From NCBI RefSeq assembly GCF_026342015.1, contig NZ_JAPENL010000001.1:248001-312000 (forward strand): a stretch of DNA of 64,000 nt, in the 5' to 3' direction. The position numbers were made by a program, and so were the translations under genes. Shown in pieces: positions 1 through 64,000 of the stretch (positions are counted from its first letter, which is position 1; each line of letters begins with the position of its first letter). Under the pieces are notes generated by a model. That model was not told the origin of the DNA. It ran no database searches and was given only the letters and a program-made list of their open reading frames with translations. The DNA is from Micromonospora lupini (lineage in GTDB: Bacteria; Actinomycetota; Actinomycetes; Mycobacteriales; Micromonosporaceae).

Positions 1-2139
1 TACCGGCTCGCGGCGCCGTTCCGGCTCACCGCCGCCGACTCCGGTAACAACGGCTACCAGGTGATCTGGCGGGCTGCGGCCTCGGCCCGACCGACGATCA
101 GCGGCGCCCGGGCGGTCACCGGGTGGTCCCTCGTCGACTCCGGCAAGAACATCTGGCGGGCCAGCGTCCCGGCCGGGATCGACAGCCGCCAGCTCTACGT
201 CAACGGCGCCATCGCCACCCGGGCGCGCACGGCGGTGAACAGGTCCGACTTCACGTTCACCACGTCGGGCATGCGGTTCAGCAACAGCGCGCTGAGCTAC
301 CTCAACAACGTCGGCAACCAGAACCGGGTCGAGGTGGAGAGCGTCGGCTCGTTCACCGACAGGTACTCGCCTGTGCAGAGCATCAGCGGCAACTTCCTGA
401 CCATGCAGCAGCCGGCCTGGAACAACAACACGTTCGGCTTCGACACCCTGTCCCGCCCCCACCGGGCCGGCCCGTTCTACCTGGCCAATGCGTACGAGTT
501 CCTCGACTCGCCGGGGGAGTGGTATCTCAACCCCGGCAGCGGTCAGCTCAACTACATCCCCCTCTCCGGGCAGAACATGAGCAGCGTCAGCGTGGAGCTG
601 CCGCAGCTGCAGTCCCTGGTCAACGTCGGCGGCACGTACGACGCGCCGGCGCACCACATCTCGTTCAGCGGGATCACCTTCACCGGCACCAGCTGGCTCG
701 GCCCGAGCGGCAGCAACGGTTTCGCCGACCAGCAGACCGGCGCGCACATCGTCGGCACCTGGGCCCGTCCGTCCGACGCGTTGACCTCCTGCCAGGAGGG
801 CTGCCCGCTGTTCGAGGCCACCCGCCCGAGCTGGGCCCAGATGCCGGCCGCCGTGCAGGTCTCCGCCGCCAACACCATCGCCTTCAGTGACTCCCAGTTC
901 GTCAACCTGGGGCAGACGGCCATCGGTATCGGCAACGACGCCAACGCCCACGCCAGCGGCGTCGGCCTGGGCGTCAACAACATCACCGTCACCCGCTCCG
1001 AGATCGCCCGCAACTCGGCCGGCGGCGTCGTGGTCGGCGGCGTGCGCGCCGACGCCCACCACCCCAGCGACCAGCGGATGGTCAACCGGAACGTCACGAT
1101 CAGCAACAACCGGGTGCACGATCTCGGTCTGGAGTACCGCGGCGTGGTCTCGATCCTGACCACCTACGTGAACACCTCGCTGGTCTCGCACAACGAGGTG
1201 TACAACATGCCGTACACCGGCATGTCGGTCGGCTACGGCTGGGGCGCCAACGACGCCGGCGGTAGCCAGCACTACGCGAACCGGGGCCTGTACAACTACC
1301 AGCCCCGCTACTCGACGGCGACCACCGCCGCCAACAACCAGGTCATCGGCAACTACGTGCACGACGTCATGCAGCAGATGACCGACGGCGGGTGCATCTA
1401 CACGCTGTCGGCGAACCCGGGCGGGTTGATCTCCGAGAACTACTGCCTGCGGACCAACGGCTGGTTCGGGCTCTACTTCGACGAGGGCTCGCGCTACTAC
1501 ACCGCCCGTAACAACGTGTTCTCCTCCGTCGGCACCTGGGCCACCGCCAACTACTACTACGCCGAGAACATGGGCAACTTCACGGTCACCAACAACTGGT
1601 CGACCAGCAGCGGCACGAACGTGACGAACGGCGACCGCGGCAACGTCGTCAACAGCAACGTCACGGTCTCGAACGGCAACTGGCCGTCCGGCGCGCAAAC
1701 GGTCATCAGCTCCGCAGGCGTGCAGAGCGGCGGCAGCACCAATCCGCAGAACGTGCAGCTCGTCGGCGTCCAGTCGGGTCGCTGCGCCGAGATCGGCAAC
1801 TCCAGCACCACAAACGGCACGCAGGCCCAGATCTGGGACTGCATCAGTGGCGCCGCCAACCAGCGGTGGACCCAGACCGCGAGTCGGCAGCTGATGGTGT
1901 ACGGCACCAAGTGCCTGGACGCCTCCGGTCAGGGCACGGCCAACGGCACGGCCGTGGTGATCTGGGACTGCAACGGCCAGGCCAACCAGCAGTGGAACGT
2001 CAACGCCAACGGCACGATCACGGGCGCGCAGTCGGGCCTCTGCCTGGACGCCAACGGCGCCGGGACGGCGAACGGCACGAAGCTCATCCTCTGGGCGTGC
2101 AACGGCGGCACCAACCAGCAGTGGCAGTTGCGCAGCTGA
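1..2139 (+). CDS. Secreted right-handed parallel beta-helix hydrolase (GH141-like) with C-terminal ricin-type CBM13 (5' partial)
   Basis: The reading frame is already open at base 1, so the start and any signal peptide lie upstream; 712 residues are visible. The N-terminal part (LTAADSG, VIWRAAA, then RQLYVNGAIATRAR) resembles the beginning of GH141-like beta-helix enzymes. Asn-rich parallel beta-helix sequence follows to about nt 1640. From about nt 1747 there is a ricin B-type lectin domain with three repeats, each ending NQRW or NQQW. GH141 members known to me act on fucosylated pectin or xylan, but the exact substrate is inference. The CBM13 is closely similar to that of the alpha-galactosidase downstream. 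A strong hairpin follows the stop. Confidence 0.8.
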   Translation, partial: YRLAAPFRLTAADSGNNGYQVIWRAAASARPTISGARAVTGWSLVDSGKNIWRASVPAGIDSRQLYVNGAIATRARTAVNRSDFTFTTSGMRFSNSALSYLNNVGNQNRVEVESVGSFTDRYSPVQSISGNFLTMQQPAWNNNTFGFDTLSRPHRAGPFYLANAYEFLDSPGEWYLNPGSGQLNYIPLSGQNMSSVSVELPQLQSLVNVGGTYDAPAHHISFSGITFTGTSWLGPSGSNGFADQQTGAHIVGTWARPSDALTSCQEGCPLFEATRPSWAQMPAAVQVSAANTIAFSDSQFVNLGQTAIGIGNDANAHASGVGLGVNNITVTRSEIARNSAGGVVVGGVRADAHHPSDQRMVNRNVTISNNRVHDLGLEYRGVVSILTTYVNTSLVSHNEVYNMPYTGMSVGYGWGANDAGGSQHYANRGLYNYQPRYSTATTAANNQVIGNYVHDVMQQMTDGGCIYTLSANPGGLISENYCLRTNGWFGLYFDEGSRYYTARNNVFSSVGTWATANYYYAENMGNFTVTNNWSTSSGTNVTNGDRGNVVNSNVTVSNGNWPSGAQTVISSAGVQSGGSTNPQNVQLVGVQSGRCAEIGNSSTTNGTQAQIWDCISGAANQRWTQTASRQLMVYGTKCLDASGQGTANGTAVVIWDCNGQANQQWNVNANGTITGAQSGLCLDANGAGTANGTKLILWACNGGTNQQWQLRS

Positions 2140-2148
2140 GATCTGGTT

Positions 2149-2179
2149 CGCCCCGGCCGGCCGCACCCCGGCCGGGGCG
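2149..2179 (+). terminator. Hairpin terminator after the beta-helix hydrolase
   Basis: Ten-base perfect arms CGCCCCGGCC (2149-2158) and GGCCGGGGCG (2170-2179) flank an 11-base loop, 10 bases after the stop codon. There is no T tract, as is usual in high-GC actinomycetes. Confidence 0.6.
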
Positions 2180-2243
2180 ACCCGGCAGCGGGCCCCCGAC
2201 CTGGCGGGCCCACCGGCTGCTGCCGGTCATCGACCAGCGGCTG

Positions 2244-2257
2244 TGTTAACGCTAACC
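2244..2257. promoter_or_regulatory. LacI-type operator-like site, distal copy
   Basis: TGTTAACGCTAACC repeats 13 of the 14 bases of the site at 2593-2606. It is about 430 bases upstream of the alpha-galactosidase start. It may be an auxiliary operator, or a relic left by a duplication, because degenerate ricin-like sequence follows it. Confidence 0.4.
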
Positions 2258-2260
2258 CGA

Positions 2261-2321
2261 ACAGGTCACCAACCAGCAGTGGCACAGCAACCGCCACCGG
2301 TCGATCTTCGCCTCCCACTGA
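2261..2321 (+). pseudogene. Possible relic of a ricin-domain C terminus
   Basis: The frame at 2271-2321 reads NQQWHSNRHRSIFASH and then stops, and it is preceded by bases resembling the TNQQW ending of the two flanking CBM13 genes. No longer frame with this character is visible around it, so it looks like a decayed fragment. A chance match to the short NQQW motif cannot be excluded. Confidence 0.25.
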
Positions 2322-2472
2322 CGAGGTGGTACCGGGGCGGAGGTCAACTCGGGTGGTACGAGTGGGACGCGGTGGTCCTTCTCGCAGTTCCAGCGATCCT
2401 GCTCGGCGACCGCGACACCGTCGCGCCGACGTCCGAGCGTCGACGCGCGGTGGCCTGTTGACGGCTCGCCGG

Positions 2473-2512
2473 CAGGGGCGGTTTCCGGTCACGCGACCGG
2501 ATGCCGCCCCTG
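2473..2512. terminator. Two-tier hairpin in the intergenic region
   Basis: An outer stem of CAGGGGCGG (2473-2481) and CCGCCCCTG (2504-2512) encloses an inner stem, CCGGTC against GACCGG. It lies just before the alpha-galactosidase promoter and probably insulates that gene from upstream transcription. Confidence 0.5.
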
Positions 2513-2550
2513 TGTTCGTACGGAGACAGTGCGTCGATACATGGAAGTAG

Positions 2551-2579
2551 TTGAATTCGACGTAACGGCTCCGTAATAT
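2551..2579 (+). promoter_or_regulatory. Sigma-70-type promoter of the alpha-galactosidase gene
   Basis: TTGAAT (2551-2556) is separated by exactly 17 bases from TAATAT (2574-2579). This predicts transcription starting near 2586, immediately before the LacI-type operator at 2593. Confidence 0.6.
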
Positions 2580-2592
2580 GACCGGCGTCCGC

Positions 2593-2606
2593 TGTTAACG
2601 CTAACA
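2593..2606. promoter_or_regulatory. LacI-family operator of the alpha-galactosidase gene
   Basis: TGTTAACGCTAACA is palindromic except for one base pair and has the central CG typical of LacI/GalR-family operators. It starts a few bases after the predicted transcription start, a position where a bound repressor blocks transcription. No LacI-family gene lies in the window, so the regulator is encoded elsewhere. Confidence 0.6.
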
Positions 2607-2686
2607 GTGGGCTCGTAGACACCATGACGCCCGCCTCATCCGGGCCGCTGTCCCCGGTGGACGGCATCACGAAGGGATGCTCCCGC

Positions 2687-4351
2687 ATGAAGCGAAACGT
2701 CCGAGCCCGGTACTGGGGGCGGGCGGCGGCGGCCGGGCTGCTCGTGGCCGCCGCCCTCGTGGGCCTGCGCGCCCCCGGTGCACAGGCGCTGGAGAACGGC
2801 GTCGCCCGGACACCCCCGATGGGGTGGAACAGCTGGAACTCGTTCGGCTGCAACATCAACGAGGGGCTGATCCGGCAGACTGCCGATGCGATGGTCAGCA
2901 ACGGCATGCGCGATCTGGGCTACCAGTACGTCGTGGTCGACGACTGCTGGTTCAACCCGAACCGCGACAGCTCCGGCAACCTCCAGGGCGACCCCACCCG
3001 TTTCCCCAGCGGGATGAAGGCGCTCGGTGACTACCTGCACGCCCGAGGGCTGAAGTTCGGCCTCTACCAGGTGCCTGTCGACAAGACCTGCGCCCAGTAC
3101 TTCAACAGCTACCCGGGCGCGACCGGCAGCCAGGGCCACGAAGCACAGGACGCCAGGCAGTTCGCCGCGTGGGGCGTCGACTACCTGAAGTACGACTGGT
3201 GCTCCCCGAACGGCAGCATCAACGATCAGGTCACCACGTTCGCCAAGATGCGTGACGCGCTGGCCGCGAGCGGCCGGCAGATCGTCTACAGCATCAACCC
3301 CAACAGCATCCACGCGAAGACCGGTCCGCAGCGCAACTGGGGCGACGTGGCCAACATCTGGCGGACCACCGAGGACATCACCAACGCGTGGGACACCGGG
3401 CAGACCAACGGCTACCCGATGGGCATCCAGAACATCATCAACGTCACCGTCCCCCTGGCGCCCTACGCGCGACCGGGTTCGTTCACCGACCCGGACATGA
3501 TGGAGGTCGGCCGGGGCGGCATGAACGACACCGAGATGCGCAGCCACTTCGCGATGTGGGCAGTCATGGCGTCGCCGCTGATCGCCGGCAACGACGTGCG
3601 CAACATGAACTCCGCGACGCAGACAATTCTCAAGAACGCCAACCTGGTCGCGATCAACCAGGACTCGCTCGGGCTGCAGGGCACGCAGGTCTCGTTCGAC
3701 GGCACCCGTCGGGTGCTCGCCAAGCGGCTGGCCAACGGTGACGTCGCCGTCGCCCTGTTCAACCAGGGTGGCTCCACGACGACGATCTCCACCACTGCCG
3801 CCGCCGTCGGCAAGTCCGGCAGCTCGTTCACACTTGTGGAGGCCTGGAGCAACGCCACCACCACCAGCACCGGCGCCATCTCGGCAAGCGTCCCGGCGCA
3901 CGGCACGGTGGTGTACCGGGTCAGCGGCGGCGACACCACCACCCCGCCGCCCACCACCACCCCGCCTCCGAGCACGTCCTTCGCGCTCGCCAGCGTGGCC
4001 TCGAACCGCTGCCTGGACGTCCCGCAGAGCAACACCACCAACGGCACCCAGCCGGTCATCTGGGACTGCAACGGGGCCGCCAACCAGCGCTGGACGGCCA
4101 ACGGGCAGACCCTCCAGTCGCTCGGCAAGTGCCTGGACGCGCCCACCAACGCCGCGGCGGGCAGCAAGGTCCAGATCTGGGACTGCAACGGCGGGGCCAA
4201 CCAGCGGTGGACCATCAACACCAACGGCACGATCAGCGGGGCGCAGTCCGGCCTCTGCCTCGACGTCAACAACAACGCGACCGCCAACGGCACCACGGTG
4301 ATCCTCTGGTCCTGCACGGGGGCCACCAACCAGCGCTGGACCCAGCGCTAG
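2687..4351 (+). CDS. Secreted GH27 alpha-galactosidase with C-terminal CBM13
   Basis: The 554-residue precursor should hydrolyse terminal alpha-1,6-galactose from galactomannan or raffinose-type sugars outside the cell. ATG 2687 is chosen because GAAGGGA lies 9 bases upstream and an RNVRAR-plus-hydrophobic signal peptide ending near AQA follows. The catalytic domain begins ARTPPMGWNSWNSFGCN. The nucleophile Asp is in YLKYDWC (D170) and the DPD motif at residues 268-270 carries the acid/base. A Thr/Pro linker (nt 3931-3975) leads to three ricin-type repeats ending NQRW. The gene is preceded by its own promoter with a LacI-type operator and followed by a perfect palindromic terminator. Confidence 0.93.
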   Translation: MKRNVRARYWGRAAAAGLLVAAALVGLRAPGAQALENGVARTPPMGWNSWNSFGCNINEGLIRQTADAMVSNGMRDLGYQYVVVDDCWFNPNRDSSGNLQGDPTRFPSGMKALGDYLHARGLKFGLYQVPVDKTCAQYFNSYPGATGSQGHEAQDARQFAAWGVDYLKYDWCSPNGSINDQVTTFAKMRDALAASGRQIVYSINPNSIHAKTGPQRNWGDVANIWRTTEDITNAWDTGQTNGYPMGIQNIINVTVPLAPYARPGSFTDPDMMEVGRGGMNDTEMRSHFAMWAVMASPLIAGNDVRNMNSATQTILKNANLVAINQDSLGLQGTQVSFDGTRRVLAKRLANGDVAVALFNQGGSTTTISTTAAAVGKSGSSFTLVEAWSNATTTSTGAISASVPAHGTVVYRVSGGDTTTPPPTTTPPPSTSFALASVASNRCLDVPQSNTTNGTQPVIWDCNGAANQRWTANGQTLQSLGKCLDAPTNAAAGSKVQIWDCNGGANQRWTINTNGTISGAQSGLCLDVNNNATANGTTVILWSCTGATNQRWTQR

Positions 4352-4364
4352 CGGCAGTAGTGAA

Positions 4365-4400
4365 GGTCCGGGCCGGGGCGACGTCGCCCCGGCCCGGACC
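4365..4400. terminator. Perfect 36-base palindromic terminator
   Basis: Two 18-base arms, the first GGTCCGGGCCGGGGCGAC, meet without a loop base 13 bases after the alpha-galactosidase stop. This is one of the strongest hairpins in the window. Confidence 0.75.
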
Positions 4401-4542
4401 TGTGTCGTCTCGGCCGGATCGAGGCCCGCCGGGCCGTCGACCGAGTTCGCTGGACCGGGCGCGGGCCCGCGCGTCAGGTCGTGGGCGCAGCCGGCGGCCG
4501 GAGGTGACCGCCGGTCACCTTCGTGGGGGGCGGATGCGGTGC

Positions 4543-4592
4543 TGAGCGGTATACCTCGGAGTCATATTCATACCTCTGAGGTATACCGCTCA
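4543..4592. promoter_or_regulatory. Nested operator-like palindrome
   Basis: Perfect 15-base arms TGAGCGGTATACCTC (4543-4557) and its reverse complement (4578-4592) flank 20 bases. Inside, ATACCTCTGAGGTAT (4570-4584) is a palindrome around one base, and GGTATACC is present in each outer arm. ATACCTC therefore occurs at regular intervals, as in a cooperative operator or a cruciform site. The element is much richer in A and T than its surroundings. Its function is unknown. Confidence 0.45.
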
Positions 4593-4770
4593 CCGGCGCA
4601 TCGACACGGCGGGCAGCCACAGCGGATGGCCACCGCCCGTCGCCGCAGCCCAGCCCCGTCTTGAGGTGGGACTCGTCGGGAACCGCGGGTCCAGGTGCTG
4701 CTGGCCCGGGGGCTGCCCGACGACTCCCCGCCGGCGGCACGTTCCACGGTGATCGACGGCCGAGATGGAC

Positions 4771-4816
4771 GGCACCCCCGGGGCGCGCGGTACGTCCGCG
4801 ACGCCCCGGGGGTGCC
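4771..4816 (-). terminator. Terminator of the xylanase gene
   Basis: A 15-base perfect stem, GGCACCCCCGGGGCG (4771-4785) against 4802-4816, lies 26 bases beyond the xylanase stop codon on the minus strand. Part of the loop (CGCGG/CCGCG) can also pair. Confidence 0.7.
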
Positions 4817-4842
4817 GGGGTGGTGAGCTGAGAGGGGACGGG

Positions 4843-7015
<2,173 letters not shown>

Positions 7016-8023
7016 ATGAGTGCTGTCGAGGCAACGGCGGACGCCCGGGGCGGCGCGCTCAACGACTGGTTGCGGGAGCGCATCTCCCACGCGCTCTCCG
7101 AGTTCACCGCGGCCACCGCGCTCGTCGTCCTGTTCATCGCGTTGAGTTTCGCCAGTCCCTACTTCCTGACGGCGGACAACCTGTTCAACATCGGCGCGCA
7201 GACCGCGGTGATCGCCATCATCGCCGCCGCGCAGACGATGGTCATCATCACCCGGGGCATCGACCTGTCGGTCGGGTCGGTCGCCGCGCTCGCCGGTGTG
7301 GCGGGAGCGATGGTCGTCCGTGACCTGGGTTTCCCACTCCTCGCGGCGACGGCGGTCGCGATCGGCGTCGGCGCCCTGGCCGGGCTGCTCAACGGGCTGC
7401 TGGTGACCGTCGCCCGGATACCCCCGTTCATCGCGACGCTCGGCACGATGTCGGTCGGCCGGGGCCTTGTCTTCATCATGACCGGGGCGGTCGGCGTCTA
7501 CGGTCTGCCCCGGTCGTTCCAGCTGCTCGGCAACGGGGAGATCATCGGCATCCCGTTCGCCGTGGTGATCACCGCGGTGGTCGCCGTCGGGGTCGCGTTC
7601 CTGCTCTCGCAGACCCGCTTCGGGCAGTACACCTACGCGATGGGTTCCAACCTGGAAGCCGCGCGCCGCTCGGGCATCGCGGTGGGCCGGAACCTGACCT
7701 ACGTGTACGTCCTGGCGGGTGTGCTCGTCGGTCTGGGCGGCATGATCGCCGCCTCCCGGGTCAACTCGGGTCAGCCGAACTACGGCATCTCGTTGGAACT
7801 CGACGTCATCGCCGCAGCGGTCATCGGCGGCGCGAGCCTGTTCGGGGGGCAGGGCCGGATCGTCGGGACCATCATCGGCGCCTTCCTCATCGCCCTGGTC
7901 CGCAACGGCGCCGTCCTGCTCGACATCAGCATCCACTACCAGCAGGTGATCGTCGGCCTGATCATCTGGGCCGCCGTCTACTTCGACCAGTACCGCCGTC
8001 GGCGGCTGGAGTCACGGGGCTGA
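7016..8023 (+). CDS. Ribose/fucose-type sugar ABC transporter permease
   Basis: The 335-residue protein belongs to the BPD_transp_2 (RbsC) family and forms the membrane channel of a sugar importer. About eight to ten hydrophobic segments are seen, with family signatures ITRGIDLSVGSVAALAG and the C-terminal VIGGASLFGGQGRIVGT. GGAGGAAGG lies 5' of ATG 7016. It begins an operon with a binding lipoprotein and an ATPase. The substrate is not shown by the sequence; the nearby fucD gene and the shared motif suggest a deoxysugar such as L-fucose (inference). Confidence 0.9.
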   Translation: MSAVEATADARGGALNDWLRERISHALSEFTAATALVVLFIALSFASPYFLTADNLFNIGAQTAVIAIIAAAQTMVIITRGIDLSVGSVAALAGVAGAMVVRDLGFPLLAATAVAIGVGALAGLLNGLLVTVARIPPFIATLGTMSVGRGLVFIMTGAVGVYGLPRSFQLLGNGEIIGIPFAVVITAVVAVGVAFLLSQTRFGQYTYAMGSNLEAARRSGIAVGRNLTYVYVLAGVLVGLGGMIAASRVNSGQPNYGISLELDVIAAAVIGGASLFGGQGRIVGTIIGAFLIALVRNGAVLLDISIHYQQVIVGLIIWAAVYFDQYRRRRLESRG

Positions 8024-8063
8024 CATGCCGTTTCCGGAGTTCGACAGAGGAAGGACGCACACC

Positions 8064-9116
8064 ATGTCACACACCACCACCAGCCGACGGCCACGAGGGC
8101 GTCTCCTGCGCGCACAGGTCATCCTCGCCGCCGCCGCGGCGACCGCTCTGCTCGGCGCGTGCGGCGGAGTCGAGGTCCGCGACGGAGGTGACGGCGCGTC
8201 CAAGGACGCGAGCGGTCCGCTGAAGCTCGCCGTCGTGCCGAAGGCGGTCGGGGCCGACTACTGGAACACGGTGAAGGCGGGCGCCGAGTGCGCCGCGCAG
8301 CGCGCCGGTGACGTCACGGTCCAGTGGGACGGGGTGACGACCGAGACCGACGTCGAGGGTCAGGTCAACCTCATCCAGAACTTCGTCACCAAGAAGGTCG
8401 ACGGCATCGTCTACGCGGCGACCGACTCCAGCGCGCTGGCGCCCGCGACCGACCAGGCGCTCGCCGCGAAGATTCCGGTCGCGATGATCGACTCCGGCAC
8501 CAGCCCGCAGCCGTCGGGCGTGCCCCTCTTCGCCACCGACAACCGCGCGTCGGCCACCGAGGCGGCGAAGTTGCTCGCCACCGAACTGGGCCCCGGCAAC
8601 CACCAGGTCGCCCTGGTCGAGTTCCAGCCCGGCTCGCAGACCAACACCGAGCGGGTCGACGGGTTCAAGGCCGGCCTCGCGCAGTTCCCCAATCTGAAGC
8701 TGGTCGGCCAGCAGCCCAGCCGTAGCGATGTCAACGAGGCCCGGCGGGTCACCGAGAACATCCTCACCGCGAACCCGAACCTCGCCGGCATCTTCGCGGC
8801 TAACGAGCCGAGTGTGCTCGGCGCCGCGCAGGCCATTCAGGCGGCGGGCAAGTCCGGCAAGGTGGTCATCATCGGATGGGACGCCGCTCCGGACGAGGTC
8901 GCTGGGCTGCGCAGCGGCCAGATCTCCGCGCTTGTCGTGCAGAACCCGTTCAAGATGGGCTACTTCGGCGTCGACAAGATGGTCAAGCACCTCCGGGACA
9001 AGGCGCCGCTGGCGTCGGCGGACACCGGCGTCACGTTCGTCACCAAGAAGAACATCGACTCGGCGGAGATCAAGGCGGTGCTCGAGCCCAGCTGCGCCAA
9101 CCCCCCGGTGCAGTGA
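8064..9116 (+). CDS. Sugar ABC transporter substrate-binding lipoprotein
   Basis: This 350-residue protein is of the periplasmic-binding-protein type I (RbsB/LacI-like sensor) fold. A signal peptide ends in the lipobox LLGAC, so it is anchored outside the membrane. ATG 8064 is chosen over the in-frame ATG at 8025 because AGGAAGGA precedes it and it gives a normal lipoprotein signal. Motifs include DGIVYAATDSSA and the hinge region VVIIGWDAAPDEV. Its stop overlaps the ATPase start (TGATG), so the genes are translationally coupled. Confidence 0.92.
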   Translation: MSHTTTSRRPRGRLLRAQVILAAAAATALLGACGGVEVRDGGDGASKDASGPLKLAVVPKAVGADYWNTVKAGAECAAQRAGDVTVQWDGVTTETDVEGQVNLIQNFVTKKVDGIVYAATDSSALAPATDQALAAKIPVAMIDSGTSPQPSGVPLFATDNRASATEAAKLLATELGPGNHQVALVEFQPGSQTNTERVDGFKAGLAQFPNLKLVGQQPSRSDVNEARRVTENILTANPNLAGIFAANEPSVLGAAQAIQAAGKSGKVVIIGWDAAPDEVAGLRSGQISALVVQNPFKMGYFGVDKMVKHLRDKAPLASADTGVTFVTKKNIDSAEIKAVLEPSCANPPVQ

Positions 9117-9931
9117 TGGCCACCGCCGCAACGGCCACCGCCGAGAACGACCAGCCGGCCGCCGACGAACCGCCGGTCCTCGAAGCCCGGGGCATCGTCA
9201 AGCGGTTCGGCCACGTCGAGGCGCTGCGCGGTGCCGACTTCACCGTGCACAAGGGTGAGGTCGTCGCGCTCATCGGCGACAACGGTGCCGGAAAGAGCAC
9301 ACTGATCAAGACGTTGTCCGGTGTGCACGCGCCCGACGAGGGTGAGATCCGGGTGGGTGGCCGTCCCGTGCACTTCGCGACGCCTGTGGACGCCCGGCGC
9401 GCGGGGGTGGAGACCGTCTACCAGGATCTGGCGGTCGCTGACGACCTCAGCGTCGCCGCCAACCTCTACCTCGGGCGGGAGATCCTGCGCTCCGGGCCGC
9501 TCGGCCGGCTGGGGCTGCTCGACAAGCGCGCCATGCGGCAGGGTGCCGCCGCGGCCCTCGCCGAGCTGGGCGTGCGGATTCCCCGGGTCACCACGCCGAT
9601 CGCGATGCTGTCCGGTGGGCAGCGGCAGTGCGTGGCGGTGGCACGGGCGATCATCTGGGCGACGAACGTGGTCATTCTCGACGAGCCGACCGCGGCGCTG
9701 GGCGTCGTGCAGACCGGGCGGGTGCTCGACGTCGTTCGCCGGGCCCGGGACGCTGGCATGTCGGTGGTGCTGGTCAGCCACAACATGCCGCAGGTGCTCG
9801 AGATCGCCGACCGGGTGGAGGTGCTGCGCCTGGGCCAGCGGGCGGCCCGGCTGCGTGCCGACGAGGTCACCACCGACGACCTGGTCGCGGCAATGACCGG
9901 GAGCACTGGCGCGGAGCGGGACGAGCGGTGA
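9116..9931 (+). CDS. Sugar ABC transporter ATP-binding protein (single nucleotide-binding domain)
   Basis: The 271-residue protein energises the importer encoded just upstream. Walker A is GDNGAGKST, the signature is LSGGQRQ, Walker B is VVILDEPTAALG and the switch His lies in VLVSHN. Unlike the usual RbsA/XylG partners of about 500 residues with two fused ATPase domains, only one domain is present, as in FrcA-type systems, so it probably works as a homodimer. ATG 9116 overlaps the preceding stop by one base. Confidence 0.92.
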   Translation: MATAATATAENDQPAADEPPVLEARGIVKRFGHVEALRGADFTVHKGEVVALIGDNGAGKSTLIKTLSGVHAPDEGEIRVGGRPVHFATPVDARRAGVETVYQDLAVADDLSVAANLYLGREILRSGPLGRLGLLDKRAMRQGAAAALAELGVRIPRVTTPIAMLSGGQRQCVAVARAIIWATNVVILDEPTAALGVVQTGRVLDVVRRARDAGMSVVLVSHNMPQVLEIADRVEVLRLGQRAARLRADEVTTDDLVAAMTGSTGAERDER

Positions 9932-10032
9932 CGGGGGTCGCCCGTCCGTGACCGTGCACGGTGGACCGGTATCGGTTTCGCCGGCGCGCGGAGCGGGCGG
10001 GCGAGCACTGCCCCTGCGCGTCGCCGCCCGTC

Positions 10033-10728
10033 TCACCCCTCGTCGGGCAGCCCCTGTAGCGACTCCTCCACACCGATCAGGTGGTTGGCCATCCGGGTGC
10101 GGGCCCGCTCCGGGTCGCGTGCCCGGAGGGCCTTCAGGATCGCCACGTGCTCGTCGTGGGTACGCCGGTCGGCGCCCTCCTCGTGCAGGCTCCGCCAGAG
10201 CCGTCCGCGGAGGGTGCGCCCGGCGAACGCCTCGATCAGGCCGATGAGCACCGGGTTGTCGGCGTGTGCGGCGATGATCCGGTGGAACGCGATGTCGATC
10301 TCCATGATGCGCTCATGGTCCTGCGGAGACCGACCGGCGATCCGGGCCGCCTCGTCGAGCAGCTCCCCGGCCTGGGCGAGGGCCTCGTCGGTGATCCTGG
10401 TCGCCGCCAATCGGGCGGCCTCGCACTCGAGCAGGCGGCGGACGGTGTGGATGTGCCGCCCGTCGCCCTGGCCCTGAAAGTCGACGACGAAGCCCATCGG
10501 GGCCAGCAGTTGCGGCGCGTCGAGGTTGGTGACGTACGTGCCGTCGCCCTGGCGGATGTTGACGATGCCGAGGATCGACAGCGCCGACATCCCCTCGCGC
10601 AGCGATCCCCGCGAGACGCCGAGGGACTCGGCCAGGTCCTTCTCGATGGGCAGCCGGTCTCCGGGCTTGAACGTCCCTTCGAGGATCATCCGTTTGATGC
10701 CGTTCACCACTTCGTCGGTGCGGGACAT
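10033..10728 (-). CDS. GntR/FadR-family transcriptional regulator
   Basis: The 231-residue protein has an N-terminal winged helix (DRLPIEKDLAESLGVSRGSLREGM, then GDGTYV) and an all-helical FCD ligand-binding domain with metal-binding His positions (FHRIIAAH, HDEHVAIL). FCD regulators typically respond to sugar acids or other carboxylates. The Shine-Dalgarno AGGAGGT overlaps the stop of fucD, so the two genes are coupled. Control of fucD, and possibly of the convergent ABC operon, is likely (inference). Confidence 0.9.
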   Translation of the reverse strand: MSRTDEVVNGIKRMILEGTFKPGDRLPIEKDLAESLGVSRGSLREGMSALSILGIVNIRQGDGTYVTNLDAPQLLAPMGFVVDFQGQGDGRHIHTVRRLLECEAARLAATRITDEALAQAGELLDEAARIAGRSPQDHERIMEIDIAFHRIIAAHADNPVLIGLIEAFAGRTLRGRLWRSLHEEGADRRTHDEHVAILKALRARDPERARTRMANHLIGVEESLQGLPDEG

Positions 10729-10736
10729 GACACCTC

Positions 10737-12131
10737 CTAGCGGCCGGCGGGGGTGGCCGCCCCACCCGCGATCACGTACGGCTCCGGAGATGACACCGTA
10801 GCCGGCTCGGCCGTGGCCCAGTAGAGGCCATCGGGGAACCGGTACCGCGCGATCGACTCGGGGTGCATCCGGGTGGAGTAGCCGGGCGTGCCGGGCAGCA
10901 CGTAACCGCTGCCCGAGCCGGTGTCCCGGACGACACACGGATCGGTGAAGTGCTCGTGCAGGTGGTCGACGAACTCGGTCACACGACCGGTGAGATCCCC
11001 CGAGATCGCGACGTAGTCGAGCACCGACACGTGCTGGACCATCTCACAGAGCCCGACACCGCCGGCGTGCGGGCACACCGGGACGTCGAACTTCGCGGCG
11101 AGCAGCAGCACGGCGACGATCTCGTTGATGCTGGCCAGCCGGCCGGTGTCCAACTGGCAGAAGTCGATGGCCTCGGCCTGGAACAACTGCTTGAACATCA
11201 CCCGGTTGTGGCAGTGCTCGCCGGTGGCGACGCCCACGGGAGCGACGGCGCGGCGTACGGCGGCGTGGCCGAGGATGTCGTCCGGGCTGGTCGGCTCCTC
11301 GATCCACAGTGGCGAGAACTGGGCGAGGGCCTTTACCCACTCGATTGCCTGGTCGACGTCCCACACCTGGTTGGCATCGATCATCAGGTTGCGGTGCGGG
11401 CCCAGGATCTCCCGGGCGATCCGACACCGCCGGATGTCGTCGTCGAGGTCGGCGCCGACCTTGAGCTTGACGTAGCCGTAGCCGGAGTCGACCGCCTCCT
11501 GGCACAGCCGGCGCAGCTTGTCGTCGCCGTAGCCGAGCCAGCCCGCCGAGGTGGTGTAGGCCGGGTAGCCGGTGCGCGCCAACTCGGCCAGGCGGTCGGC
11601 CTTCGTGCTCTGCTTGGCGCGCAGGATGGCCAGTGCCTCGTCCCGGGTCAGCGCGTCGGACAGGTAGCGCAGGTCCGCGATGTCGACGAGTTGTTCGGGG
11701 GACATGTCGGTGAGCAGCCGCCACAGCGGCTTGTCCGCGAGTCGCGCGGCCAGATCCCAGGCCGCGTTCAGCACGGCGGCCAACGACAGGTGGATGACGC
11801 CCTTTTCCGGTCCGAGCCAGCGCAGCTGCGAGTCCGAGGTGAGCAGGCGGTAGACGGCGCCCATGTCTGCGGCCATCGTCGTCACGTCCAGGCCCACCAG
11901 GCGGTGGGCCTGGTGCACCGCCGCCGCGACGACGATGTCGTTGCCCCGCCCGATGGTGAAGGTGAGGCCGTGACCCGCCAGCGGGGCGCCGGCGCCGTCG
12001 ACGCCGTCGGTGTGCAGGACGACGTAGGCAGCCGAGTAGTCGCCGTCCTTGTTCATGGCGTCGGACCCGTCAGCGGTCAGCGAGGTGGGGAAGCGGACAT
12101 CCTCGACGGTGACGCCAGTGATCTGCGGCAT
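10737..12131 (-). CDS. fucD: L-fuconate dehydratase (enolase superfamily)
   Basis: The 464-residue protein should dehydrate L-fuconate to 2-keto-3-deoxy-L-fuconate in the non-phosphorylating L-fucose pathway. It shows the mandelate-racemase subgroup layout: the KxK motif in [11 protein letters not shown], metal ligands in [21 protein letters not shown] and [12 protein letters not shown], and [11 protein letters not shown] near the end, all very like FucD and human ENOSF1. The rest of the fucose pathway is not in the window. The start is ATG 12131 and the gene leads an operon with the GntR regulator. Confidence 0.9.
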
Positions 12132-12621
12132 GCGCTCCTCGCCCGACTAGGCTAAAGATCTGATGATCATTTGGAGTATACGGAGGCCCGATCGGGTGCG
12201 TCAACGACATCGATCGACCTATGCCAATATAGATCCGATGTCTTATGCTCTCCGGCGACGTCCGGTGACCGCTTCCGTTCTCCGCCCGCCGGGGCGTTCC
12301 CCGAGCCCGCCGGACGGACCGGGGCGGGAAGGTCGCGACGGGCTTCGGTGGACGCCGACGCTGCTTATCGACCCTCTCGTAGGGCGGCCTACCTGCTCCG
12401 CCGCACTGCCGACCGGGCAGGGCGACACCGTCTCGGTCGGGGCTGGGTGGTTCCGCGAACGTCGATGAAGCCCGATGAAGATTAGATGTTCACGGCGACG
12501 ACCACCGACGGCAGCGGGAGGCGTTATCGATGCCGCTGCGTTGATACATCGCATCTTTGTGGACGTCTAGTGCTGTCGGTGAGTCGCGGTCGGCGGGGGC
12601 GTATGTCGGTCTCGTCCGGGA
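12132..12621. other. fucD upstream region, no gene seen
   Basis: Near fucD there are AT-richer, operator-like sequences: AGATCTGATGATCAT at about 12156, and GACATCG (12206-12212) inverted at 12236-12242. ATAGATCCGATG (12229-12240) is, on the other strand, one base different from the motif at 6875-6886. From about 12250 to 12621 I see neither a credible coding sequence nor a strong structure. Confidence 0.5.
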
Positions 12622-13029
12622 TCAGGCGAGCGCTGCCAGGTCGGCGAGGAGCTGCTGCACCCGGGTCCGAATGTCGTCGCGGATTCCACGCACGGCCTCG
12701 ACGTCCTTGCCGGCCGGGTCGTCGAGTTTCCAGTCCTCGTAGCGCTTGCCGGGGAAGACCGGGCAGGCGTCGCCGCAGCCCATTGTCACGATGACGTCGG
12801 AGGACTCGGCGGTGGCGTACTCCAGGAGCTTTGGGATCTGGTCGGTGATGTCGATGCCGACCTCGCGCATGGCGGCGACGGCGGCGGGGTTGATCGTCTC
12901 GGCCGGGGCGGAGCCGGCCGAGCGGACCTCGACGGCGTCGCCGGCGAGGTGGCGCAGCCAGCCGGCGGCCATCTGGGAGCGGCCGGCGTTGTGGACGCAG
13001 ACGAACAGGACGCTTGGTGTGTCGCTCAT
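12622..13029 (-). CDS. arsC: Arsenate reductase, low-molecular-weight phosphatase type
   Basis: The 135-residue cytosolic enzyme reduces arsenate to arsenite for export. The phosphatase-like P-loop is CVHNAGRS near the N terminus, and the partner cysteine region is GCGDACPVFPGKRYEDW. The ATG overlaps the stop of acr3 by four bases (ATGA), placing it last in an arsR-acr3-arsC operon. Confidence 0.93.
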   Translation of the reverse strand: MSDTPSVLFVCVHNAGRSQMAAGWLRHLAGDAVEVRSAGSAPAETINPAAVAAMREVGIDITDQIPKLLEYATAESSDVIVTMGCGDACPVFPGKRYEDWKLDDPAGKDVEAVRGIRDDIRTRVQQLLADLAALA

Positions 13030-14126
13030 CGTGACGCCTCTCGGTCGAGGGGTGTGGCAAAGAGGCGGCGGCGCGCCCAGAGCGAGACGTGGACGAGGCC
13101 GACCAGCACGGGCACCTCGATCAGCGGCCCGACGACCCCGGCGAGCGCCTGGCCGGAGGCCACGCCGAAGGTGCCGATCGCGACCGCGATGGCGAGTTCG
13201 AAGTTGTTGCCGGCGGCGGTGAACGCGAGGGTGGTCGTGCGCGGGTAGCCGAGGCCGAGGGCCCGGCCGAGAGCGTAGGAGCCGGCCCACATGAGCGCGA
13301 AGTACACAAGCAGCGGCAGGGCGATGCGGGCGACGTCGAACGGCCGGCCGGTGATGGCGTCGCCCTGCAGGGCGAACAGGATCGCGATGGTGAACAGCAG
13401 CCCGTACAGGGCGACGGGGCCGATGCGGGGCAGGAGGCGGGATTCGTACCAGTCACGACCCCTGGCGCGCTCGCCGAGGCGGCGGGTGAGGTAGCCGGCA
13501 AGCAGCGGGATGCCGAGGAAGACGAGCACGTTGCGGGCGATCTCCCAGGCCGAGACGCGCAGCTCGGCGCCCGACAACCCGAGCCACCGCGGCAGCACCG
13601 ACAGGTAGAACCAGCCGAGCAGGCCGAAGGTCAGGACCTGGAAGACCGAGTTGAGCGCGACCAGGACGGCCGCGGCCTCGCGGTCGCCACACGCGAGGTC
13701 GTTCCAGATGACGACCATGGCGATGCAGCGGGCGAGGCCGACGATGATCAAGCCGGTGCGGTACGCGGGCTGGTCGGCCAGGAACACCCAGGCCAGGGCG
13801 AACATCACGGCCGGCCCGACGAGCCAGTTGAGGACCAGCGACGAGATCAGCAGGCGGCGGTCGCCGGTCACTGTGCCGAGTCGGTCGTAGCGGACCTTCG
13901 CCAGCACCGGATACATCATGACCAGCAGGCCGAGCGCGATCGGCAGTGAGATCCCGCCGACCGCCACCGCGTCCAGCGCGTCGTCGAGCCCGGGGATCAG
14001 GCGGCCGAGGAGCAGTCCGACGACCATGGCCAGCCCGATCCAGACGGGAAGGAACCGGTCGAGTCGGGAGAGTCGACCGACGACGGCGCTCGCGGCCGGG
14101 TCGGTCTGGCGGGTGAGGGTGCTCAC
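13026..14126 (-). CDS. acr3: ACR3-family arsenite efflux transporter
   Basis: The 366-residue membrane protein of the bile-acid/arsenite fold has about ten transmembrane segments and exports arsenite. The conserved ACR3 cysteine motif is in LARCIAMVVIWNDLACGD, and a second family motif is AAGNNFELAIAVAIG. GTG 14126 overlaps the arsR stop in a GTGA junction and its own stop overlaps the arsC start, so all three genes are translationally coupled. Confidence 0.93.
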   Translation of the reverse strand: MSTLTRQTDPAASAVVGRLSRLDRFLPVWIGLAMVVGLLLGRLIPGLDDALDAVAVGGISLPIALGLLVMMYPVLAKVRYDRLGTVTGDRRLLISSLVLNWLVGPAVMFALAWVFLADQPAYRTGLIIVGLARCIAMVVIWNDLACGDREAAAVLVALNSVFQVLTFGLLGWFYLSVLPRWLGLSGAELRVSAWEIARNVLVFLGIPLLAGYLTRRLGERARGRDWYESRLLPRIGPVALYGLLFTIAILFALQGDAITGRPFDVARIALPLLVYFALMWAGSYALGRALGLGYPRTTTLAFTAAGNNFELAIAVAIGTFGVASGQALAGVVGPLIEVPVLVGLVHVSLWARRRLFATPLDREASR

Positions 14127-14506
14127 GAGCACTCCGGCCGGGCGGCGGTAGCGGCGTCGGCACCTGTCGGCACGACGGTGAGCAGCGCGGCGAGTTGCCG
14201 CAGGACCGTCGGTCGGGCGCGGTAGTAGACCCAGGTGCCGCGGCGGTCGGCGTCGACGAGCCCGGCCTCGCGCAGCGTCCGCAGGTGGTGCGAGATGGTC
14301 GGGCCTGTCAGGTCGAACGCGGGGGTGAGGTCGCAGACGCAGATCTCGCCGCCCTCGGCGGAGGCGATCATCGACATCAGCTGCAGGCGGACCGGGTCGC
14401 CGAGGGCCTTGAACGCGGGGGCGAGCGCGGCTGCGGTCTCGGCCGGCACGCGCCGCTCGGACAGGGGCGGGCAGCACAGCACGTCCACGGCCGCTTGTTT
14501 CGACAT
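14123..14506 (-). CDS. arsR: ArsR-family arsenite-responsive repressor
   Basis: The 127-residue winged-helix repressor carries the arsenic-sensing motif EICVCDL in the alpha-3 position and a DNA-recognition helix (GPTISHHLRTLREAGLV). An additional Cys pair, LCCPP, is near the N terminus. It heads the ars operon and faces the divergent acetyltransferase. The 98-base space between them has repeated GACAGAC sequences (14518, 14562) and an AATCAG/CTGATT inverted repeat, a likely shared operator. Confidence 0.92.
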   Translation of the reverse strand: MSKQAAVDVLCCPPLSERRVPAETAAALAPAFKALGDPVRLQLMSMIASAEGGEICVCDLTPAFDLTGPTISHHLRTLREAGLVDADRRGTWVYYRARPTVLRQLAALLTVVPTGADAATAARPECS

Positions 14507-14604
14507 TTCTCTAGGTTGACAGACATCTAATCAGCGTGCAACTGTCTGATTCGACAGACGTCGAGACAGTGTCTTCTGGCCCGAGACCGGAACGGAGCCC
14601 GCCG
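14507..14604. promoter_or_regulatory. Divergent ars promoter-operator region
   Basis: This AT-richer spacer between arsR and the acetyltransferase contains TTGACAGACATCT followed by a second GACAGACGTC about 45 bases on, plus AATCAG inverted as CTGATT. The repeats are consistent with one ArsR dimer site per direction. Exact binding positions cannot be fixed by eye. Confidence 0.5.
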
Positions 14605-15102
14605 ATGACCGACCTGACCACGCGCCCGCTGACCGCCACCGACGCCTACCGTGTCCTGACGATCTACCAGGCGGGCCTCGACAGCGGTGACGCCAGCTTC
14701 GAGACCACCGCGCCGACCTGGGAGGCGTTCGACACCACCCGGTTGACCGCGCACCGCTTCGTGGCCGTGGACGCCGATGGCGTCATCCTCGGCTGGGTCG
14801 CGGTCACACCGACATCGAGTCGCCCGGTCTACGCCGGAGTGGTCGAGCACTCCGTCTACGTCGACCCGGCGGCCCAGGGGCGCGGCGTCGGCCGGGTGTT
14901 GCTCGACGCGCTGATCACCTCGACCGAGGCCGCCGGCATCTGGACCATCCAGTCCGGCATCTTCCCGGAGAACACCGGCAGCCTGGCCCTGCACCGGCGG
15001 GCCGGGTTCCGTGTCATAGGCGTCCGGGAGCGGATCGGCCGCCACCACGACCGCTGGCGCGACGTCGTCCTGCTCGAACGCCGCAGCCCCACCATCAGCT
15101 GA
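14605..15102 (+). CDS. GNAT N-acetyltransferase, ArsN-like
   Basis: The 165-residue protein resembles phosphinothricin/methionine-sulfoximine acetyltransferases: TIYQAGLDSGDASFET at the N terminus, the acetyl-CoA loop QGRGVGRVLL, and ENTGSLALHRRAGFRVIGVRERIG. Proteins of this kind placed in ars operons (ArsN1) acetylate the arsenic antibiotic arsinothricin, and the position here supports that reading. Phosphinothricin or other amino-acid analogues remain possible substrates. ATG 14605 is preferred over the frame start at 14536. Confidence 0.8.
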   Translation: MTDLTTRPLTATDAYRVLTIYQAGLDSGDASFETTAPTWEAFDTTRLTAHRFVAVDADGVILGWVAVTPTSSRPVYAGVVEHSVYVDPAAQGRGVGRVLLDALITSTEAAGIWTIQSGIFPENTGSLALHRRAGFRVIGVRERIGRHHDRWRDVVLLERRSPTIS

Positions 15103-15116
15103 CGAGGAGTCGCCAG

Positions 15117-16511
15117 ATGAACGCCCCACACAGCCTTCCCGTCGTAGTCGTCGGCGCTGGCCCGGCCGGCCTCGCCGCCGCCGCCCACCTGCACGAACGC
15201 GGCCTGCCCTTCGTCGTCCTGGAGGCCGGCGACACCCCGGGCGCCGCCGTCGCCCAGTGGGGGCACGTGCGGGTCTTCTCGCCCTGGCGCTACAACATCG
15301 ACCCGGCCGCTCGCCGGATCCTCGACGACGCCGGCTGGGTCGCCCCCGACCCGGAGACCCTGCCGACAGGGGCGGAGCTGGTCCGCGCGTACCTCCAGCC
15401 GCTCGCGGAGCTGCCCCAGCTCACACCGCACGTCCGCTACGGCGCCCGGGTCCAGGCGCTCAGTCGCCTCGGCCTCGACCGGCTGCGCATCGCGGGCCGC
15501 GACACCACGCCGTTCCTGGTTCGCCTCGCCGACGGCGACGAGCTGCTGGCCCGCGCCGTGATCGACGCCTCCGGCACCTGGGGCACCCCGAACGTCGTCG
15601 GCGCGTCCGGCCTGCCCGCCCGGGGCGAGGCCGACGTCGCCGCGTACCTCGAACACGCGCTGCCCGACGTGCTCGGCGCCGACCGGGACCGCTTCGCCGG
15701 GCGCCACACGCTCGTCGTGGGCGCCGGTCACTCCGCGGCGAACACCCTGCTGTCGCTGGCGGACCTGGCCGCCGCCGAGCCCGGCACCGAGGTGACCTGG
15801 GCGATCCGCACCGCCTCGCCCGCGCGGACGTACGGCGGTGGGGACGCCGACGCCCTGCCGGCGCGCGGCGCCCTCGGCGCGCGGCTGCGGGCTCACGTCG
15901 ACGCGGGGCGGGTCCGGCTGCTCACCGGCTTCTGGGTGCACGCCCTCACGCCTGTCGACGGGCGCGTCCGGGTTGTCGTCCGGCACGCCGACGGCGGCGA
16001 GGAGTCGGTGCTCGTGGACCGCGTCGTCGCGGCTACCGGCTTCCGCCCGGACCACTCGATCAGCACCGAGCTGCGGCTGGACCTGGACCCGGTGCTGGGC
16101 GCGACCCGCGCGCTCGCCCCGCTGATCGACCCGAACGAGCACTCCTGCGGCACCGTGCCTCCGCACGGCGTCGACGCGCTGGGCCACCCGGAGGTGGGCT
16201 ACTACGCCGTCGGGATGAAGTCCTACGGTCGGGCGCCGACGTTCCTCATGGCCACTGGCTACGAGCAGGTCCGCTCGGTCGTCGCCGCCCTCGCCGGAGA
16301 CTGGGCCGCCGCCCGCGACGTCCAGCTCGACCTGCCCGCGACCGGCGTGTGCAGCAGCAACGCCGCCGACCCGGTGAGTGGCGACGGCTGCTGCGGTCCG
16401 ACGCCGGCCGCCGAGCCGGCCCGCCGCGGGCTGGCCACCGGCGTCTCCGGCGGGCTGCTCAGCCTCGTCGCCGTCGACACCGCGTCCGCCGGGGGCTGCT
16501 GCGCCGGCTGA
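15117..16511 (+). CDS. FAD/NAD(P)-dependent oxidoreductase of the ars locus, ArsO-like, with cysteine-pair tail
   Basis: The 464-residue flavoprotein starts with a Rossmann FAD motif (VVVVGAGPAGLAAAAHL). A second nucleotide motif is LVVGAGHSAANTLLSLA, and ATGFRPDHS is the typical ATG motif of flavin monooxygenases and thioredoxin-reductase-like proteins. The last 55 residues contain Cys at about 412, 425-426 and 461-462 (GVCSS, GDGCCG, GGCCAG), which could bind arsenite. It follows the acetyltransferase by 14 bases with GAGGAG before the ATG. Flavoproteins named ArsO occur in Streptomyces ars islands, but their reaction is not well established. Confidence 0.75.
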   Translation: MNAPHSLPVVVVGAGPAGLAAAAHLHERGLPFVVLEAGDTPGAAVAQWGHVRVFSPWRYNIDPAARRILDDAGWVAPDPETLPTGAELVRAYLQPLAELPQLTPHVRYGARVQALSRLGLDRLRIAGRDTTPFLVRLADGDELLARAVIDASGTWGTPNVVGASGLPARGEADVAAYLEHALPDVLGADRDRFAGRHTLVVGAGHSAANTLLSLADLAAAEPGTEVTWAIRTASPARTYGGGDADALPARGALGARLRAHVDAGRVRLLTGFWVHALTPVDGRVRVVVRHADGGEESVLVDRVVAATGFRPDHSISTELRLDLDPVLGATRALAPLIDPNEHSCGTVPPHGVDALGHPEVGYYAVGMKSYGRAPTFLMATGYEQVRSVVAALAGDWAAARDVQLDLPATGVCSSNAADPVSGDGCCGPTPAAEPARRGLATGVSGGLLSLVAVDTASAGGCCAG

Positions 16512-16553
16512 GGACACTGCGGTGAGGACGCCCGCCGGCCCCCAGGGCCGCCG

Positions 16554-16907
16554 TCACCGTCGGCCTGCGCAGGCGACACAGGTACGCGCCGACGGGCGGG
16601 CGGCGAGCCGCTCGGCGGGTATGGGGCGCAGGCATCGTTCGCAGACGCCGTAGGTGCCTGCGTCGACGCGGCTCAGGGCCACGTCCAGCTCGGTCAGGCG
16701 TCGACGTGCCGCATCCAGGACGGCGCTGAGTTGTGCCCGTTCGAACGCGATCGTGCTGCCCTCGGGATCGTGTTCGTCGTCGGCGTTGGAGGACCGGGAC
16801 GCCTCGAAGAGGCTCCGCAGGTCGTCCTGAAGCGCCGCGGCCTGGGCCGTGGTCTCGTCGCGCCGGCGCAGCAGGTCCGCACGGATCGCGCGGGATTCGG
16901 TGTCCAT
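16554..16907 (-). CDS. DksA/TraR-type C4 zinc-finger protein
   Basis: The 117-residue protein has a long N-terminal helical hairpin and a C-terminal zinc finger, CERCLRPIPAERL, then CVAC. This layout matches TraR/DksA-like regulators that enter the RNA polymerase secondary channel, though actinobacterial members are poorly characterised. It is convergent with the arsenic flavoprotein and lies 39 bases beyond the three-gene operon on the same strand. Confidence 0.8.
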   Translation of the reverse strand: MDTESRAIRADLLRRRDETTAQAAALQDDLRSLFEASRSSNADDEHDPEGSTIAFERAQLSAVLDAARRRLTELDVALSRVDAGTYGVCERCLRPIPAERLAARPSARTCVACAGRR

Positions 16908-16946
16908 GGCCGTTCCACAGTACGCGGCACGCGGACCCGCACACGT

Positions 16947-18152
16947 CTACATGAAGTTGCGGGTGTGCAGGGCGGAGAGCGCGGCCGCCTCGTCCGGTCG
17001 GAAACCCAGCCGGACGAGACGGCGCTGGCGGCCCTGGTCCATCGCCTGTTGCAGCGCGCGTACGTGCTCGAAGCCGGCGGCCACGTCATCGGGGTTCCAC
17101 CCGCCCGCCGCGAGCACCACCAACGCGTCGAAGACGTCCGCGTTGAGGCCCGCGGTGTCGGCCAACGCGTCGTGGCGGCGGTGGATCGCGGCACGGAGTC
17201 GGTCCCGCAGCAGCGGGTCGACGGTCGCCTGGTGCTCCAGGTGGGCCATGCCGAACACCACGTGCCGGCGCTCGTCCTGCATCGCCAGCCAGCAGATCCG
17301 GCGGGTCACCGGATCGGGAGCGTGCCGCACCAGGAATCCCAGCAGGTCGACGAAGCTGCCCTCGCCGAGCACGGAGAGCAGGAACGACGCCAGGGCGAAA
17401 TCCGACTCGGCGACGAGCGTGAAGAGCGACTGCCGGCCACCCGCCGAGGAGGTGCCCAGCTCCGCGCCGCGCAGCAGCGCCCGCCGGCTGAAGACCTCCA
17501 TGTGCCGGGCCTCGTCGGCCACCTGCACCGCGAGGAGCTGCACCACCTCCCGGAAGTGCGGGTGGATGCGGCCGATGAACCGGGCCGGTACGACGAGAGC
17601 CGCCTGCTCGTTCTCGACCAGGTAGGTCATGACCTGCACCACCGCGGCCTCGACGTCGGCCGGCAGCGTGAACGTGTCGTCCCACGGCACCGCCGTCTGC
17701 GGGTCCCACTGCCGGGCGGCGGCCTGCGCGTACAGGGTGGGGGCGATGTCGGCCCACACCAGATCGCGGTCGTCCAGGTCGAACCGGGCCTCGGGCCCGC
17801 CGGCCTCCAGCAGCGCGCCACGGGCGCCGAGCCCCCAGCGCGGCGGTGGGCGACTGTGCAGCGCCCCGGGCAGGGGCGGCCCGGCCCGCTCCGCGCCGAA
17901 CCAGCGGTCGTCGTCTGCGGTGCCCCGGACGACGACCGCCACCAGGCGACTCCGGTCCGCGGGATCGGGCCATTCGACCCGGTGACCCCGGCTTCGGCAC
18001 CACGCCGGCAGGTGCACTCCCAGCGCCGCGTCGGTGCCGGAGACCGCCAACCGGCCGCCCGGCGGCAACCCGGCCAGGGCGCGCTGCACCAGCAGGTGCG
18101 CGCCACGGTCGAAGCCGAGGCCGCCGAGATCGATGTCGACGTCGGCGGTCAC
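16947..18152 (-). CDS. Ferritin-like diiron protein with N-terminal TusA-like domain
   Basis: The 401-residue protein has two parts. Residues 1 to about 70 (DIDLGGLGFDRG, then PGGRLAVSGTDA and PAWCRSRGHRV) follow the pattern of TusA/SirA sulfur-carrier domains, but the catalytic CPxP motif is replaced by GFDRG. Residues about 130-400 form a ferritin-like four-helix domain with all likely diiron ligands: VENEQAA, DEARHMEVF, GEGSF and DERRHVVFG. It may be an oxygen-activating diiron enzyme; the substrate is unknown. The ATG overlaps the stop of the PhnD-like gene (ATGA), so it is the last gene of a coupled trio. Confidence 0.7.
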   Translation of the reverse strand: MTADVDIDLGGLGFDRGAHLLVQRALAGLPPGGRLAVSGTDAALGVHLPAWCRSRGHRVEWPDPADRSRLVAVVVRGTADDDRWFGAERAGPPLPGALHSRPPPRWGLGARGALLEAGGPEARFDLDDRDLVWADIAPTLYAQAAARQWDPQTAVPWDDTFTLPADVEAAVVQVMTYLVENEQAALVVPARFIGRIHPHFREVVQLLAVQVADEARHMEVFSRRALLRGAELGTSSAGGRQSLFTLVAESDFALASFLLSVLGEGSFVDLLGFLVRHAPDPVTRRICWLAMQDERRHVVFGMAHLEHQATVDPLLRDRLRAAIHRRHDALADTAGLNADVFDALVVLAAGGWNPDDVAAGFEHVRALQQAMDQGRQRRLVRLGFRPDEAAALSALHTRNFM

Positions 18153-18994
18153 GGCCGGTAGTCCGCGGCGGTCACCCGCCCGTCGGGGGCGTAGAACCCG
18201 CTCGCGTCGACCGCCTCGGCGAGGGCCGCGTACCCCGTCGTACGGCCGTCCTGCCAGGCCGTCAGGCCCTCCAGGTCGAGCAACGGTCGCACCTGCGGGT
18301 CGGCGTACGACATGCCGCGCAGCAGGTCGCCGAAGAGCCGGACCCCGTCGGACGCCGGCTCGCGCACCGTCATGTTGCAGTGGTCGTACCGCCCGGTCTG
18401 CGCGACGATCCGGGTGCCCTCGGGTGGCAGCGTGCCCTCCTGGACGAACATCAGGTGGTTGGCGTCGATCATGCAGGCGGCGTCGACCTCTCCGGCCGCC
18501 AGGGCGCGGGCGGCGTCACGTTCGCCGCCGATGTGGTCACCGTGCAGGCCGACACCGACGTCGAACCGGCGCACGTCGACCCGGACTCCGGCCGCGGCGA
18601 GGTGGCCGAGCGGGATCAGCGTGGCCTGCGGGCTGTCCACCGCGCCGGTGGCCACCAGCCTCCCGGCGAGATCCTCGACCCGGTGTACCGGCGAGTCGGC
18701 GCGCACCACCACGACTGAGGTGAGGTCCCGGTCGGTGTCGCGCATCGTGAGCGCGTGCACCGAGCCGCCGCCGGCCGTCGCCAACCGGTCGGCCCGTAGC
18801 CACGCGAGCGGGGAGTTCCAGGCCGCGTCGATGCGGCCGGCGACAAGGTCGTCGACCTGCCGCTCGTAGTGCGAGTAGAGGACGAAGTCGAATTCCAGGC
18901 CGCGTCCGCGCAGCCAGCCGCGAAAGCCCTCCCAGATGGTGACGACCTTCGGGTCGTACGCGACCGCGCCCATCAGGACCGACGGCGTCGGCAT
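18149..18994 (-). CDS. Cytosolic PhnD/SsuA-type binding-protein-fold protein
   Basis: The 281-residue protein resembles phosphonate/sulfonate periplasmic binding proteins (AGRIDAAWNSPLAWL, DLAGRLVATGAVDSPQATLIPL, AAGEVDAACMIDAN). It has no signal peptide and no lipobox: the N terminus MPTPSVLMGAVAYDPK leads directly into strand one. No ABC permease or ATPase is nearby. It is therefore probably a cytosolic ligand binder or an enzyme on this scaffold, as MqnA and Thi5 are. Both ends overlap neighbouring genes. Confidence 0.7.
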   Translation of the reverse strand: MPTPSVLMGAVAYDPKVVTIWEGFRGWLRGRGLEFDFVLYSHYERQVDDLVAGRIDAAWNSPLAWLRADRLATAGGGSVHALTMRDTDRDLTSVVVVRADSPVHRVEDLAGRLVATGAVDSPQATLIPLGHLAAAGVRVDVRRFDVGVGLHGDHIGGERDAARALAAGEVDAACMIDANHLMFVQEGTLPPEGTRIVAQTGRYDHCNMTVREPASDGVRLFGDLLRGMSYADPQVRPLLDLEGLTAWQDGRTTGYAALAEAVDASGFYAPDGRVTAADYRP

Positions 18995-20163
18995 CAGCGG
19001 TTGGCCTCGTCGAGCAGCGGCAGGCCGGTGGCGACGCGGCCCACGAAGTCGTGCAGGGCGTCCGTGGTCGGTGCCATCACCCGGGCGGCTCGGGAGTCCC
19101 GGAATCGGCGTTCCAGGCCCAGCTCCTTGCGGAAGGCGCTGCCGCCGCAGAGCCGCATCGCGCCGTCGGTGACGTCCGCGACAGTCTCGCCGGCCAGGGC
19201 CTTGACCTGGAGCACGCGCAGTGTCGCGTCGTCCCGGCCGGTCTCCAGCGCGGTGAGGGTGTCGCCGAGAAAGGCCCGCAGGGCGTCGGTGCGGATCGTC
19301 AACTGGGCGAAGTCGCGTCGGGCGACGGGCGCGTCACGAAGCGCCGCGCCGGTGTGCGTGAGCGTGGTGCCGGTGAGGTGCCGGCCCGCCTCGGCGACCG
19401 CGCTGTCGGCGAGGCCGAGACAGAAGGCCGCGTTGAGCACCAGGAACCAGGGGAGTACGGCGCCGAGCGCGGTGTCGAGGCCGGTGCCGTCGGTGCCCAG
19501 CATCGCGTCGACGGGGACCACCACGCCGTCGGCAGTCATCGGCCGGGAGCCGTTGCCGCGCAGGCCGAGCCCGTCGAAGTCACCGGCGACGTGGAGCCCG
19601 GCGCTGTCGGCGGGGACAAGCCACAGCGTCATCGGCCCGGCCCCCGGCGCAAGCGGAAGACTCGACCAGACGTAGCTGTCGGTCTCGCCCGCCGAGGTGA
19701 CCCAACTCTTGCGGGCGTCGAGTCGCACCGCGTCGTCGTCGGACGCCGTCGCGGAGCCGGTGGGCGACCAGAAGTGACTGCGGGAGCCGAACTCGGAGAA
19801 CGCAAGCGTGGTCAGGTGACGGCCGGCGGCGATGGCCGCGCGGACCTCGTGCGGGCCGTGTGCCTCGACGACGGCCGTCGCCGCGTAGTGCATGAGAACC
19901 ACCATCGCCGTGGACCCACACTCGGCGGCCAGCCGTTCGACGACGTCGGCGACGACGCGCATGCCCTGGCCGCCCCCGCCGACCTCGGTCGCGCTGGCCA
20001 GGCCGAGCAGGCCGGCGGCGGCGAGGGCGTCGACCCCCTCGCGGGGAAACGCCCCGTCGCGGTCGACGGTCCCCGCCCGCGGGCGGATCACGTCCTCGAT
20101 CACGCTGTTGAGTCTGGTGAGGACATCGGTGCGGGACTGGACACTGTCGACACCTGCCGTCAT
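18994..20163 (-). CDS. Acyl-CoA-dehydrogenase-fold flavoprotein of unknown reaction
   Basis: The 389-residue protein has the acyl-CoA dehydrogenase fold: an N-terminal helical domain, a middle beta domain (TLAFSEFGSRSHFW, then LDARKSWVTSAGETDSYVW) and a C-terminal helical domain with LCGGSAF. The usual catalytic Glu region is replaced by RVMAPTTDALHDFVG, without a Glu. It may be a flavin-dependent monooxygenase of the DszC/HpaH sort or a dehydrogenase acting on another substrate. GAAGGGG lies before ATG 20163. The stop overlaps the next gene's ATG by one base. Confidence 0.75.
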   Translation of the reverse strand: MTAGVDSVQSRTDVLTRLNSVIEDVIRPRAGTVDRDGAFPREGVDALAAAGLLGLASATEVGGGGQGMRVVADVVERLAAECGSTAMVVLMHYAATAVVEAHGPHEVRAAIAAGRHLTTLAFSEFGSRSHFWSPTGSATASDDDAVRLDARKSWVTSAGETDSYVWSSLPLAPGAGPMTLWLVPADSAGLHVAGDFDGLGLRGNGSRPMTADGVVVPVDAMLGTDGTGLDTALGAVLPWFLVLNAAFCLGLADSAVAEAGRHLTGTTLTHTGAALRDAPVARRDFAQLTIRTDALRAFLGDTLTALETGRDDATLRVLQVKALAGETVADVTDGAMRLCGGSAFRKELGLERRFRDSRAARVMAPTTDALHDFVGRVATGLPLLDEANR

Positions 20164-20242
20164 GCGCGGTGCCCCTTCAGTCGGACCGGCGGGACCGCAA
20201 TCGACACTAGCGGATCAAACCCTCATGATCGAGAGCCCGGTT

Positions 20243-21232
20243 TCACAGTCGGCTGTGGGTGTCCTCGTGGTGCGGCCGTCCGTGCGGGTCCTCCCGGTCG
20301 ATCCGCAACTCCCGCTCCAACTCGCCGATGACCGCCCGCAGGTCGTCCAGCCGTTGGGTGAGCGCGATGCGGTCCACCTCGTCGGGTACGCCGTCGCCGT
20401 CGGAGTCGTAGCCGGGGGCCAACCGCTCGGTCATCTCCAGGCGACGGGCCTCCTCCATCGAGTTGACGATGACCGCGATGAGGATGTTGAGCAGGAGGTT
20501 GACGGTGATCACCACGTAGCTGACGTAGTAGAGCAGCGTCCACGGCGAGATGGCCAGGCCCTGCTCGATGAGGTCCGGCAGTGTCTCCAGCGAGAGCAGC
20601 ACGAACAAGGTCAGCAGCGACCGGCCGATGTCGCCGTACTCGTCCGGGTACCGGTCGCCGAAGATCAGCCAACCGGCCATCCCGTACACGTAGAGCGTCA
20701 CCATCGCCAGGGCGAGGAACCCGGTGACGCCGGGCAGGCTGCGCCACAGCGCGGACACGATGGTCCGCAGGCCCGGCGAGAAGCGCACCAGTCGGACCAT
20801 CCGGGCGACCCGCACGACGCGCAGCAGCGCCGTGTCACCGTGCAGGCCCGGAACGAAGATGGCCGCGATCACGACGAAGTCGAAGACGTTCCAGCCGTGC
20901 CGGAAGAAGTCCTGCGGACGTCGGCCGTAGGCCGCCAGCCGGATGCCGATCTCGACGACGAAGACGGCGCGGAAGAGCAGCTCCAGCCCGTGCAGCGCCC
21001 GGGTCGCGGGGACCAGACCGTCGTACGTCTCCAGACCGAGGACGATCCCGTTGGAGAGGATGACGACGACGATGCCGATCTCGAAGGGGCGGGACCGGGC
21101 GAGGCGTGCGCAGGCGTCGGCAAGCGCGGGCCGACCACGTCCGGGTGTGGACGGTGCGCGCCGCTGGGCGGGCGCCCCGCTCATTCGGCGGCCGAACCGT
21201 TGGCGCGCGCCGACGCCGTCGCGGGGGCCCAT
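20243..21232 (-). CDS. Bacterial voltage-gated cation channel (NaChBac superfamily)
   Basis: The 329-residue protein has six transmembrane segments. S4 carries Arg at every third position (138, 141, 144, 147, 150). The pore loop reads SLETLPD (214-220) where NaChBac has TLESWAS: the key Glu is kept, the Trp is lost and an Asp is added. After S6 there is an EF-hand-like loop DSDGDGVPDEVD (276-287) and a short coiled coil (LTQRLDDLRAVIGELERELR). It should form a tetrameric Na+ or Ca2+ channel. ATG 21184 is an alternative start; neither start has a strong ribosome site. Confidence 0.85.
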   Translation of the reverse strand: MGPRDGVGARQRFGRRMSGAPAQRRAPSTPGRGRPALADACARLARSRPFEIGIVVVILSNGIVLGLETYDGLVPATRALHGLELLFRAVFVVEIGIRLAAYGRRPQDFFRHGWNVFDFVVIAAIFVPGLHGDTALLRVVRVARMVRLVRFSPGLRTIVSALWRSLPGVTGFLALAMVTLYVYGMAGWLIFGDRYPDEYGDIGRSLLTLFVLLSLETLPDLIEQGLAISPWTLLYYVSYVVITVNLLLNILIAVIVNSMEEARRLEMTERLAPGYDSDGDGVPDEVDRIALTQRLDDLRAVIGELERELRIDREDPHGRPHHEDTHSRL

Positions 21233-21319
21233 CTCCGGTCGTCGTGGTGGCGGCGCGGAGGCATGCCACCACCCTAGCCAAGATCACGGATGCGGGGGTG
21301 GCCGTGCACCTGAACGGCG

Positions 21320-21335
21320 AACAGTGTTTGCTGTT
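21320..21335. promoter_or_regulatory. Palindrome upstream of the TetR gene
   Basis: AACAG (21320-21324) and CTGTT (21331-21335) are inverted around six bases in the sequence just before the GTG start at 21348. The position suggests autoregulation. Confidence 0.4.
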
Positions 21336-21347
21336 TAGAGTGGGTCG

Positions 21348-22043
21348 GTGAGCGACACACCCAGGAGATCCGGCGACCGCGACACCAGCCGGCAGCCGAT
21401 CTGGGCCAGGCCCGAACGGGGCGCCCGTGGGCCCGTTCCGACGCACAGCCGGGACGCCATCGTCAGGGCCGCCGTCACCCTGGCCGACGCCGAGGGACTC
21501 GCCGCGGTGTCGATGCGCGCCGTCGCCTCCGCGCTCGGCACCGGCGCCGGATCGCTCTACCGGTACCTGTCGTCCCGCGACGACCTGCTGGACCTGATGA
21601 CCGACCGGGTGGTGGGGGAGCTGCGGCCGTACCCGTCGGCGCGCGGCGACTGGCTCGACGAGATGCTGCTGGTGGCCCGCCAGCAGTTGGGGCTCTACCG
21701 CGCCCACCCGTGGCTGGTCGAGGTGATCCAACGGCCGTCCGGCGTCGGCCCCGAGAGTCTGGCGTGGTTCGACAACTGCATCCGGATCCTGCAACCCGTG
21801 CGCTGTGCCGTCAGCGCCAAGTTCGAGGCGATCGCCATGCTGACCGGTGTGGTGAGCCTCTTCGCCCGCAGTGCGGCCGCCGCCGGGTCGGTGAGCTTCG
21901 CCGGCGCCGATCTTTCGGCATACCCGCACCTGGTCGAGGCGTTCCGCCAGCCCGCGCCGCCGGCGCCCCGCACGGACCTCTTCGAGCGGACGCTGCGCGG
22001 TCTGTTGACCGGCCTGCTCGCCGCGTCGCCCGAGGTGGGCTGA
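21348..22043 (+). CDS. TetR/AcrR-family transcriptional regulator
   Basis: The 231-residue protein has a basic, disordered first 30 residues and then a TetR-type HTH (REAIVRAAV-like start SRDAIVRAAVTLADAEG, recognition helix GTGAGSLYRYLSSRDDLLDLM). The C-terminal ligand-binding half is divergent. A short palindrome overlaps its promoter. The divergent gene is the voltage-gated channel, 115 bases away, so control of the channel is possible but unproven. A bidirectional terminator follows. Confidence 0.88.
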   Translation: MSDTPRRSGDRDTSRQPIWARPERGARGPVPTHSRDAIVRAAVTLADAEGLAAVSMRAVASALGTGAGSLYRYLSSRDDLLDLMTDRVVGELRPYPSARGDWLDEMLLVARQQLGLYRAHPWLVEVIQRPSGVGPESLAWFDNCIRILQPVRCAVSAKFEAIAMLTGVVSLFARSAAAAGSVSFAGADLSAYPHLVEAFRQPAPPAPRTDLFERTLRGLLTGLLAASPEVG

Positions 22044-22086
22044 CCCGGGGCGTACCCGAGGTTGTCCCGACCGTTCGGCGTCGCGC

Positions 22087-22130
22087 CGGGCGGGTGACGG
22101 AGACGTACACGTACACCCGTCACCCGCCCG
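22087..22130. terminator. Bidirectional terminator between tetR-type and qorB-type genes
   Basis: Fourteen-base perfect arms, CGGGCGGGTGACGG (22087-22100) and its complement (22117-22130), lie between two convergent stop codons. Confidence 0.75.
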
Positions 22131-22145
22131 ATGGGTCGCGGCCGG

Positions 22146-23003
22146 TCAGGCCCGCGCGGCCCGGACGGCGTCGCGCAGCGGTGTGCTCGGCCTGCCGATC
22201 AGCCGGCTGAGGTCGTCGCTGTCGGTGGCCAGCTCGCCGATGGCGATCGAGTGGTCGAGCGCGGCGACGAACCCGGCGGTGCCGGCGTCGAGCCCGACGT
22301 TCTCCAGCGCCGAGGCCAGCTCGGCGGCCGACAGGTCGCGGTGGACGACAGTGGTGCCGGTCACCTCGGTGACGGCGTCGGCCAGCTCGTCGAAGGTGAA
22401 CGCGGTGCCACCCAACTCGTAGACGGCGTTGCCGTCCTCGTCCCTGGTGAGCGCGGCCGCGGCGGCGGCCGCGTAGTCGATCCGTGCGGCGGCGGAGACC
22501 TTGCTGCCGCCGGTGGCGCCGAGGATGGTGCCGCTCTGCAGGTACTGCGGAAGCTGGTCGGTGTAGTTCTCGGTGTACCAGCTGTTGCGCAGCACCGTGT
22601 GGGGCAGGCCCGACGCGGCCAGGACCTCCTCGGTCGCCTTGTGCTCCGGGGCGAGCGGGTTCGTGGTCGTGTCCGCCTTCAGGATGCTGGTGTAGACGAC
22701 GCGCCCGACCCCGGCGAGCGCGGCGGCCTCGATGACCGCGGTGTGCTGGGCGGTCCGCTGGCCGGGGGTGTCGCCGGAGATGAGCAGCAGGCGGCGGACG
22801 CCGGCCACGGCGCCGGGCAGCGTCGACGGGTCGTCGTAGTCGGCCCGGCGGATCTCGATCCCGCGTGCGGCGAGGTCGGCGGCCTTCTCCGGGCTGCGGA
22901 CGACGGCGGCGATCTCGGTGGCGGGCACGCCGGTGTCGAGCAGTTGCTCGATCACCAGGCGGCCCAGCCGGCCGGTGGCACCGGTGACGGCGTACGTGGG
23001 CAT
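22146..23003 (-). CDS. NAD(P)H-binding NmrA/QorB-type quinone oxidoreductase
   Basis: The 285-residue protein is an atypical short-chain dehydrogenase: the Rossmann motif is VTGATGRLGRLV, then VAGVRRLLLISG and the LRNSWYTENY segment characteristic of QorB/YtfG. It probably reduces quinones with NADPH. Divergent 87 bases away is an HxlR regulator, the arrangement of QorR/QorB pairs, in which redox-active compounds relieve repression. Confidence 0.87.
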   Translation of the reverse strand: MPTYAVTGATGRLGRLVIEQLLDTGVPATEIAAVVRSPEKAADLAARGIEIRRADYDDPSTLPGAVAGVRRLLLISGDTPGQRTAQHTAVIEAAALAGVGRVVYTSILKADTTTNPLAPEHKATEEVLAASGLPHTVLRNSWYTENYTDQLPQYLQSGTILGATGGSKVSAAARIDYAAAAAAALTRDEDGNAVYELGGTAFTFDELADAVTEVTGTTVVHRDLSAAELASALENVGLDAGTAGFVAALDHSIAIGELATDSDDLSRLIGRPSTPLRDAVRAARA

Positions 23004-23029
23004 GGGGACCTCCGAGCGTCGGGAGCGAA

Positions 23030-23043
23030 CGTAAGCACTTACG
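23030..23043. promoter_or_regulatory. Operator in the qorB/HxlR divergent promoter
   Basis: CGTAAG and CTTACG are inverted around two bases in the AT-rich 87-base spacer. A related half-site, AAGTAAGCG, lies near 23065. This is the expected place for the HxlR-type repressor to act on both genes. Confidence 0.55.
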
Positions 23044-23089
23044 AATCTACAGTACTATCGGTCAAGTAAGCGTCGGGTAGGCTGGTGAG

Positions 23090-23488
23090 GTGAGCGACAT
23101 GCCGGTCCAGGACCCGCAGGGGCCTACCCAGGACCTCGTCAGCGATGTCTTCGCGCGGGGTTGTACCTCCCGTGCCGCCTTCGAGGACGTCACCTCGAAG
23201 TGGGCCTCGCTCGTCCTGCTCGCGCTCGGGGAGGGCCGCTACCGGTTCAACGCGCTGCGACGGCGCGTCGACGGCGTCAGTGAGCGGATGCTCTCCCAGA
23301 CCCTGCAGACCCTCGAACGCGACGGCATGCTCACCCGCGAGGTGCTCACGGCGATCCCGCCGCGTGTCGAATACTCGTTGACGCCCCTCGGCGCCCGGGT
23401 CGCCGAGCAGTTGCGCGGCCTCGCGGACCTGCTGGAAGCCTCGGTACCCGAGTTGCAGACCGCCCGGGCACGCGAGCGGGACCAGTAG
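23090..23488 (+). CDS. HxlR-family winged-helix regulator
   Basis: The 132-residue protein has the HxlR layout: a Cys near the N terminus (ARGCTSRAAFEDVTSKWASLVLLAL), then FNALRRRVDGVSERMLSQTLQTLERDGMLTREV with the wing VEYSLTPLG. The single Cys corresponds to the redox-sensing Cys of QorR-type proteins. It starts at GTG 23090 and is divergent from the quinone reductase it probably controls. Confidence 0.88.
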   Translation: MSDMPVQDPQGPTQDLVSDVFARGCTSRAAFEDVTSKWASLVLLALGEGRYRFNALRRRVDGVSERMLSQTLQTLERDGMLTREVLTAIPPRVEYSLTPLGARVAEQLRGLADLLEASVPELQTARARERDQ

Positions 23489-23489
23489 G

Positions 23490-24452
23490 TCAGGCGCGGA
23501 GCGTCTCGCGGGGTGGTACGCCGTAGCTGGCGTGGTAGCGGGCGGTGAACCTGCTGTGGTTGGCGAACCCCCAGCGACTCGCGATGGCCGACACGGTCTC
23601 CTGCCGGGGGTCGGCCCGGACCAGGTCGTGGTGGGCCCGGTCGAGCCGGATCCTGCGCAGGTGCGCCATCGGGGTCGTGCCGAGATGGCGGCGGAAGGCG
23701 AGTTGCACCGCGCGCTGGGAGACGGCGGCGGCGCCGGCGATGTCGGCGGCGCCGATGTCCCGGTCCGCGTTCTCCTCCATGAAGGCGATGGCGCGGCGCA
23801 CGGTGGCGGTGCTGGCGTCGCGGCGGTCCTCGGCGGTCTCGTCGGTGAACGCCGTGTTCGGAAAGATCGCGAGCGCCGACGCGGCGAGCATCCGCGCGGC
23901 GTTGCCGATCACCAACGGCTGGGCGTTGGCGTTCGGGATGCTCGCCACGACGTCGCTGACGTAACTGGTGGTCCGCTGCCACTGCCGGGCGAGCAGGGGG
24001 TCGACGCCGCCGAGGCCGGTGAATCGGATCTGGCCGGGCCTGCGGGCCGTGGCAGCGGTCGCCACCTGCGTCAGCACCCCGAGGTCCAGGACGCAGAGTT
24101 CCACCTCGCCGGGGTCCCATCGCAGCTTGAACGGCTGACCGGGCCGGGTGACGAGGAAGGCGTCGCCGGGACCGAAGAGGTGGGTCGACCCCGCGCTGGC
24201 GCGGCTGATCCCCGCGGTGCGGGTGCGGCAGACGACAAGTCCGTCCATCTCGCCCACCTCGATGTCGAGATGAGCGGTCTGCCGGGTCGTGGCGAGGGCG
24301 AACGGGCCGGCGTCGACGCGCTGATGGACGAGGTGGTATCCGGCCTCGCCGGCGCGGATCCGCAGGTCCGTGGTGTACGTGCTGGCCAGGAAGCGGTGGA
24401 TGGCCGCCGGGTCGCGGCTGTCGAATCCTCGGGTCTGCACTGGTGACGTCAT
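23490..24452 (-). CDS. AraC-family transcriptional regulator
   Basis: The 320-residue protein has a cupin-like AraC_binding_2 N-terminal domain and a C-terminal double helix-turn-helix (IGAADIAGAAAVSQRAVQLAFRRHLG, then VSAIASRWGFANHSRFTARYHASYG). ATG 24452 is chosen because CGGAG lies at good spacing upstream. It ends two bases from the HxlR stop. It is isolated from obvious target genes. Confidence 0.88.
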   Translation of the reverse strand: MTSPVQTRGFDSRDPAAIHRFLASTYTTDLRIRAGEAGYHLVHQRVDAGPFALATTRQTAHLDIEVGEMDGLVVCRTRTAGISRASAGSTHLFGPGDAFLVTRPGQPFKLRWDPGEVELCVLDLGVLTQVATAATARRPGQIRFTGLGGVDPLLARQWQRTTSYVSDVVASIPNANAQPLVIGNAARMLAASALAIFPNTAFTDETAEDRRDASTATVRRAIAFMEENADRDIGAADIAGAAAVSQRAVQLAFRRHLGTTPMAHLRRIRLDRAHHDLVRADPRQETVSAIASRWGFANHSRFTARYHASYGVPPRETLRA

Positions 24453-24937
24453 CCGCTGTCTCCGTCCGGGAGGAAACCGCCGGATGGGGACCAGGGCCGG
24501 CGGTGTGTTCGGGACGTGTCCGGGCGCACGCGCCGCTGATCGCGGCACGTTGCTGACCGGCGGTACGGCGGTGGTGGCGGTCTCCCCGGTGCCGCCCGCG
24601 AGTGGGGCGGTCGAAAGAGGACCCAGTGGACCTCGGGTGTCGGCGGAGGGACGGGTGGTGACCGGTCGAGCGGTGTCGAGGTGGGCGGAACGTTAAGCAT
24701 TCCCAACAACTCATATATCCATTGATGGGAATTCCACCATACGACAGTCGGCGGCGCCCTGTCGGCGATACGCCAATATGGCGAGCCGACTTCGCTTTTC
24801 GACTATCGCGCGCCGCGATCCTGCGCCTGCTGTCCTAGTCGTCCCGCCGGCCGCAACGAAATCTTGTTCATGATCCCCGGGCGTCGTCGGCGTCCGGACC
24901 GCTGCCGGAGATCCGGCCAGCAGGCGGAGGTGAGGCG
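24453..24937. other. Gene-free spacer upstream of the AraC gene
   Basis: No convincing coding sequence is seen. At about 24690-24780 the sequence becomes clearly AT-richer, with ATTCCCA (24699-24705) inverted at 24726-24732 around the tract CTCATATATCCATTG. This looks like a promoter-operator for the gene at 24938 or for the AraC gene. Confidence 0.45.
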
Positions 24938-25600
24938 TTGGACAGTACCGATCCGGAGCGCGTCGTTCGACTGGCGGTGGCCGAGGCGCTGGCGCGGGTG
25001 GCGGACGAGGACAGCCTGGGGCTGGGCGAGGGCGATGCGCTGGTGAGCCTCGGCGCCGCTCTGCGTACGGTGGTGCGCCGTGCGCTCGACGACCGGGTGC
25101 CGCTGACCACGCCCGAGTTCGTCGACCTGTGCCGCGACCTGCGGCTCAACCGTGACTCCTTCGACCTGCTGGGGCACTACCTGCTCACGGCGTTGCTGGC
25201 GCACCACGTGGGGCCGGACGCCCTGGTCCGCGTCGGGGCGCTCCTCGGCACCGTCCGACGCTACCTGCCGGCCCCCCGGCCACCCGCGCACCGCAACAGC
25301 GGTCCGGAGCCGCGGCGACGCGACGTGCGCGCGGACAACAGCGTCGTGGGTCGGTACCGGCGCACGAAGCTGCCCGAGCACCTGCCCAGTCCGCCGAGCT
25401 GGACCTGCACCGGATGTGGCCGCGAATGGCCCTGCGCGACCAAGCAGAGCCAACTGCTCGCCGAGTTCGGCGGGGCGCGTGCCTCTCTCGCCGTCTACCT
25501 CGGTTCCTGCCTCGTCGCCGCAGCCCAGGATCTGCCGACGCTGCCCCTCCCGCGAGCACGACTCCGCTTCCTGGGTTGGCTGCCTCGCGCCCGGATCTGA
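24938..25600 (+). CDS. Hypothetical protein with WxCxxCGxxWPC motif
   Basis: The 220-residue protein is unrecognised. It starts at TTG 24938 with GGAGGTGAGG upstream. The N-terminal 110 residues are mostly helical, a basic Pro/Arg-rich linker follows, and then comes WTCTGCGREWPC, a cysteine motif that could bind zinc and recurs in many small actinomycete proteins of unknown function. No signal peptide or membrane segment is seen. Confidence 0.6.
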   Translation: MDSTDPERVVRLAVAEALARVADEDSLGLGEGDALVSLGAALRTVVRRALDDRVPLTTPEFVDLCRDLRLNRDSFDLLGHYLLTALLAHHVGPDALVRVGALLGTVRRYLPAPRPPAHRNSGPEPRRRDVRADNSVVGRYRRTKLPEHLPSPPSWTCTGCGREWPCATKQSQLLAEFGGARASLAVYLGSCLVAAAQDLPTLPLPRARLRFLGWLPRARI

Positions 25601-25684
25601 CGACGACGCGCCGCCCCGAGCACTAGGCAAGCGCACATCGATGCGATGGAATGTCCTCGACGCGTCGTACCCGGGAGGACACCG

Positions 25685-27643
25685 ATGTCGACCGCCCGAC
25701 CCCGCGCACGGATCGCCACCGTCCTGGCCAGCCTGCTGGTCGCGGCGCTCGCCGCCGCCCCCGCCGCCGCCTCGCCGGTGGCCCAGCCGGCCACCCGACA
25801 CCGCCCGACGCCGCCGCACGTCGTCGGCACCGGGACGGTCCCCGCCTACTCCTACGCCGACGCGATCAGGGAGAGCGTCTGGGTCGAGACCCGCGCCGAC
25901 AGCGACGGCGACGGCGTGCGCGACCGGGTGGCTGTGGACGTCGTCCGACCCCGGGAGGCGGCCGCCGCCGGGGTCCGCGTGCCGGTCATCATGGAAGCCT
26001 CGCCCTACTACCTCTGCTGCGGCCGCGGCAACGAGGGCGAACTCAAGACGTACGACGCGGCAGGCGTCATCGCCAAGGTGCCGCTCTTCTACGACAACTA
26101 CTTCGTCCCGCGCGGATACGCCTTCGTCGCCGTCGACCTCGCCGGCACCGCCCGCTCGACCGGCTGCGAGGACGTCGGAGGGCCGGTCGAGGTGGGCAGC
26201 GCCAAGGCGGTGGTGGACTGGCTCAACGGCCGGGCCCGCGCCTTCACGGGCGACGGTCGACGGGTGGACGCCGGCTGGAGCACGGGTCGGGTCGGCATGA
26301 TCGGCAAGTCGTGGGACGGCTCGGTCGCCAACGGGGTCGCCGCCACGGGCGTGCCGGGCCTGGCCACCATCGTGCCGATCTCGGCGATCTCCAGCTGGTA
26401 CGACTACATGCGCTACCGGGGGATGTTGACCGCCACCGACTATCCCGGCTTCCTGCACTCCGACGTCAACGGCCGCCCCGAGGATGCCTGTGCGCAGGTG
26501 CTGGCCCGGCTGCGTGCGGGCAGTGCGGAGGAGACCGGGAACTACAACCGGTTCTGGGCGCAGCGGAACTACCGGCCCTCGGCCGACCGGGTCCGGGCCA
26601 GCGTCTTCGTGGCACACGGCCTCAACGATCTCAACGTCACGACAAACCAGTTCGCCGACTGGTGGCAGGAGTTGGCCGAGCGGGGAGTGCCCCGCAAGCT
26701 GTGGTTGTCCCAGTCCGGCCACCAGGACCCGTTCGACGTGCGACGCGCCGAGTGGGTGGCAGCCCTGCACCGCTGGTTCGACTACTGGTTGCAGGGGCTG
26801 CCCAACGGGGTGATGGACGAGCCGCGGGTCGACCTGCAGACCGCACCGCACACGTGGACGACGCAACGCGACTGGCCCGCCCCCGGCACCCGGAACGTCC
26901 GCGTGCCCCTCGGCGTCGGCGACGGCGTGACCGGCACCCTTGGCGGGCGCGGGGCGCGGCCCGGCCGGGAGCAGGCGTACGTCGACGCGTCGTTGACCGA
27001 GGAGGAGGTGACCGCCGAGCCGAACACCGCGACCGCCGGCCGGTTGGTCTTCCTCTCCGGCGCCCTGCGCACTCCACTGCGGATCTCGGGCAGCCCGTCC
27101 GTGCGGCTGCGGATCCGGGTGGACCGGCCGACCACCGAGCTGAGCGCCCGGCTTGTCGACTACGGCAGCGCCGAGCGCACCAGCTTCGGGGGCGTGCGGA
27201 CGCTTGACACCGAGTCCTGCTGGGGAGCGTCCACCGACGTCGACGACGCCTGTTACCACGACACCCAGGAGATCACCGAGGTCTCCGACCACGCGGTGCT
27301 GACCCGGGGCTGGCTGGACGCGGCGCACCACCGCACACTGCGGTTCACCACGCCGCTGCGGCCGGACCGGTGGTACACGGTGACCGTGCCGCTGAGCGCG
27401 TACGACGCGGTGGTGCCGGCCGGGCACGTCCTCGGCCTGGTGCTCTGCCAGAGCGACCCGGAGTTCACCGAGACCGACGACCAGGACGCCACAGTCCGGG
27501 TCGACCTCGGTCGCAGCGACCTGATCCTTCCGGTCACCGGCCGGGCCGGGCTGCCCCCCGTCGACGTCGCACCGTCGGTGCGCACCGCGCCGAGCCAGCC
27601 GTCGGCGGCGAGGTCGGCGCACGAGCCGCGGCAGCGGCCCTGA
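25685..27643 (+). CDS. Secreted X-Pro dipeptidyl-peptidase family hydrolase (S15)
   Basis: The 652-residue precursor has a signal peptide (RARIATVLASLLVAALAAAPAAA). Its alpha/beta-hydrolase core has nucleophile Ser in IGKSWDGSVANG, Asp in VAHGLNDLNV and His in SQSGHQDPFD. The C-terminal jelly-roll domain (SGSPSVRLRIRVDRPTTELSARLVDYG) is the XPP-associated domain. The family cleaves X-Pro dipeptides or related acyl bonds. GGGAGG precedes ATG 25685. A small hairpin (27648-27666) follows the stop. Confidence 0.92.
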   Translation: MSTARPRARIATVLASLLVAALAAAPAAASPVAQPATRHRPTPPHVVGTGTVPAYSYADAIRESVWVETRADSDGDGVRDRVAVDVVRPREAAAAGVRVPVIMEASPYYLCCGRGNEGELKTYDAAGVIAKVPLFYDNYFVPRGYAFVAVDLAGTARSTGCEDVGGPVEVGSAKAVVDWLNGRARAFTGDGRRVDAGWSTGRVGMIGKSWDGSVANGVAATGVPGLATIVPISAISSWYDYMRYRGMLTATDYPGFLHSDVNGRPEDACAQVLARLRAGSAEETGNYNRFWAQRNYRPSADRVRASVFVAHGLNDLNVTTNQFADWWQELAERGVPRKLWLSQSGHQDPFDVRRAEWVAALHRWFDYWLQGLPNGVMDEPRVDLQTAPHTWTTQRDWPAPGTRNVRVPLGVGDGVTGTLGGRGARPGREQAYVDASLTEEEVTAEPNTATAGRLVFLSGALRTPLRISGSPSVRLRIRVDRPTTELSARLVDYGSAERTSFGGVRTLDTESCWGASTDVDDACYHDTQEITEVSDHAVLTRGWLDAAHHRTLRFTTPLRPDRWYTVTVPLSAYDAVVPAGHVLGLVLCQSDPEFTETDDQDATVRVDLGRSDLILPVTGRAGLPPVDVAPSVRTAPSQPSAARSAHEPRQRP

Positions 27644-27834
27644 CTCCCGCCGGCACCCGTCCGGCGGCACGCCCCGCTGTCGGGGGATGACCCTCCGCCG
27701 CGTCTGGCCGCGCCTTCAACGGGCTCTGCCAGGGTGTTCATCGTGCGCCCGCCCGTCGTACGGCGGGCGTTCACCCACCTCTCCGAGGCTTCTAGATCGA
27801 AAGAGCATTCGCTTGATCGAGGAGAGGCTCTCAC

Positions 27835-29343
27835 GTGAGAGACAAGCAAGCCGAAGAGGTCGAGCACGCGCAGCTGTCGCGGCGCAAGCTGGTCAAGTAC
27901 GCGGGCGTCGGCGCGACGCTGGCCGCGGCCAGCCCGCTCGTGGGCGCTGGCACGGCGTGGGCCGACGAGGAGCGCCGACCCGGCGACGACACGAGCGACC
28001 GGGGCAACGCCAGGAACCGGTCCTGGCGCGCTGGTGACCACCACGTGCACTCCGAGTACAGCGGCGAGTTCGACACCACGAAGAGCCCGATCGTGTTCCA
28101 CAAGGGCGCGGACGCGGTCTACCCGATCGTCACCAACGCGATCATGGCCAAGAACTTCGGTCTGACCTGGGCGATGTGCACCGACCACGGTGGGCCGACG
28201 CACTCGAAGGTGAACATCGAGCAGGCGTACCCCGACCTGTTGCGCTCGCGCAAGCTGGTCCCCGAGGTGCTCCAGTTCTGGGGCATGGAGTTCGACGCGC
28301 CCTCGCTCGACCACCACACGCTCATGATCCCGCGCCACGACGACGAGGCGAAGCAGCTCTTCGAGCTGGAGAGCCGGTTCGCCAAGTACGACGCGTTCCC
28401 CACCGACCCGGCCCGCGACACCGAGGCCAGGATGGTGGAGTTCCTCAAGGTCGCCCGGGGCATGCCGCACAAGCCGCTGGTCATCGCCCACCACGCGTCC
28501 CGCTCGGCCACCGGTCTCGGCGTCTACGGCCAGGACACCCCGCGGGAGTTCCGCAACGGCAACAACGCCGCGCCGGATGTCTACATCGGCTTCGAGGGTG
28601 CGCCCGGTCACCAGGCCGGACCGCTCAACGGCGGCAAGCGTGGCGGGTACGGCAACCACCCCACCTACGGCGGCTTCGACCAGATGACCGCCCGGGTCGG
28701 TGGGCTCTGGGACTCGCTGCTCGGTGAGGGCCGGCGCTGGTGGATCACCGCGACGTCGGACTCGCACGTGCACTGGTCGCGCGGCGGCTCGGACTTCTGG
28801 CCCGGCGAGTACAGCAAGACCTACGTGCACGCCCGCCAGGACTACGGCGACATCATGGACGGCCTGCGCAACGGCCGGATCTGGGTGACCACCGGCGACC
28901 TGATCCGCAGCCTCGACGTGACCGCCACGTCCCAGGGGCGGACGGCCGAGGTCGGCGAGACCATCACGGTCAGCCGCCGCAGCCGCACCGACGTCGAGAT
29001 CGAGATCACGTTCCGTCCGCTGAACGGTGTGAACGGCAACGGGGACCGTCCCGAGGTCCGTCGGGTGGACCTGATCGTCGGCCAGATCACCGGACCGAGC
29101 GCCAACCTGGACGCCGACACCAACCCCACCACCAAGGTGGTGGCCCGGTTCGGCCCGCGGGACTGGCGTCGCCAGGGTGCGGACTACGTCATCAGGCACA
29201 CCCTGCGCAACGTCGAGGCCGACATGTACGCACGGGTGCGCGGCACCAGCACCGACGAGGCCGAGCCGCTCGCCGACGGGCTGGAGAGCCCGTGGGACGA
29301 CCTGTGGTTCTACTCGAACCCGGTGTTCGTGCACGTGCGCTGA
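27835..29343 (+). CDS. Tat-exported PHP-domain protein
   Basis: The 502-residue protein has a Tat-like signal (SRRKLVKYAGVGATLAAAS). The metal-dependent PHP fold is shown by GDHHVHSEYSGEF, CTDHGGPTH, EFDAPSLDHHTLM, IAHHASRS and ATSDSHVHW. The C-terminal part is beta-rich. PHP proteins hydrolyse phosphoesters; the substrate here is unknown. It starts at GTG 27835 behind GAGGAGAGG, with a Rossmann-free, wholly extracytoplasmic layout. A strong terminator follows. Confidence 0.85.
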   Translation: MRDKQAEEVEHAQLSRRKLVKYAGVGATLAAASPLVGAGTAWADEERRPGDDTSDRGNARNRSWRAGDHHVHSEYSGEFDTTKSPIVFHKGADAVYPIVTNAIMAKNFGLTWAMCTDHGGPTHSKVNIEQAYPDLLRSRKLVPEVLQFWGMEFDAPSLDHHTLMIPRHDDEAKQLFELESRFAKYDAFPTDPARDTEARMVEFLKVARGMPHKPLVIAHHASRSATGLGVYGQDTPREFRNGNNAAPDVYIGFEGAPGHQAGPLNGGKRGGYGNHPTYGGFDQMTARVGGLWDSLLGEGRRWWITATSDSHVHWSRGGSDFWPGEYSKTYVHARQDYGDIMDGLRNGRIWVTTGDLIRSLDVTATSQGRTAEVGETITVSRRSRTDVEIEITFRPLNGVNGNGDRPEVRRVDLIVGQITGPSANLDADTNPTTKVVARFGPRDWRRQGADYVIRHTLRNVEADMYARVRGTSTDEAEPLADGLESPWDDLWFYSNPVFVHVR

Positions 29344-29356
29344 CCCAGCGCTGATC

Positions 29357-29409
29357 CGGGCCCGCCGGCACGCCTCGACCAGGACGGTCAGGCGACGCCG
29401 GCGGGCCCG
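29357..29409 (+). terminator. Terminator after the PHP gene
   Basis: Thirteen-base perfect arms, CGGGCCCGCCGGC (29357-29369) and its complement (29397-29409), enclose a 27-base loop. Confidence 0.7.
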
Positions 29410-29451
29410 CGTCGTGCCACCGGAACCCTCTCGTCGTTCACGAGAGGTGCG

Positions 29452-30033
29452 TCAGGATTCTGGCGTGCGGGGACGCGCACCTCGTGACCGACGAGGTGCG
29501 GTGGGATCCGGCGGGGTGGGTGGTGCCTGGTCGGGCCGCACCTCGGCGACCGCCTGGCAGAGATCGCGCAGCGGGTCGATCGCCTGGGTCGAGCAGGCGA
29601 CCCGTTGCAGCAATGCCCGCAGGGTCGCCGACTCGGTCGGCGTGAGCGCCCCCAGCAGGTGCGCCTCCACCTGCCGCAGCGCCCCGCGCCGCTGCTCCCA
29701 GGCCGCCCGCCCGGCGTCGGTGACGTCCACCAGCCGGCTGCGCCGGTCGGCCGGATCCGCGCGCCGGGCCACGAACCCGGGGCGTTCGAGGTCGTCGATC
29801 AGGTAGGTGAGCACCGTCCGGTCGATGCCCAGCTCCTCGGCGATCGCGCCCTGGTTGCGGGCCGGTCCGGTGGCCGCGGCGGTGAGCACCTGGTAGCCGC
29901 GCGGGCCGCCGGGGAAGTCGATCAGGGTGTGCTCGGCTGCCCGGACGTAGCCCCGGAAGACGATCCCCAGCATCCAGCCGAGGTCGTCGTCGAGGGGATC
30001 GGGCCGGTCCGGCCGGTCGCTGTCACCCGTCAT
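29452..30033 (-). CDS. MarR-family transcriptional regulator
   Basis: The 193-residue protein has a MarR winged helix (NQGAIAEELGIDRTVLTYLIDDLERPGFVARRADPADRRSRLVD, of which the DPADRR wing is diagnostic). The C-terminal 35 residues are Pro/Arg-rich and extend beyond the usual length. ATG 30033 is chosen over the upstream in-frame ATG at 30105 because the latter lies in the operator region. It is divergent from the LLM/hemerythrin fusion it probably represses. Confidence 0.88.
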   Translation of the reverse strand: MTGDSDRPDRPDPLDDDLGWMLGIVFRGYVRAAEHTLIDFPGGPRGYQVLTAAATGPARNQGAIAEELGIDRTVLTYLIDDLERPGFVARRADPADRRSRLVDVTDAGRAAWEQRRGALRQVEAHLLGALTPTESATLRALLQRVACSTQAIDPLRDLCQAVAEVRPDQAPPTPPDPTAPRRSRGARPRTPES

Positions 30034-30057
30034 GCCCCGACAATAGCGCAGGACGAC

Positions 30058-30098
30058 CAACCTTGTTGGCAACAGATGTTCTGTCTGACATAAGGTTG
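30058..30098. promoter_or_regulatory. MarR-type operators in the divergent spacer
   Basis: CAACCTT (30058-30064) is inverted at 30092-30098. Between these, ACAGA (30072-30076) and TCTGT (30080-30084) are inverted around TGT. The tract is markedly AT-richer than its flanks and lies between the MarR gene and the flavoprotein gene. Confidence 0.5.
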
Positions 30099-30144
30099 AG
30101 GTCACGACGCATCGTCCGACGCGTCACGACGGGAGGCTCGCACC

Positions 30145-31737
30145 ATGAGCGACTACGGCCACGACCTGGTCTTCGGATCGTTCACCACGCCCGGCAACGA
30201 CGACCCGGACCGCACTGTCGCCCTCGCGGTCCTGGCCGAGCAGGTAGGGCTGGACCTGGTCACCTTCCAGGACCACCCGTACCAGCCGCGGTTTCTGGAC
30301 ACCTGGACGCTGCTGAGCTTCGTCGCGGCGCGGACGGACCGGGTGCACCTCTCGGCGAACGTCACAAACCTCCCGCTGCGCCCGCCCGCCGTGCTCGCCC
30401 GCAGCGTCGCCAGCCTCGACCTGCTCAGCGGCGGTCGGGTCGCGCTGGGTCTCGGCGCGGGAGCGTTCTGGGACGCCATCGAGGCGATGGGCGGCCGGCG
30501 GCTGACCCCCGGGCAGGGCGTGCGGGCGCTGGAGGAGGCCGTCGACGTCATCCGGCAGCTGTGGGACGCGCAGGCGCGCGGTGGCGTACGGGTCGACGGC
30601 GAGTTCCACCGGGTGGTCGGCGCCAGGCGCGGTCCCGCACCCGCCCACGCGGTGCCGATCTGGCTCGGGGCGTACAAGCCGCGCATGCTCGCGCTCACCG
30701 GTCGCCGGGCCGACGGCTGGCTTCCGTCACTTGACTATCTCCAGCCCGGTGACCTGGCCCGGGGCAACACAATCATCGACGACGCCGCGATCGAGGCAGG
30801 CCGCTCGCCAGGCGACGTCCGCCGCCTGCTCAACATCTCCGGCACCTTCTCGTCGGCAGGGGGCGGCCTGTTGCACGGGCCCGCCGAGCAGTGGGTACGG
30901 GAGCTTGTCGAGTTGGCGCTGGGCGATGGCGTCGGCACGTTCATCCTCGCCAGCGACGACCCCGACGACCTGCGCCGGTTCGCCGGCGAGGTGGCCCCCG
31001 CCGTGCGCGAACTGGTCGCGGCCGAACGCGACGGCGGCGCCGCGTCGGCGCGTACTCCCGCCGAGTCCGTGGTGGCCGCGGAGCCGGCGGCTGTCGTCGC
31101 GCCTCCCGCGCGGCCGGCCCGCGCGAGGGTGACCGCCGGGGCCTTCGCGGTGGTGCCGACGCCCGACGACGGCCGGCGGCTCAGCGACCGGCAGGTCTGG
31201 GACGAGTCCGCACGCCCCACCGGGCCCGCGCCCGACCCGACGCGCGCCTACACGGCGCACGAGCAGGCCAACGGTCAGCACCTCGTGCAGGTGCACGACG
31301 GCCTGCGCGGCGAACTGGCCCAGATCCACGACCTGATCGAGCAGGTCGCGGCGGGCGAGATCGACGCCGGTACGGCCCGATCGCACATCAACACGATGAC
31401 CATGCGGCAGAACCGGTGGACGCTTGGCGCCTACTGCGAGTCCTACTGCCGCATCGTCACCACCCACCACACCATCGAGGACCAGGCTCTGTTTCCGCGG
31501 CTGCGGCAGGCCGACCCGCGGCTGCGGCCTGTCGTCGATCGGCTGGAGCAGGAGCACCACGTCATTCACGAGGTGTTGGAGGGCGTCGACAAGGCGCTTG
31601 TCGCGTACGTCGGAGCGCCGGACGGCCTGGCCGAGCTGCGCGCCGCGGTGAACCTGCTTACCGACGCCCTGCTGTCGCACCTCAGCTACGAGGAGCGCGA
31701 GCTGGTCGAGCCGCTGGCCCGCCTGGGGGTGAGCTGA
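30145..31737 (+). CDS. LLM-class flavin monooxygenase fused to a hemerythrin-like domain
   Basis: The 530-residue protein has a luciferase-like F420/FMN oxidoreductase domain at residues 1 to about 300 (VTFQDHPYQPRF, SGGRVALGLGAGAF, PIWLGAYKPRML). A Pro/Ala-rich linker of about 65 residues follows. The last 160 residues form an HHE domain with likely diiron ligands in HLVQVHDGL, THHTIEDQALFP, EQEHHVIHEVLEG and HLSYEERELVEPL. The diiron site may sense or supply oxygen to the flavin reaction (inference). Regulation by the divergent MarR protein is likely. The substrate is unknown. Confidence 0.85.
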   Translation: MSDYGHDLVFGSFTTPGNDDPDRTVALAVLAEQVGLDLVTFQDHPYQPRFLDTWTLLSFVAARTDRVHLSANVTNLPLRPPAVLARSVASLDLLSGGRVALGLGAGAFWDAIEAMGGRRLTPGQGVRALEEAVDVIRQLWDAQARGGVRVDGEFHRVVGARRGPAPAHAVPIWLGAYKPRMLALTGRRADGWLPSLDYLQPGDLARGNTIIDDAAIEAGRSPGDVRRLLNISGTFSSAGGGLLHGPAEQWVRELVELALGDGVGTFILASDDPDDLRRFAGEVAPAVRELVAAERDGGAASARTPAESVVAAEPAAVVAPPARPARARVTAGAFAVVPTPDDGRRLSDRQVWDESARPTGPAPDPTRAYTAHEQANGQHLVQVHDGLRGELAQIHDLIEQVAAGEIDAGTARSHINTMTMRQNRWTLGAYCESYCRIVTTHHTIEDQALFPRLRQADPRLRPVVDRLEQEHHVIHEVLEGVDKALVAYVGAPDGLAELRAAVNLLTDALLSHLSYEERELVEPLARLGVS

Positions 31738-31749
31738 TCGGCGGAACCG

Positions 31750-32637
31750 TCAGTTGGTGACCCCGAAGCACTCCTGTCCCGGTTGATCGCCGGCGGGGTG
31801 GTAGCAGGCGCGCAGGCGCGACGGATCGGGCGCCGCGATCATCGCCGTGGTGGTCACCTGCTGGTCCGTCGCCGGGGTCGCCGCGACGGCGGTCTGGGGT
31901 TGGGTGTCCGGTCCGCTGATCTCGACGCGGAAGCCGGCGTGCGTGGGCCAGGCGCGGATCCAACCGGCCCGGCAGCTCGGGCTGAGGCGGATCTCCAGCC
32001 GGGTCCCGTCGGCAGCGATGTGCGACGCCAGGGTGACCGGGTCCTCGCAGGCCGTGGTGCGGGGGTTGCGGCCCTCGCAGTCCCGCAGCTCGCAGATGGG
32101 TGGGCGGGCGCCCGCGACGGAGCTGGCACGCGAGGCGTGCACCACAGCGGCGGGCGTGACCATCGCCGCGCACGCCAGCGCGACCCCGACCGCGCTGGCC
32201 ACCGGACGGCTGGCGACCAGATCGGACGCCGCCAGCAGCGCTCTGCGGACGAGCCCCGAGCGCCGCCGAGGCGGTGGGTCGGCGAGCGCGACGTCGGATG
32301 CCGGCCCCGCGCCGGCGGGAGCGCTCCGCGCGCGGCCGCTCCAGGCCGCGTCTGCCACGTCCCAGCAGGTCAGGACCCTGCCGTCGGGCTCACACGCGGC
32401 CTCGCACAGCGCCCGGACCGCCTGACGGGGCGGGAACTGCTTGCCGTTGAGATAGCGTTCCCACGACGACCTGCTGATGGCCGTCGCCGCCGCCAACTGG
32501 TCCAGACTCAGGCGGCTACGGTCCTTCAGCTCACGCAGCTCGGTGACCAGGAGCGTGCAGGGCGCGGGCAGCGTGTGCGGGAGCGCCCTCCAGCGGGTCG
32601 CGTTCGGTGGGTACGCCATCGCCGGTCCCTCGCTCAT
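31750..32637 (-). CDS. XRE-type HTH membrane protein with extracytoplasmic DUF2690 domain
   Basis: The 295-residue protein has an N-terminal XRE helix-turn-helix (LSLDQLAAATAISRSSWERYLNGKQFPP), a cytoplasmic Pro-rich stretch, one transmembrane segment (VASAVGVALACAAMVTPAAVV) and an external domain with paired Cys (CELRDCEG, CEDP, SCRAGW, CYHP, CFG) matching DUF2690. ATG 32637 is chosen because it overlaps the stop of the upstream paralogue by four bases. ATG 32619 is an alternative. The layout suggests a membrane-tethered DNA-binding sensor. Confidence 0.82.
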   Translation of the reverse strand: MSEGPAMAYPPNATRWRALPHTLPAPCTLLVTELRELKDRSRLSLDQLAAATAISRSSWERYLNGKQFPPRQAVRALCEAACEPDGRVLTCWDVADAAWSGRARSAPAGAGPASDVALADPPPRRRSGLVRRALLAASDLVASRPVASAVGVALACAAMVTPAAVVHASRASSVAGARPPICELRDCEGRNPRTTACEDPVTLASHIAADGTRLEIRLSPSCRAGWIRAWPTHAGFRVEISGPDTQPQTAVAATPATDQQVTTTAMIAAPDPSRLRACYHPAGDQPGQECFGVTN

Positions 32638-33422
32638 CGCACGTGCCGCAACAACTGCCACGTCTGCTGACTGACGATCCCGTCGGCGGGCAGGTGATCC
32701 TGGAGCTGCAACCGCTTGACCTCGGCCTCGGTGTGCTCGCCGAAGTATCCGTCCACCTCGCCGGGGGACAGGTTGTGGCGTCGCAGCAGACACTGCACCT
32801 CGGCGGCGTCCGGACCGGTGCTGTTGCGCATCACCAGGTGCGACGTGGTGGTGCTGTTGCCGGCGAACAGGAGGTCGCCCCGCTGGGTGTACGTGCACGC
32901 GTACTTGCCGACGTCGGTCGCCACTGCGGGATCCTCCTCGCGCCAGGGATCGACGAGCAGCAGTATCGAGGTGACGGCGGAGAGCAGCAGCGCGCTCCCG
33001 GCGACGGACAGCGCCGCGACCCGAATCCGCGGCTCGGCCTGATCAGGCGCCGGCCCGTCCGTGTCACCGGGCGCCGTGACCTCGGTCGACGGTGCCTCGG
33101 CCTGCTGGCTGGCCGCGAGCAGGGCGAGCAGGGAGACCGGGTCGGCCCGGGTGATCTGGGCGAGGGCGACGATCGCCGTCTCCGGTGGCAGCGCCTTTCC
33201 GTTGAGGTACCGCTCCCAGGAGGAGGCGCTGAACGCCGTCTTCGTCCCCAGCGCCTTCAGGCTCAGCCCGCTGTGATCCTTGAGCTGACGCAACCGGACG
33301 ACGAGCCGGTGCGCGTGCTGATCCAACGTCTCCGGCAGGGTCCGCCACCTCACGATGCGCTCCGTGGCGGCACCAGCCCCCAGAGGGATCGCGGGCAGGT
33401 CTTCGTCAAGGGATCGGACCAT
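32634..33422 (-). CDS. XRE-type HTH membrane protein with peptidoglycan-binding domain
   Basis: The 262-residue protein is a paralogue of the next gene in its N-terminal half (LSLKALGTKTAFSASSWERYLNGKALPP). One transmembrane segment follows (VAALSVAGSALLLSAVTSILLLV). The external part ends in a peptidoglycan-binding domain (AAEVQCLLRRHNLSPGEVDGYFGEHTEAEVKRLQ, of PG_binding_1 type). It may report cell-wall state to DNA. It is coupled to the downstream paralogue by an ATGA overlap. The two proteins may work as a pair. Confidence 0.83.
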   Translation of the reverse strand: MVRSLDEDLPAIPLGAGAATERIVRWRTLPETLDQHAHRLVVRLRQLKDHSGLSLKALGTKTAFSASSWERYLNGKALPPETAIVALAQITRADPVSLLALLAASQQAEAPSTEVTAPGDTDGPAPDQAEPRIRVAALSVAGSALLLSAVTSILLLVDPWREEDPAVATDVGKYACTYTQRGDLLFAGNSTTTSHLVMRNSTGPDAAEVQCLLRRHNLSPGEVDGYFGEHTEAEVKRLQLQDHLPADGIVSQQTWQLLRHVR

Positions 33423-33718
33423 TCGCCGTCGGCAATGTGACCGGTTGTCAGATTAGCGCCCCGATCACCGTGGCTCAATGTCGCCGTCCGATATCCCGCG
33501 ACGTACCCGCGTCGAGCGCGTTCGTGCAGTTCCGCACGGTGGACGTCCCGAGACGTCTCGGATCGACCGGCGCGGCGTGCGGTGTGCTCCCGGTGCCCCG
33601 CAGGCTGACGCCCTGATCGCTGCCGTGCGCACCGGATCGCACGGGGGCTTCGGGCTGCCCGGCCCGTAGCGCAGCGAGTCGGCGGCCCCGCCGTGGCCGC
33701 GTGGACGTGAGGAGACCC
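33423..33718. other. Spacer between the XRE pair and the RHS gene
   Basis: No credible gene is seen. A perfect 14-base palindrome, CCGAGACGTCTCGG, is at 33548-33561 and could be a regulator site. An 81-codon minus-strand frame here has no support beyond lacking stops. Confidence 0.4.
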
Positions 33719-36700
33719 ATGCGTACCGGACATTATCTCGCCAGGTGGATGCTCGGCGCGGTGGGCGTTCTCGCGATCGTCGCCGCGGCCGGTACGACAG
33801 TGGTGCCCCCGACGCCTGCCCACGCCGCCTCCGGCTCGCCCCGGGAGCGCTCGGTGCCCGCCAGGGCGGTTCCCCGCGTCCGGACGGCGCCCGACCCGGA
33901 GGCCGACGCGGCCGCGCCGCTGCCGGCGCCGCACTGGCCGGCTGCCGGCACTGTCGACGTCGCGCTCGCGTCGGGACATCCGGTGCGGGCCGGCTCGCTG
34001 CCGATCGAGGTGTCCGCGACCGAAACCGGCGCGGCGCCCACCGAGGTTCGGGTGGAGCTGCTCGACCAGGACAGCGGAACGGTGCCGGGCACCGTCGGGA
34101 CGGCGTTCCGGCTGACCCGTCTCGCGGGGGGAGCGGGCACGGTCCACGTCGACGTCGACTACTCGCGCTTCCGTTACGGCTACGGGGGAAACCTCGCCGA
34201 CCGGTTGCGGCTGGTCCGTGTGGCGCGGTGCGTGACGCGGGAGTGCGTCCGGACGCCCGTCCCCGTGGCCGCCCGCAACGACCTGGCTGCCGGCCGCCTG
34301 TCGGCCGACGTCGACAGCGGTCCCGATCAGGTGTACGCGGTGACCGCCGCCGCGTCGGGGTCCGGCACCGGGGACTATCGCGCGACCGACCTGTCCCCGG
34401 CCGAGAAGTGGACCGCGGGGACCAACTCCGGCAGTTTCCACGAGTCCTACCCGCTGGGGCTGCCACCCTCGGTCGGCGGCGACGCCCCGGACCTGTCCCT
34501 AGACTACGATTCCTCCACTGTGGACGGGCGCACGTCCTCCACCAACAACCAGGCGTCCTGGGTCGGGCTCGGATGGAACCTCGGCATCGGGTTCATCGAG
34601 CGGAGGTACCGGTCCTGCGTCGAGGACGGGGATCCGTACCACGCCGATCTGTGCTGGTCGTCGCCGTACTCCGGCGACGAGGACGGCGCCGCGTTCGTGC
34701 TGTCCCTGGACGGGGTCTCCACCGAGCTGATCAAGACAGCCGACGGCACCTACCGGATGCGCGACGACCGCGGCTGGAAGATCGAGCATCGGTTCAACGG
34801 GTCCAACGGCGACAACACAGGCGAGTACTGGGTGGTGTCCACCCCGGACGGCGAGCAGCACACCTTCGGCTACCGGAAGGACTCGAACTGGACCGTACCC
34901 GTCGTCGGCGACGACGCGGGGGAGCCGTGCCACTCGACCGCGCCCGTGCCCTGCCGCCAGACCTGGCGCTGGAACCTCGACAAGGTCGTCGACGCGAACG
35001 AGAACGTGACGGCGGTGTACTGGACCCCCGAGACCAACAACTACCGGCAGGCCAACGGCGGCGCCACCTACCGCTACGACCGGGGCGGGCACCTCGACCG
35101 GATCGAGTACGGCATGCTTGCCGGTCAGCACCCCGCCGCGCAGGTCGCCTTCACCGCTGTCGGCCGCTGCACCCAGCGGATCGCCAACCCGACCGCCTCC
35201 TGCCCGGCCGCCACGGCGGCCAACGCCACGTCGTACCCGGACGTGCCGACCGACCTGGTCTGCGCCGACGGCGCCGGCTGCGCGAAGTACTCACCGACGT
35301 TCTTCAGCACCAGCCGGTTGGACCTGATCTCGGCCCAGGTGTGGGACGCGCAGGCGCAGACGTGGCAGGAGACCACCAGGTGGCGGCCGACGTTCGCCTT
35401 CCCGCCCGCCCCGGACGGCACCACGCCGTCGCTGTGGCTCAACAGCATCCAGCAGACCGGCGTGTGGGGCGGCGAGACGGTGACGTTGCCGCCTGTCGCG
35501 TTCGACGGGATCTTCCTCGGCAACCGTCAGGACTACACGACCACCGCGCAGCAGTTGCAGATGCGGCGGTTGTCGGTGGTGCGCAACGGCCTCGGCGGCG
35601 AGACCCGGGTCAGCTACGGTCACGCCTCCCCTGCCACGACCTGTCCCGCCGGTGGTGAGAACACCGGTTGGGAGGCGGGAATGCTGTGGGACCAGAACCG
35701 CTACGAGTGCTTCCGGGTCCGCTTCAAACCGGAGGGCGCCACGAACCCGGTCAAGGGCGTGTTCCACAGGTACCTGGTCACGACTGTCGACCAGGTCGAC
35801 CTGGTCGGTGGCTCACCGACCACGACCACCTCCTACGCGTACGGGGTGGACCAACTCGTGCCGTGGCCGGCCTGGCACCGCGACGACGATCTGACGGTCG
35901 CCGCCAAGGATCTGGACTGGACCGACTGGCGTGGCTACCAGACCGTGCGAGTCACCGAGGGCAGCGGCGGAGCGGACCGCCAGAGCGTCACCGACACCCG
36001 GTACTTCCGGGGCATGAACGGTGACCTGCTCGGCTCCGGCAGCGCCCGGACCGAGGCGGTCAGGGACTACGCGGGCCAGCCCTGGCCGGACGACCCGCAG
36101 TTGGCGGGCAAGGTGCTGCACCAACAGCGCTACCGACGGAACGCCGACAACTCGCTCACCGAGCTGGATTCCGAGCGGAGCACCTACTGGGACTCCGGGG
36201 TCATCGCCGACGGTCCCGGATCCCATGACGTGCACATGGTGCGCCCGGCCTACGAGTACCGGCGCGACAGGCGTGGCGACGGCACCTGGCGCGAGACCGC
36301 GAAACGGTCCGACGGCTACTCCGTCGGCAACGGTGGCCTGGCCACCCGGGAGGCCGACCTCGGTGAGACGGGAGTGGCGGACAGCGTGTGCACCGAGATC
36401 GGCTACGCCCAGAACACCGCTGGCGGGCAGTGGATGCTCGACGTCGTCGAACGGCGGGAGACCCACGTCGGTGACCCGGACGGCCAGAGCCTGCGGTGCC
36501 CCGGCCCGGTCGTCGACCGGACCGTGACGCTTTACGACGGCGCCACCGGGCCGGGCGACGGGGTGAACGAGCCGACCGACGGCAACCCCACCGAGGTTCG
36601 CTCCTACACCGCGGACGGTGCGTACAACTGGGTGCGTAACACCTACGACGACTACGGGCGGGAGCTGACCGAGACCAACCCCGACGGTGTCACCCGCACC

Positions 36701-39700
36701 GGCTACACCCCGGCGACCGGGTTCCCGAGCGGCGGGGTCAGCGTGACAGACCCCAAGGGCTTCACCGCCACCAGCTACCCGTCGCCCGCCTTCGACGACG
36801 CTGAGGACAAGAGCGTCGACGTCAACGGTCGGACCACCACGTCGGCGTACGACGGTGTCGGACGGTTGCGCAAGGTGTGGTTGCCCACGGAACAGCAGAC
36901 GGGCACCACCACACCGTCGTACGAGTTCACCTATCGCGTCACCGCCACCGGCACCGATCAGCCGAGCAGACCCACTGTCGTGACGGCCCGCCAGTTGCAG
37001 ACCCTGGCCGGGGCGCGTGTCGAATGGCTGACCACCCACACCTACCTCGACGGCCTGGGGCGTACCCGTGAGGTGCAGGCGCCGGCGCCCAGCGGGTCCG
37101 GCCGCACCGTCACCGTCACCGCGTACGACGACAGGGGTCTGACGGCGGGCACGTCCCAGCCGATGTGGAACAGCACCGCCGCGGGGGACAACCCGGACCT
37201 GCTGCTCAACCCGGCCACCTCGACGATCCCGTCGTGGACCGAGCGGCAGTACGACGCCCTGGAACGGGAGACCCTCTCGACCGTGTACGGACTCGGCGCG
37301 GCAAAGGCGCGCACGACGACTGACAACTTCGGCAACGGCTCGGTCGTCACGCCACCGGTGGGCGCCCGGACCGGTACCTGGCAGGACGCCTTCGACCGGG
37401 TCGTCCAGACCCAGCAGAACCTGCCGGCCGGCGTGTCGATGCCGCAACCCGGGGCGCCGACCACCTCGTACTCCTACACCCCCCGGGGTGACCTCGCGTC
37501 GACCACCGATCCCGCCGGGGACGTCTCGACCTACACGTACGACTGGCTCGGTCACCGCCTCACCGCGAAGGATCCGAACGCCGGACTCACCACCTACACC
37601 TACGACGGCGTGGGCCGGGTCGGGTCCGCCACCGACGCCCTGCGCAAGAAGGTCAGCTACAGCTACGACCCCCTCGGCCGGCGCAGCGTCACCTGGTCAG
37701 GCGACGTGCAGACCGGCACGAGGCTCGCCGAGTGGACCTACGACACGGTTCCCGGCGGGAAGGGGCGGCTCGCCGCCACCATCCGCCACCTCGGAAGCGA
37801 CAACTACCGGACCGAGGTGGCCAGCTACGACGACCGCTACCGGGTCACCGGGAGGCGGTGGGTCCTGCCGACGAGCGAGAAGAGTCTCGCCGGCACGTAC
37901 GAGATCACCTACGGCTACGACCGCGCGGACCACCTGACCGACACCACGTACCCGGCGGGGAACGGTCTGGCCCAGGAGACCGTGCACCAGGGCTACACCG
38001 GCACCGGCGTTCCGGACACCCTGGCCAGCGAACTGGGCACCTACGTCAGCGCTACGGCGTACCACGAGTTCGGCGCGGTGAAGAGCCGTGACTACGGCGG
38101 CGCGGGGGAGCTGCGCCGCAGCTACCGCTACGAGGACAGCGGCGAGCGGCGGCTCGTCGGCCTCGGCGCCACCGCCGGCGCCGACACGTCGACGCCCCGC
38201 ACAGTGCAATCCGACGAGTACGGGTACGACGCCGTCGGCAACGTGCGGCAGGTGTCCGACGGCACCACCGGGCAGACCGAGTGCTTCGGCTACGACGGAC
38301 TGCAGCGGCTCACCGACGCCTGGACCACCACGGCCGGGTCCTGCGCGGGAGGAACCGGAACAGCGGACGGCGGCGGACCGGACCCGTACCGGCTGACCTA
38401 CGCCTACGACGCCACCGGAAGCATCACGTCCGTCACGTCCGGGGGCGTGTCGAGGAGCTACAGCTACCCCGCAGCGGGACCGGAGGCGGTCCGACCGCAG
38501 GCCGTCAGCGCGGTCGGCGCCGACACCTTCGCCTACGACGCCGATGGCCAGGAGACCTCACGCACCGTCGGAGGGGTCACCACCACCTCGGCGTACGACG
38601 AGGGCGGGCGGCTCACCGAGCAGACCACGGCCGGGGCCACTACCGGTTACGTCTACGACGCCGACGGGACGCGGCTCATCCGACGGGCTCCCGGCGCCAC
38701 GACCCTCTACCTCGACGGCGTGGAACTCGTCCTCACCACCTCCGTGTCCGCCACCCGGTTCTACAGTCTCGGCGACGACCTGGCGGCGATGCGGACCCCG
38801 GGCGGCGTCCGCTTCCTGCTCAGCGACGAGCAGGGCACCGTCCAGTTCGCCGTCGACGCCGCGGCGTCCGGCACGGCACACCGCGTCAGCGGCGACGGTG
38901 TCTCCCGACAGCGGTACCTGCCGTACGGTGCGCACCGCGGCGGCGACACCATCGCCGGCACCGATCGCGGCTACCTGGGCAAGGTCGAGGACGCGGCGAC
39001 GTCGTTGATCGCCCTGGACAACCGTCAGCACGACCCGCTCACCGGCCGGCTCACCAGCCCCGACCCGCTGCTGAACACGGACAATCCGGCCGCGCAGAAC
39101 CCATACGCGTACGCCGCCAACAACCCCACGACCCTGAGCGACCCGAGTGGGCTGTGCATCCCGGGCGACTGCCCGCAACGCATGGCGGGCCTTCTCCGCC
39201 TGGCGGCCAGCACGAAGAACAAGAAGCAACGCCACCGCTACCGCCAACTGGCCTACCGGTCGGAACGGCGCGAGGCGCGCATCTACCGGCGGGTCTACCA
39301 GCGATCGGATCGCATGTCGGTCTGCTGGAACCTGAAGCGCGGCTGCCATTCGCTGCCGCAGCGCGACCGGCAGCCGCCCCGAAAGCACTGGATCGTCGCG
39401 CGGTTCGTGCACGAGCACCGCAGCGCGTTCGAGTGGACGCACGCCATCGGAGCCACCGTGAACGTCGTCGGCTCCGGGGTGGCCGTCGGGTGCGCCGCCT
39501 TCTACGGCTGTGGCGGAGTCGGCCCCGCAGCCCAACGCATCGCCCAGCTGGGCGCGACGGCGCAGGCGGTGTCCGGGGTCGCCATGGCCATCGACACCTG
39601 CTCGTACGAGTCCCGCGGCAAGTGCGTGACGGAGTCGATCGAGGCCGGCATCGATGTAACGAGCACTGCTATGCCCGGCCTGTCGGCCCGGGCCGCGTAC

Positions 39701-39730
39701 CGCTACTACGACCTCCGGACCAGACCGTGA
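33719..39730 (+). CDS. Secreted RHS/YD-repeat protein with cysteine-rich C-terminal tail
   Basis: The 2003-residue protein has a signal peptide (WMLGAVGVLAIVAAAG, cleaved near AHAAS) and an N-terminal part of SpvB/TcdB-like character (SWVGLGWNLGIGFIERRYRSC). Many YD repeats follow (for example FDYDWLGHR-like YTYDWLGHRLTAKDPN and YGYDAVGNVRQVSDG). The RHS core is at about nt 38920-39150 (RYLPYGAHRGG, YLGKVED, LDNRQHDPLTGRLTSPDPL, NPYAYAANNPTTLSDPSGLC). The last 195 residues are variable, basic and then Gly/Ala-rich with four Cys pairs, in the toxin position. ATG 33719 has GAGGAG upstream. No immunity gene is recognised next to it. Confidence 0.9.
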   Translation: MRTGHYLARWMLGAVGVLAIVAAAGTTVVPPTPAHAASGSPRERSVPARAVPRVRTAPDPEADAAAPLPAPHWPAAGTVDVALASGHPVRAGSLPIEVSATETGAAPTEVRVELLDQDSGTVPGTVGTAFRLTRLAGGAGTVHVDVDYSRFRYGYGGNLADRLRLVRVARCVTRECVRTPVPVAARNDLAAGRLSADVDSGPDQVYAVTAAASGSGTGDYRATDLSPAEKWTAGTNSGSFHESYPLGLPPSVGGDAPDLSLDYDSSTVDGRTSSTNNQASWVGLGWNLGIGFIERRYRSCVEDGDPYHADLCWSSPYSGDEDGAAFVLSLDGVSTELIKTADGTYRMRDDRGWKIEHRFNGSNGDNTGEYWVVSTPDGEQHTFGYRKDSNWTVPVVGDDAGEPCHSTAPVPCRQTWRWNLDKVVDANENVTAVYWTPETNNYRQANGGATYRYDRGGHLDRIEYGMLAGQHPAAQVAFTAVGRCTQRIANPTASCPAATAANATSYPDVPTDLVCADGAGCAKYSPTFFSTSRLDLISAQVWDAQAQTWQETTRWRPTFAFPPAPDGTTPSLWLNSIQQTGVWGGETVTLPPVAFDGIFLGNRQDYTTTAQQLQMRRLSVVRNGLGGETRVSYGHASPATTCPAGGENTGWEAGMLWDQNRYECFRVRFKPEGATNPVKGVFHRYLVTTVDQVDLVGGSPTTTTSYAYGVDQLVPWPAWHRDDDLTVAAKDLDWTDWRGYQTVRVTEGSGGADRQSVTDTRYFRGMNGDLLGSGSARTEAVRDYAGQPWPDDPQLAGKVLHQQRYRRNADNSLTELDSERSTYWDSGVIADGPGSHDVHMVRPAYEYRRDRRGDGTWRETAKRSDGYSVGNGGLATREADLGETGVADSVCTEIGYAQNTAGGQWMLDVVERRETHVGDPDGQSLRCPGPVVDRTVTLYDGATGPGDGVNEPTDGNPTEVRSYTADGAYNWVRNTYDDYGRELTETNPDGVTRTGYTPATGFPSGGVSVTDPKGFTATSYPSPAFDDAEDKSVDVNGRTTTSAYDGVGRLRKVWLPTEQQTGTTTPSYEFTYRVTATGTDQPSRPTVVTARQLQTLAGARVEWLTTHTYLDGLGRTREVQAPAPSGSGRTVTVTAYDDRGLTAGTSQPMWNSTAAGDNPDLLLNPATSTIPSWTERQYDALERETLSTVYGLGAAKARTTTDNFGNGSVVTPPVGARTGTWQDAFDRVVQTQQNLPAGVSMPQPGAPTTSYSYTPRGDLASTTDPAGDVSTYTYDWLGHRLTAKDPNAGLTTYTYDGVGRVGSATDALRKKVSYSYDPLGRRSVTWSGDVQTGTRLAEWTYDTVPGGKGRLAATIRHLGSDNYRTEVASYDDRYRVTGRRWVLPTSEKSLAGTYEITYGYDRADHLTDTTYPAGNGLAQETVHQGYTGTGVPDTLASELGTYVSATAYHEFGAVKSRDYGGAGELRRSYRYEDSGERRLVGLGATAGADTSTPRTVQSDEYGYDAVGNVRQVSDGTTGQTECFGYDGLQRLTDAWTTTAGSCAGGTGTADGGGPDPYRLTYAYDATGSITSVTSGGVSRSYSYPAAGPEAVRPQAVSAVGADTFAYDADGQETSRTVGGVTTTSAYDEGGRLTEQTTAGATTGYVYDADGTRLIRRAPGATTLYLDGVELVLTTSVSATRFYSLGDDLAAMRTPGGVRFLLSDEQGTVQFAVDAAASGTAHRVSGDGVSRQRYLPYGAHRGGDTIAGTDRGYLGKVEDAATSLIALDNRQHDPLTGRLTSPDPLLNTDNPAAQNPYAYAANNPTTLSDPSGLCIPGDCPQRMAGLLRLAASTKNKKQRHRYRQLAYRSERREARIYRRVYQRSDRMSVCWNLKRGCHSLPQRDRQPPRKHWIVARFVHEHRSAFEWTHAIGATVNVVGSGVAVGCAAFYGCGGVGPAAQRIAQLGATAQAVSGVAMAIDTCSYESRGKCVTESIEAGIDVTSTAMPGLSARAAYRYYDLRTRP

Positions 39731-39759
39731 GGAATTCGAGTGCCCAGAGGAGAACCCTT

Positions 39760-41412
39760 GTGATCCAGCGTAGGAGAGTCCTGACCGCAGCCGTGGTCGC
39801 CGCGGTCCTGGCAGCGGTCGCGGTGCCGGGCCCGTCCGCAGCCGCCCGGCCCGCCACCGCCACCGGTGTCGACGTCGGCATCGCGGCCGCCGCGGGCCCG
39901 GCGAGCCGGGCCGACGTCACCGGCGACGGGATTCCGGACATCGTTGTGGCGAGCGGCGCCCGCTCCGTCGGGTTCCCGGACCCCACCGCGCCGAACGAGG
40001 TGGGCGGGTCGGTCTACGTGATTCCCGGCGGCAGCACGGTCCCCGGGCAACCCGTGGCGCTCCTGCACCAGAACGACCCGTCGGTGCTCGACTCGCCGGA
40101 GACGACAGACAACTTCGGCGCGCAGGTCGTCACCGGCGACTTCAACGGTGACCGGCGCGCGGACGTGGCCATTGGCAACCCGAAGGAGTCCATCGGCACG
40201 GTCACCAACGCCGGCGCGGTGACAGTCCTGTACGGGCAGACGGCGCCGCCGTACCTCGGCCTGATCGCCAACGGCACCGCCTTCATCACCCAGAACAGCG
40301 GCACCGTCCCGGGTGACGCCGAGACCAACGACTACTTCGGCGCCGGCCTCACCACCGGCGACTTCAACGGCGACGGGTACGCCGATCTCGCCGTGGGCAC
40401 CCCGGGCGAGGCGATCGGCTCCGTCGGCGCGGCCGGCGGCGTCTGGGTGCTCTACGGCGGCAGCAGTGGCCTCCGGGTCGACAACGCGGCCGCATTCGGT
40501 CAGGAGACCAGCGGCATCGGGGGGACCGCGGAGAAGAACGACCACTTCGGATCGTCGGTAGCGGCCGGCGACCTCACCGGCGACGGCCGGGACGACCTCG
40601 TGATCAACGTCGAGGGCGAGGACGTCAGCGGCACGACAGGCGCGCAGGGCTGCGTGTACGCCCTGAAGGGTTCCGCAGGCGGTGTGACGGTGTCCGGCAG
40701 CACGTCGGTGTGTGTGGACAAGACGAAGACCGGCGGGAGCTACAGCAGCGTCGCGATCGGTCGTTTCCACGGCGGCAGCAACGCCGACGTCGTGGTCTAC
40801 GCCGACCAGTACAAGGGCGGTCCCAGCAGGTCCGGCGCCCTTGTCGTGCTGCGCGGCGGCACCGACCTGATCAGCAGCGCGCGCAGCCTGGTCATCTCGC
40901 AGAGCTCGCCGGGCGTGGGTGGGAGCGCCGAGGCGGGTGACCAGTTCGGCGCCGCGCTCGCGGTCGGCGACCTCGACAACGACGGCGCGGACGATCTCGC
41001 GGTCGGCGTCCCCGGGGAGGACTCCGGCGCGGGCAGCGGGCAGGGCATGGTCCACGTCTTCCTCGGCGGCGCGTCGGGGCTCCAGTCGGGGCTGGACTCC
41101 ACGTTCCAGGAGGGTCATCCGATGATCAACGCCAACCCGCAGCCCAGTGAGGCGTTCGGCAGCGCGGTACGCATCCTCGACGTGACAAATGACGGGACGC
41201 CGGAGCTGCTGGTGACCGCGCCGTTCGAGGACTTCTCCTACAACACCGGGGCGATGTTCGTGCTCGGCCTGCAACGGACCAGTGACACCGTCGCGCTCAC
41301 CGGCTGCACCGCGCTGACCAGGGCAACCCTCGGCGGCGTCTCCGCGTACGGGACGGGTCTGCCGATCGCCAACGGTGTGATCCCGCCGACCGACCTGCCG
41401 AACGTCACGTGA
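39760..41412 (+). CDS. Secreted FG-GAP/integrin-alpha-like repeat protein
   Basis: The 550-residue precursor has a signal peptide (RRRVLTAAVVAAVLAAVAVPGPSAAARP). It then has about six FG-GAP beta-propeller repeats, each with a calcium-loop-like motif such as DVTGDGIPDIVV, DFNGDRRADVAIG, DFNGDGYADLAVG, DLTGDGRDDLVI and DLDNDGADDLAVG. GTG 39760 is chosen for the upstream AGAGGAG and the signal peptide; the frame stays open far upstream over the RHS gene only because of GC. It lies 29 bases after the RHS stop and may be co-transcribed. The binding partner is unknown. Confidence 0.87.
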   Translation: MIQRRRVLTAAVVAAVLAAVAVPGPSAAARPATATGVDVGIAAAAGPASRADVTGDGIPDIVVASGARSVGFPDPTAPNEVGGSVYVIPGGSTVPGQPVALLHQNDPSVLDSPETTDNFGAQVVTGDFNGDRRADVAIGNPKESIGTVTNAGAVTVLYGQTAPPYLGLIANGTAFITQNSGTVPGDAETNDYFGAGLTTGDFNGDGYADLAVGTPGEAIGSVGAAGGVWVLYGGSSGLRVDNAAAFGQETSGIGGTAEKNDHFGSSVAAGDLTGDGRDDLVINVEGEDVSGTTGAQGCVYALKGSAGGVTVSGSTSVCVDKTKTGGSYSSVAIGRFHGGSNADVVVYADQYKGGPSRSGALVVLRGGTDLISSARSLVISQSSPGVGGSAEAGDQFGAALAVGDLDNDGADDLAVGVPGEDSGAGSGQGMVHVFLGGASGLQSGLDSTFQEGHPMINANPQPSEAFGSAVRILDVTNDGTPELLVTAPFEDFSYNTGAMFVLGLQRTSDTVALTGCTALTRATLGGVSAYGTGLPIANGVIPPTDLPNVT

Positions 41413-41416
41413 TCGT

Positions 41417-41462
41417 CGCCTCGCCCTGGGCGGAGAGGACGGGGGGTGCCCAGGGCGAGGCG
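41417..41462 (+). terminator. Terminator after the FG-GAP gene
   Basis: Fifteen-base perfect arms, CGCCTCGCCCTGGGC (41417-41431) and its complement (41448-41462), begin a few bases after the stop codon. Confidence 0.75.
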
Positions 41463-41486
41463 GCACCGTGAGGTTGCTCCTGCAGA

Positions 41487-41520
41487 CTTGAGAGACTACT
41501 TTCGAAACATGTCTCTCAAG
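41487..41520. promoter_or_regulatory. ArsR-type operator spanning the start codon
   Basis: Ten-base perfect arms CTTGAGAGAC (41487-41496) and GTCTCTCAAG (41511-41520) flank 14 bases. The right arm begins at the last base of the ATG (41509-41511), so regulator binding would block transcription and perhaps initiation of its own gene. Confidence 0.6.
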
Positions 41521-42105
41521 AATCCGTACGGGGATTTCGAGATCACCGAGCCGCAGGCGCTGCGGGCGCTGGCGCATCCCGTCCGGTTGGCCATCCTCGA
41601 CCGGCTCCAGCGTCACGGCCCGGCCACGGCCACCGGACTGTCGACGCACGTCGGCGCCACGCCGTCGGTGGTCAGCTGGCACCTGCGCCACCTCGCGACG
41701 TTCGGTCTGGTCACCGACGCCGACGGCGCCACCAGCAAGCGGGAACGCTGGTGGCAGGCAGCCGCCCGGGGGTTCCGCTTCACGCTGCCCGACGACGCCG
41801 AGGGGCAGGCAGCGGGACGGCAGCTCCGCGGCGAGATGTTCGCCCGGACCGCGGAGACGCCACAGCAGTGGCTGCTGCACGACGAGCCCCGCCTGGACGC
41901 CGAGTGGCGCGGGCTCGCGGGGGTGGCCGACACCCGCTTCGTCGCGACGCCCGACGAGCTGCGACACCTCGAAGAGGCGATCGAGGAGCTGATCGCCCCG
42001 TACGTGCGCCGCAAGGACGACGACACCAAGCCGGCCGGCGCGCAGATCGTCCGGATGCTGCGTTACCTGCTGCCCGAGCCGGCCGACGACACGTCCGCGT
42101 CATGA
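41509..42105 (+). CDS. ArsR-type winged-helix regulator paired with an MFS exporter
   Basis: The 198-residue protein has an HTH_20-type winged helix (EPQALRALAHPVRLAILDRLQRHGPATATGLSTHVG, then SVVSWHLRHLATFGLV) and a helical C-terminal half, without the metal-binding Cys of ArsR proper. ATG 41509 matches the conserved start before the helix. It is coupled to the MFS transporter by an ATGA overlap, a common autoregulated drug-export pair. Confidence 0.87.
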   Translation: MSLKNPYGDFEITEPQALRALAHPVRLAILDRLQRHGPATATGLSTHVGATPSVVSWHLRHLATFGLVTDADGATSKRERWWQAAARGFRFTLPDDAEGQAAGRQLRGEMFARTAETPQQWLLHDEPRLDAEWRGLAGVADTRFVATPDELRHLEEAIEELIAPYVRRKDDDTKPAGAQIVRMLRYLLPEPADDTSAS

Positions 42106-43358
42106 CCGCCGTCGACGCCCCGCCCGCACCGGCGCTGCACCGCGACAGGCGGTTCCGCACCTTCTGGACCGGTCAGACGATCTCGGCGTTCGGTGACCGG
42201 ATCAGCGAGCTGGCCCTGCCGCTGATCGCCGTCTCCCTGCTCGCCGCGACGCCCGTGCAGGTAAGCGTCCTCACCGCGCTGATCTGGCTGCCCAACCTGC
42301 TGGGCCTGTTCCTCGGCGCGTGGGTGGACCAGCGCACCCACAAGCGACGACTCCTGATCCTCGCCGACCTGGCCCGCGCGGCCGTGCTGCTCAGCCTGCC
42401 CGTGGCCTACCTGTTCGGCGCGATCACCCTCACCCAGCTCTACCTGGTGGCGCTGCTCAGCGGCGCCGGAGCCGTCCTGTTCACCCTGGGACAGCAGGCG
42501 TTCTTCGTCGCCCTGGTGCCACGATCGGCGTACGTGGACGCGAACAGCAAACTCAGCCTGAGCCGGTCCCTCTCGTTCATCGCCGGTCCGGCCGTGGGCG
42601 GTGGACTCGTCCAGGCGCTCAGCGCGCCGGTGGCGATCCTCGTCGACGCGGTGTCCTTCCTCGCCTCCGCGCTGCTGCTGCGTCGCATCCCGGTCACCGA
42701 GTCGCCCCCGCCGCCCCGGCGGACGTCCACTGTCGGGCTGGTCCGCGAGGGCCTGGTGCTGGTGCTGCGCCATCCGGTGCTGCGCGCCGCCCTCGGCTGC
42801 ACCACCACAGTCAACTTCTTCACCTTCATCGCGGCCGCGCTGCTGGTGCTGTACGCCAACCGTGAACTCCACCTCTCGCCGGGCGCCATCGGCGTCGCGT
42901 TCGGCGTCGGCGCGCTCGGCGGCCTGGTCGGCGCGGCAGTGGCGCCCCGCATGTCGCGGGCCATCGGGCTGGGCCGGACCGCGATGATCGGCGTGGTGGT
43001 CTTTCCCGCGCCGCTGGCGCTGACGGCGCTGATCGCCGGCCCGACCTGGGCGAAGGTGGCCATGCTGGCGGCCATCGAGATGGTGTCCAGCCTCGGTGTG
43101 ATGCTGATGGACGTCAACCTCAACGCCCTGCTCATGGCAGTGACGCCAGACGACGCACGCGGTCGTCGGGCCGGCGCGTACAGCGCCGTCAACTACGGCA
43201 TCCGGCCGCTCGGCGCGCTGGTCGGCGGCGCGCTCGGCACCACCCTCGGGCTGCGGCCGGCCCTCGTCGTCGCCGGGGTGGGCGGCGTGCTCGCCGTGCT
43301 GTGGCTGCTCGCGTCCCCGGTGCGCCACATCAGGACCCTCGACGCCACGGCGCCCTGA
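42102..43358 (+). CDS. MFS transporter (DHA3/enterobactin-exporter-like)
   Basis: The 418-residue protein has about 12 transmembrane helices, with FRTFWTGQTISAFGDRISELALPLIA at the start and the MFS loop motif GAWVDQRTHKRRLLI between helices 2 and 3. The sequence type is that of the MFS_3/EntS group, which export small molecules. It is translated with the ArsR-type regulator upstream. Its cargo is unknown. Confidence 0.9.
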   Translation: MTAVDAPPAPALHRDRRFRTFWTGQTISAFGDRISELALPLIAVSLLAATPVQVSVLTALIWLPNLLGLFLGAWVDQRTHKRRLLILADLARAAVLLSLPVAYLFGAITLTQLYLVALLSGAGAVLFTLGQQAFFVALVPRSAYVDANSKLSLSRSLSFIAGPAVGGGLVQALSAPVAILVDAVSFLASALLLRRIPVTESPPPPRRTSTVGLVREGLVLVLRHPVLRAALGCTTTVNFFTFIAAALLVLYANRELHLSPGAIGVAFGVGALGGLVGAAVAPRMSRAIGLGRTAMIGVVVFPAPLALTALIAGPTWAKVAMLAAIEMVSSLGVMLMDVNLNALLMAVTPDDARGRRAGAYSAVNYGIRPLGALVGGALGTTLGLRPALVVAGVGGVLAVLWLLASPVRHIRTLDATAP

Positions 43359-43365
43359 GAGGCGG

Positions 43366-44061
43366 TCAGCCGATCTCCGCCACCAGCAACCGGGCCAGCT
43401 CGGCGGGCTGGGAGAACATCGGCCAGTGACCCGTGGCCATCGTGACCAGCCGCCACTGCTCGCTGGCCAGCAACGCGGCCACTGTGTCGTTGGGCTCCGG
43501 CCCGTCGAGCAGGCATTTGACGTACGTCGTCGGCAGCTCGCCCAGCGGGCGTGCCAGCACGGCCGGCTCGGTGAGCGTGGCCCCCGGGTGCGGCGTGCAG
43601 CCCCTGACCAGCCGGGCGATCTGCTCGTCGGTGAGCCCCTGGCCGTCGAACTCGGCCGCGTCGAGCGGCTGCCAGTCGCCGCCGTCGTCGGCGAGCACCG
43701 ACTCGAACGCCGCCTGACCCTGCCACCAGCCGGACGCGAACGACAGGCCGTCGACAGGCACCTCCGCGTCGACGTAGACCACCCGGGTCAACCGGTCGCC
43801 GATCCGCGCGGCGGCCTGACCCACCGGGATGCCCGAGTAGCTGTGCCCGACCAGCACCACGTCGCGCAGGTCGCGTCGCTCGATCTCGCCGACGATGTCC
43901 TGCACGTGGGTCTGCTGCCCGGCGGGCACGCCCTGCCGCTCGGCGAGACCGGAAAGGGTGAGGGGAGAGGCCCGGTGCCCGGCGGCCCGCAGCCCCGGCA
44001 CCACCTCGTCCCACGCCCACGACCCCAGCCACGCACCCGCCACCAGCACCACATCAGCCAT
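43366..44061 (-). CDS. Alpha/beta-fold hydrolase
   Basis: The 231-residue protein has the oxyanion region LVAGAWLGSWAWDEV, nucleophile elbow VGHSYSGIP and a likely catalytic His in ATGHWPMFSQPAEL. It resembles the salicylate-esterase/hydroxynitrile-lyase-like hydrolases common in actinomycetes. It ends 7 bases from the convergent MFS stop. The substrate is unknown. Confidence 0.87.
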   Translation of the reverse strand: MADVVLVAGAWLGSWAWDEVVPGLRAAGHRASPLTLSGLAERQGVPAGQQTHVQDIVGEIERRDLRDVVLVGHSYSGIPVGQAAARIGDRLTRVVYVDAEVPVDGLSFASGWWQGQAAFESVLADDGGDWQPLDAAEFDGQGLTDEQIARLVRGCTPHPGATLTEPAVLARPLGELPTTYVKCLLDGPEPNDTVAALLASEQWRLVTMATGHWPMFSQPAELARLLVAEIG

Positions 44062-44099
44062 GGCCGAAGACTAGGGCCGACCCCCGACAGCCTCGCGCG

Positions 44100-44480
44100 T
44101 CACGGCCAGGTGCGGGCCTGGGCGTCGAACACCTCGGGCGGGCTCTCCACAGGCAGCAAGCAGAGCAGGTGGCCGCCGGGCGCCCGCAGGATCCGACACT
44201 CCAACCACTGCGACACCTCGGTGGCGCCCAGACCGACAAGCCGAGCGGTCTCGGCAGCCACGTCGTCGCTCTCGATGTCGAGGTGGTAGCGCGGCGCGTC
44301 GTCAACGGACTGAACGGCGGTGACCAGGCCCGGCAACGCCTCGTGCAGGCCGACGAACTGCGGTTCGGCCGGATCGGACCGGGTGCCGACGCCGAGCGCC
44401 GCCGACCAGAACTCCGCCGCCCGCGCGGCCTCCGCCTCGGGCGCGTCGATCAGCAACGCGTACACACGGCTTCGATGCAT
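44100..44480 (-). CDS. VOC-superfamily (glyoxalase-like) protein
   Basis: The 126-residue protein has two beta-alpha-beta-beta-beta modules (YALLIDAPEAEAARAAEFWSAALG, then YHLDIESDDVAAETARLVGLGATEV and CRILRAPGGHLLCLLP). The His and Glu metal positions are only partly visible. It could be a glyoxalase-like enzyme or a binding protein. It lies 38 bases upstream of the hydrolase gene on the same strand. Confidence 0.82.
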   Translation of the reverse strand: MHRSRVYALLIDAPEAEAARAAEFWSAALGVGTRSDPAEPQFVGLHEALPGLVTAVQSVDDAPRYHLDIESDDVAAETARLVGLGATEVSQWLECRILRAPGGHLLCLLPVESPPEVFDAQARTWP

Positions 44481-44596
44481 GCGAGGCAGGATATCGAGGA
44501 CACCTGTCCGCCGCCCGTCGTGCCGAGCGCGGGCAGGATGGCGGTGCGCGGTATCCCCAGGCCGGGCACGGTGAAACCCGGCCTCGCCGGGTGCGG

Positions 44597-45007
44597 TCAG
44601 GCGGGCCTGTCGACCAGGGCGGCGAGCCGCTTGGGCGCCTGCACGCAGTAGCTCTCGGTGAGCAGCTCGCCGACCTCGGCCCAGTCGGTGGCCTCGTCCA
44701 GGATCATGCCCAGCACGTTCGGGCTCCAGTCCGGTTTGTAGAACGGATGCCCGACGCTCAGGAGACCGGCGATCTCGTCGAGCGGCGACCGGAAGACCAG
44801 CAGGCAGGCCGGCCGGTCGAGCGCGGCGGCGCGGGCGAGCACCGCCTGCCGGTCGGGGTCGACGGTGAGCACATGGGCGAAGGTGCGCCTGCGGACCCGC
44901 CAACGGATGCCCACCCAGGCCGGCTCCTCGTAGGTCTCCGGCAGCCCGCGACAGATCGGGCGCAGCCTGTCGAGAACCTCGGGGTCGACGTCTCCGGGTG
45001 CGGTCAC
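44597..45007 (-). CDS. MmcQ/YjbR-family protein
   Basis: The 136-residue protein shows the YjbR pattern: ICRGLPETYEEPAWVGIRWRVRRRTFAHV, a basic and aromatic DNA-binding-like fold, and VLDEATDW-like MILDEATDWAEVGELLTESY. It starts at GTG 45007. The family's cellular role is not established. Confidence 0.82.
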   Translation of the reverse strand: MTAPGDVDPEVLDRLRPICRGLPETYEEPAWVGIRWRVRRRTFAHVLTVDPDRQAVLARAAALDRPACLLVFRSPLDEIAGLLSVGHPFYKPDWSPNVLGMILDEATDWAEVGELLTESYCVQAPKRLAALVDRPA

Positions 45008-45152
45008 GGGCAGGGACGCTAGCCGACGGGTACGACAATGACGCCCGCCGACGGGCGGCGGTGGTGTGCTCCCGATCCATCGGTCAGGATGGTCGGGGCG
45101 ACGCCGGGCCGCCGCCCCGAACCGACACACCCCAGCCCCGCCGAGGAGTTCC

Positions 45153-46955
45153 GTGCCGTCCACCCTGCTCTCGCGCCGTGACCTCGACTTCCTGCTGCAC
45201 GACTGGTTGCGGGTGTCGCAGCTCGTCGAGCGTCCCCGCTACGCCGAGCACTCCCGGGAGACCTTCGACGACGCCCTGGACCTCGCCGAGCGGGTGGCCA
45301 CCGAGCAGTTCGCTCCGCACAACCGGCCCGCCGACCTTGCCGAACCCACGTTCGACGGGCAGCGGGTGCGGCTGATCCCGCAGGTACGAGCAGCGTTGGA
45401 CAGCTTCGCCGAGACGGGACTGCTCACCGCCGGGCTGGACGAATCGGTAGGCGGTCTACAACTGCCGCAGGCCGTCGCCGCCGCCTGCTTCGCCTGGTTC
45501 CAGGCTGCCAACGTGGCCACCTCGGCGTACCCGATGCTGACCCTGGGCAACGCGAAGCTGTTGCTGGCGCACGGCAGCGCCGAGCAGGTCGACACGTACG
45601 TCCGGCCCATGCTGGAGGGTCGGTTCTTCGGCACCATGTGCCTGTCCGAGCCGCACGCGGGCAGCTCACTTGCCGACATCACCACCCGGGCCGAGCCGCA
45701 GCCGGACGGCACGTACCGCCTGTTCGGCACCAAGATGTGGATCTCCGGCGGTGACCACGAGCTGGCCGAGAACATCGTCCACCTGGTGTTGGCGCGGATT
45801 CCCGGCGGGCCGCCCGGGGTGAAGGGCATCTCCCTGTTCGTCGTGCCCAAGGTGCTCGTCGGGCCGGACGGTTCGCTCGGCGACCGCAACGACGTGGTGC
45901 TCGTCGGGCTCAACCACAAGATGGGCTTCCGGGGGACCACAAACACCCTGCTCAGCTTCGGCGACGGCGGGCACACCCCCGACGGTCGCCCCGGCGCGGT
46001 GGGCCACCTGGTCGGTGCGCCGCACCAGGGGCTCGCCCAGATGTTCCACATGATGAACGGAGCCCGGATCGGTGTGGGCGCCGGCGCCATGGCGCTGGGC
46101 TACACCGGCTATCTCAAGAGCCTGGCGTACGCCCGTGAGCGGCCGCAGGGCCGGCCGGTCGACGCGAAGGACCCCGCGGCGCCGCAGGTGCCGATCATCG
46201 ACCATCCGGACGTACGGCGGATGCTGCTCGCGCAGAAGAGCTACGTGGAGGGTGCCCTGGCCCTGGTGCTCTACTGCGCCCGGCTGCTCGACGAGGAGCA
46301 GACCGCGCCGGAGCAGACCGACCGGGAGCGGGCTCACCTGCTGCTGGACGTACTCACCCCGATCACCAAGAGCTGGCCGTCGCAGTGGTGCCTGGCCGCC
46401 AACGACCTGGCGATCCAGGTCCTCGGCGGTGCCGGTTACACCCGCGACCACGACGTCGAGCAGCACTACCGGGACAACCGGCTCAACCCGATCCACGAGG
46501 GCACCCACGGCATCCAGGCGCTGGACCTGCTGGGGCGCAAGATGACCATGCGCGACGGCGCCGGTCTGCTCCTGCTAACCGAGACGATGGGCGACACCGT
46601 CGCCCGGGGCCGTAAGGCCGGCGGGGAGGCCGTCGGGCTGGCCGACCGGCTGGCCGACGCGGTGGACCGGATCGCCACTGTCACCCGCCGACTCTGGGCC
46701 GGGGGAGACCCGACGCTCGCCCTGGCCAACGCCAGCGTCTACCTGGAGGCGGTCGGGCACGTGGTGATCGCGTGGATGTGGTTGGAACAGGTGCTGGCGC
46801 TGCCGCCGCAGGAGGCCGGCGACGCCTTTCACGCGGGCAAGCGGCACGCCGCCCGCTATTTCTTCAGTGTCGAGCTGCCCCGCACCGGCCCGCAGTTCGA
46901 CCTGCTGGAAAGCCTCGACCGGACCACGCTCGACATGCGCGCGGACTGGTTCTGA
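45153..46955 (+). CDS. Acyl-CoA dehydrogenase (long form with C-terminal extension)
   Basis: The 600-residue flavoprotein oxidises acyl-CoA thioesters. It has TMCLSEPHAGSSLADITTRA, GTKMWISGGDHE, the FAD-binding QVLGGAGYTRD and the catalytic Glu in NPIHEGTHGIQ. The extra 120 C-terminal residues are typical of the FadE5/DmdC-like group. GTG 45153 is chosen because GAGGAG lies upstream and the frame before it is untypical. A small membrane-protein gene is convergent. Confidence 0.92.
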   Translation: MPSTLLSRRDLDFLLHDWLRVSQLVERPRYAEHSRETFDDALDLAERVATEQFAPHNRPADLAEPTFDGQRVRLIPQVRAALDSFAETGLLTAGLDESVGGLQLPQAVAAACFAWFQAANVATSAYPMLTLGNAKLLLAHGSAEQVDTYVRPMLEGRFFGTMCLSEPHAGSSLADITTRAEPQPDGTYRLFGTKMWISGGDHELAENIVHLVLARIPGGPPGVKGISLFVVPKVLVGPDGSLGDRNDVVLVGLNHKMGFRGTTNTLLSFGDGGHTPDGRPGAVGHLVGAPHQGLAQMFHMMNGARIGVGAGAMALGYTGYLKSLAYARERPQGRPVDAKDPAAPQVPIIDHPDVRRMLLAQKSYVEGALALVLYCARLLDEEQTAPEQTDRERAHLLLDVLTPITKSWPSQWCLAANDLAIQVLGGAGYTRDHDVEQHYRDNRLNPIHEGTHGIQALDLLGRKMTMRDGAGLLLLTETMGDTVARGRKAGGEAVGLADRLADAVDRIATVTRRLWAGGDPTLALANASVYLEAVGHVVIAWMWLEQVLALPPQEAGDAFHAGKRHAARYFFSVELPRTGPQFDLLESLDRTTLDMRADWF

Positions 46956-46961
46956 GGGGCG

Positions 46962-47138
46962 TCACCGTCGGCGGGTCTGGTGGCGCATGGCCTGCCGACC
47001 CTTGACCACGCCCAGGATGATCACGATCACCAGCGCGATCAGCCCGATGATGATCAGCCAGCGGACCGCCTCGAGGATCAGCCCGAGCAGAATCAGCACG
47101 CCGGCGACCACGCCGACGACCCAGAGCATGGCGCGCAT
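46962..47138 (-). CDS. Small membrane protein, 58 residues
   Basis: The frame on the minus strand begins MRAMLWVVGVVAGVLILLGL, continues with a second hydrophobic helix (WLIIIGLIALVIVIILGVV) and ends in a basic tail KGRQAMRHQTRRR. GGGAGG lies 5 bases before ATG 47138. Two helices and a positive cytoplasmic tail resemble small stress-type membrane proteins. The function is unknown. Confidence 0.7.
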   Translation of the reverse strand: MRAMLWVVGVVAGVLILLGLILEAVRWLIIIGLIALVIVIILGVVKGRQAMRHQTRRR

Positions 47139-47264
47139 CTCGACCTCCCAGGATGGGCCGCGTGCGAGTACGCGAACCCGGCCCTCCCCTTCCCGATCCC
47201 GCCAACCGCAAACAAGCCGTCCGGCTGTCTCCGCGAACCGGGACCAGCGCGGGGAGGGGCGGGG

Positions 47265-47978
47265 TCAGCGGCGGGCTACGTAGACGGTGTTGGCGGACTG
47301 GCCGCCGGTCAGGGGGTTGGCGAAGGGCACGACGTGTGCCCGGACCGTCGCGAAGACCTCGGTGAGCGCCGCGGTGAACTCGTCGTCCGGCGGGTCGTCC
47401 GACCAGAGCGCGAAGACGCCCTCCGGACGCAGCAGCGCGGCGAGCCGGCGCAGCCCGTCCGGCGCGTAGAAGGGGGCGTGGCTCGGGTGCAGGACGTTGC
47501 GCGGCGAGTGGTCGACGTCGAGCAGGACGGCGTCGAACCGCCGCCCGGGCGACTCGGCGTCAAAGCCGTCGTCGCCGGCCACCGCGGCGAAGAAGTCGGC
47601 CCGCGCGAACCGGGTCCGCGGATCCTCGGCGAGCCCGGCCGCGAACGGCAGCAGCCCTCGCCGGTGCCAGTCGATGACGTCCTCGATGGCCTCCACCACC
47701 AGCAGTGACCGCACCCGCGGGTCGGCCAACGCGGTGCACGCGGTGTAGCCCAGCCCGAGCCCGCCGACCACCACGTCGAGAACGTCACCTGTCAACTCGG
47801 CCAGACCCAGCCGGGCCAGCTCGATCTCCGCGACGGGAAAGAGGCTGGACATCAGGTACTCGTCGTCGAGCTTGACCTCGTACACCTCGACCTGGAGCGC
47901 CGGGTCGCGGCGCCGCCGCAGGCTGATCGCGCCGATCGGGGTCTCCCGCCAGGCCAGCTCCTCGAAACGCGCGCCCAC
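47265..47978 (-). CDS. Spermidine-synthase-like methyltransferase-fold protein
   Basis: The 237-residue protein has a Rossmann-type nucleotide fold like SpeE: VLDVVVGGLGLGYTACTAL, VVEAIEDVIDWHRRGLLP, FDAVLLDVDHSPRNVLHP and FALWSDDPPDDEF. The aminopropyltransferase active-site residues are not clearly conserved, so the reaction is uncertain. It starts at GTG 47978, 128 bases from the divergent eccB. Confidence 0.78.
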   Translation of the reverse strand: MGARFEELAWRETPIGAISLRRRRDPALQVEVYEVKLDDEYLMSSLFPVAEIELARLGLAELTGDVLDVVVGGLGLGYTACTALADPRVRSLLVVEAIEDVIDWHRRGLLPFAAGLAEDPRTRFARADFFAAVAGDDGFDAESPGRRFDAVLLDVDHSPRNVLHPSHAPFYAPDGLRRLAALLRPEGVFALWSDDPPDDEFTAALTEVFATVRAHVVPFANPLTGGQSANTVYVARR

Positions 47979-48106
47979 GGATGCCCTCTCGCCGCCGGAT
48001 TCGTCCCCGGATGGTACCGGTCAGGGCCGGGGCCGCCACGCAGGGTCCACGGGACATCGACGCAGCGCATATCCTGTGGCCCGGTCGAACCAGCGGAAGG
48101 GACCTC

Positions 48107-49480
48107 ATGCCGTCGCGGCAGGATCAGCTGCACTCCTACCAGTTCAGCGTCCAGCGGGCGGTCGCCGCTCTGGTGATGCGCGAGACCGATCCGGCCCAGT
48201 CGCCGTTTCGGCGGCTGGCGGGCGCGGGCCTGGCCAGCGTCCTCGTCGCGGCGATCGGGCTCGGGGGTTTCGCGCTCTACGGCCTGTTCGCCGGCGGCGG
48301 CACGGGATGGCGCGATCCGGGCGCGGTCATCGTGGAGAAGGAGTCCGGCGCCCGCTTCGTCTACCGGGAACAGAAGCTGCACCCGGTGCTCAACTACGCG
48401 TCGGCGTTGCTGATCGTCGGCGCGGACCGGTCGAAGACCGTGCTGGTCTCCCGGCGGTCGATCGACGGCGTGCCGCGCGGCCTGCCGCTGGGTATCGCCG
48501 ACGCGCCGGACTCGCTGCCCGCCCCCGGCCGGTTGGCGACGGCTGCCTGGACGGTCTGCTCGACGGCCGGCGGCGAGGACCCCCGCTCCGCGCTGCTCAT
48601 CGGCACCGAGCCCGACGGCGGTCGGCCGCTGGGCGACGACGCCCTGCTGCTGCGCCACCCGGACGGCAGCCTGCACCTCGTGTGGCACCAGCACCGGTAC
48701 CTGGTCCGCGATCCCAACCGGGTGCTGGCCGCGCTGGCCACCACCCGGGCCCGGTCGGTGCCTGTCGCGCCCGCCCTGCTCAACGCGCTCCCCGCAGGCG
48801 TCGACCTGGCCCCGCCGGCGCTGCCCGGCGAGGGCCGGCCCTCCACCCGGGTGTCCGGCGCCACGATCGGTCAGGTCTACGTGGTGCGTAACTCCGGCGG
48901 CGGTCGGCAGTACGCGGTGGCGCTCGACGGCGGGCTGGCCGCGATCACCGAGTTGCAGGCCGGGCTGCTGCTCGCCCGCACCGGGCAGGGGGAGTCGGAA
49001 CCGATGACGCTGGGCCGGTTCGCCGCCCTGCCCACGATGTCCGACCTCGCCCCGAGTGGCCCGACCGCGCCGCCGCCCGTGCCGCCCCGGCTCGCCAGTC
49101 CCGACGACGCGGCGGTCTGCGCCCGGGTCGGGGACGACGGTGGCACGGGCGAGGTGCTGCGGGGCGTACGACTGCCGGACCTGGCGGCCGTCCCACGGAC
49201 CGCGCCGAGCGGTGGCGCGGCACTGGCCGACCACGTGGTGGTGCAGCCGGGTGGCGGCGCGGTGGTCGAGGCCGCCGCAGCGCCCGGTGCGTCCGGGGGC
49301 GCGGTGTCCGTGGTCACCGACCTGGGCCGGCGGTACGTGCTGGCCGACCGGGAGGTGCTGGCGATGCTCGGCTACCGCGACGTGCGACCGGTGCGGCTGC
49401 CCGCCGGCCTGGTCAGCCTCGTGCCGGCCGGCGCCACCCTGGACCCGGCCGCCGCCCGAGCCGTCGCCGCCCCGTCCTGA
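48107..49480 (+). CDS. eccB: Type VII secretion membrane protein EccB
   Basis: The 457-residue protein has a short cytoplasmic N terminus with the family motif MPSRQDQLHSYQFSVQRAVAALV, one transmembrane helix (ASVLVAAIGLGGFALYGLFAGG) and a large external domain (WRDPGAVIVEKESGARFVYRE, then HPVLNYASALLI). EccB is part of the ESX membrane complex. No eccC, eccD, eccE, mycP or esx gene is nearby, so this copy is isolated. GGAAGGGA precedes ATG 48107. Confidence 0.9.
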   Translation: MPSRQDQLHSYQFSVQRAVAALVMRETDPAQSPFRRLAGAGLASVLVAAIGLGGFALYGLFAGGGTGWRDPGAVIVEKESGARFVYREQKLHPVLNYASALLIVGADRSKTVLVSRRSIDGVPRGLPLGIADAPDSLPAPGRLATAAWTVCSTAGGEDPRSALLIGTEPDGGRPLGDDALLLRHPDGSLHLVWHQHRYLVRDPNRVLAALATTRARSVPVAPALLNALPAGVDLAPPALPGEGRPSTRVSGATIGQVYVVRNSGGGRQYAVALDGGLAAITELQAGLLLARTGQGESEPMTLGRFAALPTMSDLAPSGPTAPPPVPPRLASPDDAAVCARVGDDGGTGEVLRGVRLPDLAAVPRTAPSGGAALADHVVVQPGGGAVVEAAAAPGASGGAVSVVTDLGRRYVLADREVLAMLGYRDVRPVRLPAGLVSLVPAGATLDPAAARAVAAPS

Positions 49481-49491
49481 CGCCTGTCGGC

Positions 49492-49567
49492 CTGGCGGCG
49501 GTCGGCCGGGCTGGCGGCGACGGGCCGCACTGGCGGCGGTCGGCGGGGCTGGCGGCGGTCGGCCGGG
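49492..49567 (+). repeat. Four tandem 19-base repeats after eccB
   Basis: Four consecutive units (49492-49510, 49511-49529, 49530-49548, 49549-49567) all start CTGGCGGCG. The first and fourth are identical (CTGGCGGCGGTCGGCCGGG); the second is most diverged. They occupy the space between the convergent eccB and methyltransferase genes. Confidence 0.8.
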
Positions 49568-49585
49568 CTTTTCGCGGATCGGGGG

Positions 49586-50191
49586 TCAGGTGGTCGGGCG
49601 GCGCAGGAGGGTTACCGCGAACGGGGCGTCGTCGCGCCACGGCCGCAGGTCCCAGGTGGCGAAGCGGTGTTCCAGGCGCAGCCCGGCGGCGACCGCGTCG
49701 GCGTCGAACGCGGTCAGCGGGTAGCCGCGTTCGGTGCCGAAGCCCACCGCCAGCACCCCGTCGGGGCGCAGGTGCACGGCGAGTCGACGCAGCACCTCGG
49801 GCTCGGTGCCGGCGGCGACGAAGGCGAGCACGTTGCCGGCGAGGACTGCCGCGTCGAACGGCTCCGCCTCGCCGAGCGTCGGCAGGTCCAGGTCGGCCAG
49901 GTCGGCGACCAGCCAGCGCGGGCCGGGGTGGTCGGCGCGGGCGGCCTCCACCAGCGCGGGGTCGGCGTCGACCCCGACCACTGTGTGCCCTCGCTGGGCC
50001 AGCGCCGCGCCCACCCGGCCGGTGCCGCTGCCGGCGTCGAGAATCCGCGACCCGGGCGCGACGAGCGTGTCGACCAGCCGGGCCTCGCCGGCCAGGTCCG
50101 CTCCCTCGGCGGCGAGCTTGCGGAACCTGTCGATGTACCACTGCGAGTGCTCCGGACCGGTGTCGGTCGCCCAGCGGGTCGGGTTGGCCAT
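49586..50191 (-). CDS. Class I SAM-dependent methyltransferase
   Basis: The 201-residue protein has the SAM-binding motif ILDAGSGTGRVGAALAQRGH, then GVDADPALVEAARA and PEVLRRLAVHLRPDGVLAVGFG. It is typical of the small Methyltransf_25 group. The substrate cannot be read from sequence. It lies downstream of the MalG-type permease on the same strand but is separated by a terminator. Confidence 0.88.
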   Translation of the reverse strand: MANPTRWATDTGPEHSQWYIDRFRKLAAEGADLAGEARLVDTLVAPGSRILDAGSGTGRVGAALAQRGHTVVGVDADPALVEAARADHPGPRWLVADLADLDLPTLGEAEPFDAAVLAGNVLAFVAAGTEPEVLRRLAVHLRPDGVLAVGFGTERGYPLTAFDADAVAAGLRLEHRFATWDLRPWRDDAPFAVTLLRRPTT

Positions 50192-50306
50192 ACGGCCACC
50201 GTAACCGGGCCGGCGGGGAGGTGGCGGGCCGGTGCACCGATCGGTGGCAGCTCAGCAGGGCGGCGCTCGGCGTGTCGAGTCGCTCAGCTGCCAAGGATCA
50301 AGGGGC

Positions 50307-50343
50307 GGGGGCGCTGAGCGGCGTCACGCCGTTCAGCGCCCCC
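50307..50343 (-). terminator. Terminator of the MalFG-type ABC operon
   Basis: Eleven-base arms, GGGGGCGCTGA (50307-50317) and its complement (50333-50343), lie 12 bases past the permease stop codon on the minus strand. Confidence 0.7.
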
Positions 50344-50354
50344 TACGCCTCTAC

Positions 50355-51221
50355 TCAGCCCTTCTCCGCGCCGCTTGTCAGGCCCTCGGTGAGCAGCCGC
50401 TCGCTGGCGAAGAAGAGGATCACGATGGGCAGGGTGAGGACGACCGACCCGGCCATCAGCACCGTCTTGGGCACCTCCACGCCGTCGGCGAGCAGCGACA
50501 ACCCCAGCGACACCGTCCACCGGTCCGGCTTGTCGACAAGGAACAGCAGGGCGAAGAGGAACTCGTTCCAGGCGATCATGAAGTCGTAGAGCGCGACCGC
50601 CATGATCGACGGCATGGCGAGGGGCAGGCTCACGCGGCGGATGATGCCGAGCCGACCGGCGCCGTCGATGGCCGCCGACTCCTCCAGACTGACCGGGATG
50701 GTCTCGAAGTAGTTCTTCAGCATGTAGACCGACACCGGCAGCGTCTGCGAGATGTAGACAAGCACCAGGCCGAACAGCGAGCCGCGCAGCCCGGCGAGGC
50801 TGAAGACCACGAACAGCGGGATCGCGATGACGATCGACGGGAACAGGTAGACGGCCAGGAACAGGAAGTCGACCTGCCGCCGGCCGAAAAATCGCAGCCG
50901 GGCCACCGCGTACGCGCCGGGGATCGCGACGAGCAGCGTGAGCACTGTCGCCGCGACAGCGACGAGGCCGCTGTTGCGGATGAAGGTGAGGAAGCCCTGA
51001 CCGCCGTCGTCGGTGGCCTTGAGCACCTCGGCGTACGTGGCCACTGTCAACTCGCCGAAGCCGACGACAAGCGAGCCCGGGTCGAGCAGCAGCCGCTCGA
51101 TGGGCCGCACCGAGAGCACGAGCATGTAGTAGAAGGGGAAGACGGTGACGACCAGGAACGCGGCGATCACCAGGCGGCGCAGCCAGCGCAGGCTCACCGT
51201 CTCGACCATGTCCCGGTCCAT
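50355..51221 (-). CDS. Carbohydrate ABC transporter permease (MalG family)
   Basis: The 288-residue membrane protein has six helices and the EAA loop EESAAIDGAGRLGIIRRVSLPLAMP. It forms the sugar channel with the MalF-type protein encoded just upstream, whose stop overlaps its ATG by one base. The importer ATPase is not here; such operons often share MsiK (known in Streptomyces). Confidence 0.92.
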   Translation of the reverse strand: MDRDMVETVSLRWLRRLVIAAFLVVTVFPFYYMLVLSVRPIERLLLDPGSLVVGFGELTVATYAEVLKATDDGGQGFLTFIRNSGLVAVAATVLTLLVAIPGAYAVARLRFFGRRQVDFLFLAVYLFPSIVIAIPLFVVFSLAGLRGSLFGLVLVYISQTLPVSVYMLKNYFETIPVSLEESAAIDGAGRLGIIRRVSLPLAMPSIMAVALYDFMIAWNEFLFALLFLVDKPDRWTVSLGLSLLADGVEVPKTVLMAGSVVLTLPIVILFFASERLLTEGLTSGAEKG

Positions 51222-52177
51222 CAGCCGACCCTCCGTCCGAAGAAGCGCAGATAGATCAACACGAACACGATGAGCACCACGGCCAGCACGACCGCCTGCG
51301 CGGCCGCCGCGCCGATGTCGGTACGGGCGGTGAGGAACTCGTACACCCGGACGCTTACCACCTCGGTGCCGGCGGCCCCGCCGGTGAGCAGGTAGACGTC
51401 GTCGAACTTGTTGAACGTCATGATGAAGCGCAGCACCCCCAGCAGGGCGATCACCGGGAGCAGTTGCGGCAGCAGGATGTGCCGGAACCGCTGGGTGGGC
51501 GTGGCGCCGTCGACGCGGGCGGCCTCCTCCAACTCCCCGGGCACCGCCTGGAGCCGGGCCAGCAGGAAGAGGAACGCGAACGGAAAGTAGCGCCACGCCT
51601 CGAACACGATGACGGTGGCCAGCGCTGTCGACTCCTGGGTGAGGAACGGCACCGGCGCGTCCCAGCCCAGCAGGCGCTGACCCCAGTGGTTGACGATGCC
51701 GAGCTGCGGGTCGAGCATCACCTGCCAGACGAAGGTGACCGCGACCACAGGCGCCACGTACGGCAGCAGCATGGAGGCCCGTACCAGCGTGCGACCCCGG
51801 AACGGCCGGCGCACCACCAGGGCGGCGACCAGACCGAGCGCGATCGACCCGACGGTGCCGCCGATGCTGTAGAGCAGGGTCACCCACAGCGTGTCGGCGA
51901 AGCCGGGGGTGTGCAGCACCCGGTCGATGTTGTCCATGGTGAACTCGCCGAACAGCCCGGTCTTGCGCAGGGTGGCGAGCCGGACCCGCTGGAAGGCGAG
52001 CACCACGGTCCACACGATCGGGATGCCGATGACCGCGATGGTGACGAGCAGGGTCGGCGCGACGAGCGCGAGCCCGGCGCGGGACTCACGGCGGCGCAGG
52101 GTCAGTGGTCGGCGGCCCGGCGGCGCCGGCCGCTCCTCGGTGGGGGAGCGGCCGGTGTCGGGGGCGGTGGTGGTCAA
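51221..52177 (-). CDS. Carbohydrate ABC transporter permease (MalF family)
   Basis: The 318-residue protein has a Pro/Arg-rich N terminus, then six helices and the EAA loop EEAARVDGATPTQRFRHILLPQL. TTG 52177 is chosen because it overlaps the stop of the binding-protein gene by four bases (TTGA). No stronger start is present. Confidence 0.9.
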   Translation of the reverse strand: MTTTAPDTGRSPTEERPAPPGRRPLTLRRRESRAGLALVAPTLLVTIAVIGIPIVWTVVLAFQRVRLATLRKTGLFGEFTMDNIDRVLHTPGFADTLWVTLLYSIGGTVGSIALGLVAALVVRRPFRGRTLVRASMLLPYVAPVVAVTFVWQVMLDPQLGIVNHWGQRLLGWDAPVPFLTQESTALATVIVFEAWRYFPFAFLFLLARLQAVPGELEEAARVDGATPTQRFRHILLPQLLPVIALLGVLRFIMTFNKFDDVYLLTGGAAGTEVVSVRVYEFLTARTDIGAAAAQAVVLAVVLIVFVLIYLRFFGRRVG

Positions 52178-53568
52178 TTGACGCCCGCCTTGATCGCTTC
52201 GACGTCCTTCTTGGCCCGGCCGGCGGCGGCCGCCGCGTCGGACTTGCCGGAGACGAGGTCGCCAAGCACCTTGGGCACCGGCAGCTCGCCGAGCATGGCG
52301 CCGACGAGCTTGCCCTGGCCCTGGCTGAGCCCCCACCGCTGGAAGGTGTCCGGGCTGCTGCGCAGGGTGGCCAGCACCTCGTCGCCGTACACGTCGGCGA
52401 GCGGCTTCTTGGCGTCCACGCCGGCCTGGCTGCCGTTCCAGGCGGTGAGGAACGCCTCGGGCTCGGCCGGGGTGCCCTTGCGCACCGGGAATCGGCCCTC
52501 GGGCGACATGCCGAACCAGCGCGGGTAGCCGTCGCCGAGCATGTACTCCACGAAGGACTTCGCCGGGTCGGCCGCCGCCCCGTCAAGCACGGCCCACGAG
52601 CTGATCTCGCCGTACTGCGCGGGTTCGGTGCCGTTGGGGCCCTTGATCGCGGTGACGAACCCGCTGTTCTTGGCCAGGAACGTCGGGTCCGCCTGGCACT
52701 GCGGGCAGGTCGGCTTGGCGTCGTTGCGCAGCCCGGCCAGCTCGTCGAGGATGAACGGCGACCAGACCACCATCGCGGCCTTGCCCGCGAAGTAGGTGGC
52801 CCGCGTGGTGTCCACGTCCTGCGCGCCCTTCACCGAGCTGGTGCGGATCAGGTCGCCGTAGAAGCGGAACGCCTCGACGCACTGCGGCGAGTCGAGCGTG
52901 ACCCCGCCGGAGTCGTCGGTGAGCTGGCAGCCGTTGGCAAGTGCCAGGTGCTCGAAGGTCTGCTGGGTGAACACGTCGCTGGGGGAGGTCGCCGCGGTGA
53001 TGCCCGCGACGCCGCCGGTGTTCAGCCTCGCCGCCGCGGTGGTGATCCGTTCGTACGTGTCGGGGGCGGGCAGGCCGGCGGCGGCGAACAGGTCCTTGCG
53101 GTAGACGAGCAGCTGCCCCCATCCGTCGCTGGGCACGGAGAGCTGTTTGCCGTCGTCGGAGGTCAGCTCCAAGGCTCGGGGGGAGAACGTCTGCCGGCCC
53201 AGCTTGTCGACGACCTCCGCGTTCGCCGAGGCGTGCAGCAGCTCGTTGCCGGCGAGCGTACGGATGCCGGCCAGGGAGACCGAGCCGACCACGTCGGGCA
53301 GGTCGCCGGCGGCGGCGTTGGCGGCGATCAGGGAGGGGAACTGGTCCTCGTTGACTGTCACGAGGTCGACCTGGATCCCGGTTTTCGCGGTGAAGTCCGC
53401 GATGATCGCCTTGGTGGCGGTGACGCGGTCGGCGACGTCTTCCAGGCTCCAAACGGTGATCTTTTTGCTGTTGCTGTCGGATCCGTCATCTCCGCAGGCC
53501 AGCAGGGTGGACGCGGTCAGTGCCATGATCAGGGTGGTGGCGAGTATCCGCCTCGGAGGTGCTGACAT
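52174..53568 (-). CDS. Extracellular sugar-binding lipoprotein (SBP type 1)
   Basis: The 464-residue lipoprotein has the lipobox STLLACGDD. It shows MalE-like features: ITVWSLEDVADRVTATKAIIADF, WGQLLVYRKDLFAAAGLPAPDTYE, and FAGKAAMVVWSPFILDEL. A CPQC motif is unusual and may form a disulfide or bind metal. AGAGGAG precedes ATG 53568, which is chosen over an upstream in-frame ATG. It leads the ABC operon and is divergent from the catabolic genes. Confidence 0.92.
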   Translation of the reverse strand: MSAPPRRILATTLIMALTASTLLACGDDGSDSNSKKITVWSLEDVADRVTATKAIIADFTAKTGIQVDLVTVNEDQFPSLIAANAAAGDLPDVVGSVSLAGIRTLAGNELLHASANAEVVDKLGRQTFSPRALELTSDDGKQLSVPSDGWGQLLVYRKDLFAAAGLPAPDTYERITTAAARLNTGGVAGITAATSPSDVFTQQTFEHLALANGCQLTDDSGGVTLDSPQCVEAFRFYGDLIRTSSVKGAQDVDTTRATYFAGKAAMVVWSPFILDELAGLRNDAKPTCPQCQADPTFLAKNSGFVTAIKGPNGTEPAQYGEISSWAVLDGAAADPAKSFVEYMLGDGYPRWFGMSPEGRFPVRKGTPAEPEAFLTAWNGSQAGVDAKKPLADVYGDEVLATLRSSPDTFQRWGLSQGQGKLVGAMLGELPVPKVLGDLVSGKSDAAAAAGRAKKDVEAIKAGVN

Positions 53569-53613
53569 CGGTGGCACTCCTCTCGAAGGGTACATGCCGG
53601 ATTCAACACCTTC

Positions 53614-53654
53614 GATAGATCAATAACAAGACATATTGCGATTTTGTGTCTATC
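53614..53654. promoter_or_regulatory. Putative operator in the divergent sugar-cluster promoter
   Basis: GATAGA (53614-53619) is inverted at 53649-53654, and AGACA (53629-53633) at 53647-53651. The stretch around 53610-53660 is the most AT-rich of this cluster and lies between the binding-protein gene and the dehydrogenase gene. No regulator gene is adjacent. Confidence 0.35.
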
Positions 53655-53684
53655 CTGGAGCCCAGCGCTACCGGGATGTGACAC

Positions 53685-54722
53685 ATGGGCAACTGGGTGG
53701 TCTCTCTCGCCGGGCCTCGACGGATCAGCCTCGAGCCCTGCCCGCCGGATCCGCTCGGCCCGGGCCAGGTCCGGGTCCGCACCTGCTACTCGGGCATCTC
53801 CGCCGGCACGGAGCTGACCCTCTACCGGGGCAGCAACCCGCGACTCCGCAAGGACTGGGACGACGCCGCCCGGATGTTCGTCCCCCGCCAGACCCCGGTG
53901 CCGTACCCGCTGATCGGCTTCGGCTACGAGGAGGTCGGCGAGGTCGTCGAGGTGGCGCCGGAGGTCGTCGACAGGCACCCGGGGCAGCTCGTGTGGGGCA
54001 TCTGGGGGCACCGGGCCGAGGCCGTCCTCGCCGCCGAGGCGGTCTGGCCGCTCCCCGCCGACCTGGACCCGCTCGCCGCGGTCTTCGCCCGGCCGGGCGC
54101 CATCGCGCTGACCGCCGTTCTCGCCGGTGACCTGCACCTGGGCGACTGGGTAGGCGTCTTCGGGCAGGGCGTCATCGGGCTGCTCGCCACCCGGCTCGCC
54201 GCGCTCTCCGGCGCCCGGGTGGTGGCCGTGGACCGGGTGCCCGGCCGGCTGGCCCACGCCACCCGCTACGGGGCACGGTCCACGGTTGACGTCGCGACGC
54301 AGTCCGCCGCCGCCGTGCTGCGTGACCTCACCGGCGGCCGAGGCGCGGACGTCTGCCTGGAGCTGTCCGGGGCGTACCCGGCGCTGCACGAGGCGATCCG
54401 CTCCACCGCACACGCCGGCCGGGTCGTGGCCGCCGGCTTCTACCAGGGCCAGGCCGACGCGCTCGGCCTCGGCGAAGAGTTCCACCACAACCGCATCCAG
54501 TTGGTGGCCGCCCAGGTCTCCGGCCCCACGCCCGCGCCGAGCATGGCCGGCCGGTGGACCGGAGACCGGATCGCGCAGACCTTCATGGAGCTGGTGGCCG
54601 AACACAGCGTCGACCCGTTGCCGCTGGTCAGCCACATCGTCGACGCCAGCGCGGTCGCCGACGCCCTCGCGCTGCTCGACCGTGGCGCCGGTGACGTCCT
54701 CCAAGTGGTGTTGAGGTTCTAG
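53685..54722 (+). CDS. MDR-family (zinc-type) dehydrogenase
   Basis: The 345-residue protein is a medium-chain dehydrogenase: VRTCYSGISAGTELTLYRG at the start and the nucleotide motif VFGQGVIGLLATRLAALSGARVVAVD. Typical catalytic zinc ligands (Cys38-like, GHE) are replaced by ISAGTE and GFGYEEVGEV, as in the BchC-like subgroup of sugar-alcohol oxidoreductases. It probably oxidises a polyol or sugar imported by the divergent ABC system (inference). The ribosome site is weak. Confidence 0.83.
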   Translation: MGNWVVSLAGPRRISLEPCPPDPLGPGQVRVRTCYSGISAGTELTLYRGSNPRLRKDWDDAARMFVPRQTPVPYPLIGFGYEEVGEVVEVAPEVVDRHPGQLVWGIWGHRAEAVLAAEAVWPLPADLDPLAAVFARPGAIALTAVLAGDLHLGDWVGVFGQGVIGLLATRLAALSGARVVAVDRVPGRLAHATRYGARSTVDVATQSAAAVLRDLTGGRGADVCLELSGAYPALHEAIRSTAHAGRVVAAGFYQGQADALGLGEEFHHNRIQLVAAQVSGPTPAPSMAGRWTGDRIAQTFMELVAEHSVDPLPLVSHIVDASAVADALALLDRGAGDVLQVVLRF

Positions 54723-55544
54723 ATGACCACCATCGCGCTGGCCTGCCAGGAACAACTCCTGCCGGGCACCAACCTGATCCAGAAGTACGCCCTCGCCACC
54801 GCGCTCGGCTACCAGGGCATCGAACTGCGCGGCCGTGGAAACCTCGCATTCGCCGACCGACTGCCCGAGCTGCGCCGGGCCCGCGCCGCCGGGGTGGTGA
54901 TGCCCACCGTCTGCGTCGAGATGGACCACTTCATCGGCGACTTCGACCCCGCCCGGTCCGCCGACGCCGTCCGGAACCTGCGCTCCCAGCTCTCGGTCAT
55001 CGCCGAGCTGGGCGGCGTCGGGGCGATGACCCCGGCCGCGTGGGGCATGTTCTCCCGACGGCTGCCGCCGTTCGAGCCGCCACGCCCGCCCGCCGGCGAC
55101 CGGCAGGTGCTCCTCGACGCCCTCGGCGAGTTGGGCCAACACGCCCGCGCCGAGGGGGTCACCCTCTTCATCGAACCCCTCAACAGGTACGAGGACCACA
55201 TGGTCAACCGACTCGACGAGGCTGTCGCCCTCTGCGCCGCGCTCGGGCTGCCCTCGGTGCGGGTGGTCGCCGACACCTTCCACATGAACATCGAGGAGGA
55301 CGACGTGCACCGGGCGCTGCGCGCCGCCGCTCCGTACCTCGGGCACGTGCAGGTCAGCGACTCCAACCGGTACCAGCCGGGCACCGGCCACCTGGACTGG
55401 CCGGCGCTCGTACGGACCCTGCTGGAGTTGGACTACCGCGGCTGGCTGGCTCTGGAGTGCCGGCTGCGCGGCGACCCGGTCCGGGCCCTGCAACAGGCCG
55501 CGGCGGTGCTGCGGCACGCGCTGCCCCGGCGGGCCGCCGCGTGA
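54723..55544 (+). CDS. Sugar isomerase/epimerase, xylose-isomerase-like TIM barrel
   Basis: The 273-residue protein is an AP-endonuclease-2-type TIM barrel with metal-ligand segments LFIEPLNRYEDHMVN, VVADTFHMNIEEDD, HVQVSDSNRYQPGTGHLDW and ALECRL. These match the Glu/Asp/His positions of tagatose/psicose-3-epimerases and inosose or keto-sugar isomerases. Its ATG directly abuts the dehydrogenase stop TAG. It is probably the second step after the dehydrogenase. Confidence 0.87.
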   Translation: MTTIALACQEQLLPGTNLIQKYALATALGYQGIELRGRGNLAFADRLPELRRARAAGVVMPTVCVEMDHFIGDFDPARSADAVRNLRSQLSVIAELGGVGAMTPAAWGMFSRRLPPFEPPRPPAGDRQVLLDALGELGQHARAEGVTLFIEPLNRYEDHMVNRLDEAVALCAALGLPSVRVVADTFHMNIEEDDVHRALRAAAPYLGHVQVSDSNRYQPGTGHLDWPALVRTLLELDYRGWLALECRLRGDPVRALQQAAAVLRHALPRRAAA

Positions 55545-56881
55545 CCGCCGGCGCCGTCCCCACCCGCACCGGCGGGCCCACCGACCTGGCCGGGCTGCGT
55601 CGGCTCGCCGCCGCCACCCTCGACGCCAACTGGGAACACGACCACACCGTGCCGTCGCGCACGCTCTACCCGCACCAGTGGAGCTGGGACTCCGCGTTCA
55701 TCGCGGTCGGGTGGGCCCACGTGCGTCCCGAGCGGGCCTGGCAGGAGCTGACGAGCCTGTTCCGGGCCCAGTGGGCCGACGGGCGGGTGCCGCACATCGT
55801 GTTCAACCCGACGATGCGCGTCGGCGCGTACTTCCCCGGCCCGGAGCTGTGGCGCTTCGCCGACGTCGAGGGCACGCCGACGATGGACACCTCCGGCCTG
55901 GTCCAGCCGCCGGTGCACGCGCTCGCCGCGCTGCTGGCGTACCGGCGGGCGCCCGATCCGGCCGGGCTGGCCTCCCTGCGCCGGCTCTACCCGGCTCTGG
56001 TCGCCCAGCAGCGGTACCTGGCGAAGCGGCGGGACGTCGCCGGCGACGGGCTGGTGTGCGTCGTACACCCGTGGGAGTCCGGTCTGGACAACAGCCCCGC
56101 CTGGGACGAGCCGATGGCAGCGGTCGACGCCGACGCGGCGGTCATGCGCGCGTACCGCCGGCACGACACCGCGCACGCCGACGCCGCGCACCGCCCCACG
56201 GACCTGGACTACGCGCGCTACCTGGCGATCGTCGCGGCCTACCGCGACCACGGCTACGCCGACCGCGACCTGGCCGACGACCATCCGTTCCTGGTGGAAT
56301 GCCCGCTGTTCAACGCGGCGTTCGGGGCGGCCGAGCACGCGCTTGCCGAGATCGCCGCGCTGACCGGCGCCGACCCGGCCCCGCACCGGGCCCGCGCGGA
56401 CCGCGTCACCGAGGCGTTGGTACGCCGACTGTACGACCCCGGCACCGGCACCTTCCAGCCCCGCGACCTGCGCACCGATCGACTCGTCGGTGCGCGTACC
56501 GTGCTCGGGCTCGCGCCCCTGATCCTGCCCGGCCTGCCCGCCCGGCAGGTCGACGCGCTTGTCGCCGAGGCCAGGTCGCCGCGCTTCGGGGTGGCCCGGT
56601 GGATGGACCGGCCGCTGCCCACCTACGACCGCACCGCGCCCGACTTCGAACCGCTGCGCTACTGGCGCGGGCCGAGCTGGCTGAACATCGGCTGGCTGGT
56701 GCGGCGCGGCCTGCTGACCCACGGCCGCCCGGAGCTGGCGGCCGGCCTGCGCCGCTCGATGATCGACCTGGTCGCCGGGGCGGGCTGCCACGAGTACTTC
56801 CACCCCGACACGGGCGCCGGGCTGGGCTCACAGGCGTTCGGCTGGACCGCCGCGCTGCTGCTCGACCTGCTGGCCGACTGA
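55541..56881 (+). CDS. (alpha/alpha)6-barrel glycosidase, MGH1/GH63-like
   Basis: The 446-residue protein has no signal peptide, so it acts in the cytosol. It has the six-hairpin glycosidase motifs YPHQWSWDSAFIAVGWAHV, VHPWESGLDNSPAWDEPM and YWRGPSWLNIGWLVRRGL, with likely acid residues in WSWDSAF and WESGLDN, as in mannosylglycerate hydrolase-type and GH63 enzymes. GTG 55541 overlaps the previous stop by four bases. It probably cleaves the imported glycoside. Confidence 0.82.
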   Translation: MTAGAVPTRTGGPTDLAGLRRLAAATLDANWEHDHTVPSRTLYPHQWSWDSAFIAVGWAHVRPERAWQELTSLFRAQWADGRVPHIVFNPTMRVGAYFPGPELWRFADVEGTPTMDTSGLVQPPVHALAALLAYRRAPDPAGLASLRRLYPALVAQQRYLAKRRDVAGDGLVCVVHPWESGLDNSPAWDEPMAAVDADAAVMRAYRRHDTAHADAAHRPTDLDYARYLAIVAAYRDHGYADRDLADDHPFLVECPLFNAAFGAAEHALAEIAALTGADPAPHRARADRVTEALVRRLYDPGTGTFQPRDLRTDRLVGARTVLGLAPLILPGLPARQVDALVAEARSPRFGVARWMDRPLPTYDRTAPDFEPLRYWRGPSWLNIGWLVRRGLLTHGRPELAAGLRRSMIDLVAGAGCHEYFHPDTGAGLGSQAFGWTAALLLDLLAD

Positions 56882-56940
56882 GCGTCCCAGGGCCGGCGCC
56901 AGGTGGTAGCGTGCCCGCTCTCAGCGGGGCGGGAGGCGGC

Positions 56941-57339
56941 GTGCGCGAGATCGACAAGGTGGCCTGGATCCTCATCGAGGACTGGCGGGTGCTGAGCACC
57001 CGTTCGCAGGGCAAGGACGTCTGGTACCTGCCCGGCGGCAAGCGCGAGCCGGGGGAGAGCGACCTGGAGACGCTGCGCCGGGAGGTCGACGAGGAGTTGA
57101 GCGTCGAGGTGGACGCGCGAAGCGCGGTGCGCCTGGGCACGTTCAGCGCGCAGGCGCACGGGCACGCGACCGGGATCACCGTGCGGATGACCTGCTACCG
57201 AGCCGGCTACCGGGGGCGGTTGCGGCCGGCCAGCGAGATCGCCGAGATGGCCTGGCTCGGGTACGCCGACAGGCACCGCACCTCCCCTGTCGACCAGCTC
57301 ATCTTCGACCACCTGCGGGATGCCGACCTGCTGCGCTGA
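56941..57339 (+). CDS. Nudix hydrolase
   Basis: The 132-residue protein has the Nudix box GGKREPGESDLETLRREVDEEL at residues about 35-56, with substrate-facing LPGGK before it. It starts at GTG 56941 behind GGGAGG. It hydrolyses a nucleoside-diphosphate-linked compound; the substrate is not indicated. Confidence 0.88.
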   Translation: MREIDKVAWILIEDWRVLSTRSQGKDVWYLPGGKREPGESDLETLRREVDEELSVEVDARSAVRLGTFSAQAHGHATGITVRMTCYRAGYRGRLRPASEIAEMAWLGYADRHRTSPVDQLIFDHLRDADLLR

Positions 57340-57344
57340 CGGAT

Positions 57345-57500
57345 GTGCCGTCAGCGGTGCCGGTGGCCGCTCTGGTGCCGGTGCCTGGTCTGGCGTGCCG
57401 GCGGCCGGGTCTGGTGCCGGTGGCGGGTCTGGCGTGCTGGTGGCTGCTTCGCGGTGCTCCCGGCGCCGTTTGGCGTCAGCGGCCCGGGGTAAGCGCGCGG
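57345..57500 (+). repeat. Degenerate GC-rich tandem repeats
   Basis: GGTCTGGTGCCGGTG and GGTCTGGCGTGC alternate several times with diverged copies between the Nudix gene and the DUF2267 gene. No coding function is apparent. Confidence 0.55.
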
Positions 57501-57501
57501 C

Positions 57502-58203
57502 GTGACGGACAGCGCGGACGGCGACGGGTTTCCGCACTTCATCGACGCGGTGTCCCGACGGTCCGGCCTGCCGAGCGAGCAGGCCGCCGCGCTCGCCCGC
57601 GCGGTGCTGCAGACGATTGCCGAACGAGTCACCGGCGGCTCGCCGGACGATCTCACCGGACACCTTCCGGACGAGGTCGACGGCTACCTGGACGACGCGG
57701 CGCCGAGCCCGCCCCCGCCCGCGAATCTGTCGAGCCCGCCCGCGGGTATGGCGGGTCCGTCCGCGGGCCCGGCTGGCCTGCCCGCGGGCCCGGCTGGCTC
57801 GTCCTCGGATCCGGCTGGCCTTCCTGCGGAGCTGACTGGCTCGTCCTCGGACCCGGCTGGCCTTCCTGCGGAGCTGACTGGCTCGTCCTCGGACCGGGTT
57901 CCCGACGGGGTCACGGACCCGGCCGGCGTTGACGGGCTGGACACCGGTGTGGGCCTCGACGTCGGTGGGCCTGTCGCGACGCCGTCGATGGACGCCGGGC
58001 CGGCGGAGTTCCTGCGCCGGGTGGGCCAGCGCGCCGGGGTGGACCCGGCCACGGCACGGGCCGGCACCGGAGCGGTCTTCGCGACCCTGCGGGAGGCGGT
58101 GACCGTACGGGAGTTCCGGGAGATGGTCGGGCGACTGCCCCGCGACGACGATGGCGGCACAACGACCGGTACGCCCATGTTGCCCGACCCGTCCACACCC
58201 TGA
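57502..58203 (+). CDS. DUF2267 protein split by a repetitive linker
   Basis: The 233-residue protein has two copies of a DUF2267-like helical unit: FIDAVSRRSGLPSEQAAALARAVL near the N terminus and FLRRVGQRAGVDPATARAGTGAVF near the C terminus. They are joined by a Pro/Gly/Ser linker containing a perfect-in-frame 14-residue repeat (GSSSDPAGLPAELT). GTG 57502 is the likely start; the ribosome site is weak. DUF2267 proteins are of unknown function. Confidence 0.75.
   Translation: MTDSADGDGFPHFIDAVSRRSGLPSEQAAALARAVLQTIAERVTGGSPDDLTGHLPDEVDGYLDDAAPSPPPPANLSSPPAGMAGPSAGPAGLPAGPAGSSSDPAGLPAELTGSSSDPAGLPAELTGSSSDRVPDGVTDPAGVDGLDTGVGLDVGGPVATPSMDAGPAEFLRRVGQRAGVDPATARAGTGAVFATLREAVTVREFREMVGRLPRDDDGGTTTGTPMLPDPSTP
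57796..57898 (+). repeat. 42-base in-frame tandem repeat inside the DUF2267 gene
   Basis: Units 57796-57837 and 57838-57879 differ at one base, and a third partial unit (57880-57898) follows. Each begins GGCTCGTCCTCGGA and encodes 14 residues. The near identity shows recent expansion. Confidence 0.85.
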
Positions 58204-58226
58204 TCCGCGCCCACGCGCCCGTCCGA

Positions 58227-58311
58227 CCACGATCCACTCGACTTCCTGGACATCGGGGCATCCCGGGACCGGGGGACAGCCCGATTTCCAGGAAACGGGG
58301 GTCGATCGTGG
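58227..58311. repeat. Long imperfect inverted repeat (REP-like hairpin)
   Basis: A left arm of 31 bases (58227-58257, starting CCACGATCCACTCGACTTCC) pairs with a right arm of 32 bases (58280-58311) with only a few mismatches and one bulge. The arms share CCACGATC, TTCCTGGA and ATCGGG. The arm sequence reminds me of intergenic elements repeated in Micromonosporaceae genomes, but copy number cannot be tested here. Confidence 0.65.
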
Positions 58312-58524
58312 GCCCGGACGGCGCAGCGCACGCTACGGGGGTTGCGGGCGCTCTGTCGCATTTGGGCAGTCGGTCCGCGTCGCGCCAATCCACGCCAGTC
58401 CGCTATTGACGCCGCCTCAGCGCGGGCACCGCGGGCATCGCTGCGACTTACGATGCTGAGGCGTCACCGCCGTCATGCGGCGGCGGGCAGAGCATCGGTG
58501 ACGCTCCCCGCGAAACGGAGCGAC

Positions 58525-58944
58525 ATGAACATCTGGGACAAGCTCAAGAGGCTCGTCACGCGTAGGAGCGAGTCGAGTTGGGGGCCCGAGATCACCGTCC
58601 ACCACCCGCCACCCGAGCACCTCGAACCGGGCGGTGGGGGCGTCGGGGGGTTCGACGCGTCAGCCGTGGACGCCGGCGTGACAAGCGGGGGCGAGGAGGA
58701 GACCGGCACCTACACGCCGCCCCCGCCTGGTTCGCGCCTGGCCTCGGGGCAGAACGTCGACAGGTACCTGGCGCTGACGATCGCGCAACAGACCGCCCGC
58801 GAGGCATGTGGCGTGGACGCTGGAGCACCGACCATCCACACCACCGAATTCCAGCGGACGACTGTCGATGACGGTCACGGTCACCTGGTCCCGGGCTGGG
58901 AGGCTCGCGTGTACTTCACCTGCCCGAGCCCACCCATCGCCTAG
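58525..58944 (+). CDS. Hypothetical protein, 139 residues
   Basis: The product is not recognised. ATG 58525 is chosen because ACGGAG precedes it. The N terminus MNIWDKLKRLVTRR is amphipathic and basic, a Gly/Pro/Glu-rich stretch follows, and then QNVDRYLALTIAQQTAREACGVD and GWEARVYFTCPSPP. No signal peptide or membrane segment is visible. Confidence 0.55.
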   Translation: MNIWDKLKRLVTRRSESSWGPEITVHHPPPEHLEPGGGGVGGFDASAVDAGVTSGGEEETGTYTPPPPGSRLASGQNVDRYLALTIAQQTAREACGVDAGAPTIHTTEFQRTTVDDGHGHLVPGWEARVYFTCPSPPIA

Positions 58945-58958
58945 TCTCGAACGTGTGA

Positions 58959-60206
58959 CTAGACGTCGGCGTCGGGCAGGTCGTCCGGCTCGGTGACCCA
59001 CGCGGAGAAGACCGGCACCCCGTGCCACGGCCCCGTGCCGCCGTCGGCTCTCGTGTCGGTCGCGACGGCCACCACGGCGTACGGGTGGCCGAAGCGCAAC
59101 TCGGCCGTGCGGGCGACGCCCTCCGGCGGCAGGCTGACAGTCCCGAACATGCCGGTCACCGCCGCCGCCTCGAAGCCGTACCGGCCGTACCGGGCCATCG
59201 CCACCTGCCGAGCCTCGAAGCCCTGCACCGGTTGGGCGAGCGCCCCGGCCAGCGCCGCCGTGGCCGCCGGAAAGCCCAGCGACTCGGCGGTCAGGTCGTG
59301 CTCACTGCGCGCCGACCAGCAGGGGAGCACCACGCTGTGTCGTTCCTCGCGGCCGCCGCGCGCGCGGGTCCGGACGCGCTCCTCCCGCAGCGTCCACAGC
59401 GCCGTGTCGCCGAGCGGCAGGTCGAACAGGGAACGCCGTCCGGCCGGTTGCGCGCCGTCTGCCGCGCCGGCACCGAGGTCGTACGCGACGGCCAGCACGT
59501 CGGCCGGCGGCACGTGCGGTGCGGCGGCCACCGAGAGCACCACAAGCCCCGCGCCGCCGGTCGCCTGGGCCCGGGCGGCGTGCACGATCACGTCACCGGC
59601 CCGATCGGTGGTGACGATCGCACCCTGGTGGCCGTGGCCCGGGCTGCGCAGCGCTCGCCGTAGGTCGCGCCCCCAGGCGCTGGCCGGGCCGAGCGCGCGG
59701 GCGTCGGTGACCTCGAACGGCTGCGCCCAGGAGATCCGGGTGGCCAGCGCGCTGGCCAGGGCGAAAACGACGTCGGGGTGGACCTGCAGGGGGAACGTCT
59801 CGATCAGGCCATCGGTGTGCTCGCGTGCCCACGCGTCCAACCCGGCCTGGTCGGGGAGCGTCCCGACCTCGGTCGCCGTGGGCAGCGCGGTCCGCCACCC
59901 GGCCGGCTCGTCGCTGAGTCGGCCGGGTCGGAGCCAGAGCGCGGTGGCCGACTCAACAAGCGGATGCGGCGCGTCGAGCAGGGTGCGGGCAACCTTCGCG
60001 GCGCGGGCCAGGTCCGTGCCCAGGGCGTCCGCCAGCCGCCCGGTCTCCGATTCCGGCCCGGTCACCGGGGCGGCTTCGGTCGTCGCCGCGCTGAGGGCGA
60101 GCAGCAGCCAGGCTCCGAGCGGGGAGGCGACGTGGTGCCGGTCGCCGATCGTGGCGTGCAGCCGCTCGGCGTACGCGGCCAGCGGCCCGTGCAGGTCGGT
60201 CGTCAT
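58959..60206 (-). CDS. Serpin-family protein
   Basis: The 415-residue protein lacks a signal peptide. Serpin character is seen in VASPLGAWLLLALSAATTEA at the start and RFGHPYAVVAVATD, then GVPVFSAWVTEPDDL at the end, the usual serpin C-terminal strands. The reactive loop region (about residues 360-385) is not clearly inhibitory, so it may not inhibit proteases. Serpins are sporadic in bacteria. ATG 60206 is preferred to the upstream in-frame start. Confidence 0.75.
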   Translation of the reverse strand: MTTDLHGPLAAYAERLHATIGDRHHVASPLGAWLLLALSAATTEAAPVTGPESETGRLADALGTDLARAAKVARTLLDAPHPLVESATALWLRPGRLSDEPAGWRTALPTATEVGTLPDQAGLDAWAREHTDGLIETFPLQVHPDVVFALASALATRISWAQPFEVTDARALGPASAWGRDLRRALRSPGHGHQGAIVTTDRAGDVIVHAARAQATGGAGLVVLSVAAAPHVPPADVLAVAYDLGAGAADGAQPAGRRSLFDLPLGDTALWTLREERVRTRARGGREERHSVVLPCWSARSEHDLTAESLGFPAATAALAGALAQPVQGFEARQVAMARYGRYGFEAAAVTGMFGTVSLPPEGVARTAELRFGHPYAVVAVATDTRADGGTGPWHGVPVFSAWVTEPDDLPDADV

Positions 60207-60257
60207 GCCCCCCACTCTGCCCGCCGCGCACCGCTTCGGCATCCTCGCCGACGTGGC

Positions 60258-60773
60258 TCAGGACCACAGCTCGAACGGCTCGTCGATCTCCTCGCCGGCC
60301 AGGAAGGGTGTGACCAGCCGGGGGAGTTGCCCGGGGTAGAACCGTTGCCGGCTGGTCACCACCTCCGCCAGCGGCCACCAGCGGAAGCCGAAGTAGTCCT
60401 CGCGCTCGTAGTCGAGCCGCTCCGCCTCGTCGACGTCCGGGCCGGGCCGGGCCAGCCGTACCGCCACGATCACCTCGTCCTGGACGTGCCGCAGTTGCCG
60501 GTGCAGGAAACTCGCTCGTCGCCGCCAGGTCGGCGTGCCCACCTGGTCGGCGGTGACCACGATGCCGGTCTCCTCGCGCAGCTCCCGTACGGCCGTGTCG
60601 CGGTACGTCTCACCGGGGTCCATGCCGCCGCCGGGCAGCTCCCACCACGTGCCCAGCCGGGGATGGTCCGGGTCACGGGTGTGGAACAGCAGTACCCGGT
60701 CGGTGTCGTCGAGGACCACCACGCGCACCGCGCGCCGCTGGAGGATCGGCAGGTCGTCGGGCAGTTCGTCCAT
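60258..60773 (-). CDS. Nudix hydrolase
   Basis: The 171-residue protein has the Nudix box GGGMDPGETYRDTAVRELREETGI, preceded by TWWELPGG. Its Trp-rich C-terminal part (FGFRWWPLAEV) is of the MutT/ADP-ribose type. It lies 51 bases upstream of the serpin gene on the same strand and is divergent from the PemK-like gene, 64 bases away. Confidence 0.88.
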   Translation of the reverse strand: MDELPDDLPILQRRAVRVVVLDDTDRVLLFHTRDPDHPRLGTWWELPGGGMDPGETYRDTAVRELREETGIVVTADQVGTPTWRRRASFLHRQLRHVQDEVIVAVRLARPGPDVDEAERLDYEREDYFGFRWWPLAEVVTSRQRFYPGQLPRLVTPFLAGEEIDEPFELWS

Positions 60774-60837
60774 CGGGCCAGTCTGCCGCAGTGCGCCGAC
60801 TCCGGCGTCCCACGCCGGGGCCGGTAGGCTGCCCGCC

Positions 60838-61329
60838 GTGGCTGGTCTGTTGAGGAACGTGGCACAACGCATCTCCCGGGTGGGCGCGGTCATCCCGTCG
60901 TCCCGGCGTACCGGGCCGGCCCCCGCGCGGGTGGCCCGCCCCCGCCAGGTGAGCGCGTTGCAGCGTCGAGAGCTGACCTACGCGCCCGAGCGGGACGGCC
61001 AGGCCGACCCCGGCGAGATCGTCTGGACCTGGGTGCCGTACGAGGATGACCCCCGCCAGGGCAAGGACCGCCCGGTACTTGTGGTCGGCCGGCACAGCCG
61101 GACGTTGTTCGGGTTGATGCTGTCCAGCCAGAGCGAGCGGGACGGGCAGCGGCACTGGTTCGCGCTCGGCCCCGGCGAGTGGGACCGCGACAAGCGGCCC
61201 AGCTGGGTCCGACTGGACCGCGTGCTCACCATGCGCGAGGACAGCATCCGCCGCGAGGGCGCCGTGCTGGACCGGCCCCGGTTCGACCGGGTCGGGCAGG
61301 CGCTGCGCGCCAACTACGGCTGGCGCTGA
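60838..61329 (+). CDS. PemK/MazF-like protein without visible antitoxin
   Basis: The 163-residue protein has an N-terminal basic extension of about 50 residues and then a PemK-like barrel: PGEIVWTWVPYEDDPRQGKDRPVLVVG, LMLSSQ, and WVRLDRVLTM. PemK/MazF proteins are mRNA endonucleases, but this actinobacterial subfamily often stands alone. GTG 60838 is chosen for the short leader; the N-terminal boundary is uncertain. No small antitoxin gene is adjacent. Confidence 0.78.
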   Translation: MAGLLRNVAQRISRVGAVIPSSRRTGPAPARVARPRQVSALQRRELTYAPERDGQADPGEIVWTWVPYEDDPRQGKDRPVLVVGRHSRTLFGLMLSSQSERDGQRHWFALGPGEWDRDKRPSWVRLDRVLTMREDSIRREGAVLDRPRFDRVGQALRANYGWR

Positions 61330-61385
61330 CCGTACGCCGGGGTGCCGCCGCAGTCCGGCGCCAGAGGCTGGCGTGTGGTCGACGG

Positions 61386-62036
61386 TCAGGCGGGCTCGCG
61401 GCTCGGGCCGACGGCGGCGCCGCTCGCGTCCGGCGGTGGGTACGGCTGCTCGGCGAGCAGCCGGGCGAGGTGCGCGCTGTTGAGTGCCAGGGCTTTCGTG
61501 GTGCGGCCGGTGGTGTCCGGCTTGGCGCCGACGTCGCGGTAGTCCACCGTGTGCAGCGCCTCACCGACCCAGTAGGTGGCGCCGGCGGCGGCGCAGGTGA
61601 AACCGACCTCGTTGAGGGCCTGCTGCACCTGGCCGATGGTGTGGTGTGCGCCGTCCTCGTTGCCGACGACCGCGACCCCGGCCACCTTGCCGTAGGTCAG
61701 GAGTCGGCCCTCGGCGTCGGTCTCGGAGAGTTCGGCGTCGAGGCGTTCGAGGACCATCTTGCAGACGCTCGCCGGCTGGCCGAGCCAGATCGGTGTGGCG
61801 ATGATGAGCACCTGGGCCGCCAGCAGCTTGGCACGGATCGTCGGCCAACCGTCGCCGTGCCCCTCGTCTGTCGACACCCCGAAACGCACGTCGTGGTCGA
61901 CGACCCGGACCAGCTCGCCGTCCACCCCCTGCGCGGCCAGCTCGGCCAGCACCTCCCGGCCGAGCTGCTCCGAACTGGACGGAGCGGGTGACGGCTTGAG
62001 GGTGCAGTTGAGCACGAGGGCACGGATGCTTGCCAC
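61386..62036 (-). CDS. Flavodoxin-fold NAD(P)H reductase
   Basis: The 216-residue protein has a flavodoxin-like fold: LVLNCTLKPSPAPSSSEQLGREVLAEL, LIIATPIWLGQPASVCKMVLERLDA and VAGVAVVGNEDGAHHTIGQVQQAL. These match FMN-dependent NADPH reductases of the NAD(P)H dehydrogenase/azoreductase group. It starts at GTG 62036 with AAGGATC upstream. The substrate is not known. Confidence 0.85.
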   Translation of the reverse strand: MASIRALVLNCTLKPSPAPSSSEQLGREVLAELAAQGVDGELVRVVDHDVRFGVSTDEGHGDGWPTIRAKLLAAQVLIIATPIWLGQPASVCKMVLERLDAELSETDAEGRLLTYGKVAGVAVVGNEDGAHHTIGQVQQALNEVGFTCAAAGATYWVGEALHTVDYRDVGAKPDTTGRTTKALALNSAHLARLLAEQPYPPPDASGAAVGPSREPA

Positions 62037-62335
62037 GTCTGATCCTTCCGGCCGTCGGGCAGGGTGACTGACCGCCACCCCATACCCGGGCACCGGCCCG
62101 AATCACGTCCTCGCGGCGTTGCTTTCGCGGGAGGGCCGACCGCGAGGCGCAGTGCGTCGGGTCGACCCATCGGTTGACAACCCGTTTGGGGTGAAAGCGG
62201 CGTTAGGACAGCAGACCCGGTCACTTTCGTGTTCCCCGCGCTCGCCGACCCCACCCGCCGAGCCATCCTGCCCGACTGCCGGCCGGCGACTGATAATCCG
62301 TGGCTGTGCGGGGCGTCCGGTGGCACGGTGTCGGC
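62037..62335. other. Spacer upstream of the phosphotransferase with an ArsR-like relic
   Basis: About 300 bases hold no intact gene. The first half is a normal divergent promoter region (an AT-richer stretch is at about 62175-62200). At 62229 a short frame reads like the N terminus of an ArsR regulator and is then lost. Confidence 0.45.
62229..62284 (+). pseudogene. Truncated relic of an ArsR-family regulator
   Basis: GTG 62229 opens FPALADPTRRAILPDC, nearly the signature start of ArsR-type regulators (F-ALADPTRRAIL). After this the frame no longer shows helix-turn-helix sequence. It looks like the first 15 codons of a deleted regulator gene. Confidence 0.45.

Positions 62336-64000
<1,665 letters not shown>

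What the first reader, a model, noticed from the sequence alone, without database searches (positions are those of the whole stretch)
16947..20163. Overlapping three-gene operon of unknown function: ACAD-fold flavoprotein, cytosolic PhnD-like protein, TusA-like/ferritin-like fusion
The genes overlap by one and four bases, so their products are probably made in fixed ratio. Each is an unusual member of its family: the flavoprotein lacks the usual catalytic Glu (APTTDALHD instead), the binding-protein-fold member lacks a signal peptide and a transporter, and the fusion joins a TusA-like domain without its CPxP cysteine to a diiron domain with a full ligand set. Together they suggest an oxidative pathway in which a small ligand is held by the PhnD-like protein and a carrier-like domain presents it to the diiron site. 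I know no described system with this set.
Basis: partly seen in the sequence, partly recalled or inferred. Interest (0 to 1): 0.72.

Follow-up and report, generated by a model that had tools for sequence, protein, structure and literature searches.

The report
Three-gene selenium module in aerobic bacteria
Three overlapping genes of unknown function turn out to travel, in many kinds of bacteria, with the gene that activates selenium, so they probably form an unrecognised, perhaps oxygen-using, module that supplies selenium to the cell, although the chemistry is not yet shown.

Summary
In detail: an acyl-CoA-dehydrogenase-fold protein without its catalytic Glu (ACAD), a PhnD-fold protein without signal peptide (SBP) and a TusA-like/diiron fusion (FUS) overlap by 1 and 4 bases. 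The set is not strain-specific: 63 of 69 FUS loci, from six named phyla, keep ACAD-SBP-FUS in order on one strand. SelD is in 67 of 69 of these genomes; one miss has a broken set, the other still has MnmH. Among 199 Streptomyces, 6 of 8 genomes with FUS have SelD against 32 of 191 without (p 0.0007); both exceptions are degenerate or fragmentary. In several lineages the trio lies among selA, selB, selD, tRNA-Sec, mnmH or a selenium-type transporter, though not in the window. It occurs with selenocysteine users and with selenouridine-only users, so it most likely acts before SelD. I propose a selenium-supply module: SBP holds a small selenium compound; the flavoprotein and diiron protein convert it, perhaps with O2. 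The selenium link is strong, the direction moderate, the chemistry inference. Nine paper searches aimed at it listed no description.

The parts
18994..20163 (-). ACAD: acyl-CoA-dehydrogenase-fold protein, 389 aa, catalytic Glu replaced by Ala364, invariant His92
18149..18994 (-). SBP: PhnD-fold protein without signal peptide, 281 aa; H151-G-D153, E158, H205-C206 invariant in 50 of 50
16947..18152 (-). FUS: TusA-like domain without CPxP (about residues 1-75) fused to a VlmB/ADO/R2lox-like diiron domain (about 100-400)
18994..18994 (-). 1-base stop/start overlap ACAD/SBP (TGATG)
18149..18152 (-). 4-base stop/start overlap SBP/FUS (GTGA)

Best explanation
ACAD-SBP-FUS is a selenium-supply module that works upstream of SelD in aerobic bacteria. 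Shown by computation: the trio is conserved and nearly always found with SelD; it is repeatedly next to sel genes; it occurs with selenocysteine genomes and with genomes that have only the selenouridine enzyme. Inferred: the PhnD-like protein binds a small selenium compound in the cytosol, perhaps a selenium oxyanion or an organoselenium oxyacid such as methylseleninate, using the invariant His205-Cys206 pair where transport relatives have Asp-Tyr. The flavoprotein, acting as an oxygenase or oxidase rather than an acyl-CoA dehydrogenase, and the diiron domain oxidise it so that selenium is freed and, after reduction, used by SelD. The TusA-like domain, which lacks the CPxP cysteine, is more likely a docking domain than a carrier.
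For: SelD over its curated cut-off in 48 of 50 plus 19 of 19 = 67 of 69 FUS genomes. Base rates: 244 of 396 in the phylum sample, 38 of 199 in Streptomyces. Streptomyces: FUS above 500 bits in 8 of 199; SelD in 6 of these 8 against 32 of 191 (Fisher p 0.0007); in 5 of the 6 SelD lies within 14 kb of FUS. Phylum sample: FUS above 290 bits in 8 of 396, SelD in all 8 (p 0.026; four of the 8 are one genus and one is G000). Neighbours: SelD in 13, SelA in 12, SelB in 11, MnmH in 3, TIGR04553-type transporter in 4 of 69 loci. On the FUS tree 18 of 73 rows carry such a neighbour, and well-supported branches force at least 11 changes of that label. L050 (Variovorax) has Fdh-FdhE-SelA-ACAD-SBP-FUS-SelB, SelD, a TIGR04553 transporter and MnmH; L105, a distant actinobacterium (FUS about 41% identical), has SelD-SelA-SelB-ACAD-SBP-FUS on one strand with tRNA-Sec. 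Direction: of 47 SelD-positive FUS genomes tested for SelA, 41 have it and 5 of the other 6 have MnmH. SBP resembles the binding protein of that transporter. In AioX, a PhnD-fold protein, arsenite is linked to a Cys (PMC5908839, passages). G000 itself has SelD, SelA, SelB, tRNA-Sec and FdhA.
Against: No biochemistry. 55 of 73 rows of the tree have no detected sel-type neighbour in the flanks held, and the 64-kb window has none. Most SelD genomes lack FUS (32 of 38 in Streptomyces), so the trio is not needed for selenium use. Two of 69 lack SelD. ACAD is absent from the locus in four loci with flanks in place (L008, L013, L061, L070); two of those genomes have only a 35% relative elsewhere, two none at E 1e-30. 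One genome (G417) has SelD and FUS but neither SelA nor MnmH. The tests are not corrected for phylogeny, and the samples overlap (G612 has the same SelD coordinates as L021's genome). Oxygen use, ligand and order of action are untested. Why an oxidative route should feed selenide, a reduced species, is unexplained unless the source is organoselenium.
Confidence: 0.6

Rival explanations
1. The trio acts downstream of SelD: it uses selenophosphate to make a further selenium metabolite or cofactor, a new selenium trait beside selenocysteine, selenouridine and selenoneine.
For: Near-strict company of SelD. The nearest diiron structure, VlmB, is an azoxy synthase. G417 has SelD and FUS but no detected SelA or MnmH.
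Against: A separate trait should often occur with SelD alone; 46 of 47 tested SelD-positive FUS genomes have SelA or MnmH. Among 126 hand-picked flanking proteins no biosynthetic family recurs (first 25 of 123 families seen). SenA/SenB were not searched.
Confidence: 0.15
2. The trio protects against or disposes of excess selenium (oxidises reactive selenide or methylated selenium) without feeding SelD.
For: Oxygenase-type proteins; occurrence in selenium users, which must handle selenide (inference).
Against: Detoxification genes should also occur without SelD; 67 of 69 FUS genomes have it, and two SelD-less genomes hold degenerate sets.
Confidence: 0.12
3. One reading: a general oxidative pathway for an unknown ligand, not tied to selenium; or a sulfur-scavenging set like SfnB or DszC operons.
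For: ACAD has weak similarity to SfnB and DszC (77 and 52 bits); TusA is a sulfur family.
Against: SelD profile and neighbourhood. SfnB and DszC scores are far under the curated cut-offs of 430.9 and 850.
Confidence: 0.08
4. Lineage artefact: FUS and SelD co-occur because both mark certain large soil genomes.
For: SelD is in 244 of 396 genomes of the phylum sample, and the p value there is only 0.026.
Against: Within one genus the association holds and SelD is mostly within 14 kb; adjacency recurs in distant lineages.
Confidence: 0.04

Closest known systems
YedF (SirA/TusA-like + DsrE-like domains) and the other SelD-linked candidates YedE, DUF3343 and a LysR-type regulator (PMC5322559, passages)
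   Same: Genes linked to SelD by context; a TusA-like domain fused to a second domain
   Different: FUS has a diiron domain in place of DsrE and no CPxP; the words acyl-CoA, ferritin and phosphonate occur 0 times in that paper's main text
Rv1679 (FadE16) and Rv1680 families, NCBIfam NF049984 and NF049985
   Same: Best curated matches to ACAD and SBP; adjacent genes by their numbers
   Different: 378.1 bits against a cut-off of 600 and 213.3 against 400; I did not examine that genome
PhnD/PtxB/HtxB/AioX-type binding proteins and TIGR04553 (putative selenate ABC transporter binding protein)
   Same: Fold; TIGR04553 proteins lie near the trio in 4 of 69 loci
   Different: Trio SBP has no signal peptide, an extra loop (GxHGDHxGGE in most) and His-Cys where the transport proteins have Asp-Tyr
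VlmB azoxy synthase, aldehyde-deformylating oxygenase, R2lox; AurF
   Same: Helical bundle and 4 Glu + 2 His
   Different: 13-20% identity in the top structural alignments; fused TusA-like domain; conserved C-terminus
Acyl-CoA dehydrogenases and ACAD-fold flavin monooxygenases DszC, SfnB, MsuC
   Same: Fold; His92 aligns with a His of a DszC-like protein
   Different: No catalytic Glu; nearer in sequence to dehydrogenases than to DszC

Membership tests
Acyl-CoA dehydrogenase | ACAD domains / fold | tested here: met
   Pfam N, M and C domains at or over cut-off; PDB profile hits
Acyl-CoA dehydrogenase | catalytic Glu of the YEG motif | tested here: not met
   Ala364 in the window; Ala in 36 and Ser in 1 of 37
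SfnB / DszC flavin monooxygenases | curated NCBIfam score | tested here: not met
   77.4 bits against 430.9 and 51.9 against 850
PhnD-type ABC binding protein | PhnD-like fold | tested here: met
PhnD-type ABC binding protein | signal peptide | tested here: not met
   first strand at residues 5-11; judged from the sequence, no signal-peptide program was run
PhnD-type ABC binding protein | adjacent permease and ATPase genes | tested here: inconclusive
   none recognised by eye beside the trio in the window; a transporter lies near the trio in 4 of 69 loci
Rv1679 / Rv1680 families (NF049984, NF049985) | curated score | tested here: not met
   378.1 against 600; 213.3 against 400
TusA | TusA fold/domain | tested here: inconclusive
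   22.3 bits against 28.6 in the window; 25 of 43 relatives match at E 0.01 or better; TusA structures hit only at E about 0.02; predicted topology fits
TusA | CPxP cysteine | tested here: not met
   0 of 43
Ferritin-like diiron oxygenase | 4 Glu + 2 His in a helical bundle | tested here: met
   invariant in 43 of 43; model; structural matches
Ferritin-like diiron oxygenase | bound iron and O2 chemistry | not testable with these tools
   needs spectroscopy
AurF | Pfam AurF curated score | tested here: not met
   16.4 bits against 29.6 in the window; 35 of 43 relatives match at E 0.01 or better
YedF | DsrE domain | tested here: not met
   no DsrE match listed for the window or for the 43 relatives
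SelD-linked selenium genes | co-occurrence with SelD | tested here: met
   67 of 69
SelD-linked selenium genes | genomic adjacency to sel-type genes | tested here: met
   18 of 73 rows of the tree; not in the window itself
SelD-linked selenium genes | effect on selenium incorporation | not testable with these tools
   bench experiment

The most novel reading that the evidence does not exclude
An oxygen-dependent selenium-scavenging pathway: a cytosolic binding-protein-fold protein holds an organoselenium oxyacid through an invariant His-Cys pair, and a flavin oxygenase and a TusA-diiron oxygenase break the C-Se bond, giving aerobes selenium for SelD from a source that other bacteria cannot use.
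Probability: 0.3. Interest if true: 0.9.

Novelty: categorically new. Interest (0 to 1): 0.8.

Why it matters
How bacteria obtain selenium for SelD is open; [quoted passage not shown] Three protein families that the searched papers do not list among selenium genes are here tied to SelD in six named phyla, in selenocysteine and in selenouridine users. That gives a compact, testable candidate for selenium supply in aerobes, and would give a function to proteins now called hypothetical, ferritin-like or acyl-CoA dehydrogenase. A protein search scored 7996 candidates and kept 5351 relatives of FUS; how many are true FUS was not counted.

Tried and rejected
Considered and set aside: a TusA sulfur relay (CPxP absent); an acyl-CoA dehydrogenase step (Glu absent); plasmid spread (no FUS match at E 1e-30 in 72,556 plasmid records). 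Not tested: a link to the arsenic-like genes beside the trio in the window. Literature: Rv1679/Rv1680/FadE16; combinations of trio and selenium terms; TIGR04553; MoeX/Rv1681. I saw only the listed top papers (for example 20 of 88, 20 of 59, 10 of 28, 12 of 316); no listed title or abstract start describes the trio. One search was for AioX only. VIA-align barely tests the N-terminal domain of FUS, which was not folded alone. L071-L081 (another diiron family without TusA, ACAD or SBP) were left out of all counts; so were L090 and L091 (FUS-like, about 180 bits, no ACAD or SBP found in about 4 kb). Many weak diiron-domain hits (under about 115 bits) were not counted as FUS. The gene caller for flanks is crude. 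Of 222 listed flanking ORFs I picked 126 by hand; the pick dropped, among others, L018, L027, L049 and L050, but kept four loci already known to have SelD next door, so its top family (AIRS, 4 of 126) is no independent evidence. The co-occurrence tests are not corrected for phylogeny.
Full report

Conservation of the trio. In 63 of these 69, ACAD, SBP and FUS lie in that order on one strand; between aligned ends the SBP-FUS gap is at most 150 bases in 63 of 63 and the ACAD-SBP gap in 60 of 63. Of the other six, one contig starts inside FUS (L048), four lack ACAD at the locus (L008, L013, L061, L070) and one has ACAD on the other strand (L037). Tree labels name Actinomycetota, Pseudomonadota, Myxococcota, Planctomycetota, Acidobacteriota and Chloroflexota, plus unplaced bacteria. 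Seven more distant copies (L083-L089, short loci) also have SBP and ACAD-like sequence beside FUS at E 1e-5; in L083 and L085 the order is FUS-ACAD-SBP, and in the other five the ACAD match is weak (31-33% identity) and fell below the stricter cut-off.

The selenium link. Clustering the ORFs of the 69 loci gave, after the trio itself, families that turned out to include SelD, SelA, SelB, formate dehydrogenase and FdhE. NCBIfam confirmed, around the trio of Variovorax guangxiensis (L050), SelA (575 bits), SelB (483), SelD (540), FdhE, a TIGR04553 'putative selenate ABC transporter' binding protein (368 against a cut-off of 250) and MnmH. tblastn found SelD in 13, SelA in 12, SelB in 11, MnmH in 3 and the TIGR04553-type binding protein in 4 of 69 loci. 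On a FUS tree of 73 rows, 18 carry at least one such neighbour; the label needs 13 changes, at least 11 on well-supported branches (18 of 500 shuffles are as low), so the link has been gained or lost many times. A distant actinobacterial genome (G100, L105) has SelD, SelA, SelB, ACAD, SBP and FUS in a row on one strand, with tRNA-Sec.

Whole genomes. SelD passes its curated cut-off in 48 of 50 and 19 of 19 FUS genomes, 67 of 69. The two misses: Saccharothrix (L037), whose FUS is split between two frames and whose ACAD has moved, and which also lacks SelA and MnmH; and a deltaproteobacterial assembly (L031) that has MnmH, an enzyme known to need SelD, so SelD may be missing from the assembly. 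Background: SelD is in 244 of 396 genomes of the phylum sample and in 38 of 199 Streptomyces. In that Streptomyces sample FUS above 500 bits is in 8 of 199; 6 of the 8 have SelD against 32 of 191 (Fisher p 0.0007). The two without are G511, whose three genes are truncated or frame-broken, and G633, an 81%-complete genome whose FUS is cut by a contig end. In five of the six, FUS and SelD are under 14 kb apart; in the sixth (G487) about 157 kb. One of the six, G612, has the same SelD coordinates as the genome of L021, so the two samples overlap. In the phylum sample all 8 genomes with FUS above 290 bits have SelD, a weaker result (p 0.026) with four of the 8 in one genus and G000 itself among them. 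The reverse does not hold: most SelD genomes of both samples lack FUS.

Own genome. The 64-kb window holds no SelD, SelA, SelB, MnmH or Fdh match at E 1e-6; one ABC ATPase gave a weak match at 9179-9928. The same genome has SelD (C3:993535-994443), SelA (C1:876199-877449) and, beside SelA, tRNA-Sec, SelB and formate dehydrogenase. MnmH was not found. It looks like a selenocysteine user with its sel genes dispersed.

Before or after SelD. Of 50 FUS genomes tested for SelA (G000 included, G424 not), 42 have it. The 8 without were tested for MnmH: 6 have it, G417 and G421 have neither; G421 is the Saccharothrix above. Among the 47 SelD-positive genomes tested for SelA, 41 have SelA, 5 have MnmH but no SelA, 1 (G417) neither; one of its two SelD copies sits at a contig end, so the genome may be incomplete. 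A module that follows SelD whatever the selenium is used for is most simply a supplier to SelD. It is optional, so it may open an extra source or serve some condition.

Mechanism (inference). Where the transport relatives have Asp-Tyr in the ligand loop, trio SBPs have the pair His205-Cys206, invariant in 50 of 50, and they carry an extra loop with H151-G-D153 and E158 invariant; that these line the pocket is inferred from alignment, not measured on the model. PhnD-fold proteins bind small oxyanions such as phosphite, hypophosphite, methylphosphonate and arsenite (titles), and AioX links arsenite to a cysteine (PMC5908839, passages). A cytosolic relative of a selenium-type transporter's binding protein that holds a selenium oxyanion or organoselenium oxyacid is therefore plausible. 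ACAD-fold flavin monooxygenases that act on sulfur compounds include DszC and methanesulfinate monooxygenase (titles); the trio ACAD keeps a His that aligns with a His of a DszC-like protein (that it is catalytic in DszC is recalled), but it is nearer in sequence to dehydrogenases. Two oxygenase-type proteins with one binding protein suggest oxidative release of selenium from a small compound. None of this is shown. A NifS-like gene directly after FUS in L021 fits selenium handling but is a single case that I looked at.

What is known. The 2015 comparative-genomics paper names YedE, YedF, a LysR-type regulator and DUF3343 as candidates; 'acyl-CoA', 'ferritin' and 'phosphonate' occur 0 times in its main text (PMC5322559, passages). 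'Acyl-CoA' and 'ferritin' occur 0 times in two reviews (PMC13188914, PMC9312934; passages). Nine searches of the held library listed no paper on the trio; most subscription papers and preprints are not held. The nearest curated families are those of Rv1679 and Rv1680, with scores well under their cut-offs; the papers found under those names were seen as a listing, one in passages (PMC8562490), where Rv1680 is called a putative phosphonate transporter component.

Verdict. Observation confirmed; interpretation partly supported and redirected. Dedicated to selenium metabolism: about 0.9. Upstream of SelD: about 0.6. Oxidative release from a small organoselenium compound: about 0.3. I rate the module categorically new because no described selenium system that I found has these parts or this kind of chemistry; if it proves to be only another delivery route to SelD, 'new variant of a known kind' would be fairer.

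Noticed in passing
window 12622-16511: An arsenic-like cluster beside the trio, named by eye from translations: arsenate-reductase-like and ACR3-like permease, ArsR-like regulator, GNAT acetyltransferase and a flavin monooxygenase.
   Followed up: no
window 16554-16907: A small protein just downstream of FUS that looks like DksA/TraR by eye; the Micromonospora relative L002 has a zf-dskA_traR protein at the same place (L002:11245-11595).
   Followed up: no
L008, L070, L013, L061: SBP-FUS pairs without a neighbouring ACAD; the two Streptomyces genomes have only a 35% identical ACAD elsewhere, the other two none at E 1e-30.
   Followed up: partly
L037:9135-13821; L103:9035-11421: Degenerate trio copies in two genomes without SelD, as expected if the trio is useless without it.
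   Followed up: yes
L071-L081: AurF-like proteins about 30% identical to the FUS diiron domain, mostly two in tandem, without SBP or ACAD nearby, in Gammaproteobacteria and other assemblies, SAR202 and Dehalococcoidia among them.
   Followed up: no
L007:11290-12513: A DszC/SfnB-like ACAD-fold protein directly downstream of FUS, below both curated cut-offs.
   Followed up: partly
L021:11214-12413: A NifS-like class-V aminotransferase directly downstream of FUS (418 bits to NifS, cut-off 530.75).
   Followed up: partly
window 16950-16970 (FUS residues 395-401): The C-terminus LHTRNFM is nearly unchanged across phyla: L395, H396, T397, N399 and M401 in 43 of 43, F400 in 39 of 43; the last residue is poorly ordered in the model. 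It may dock into a partner.
   Followed up: no
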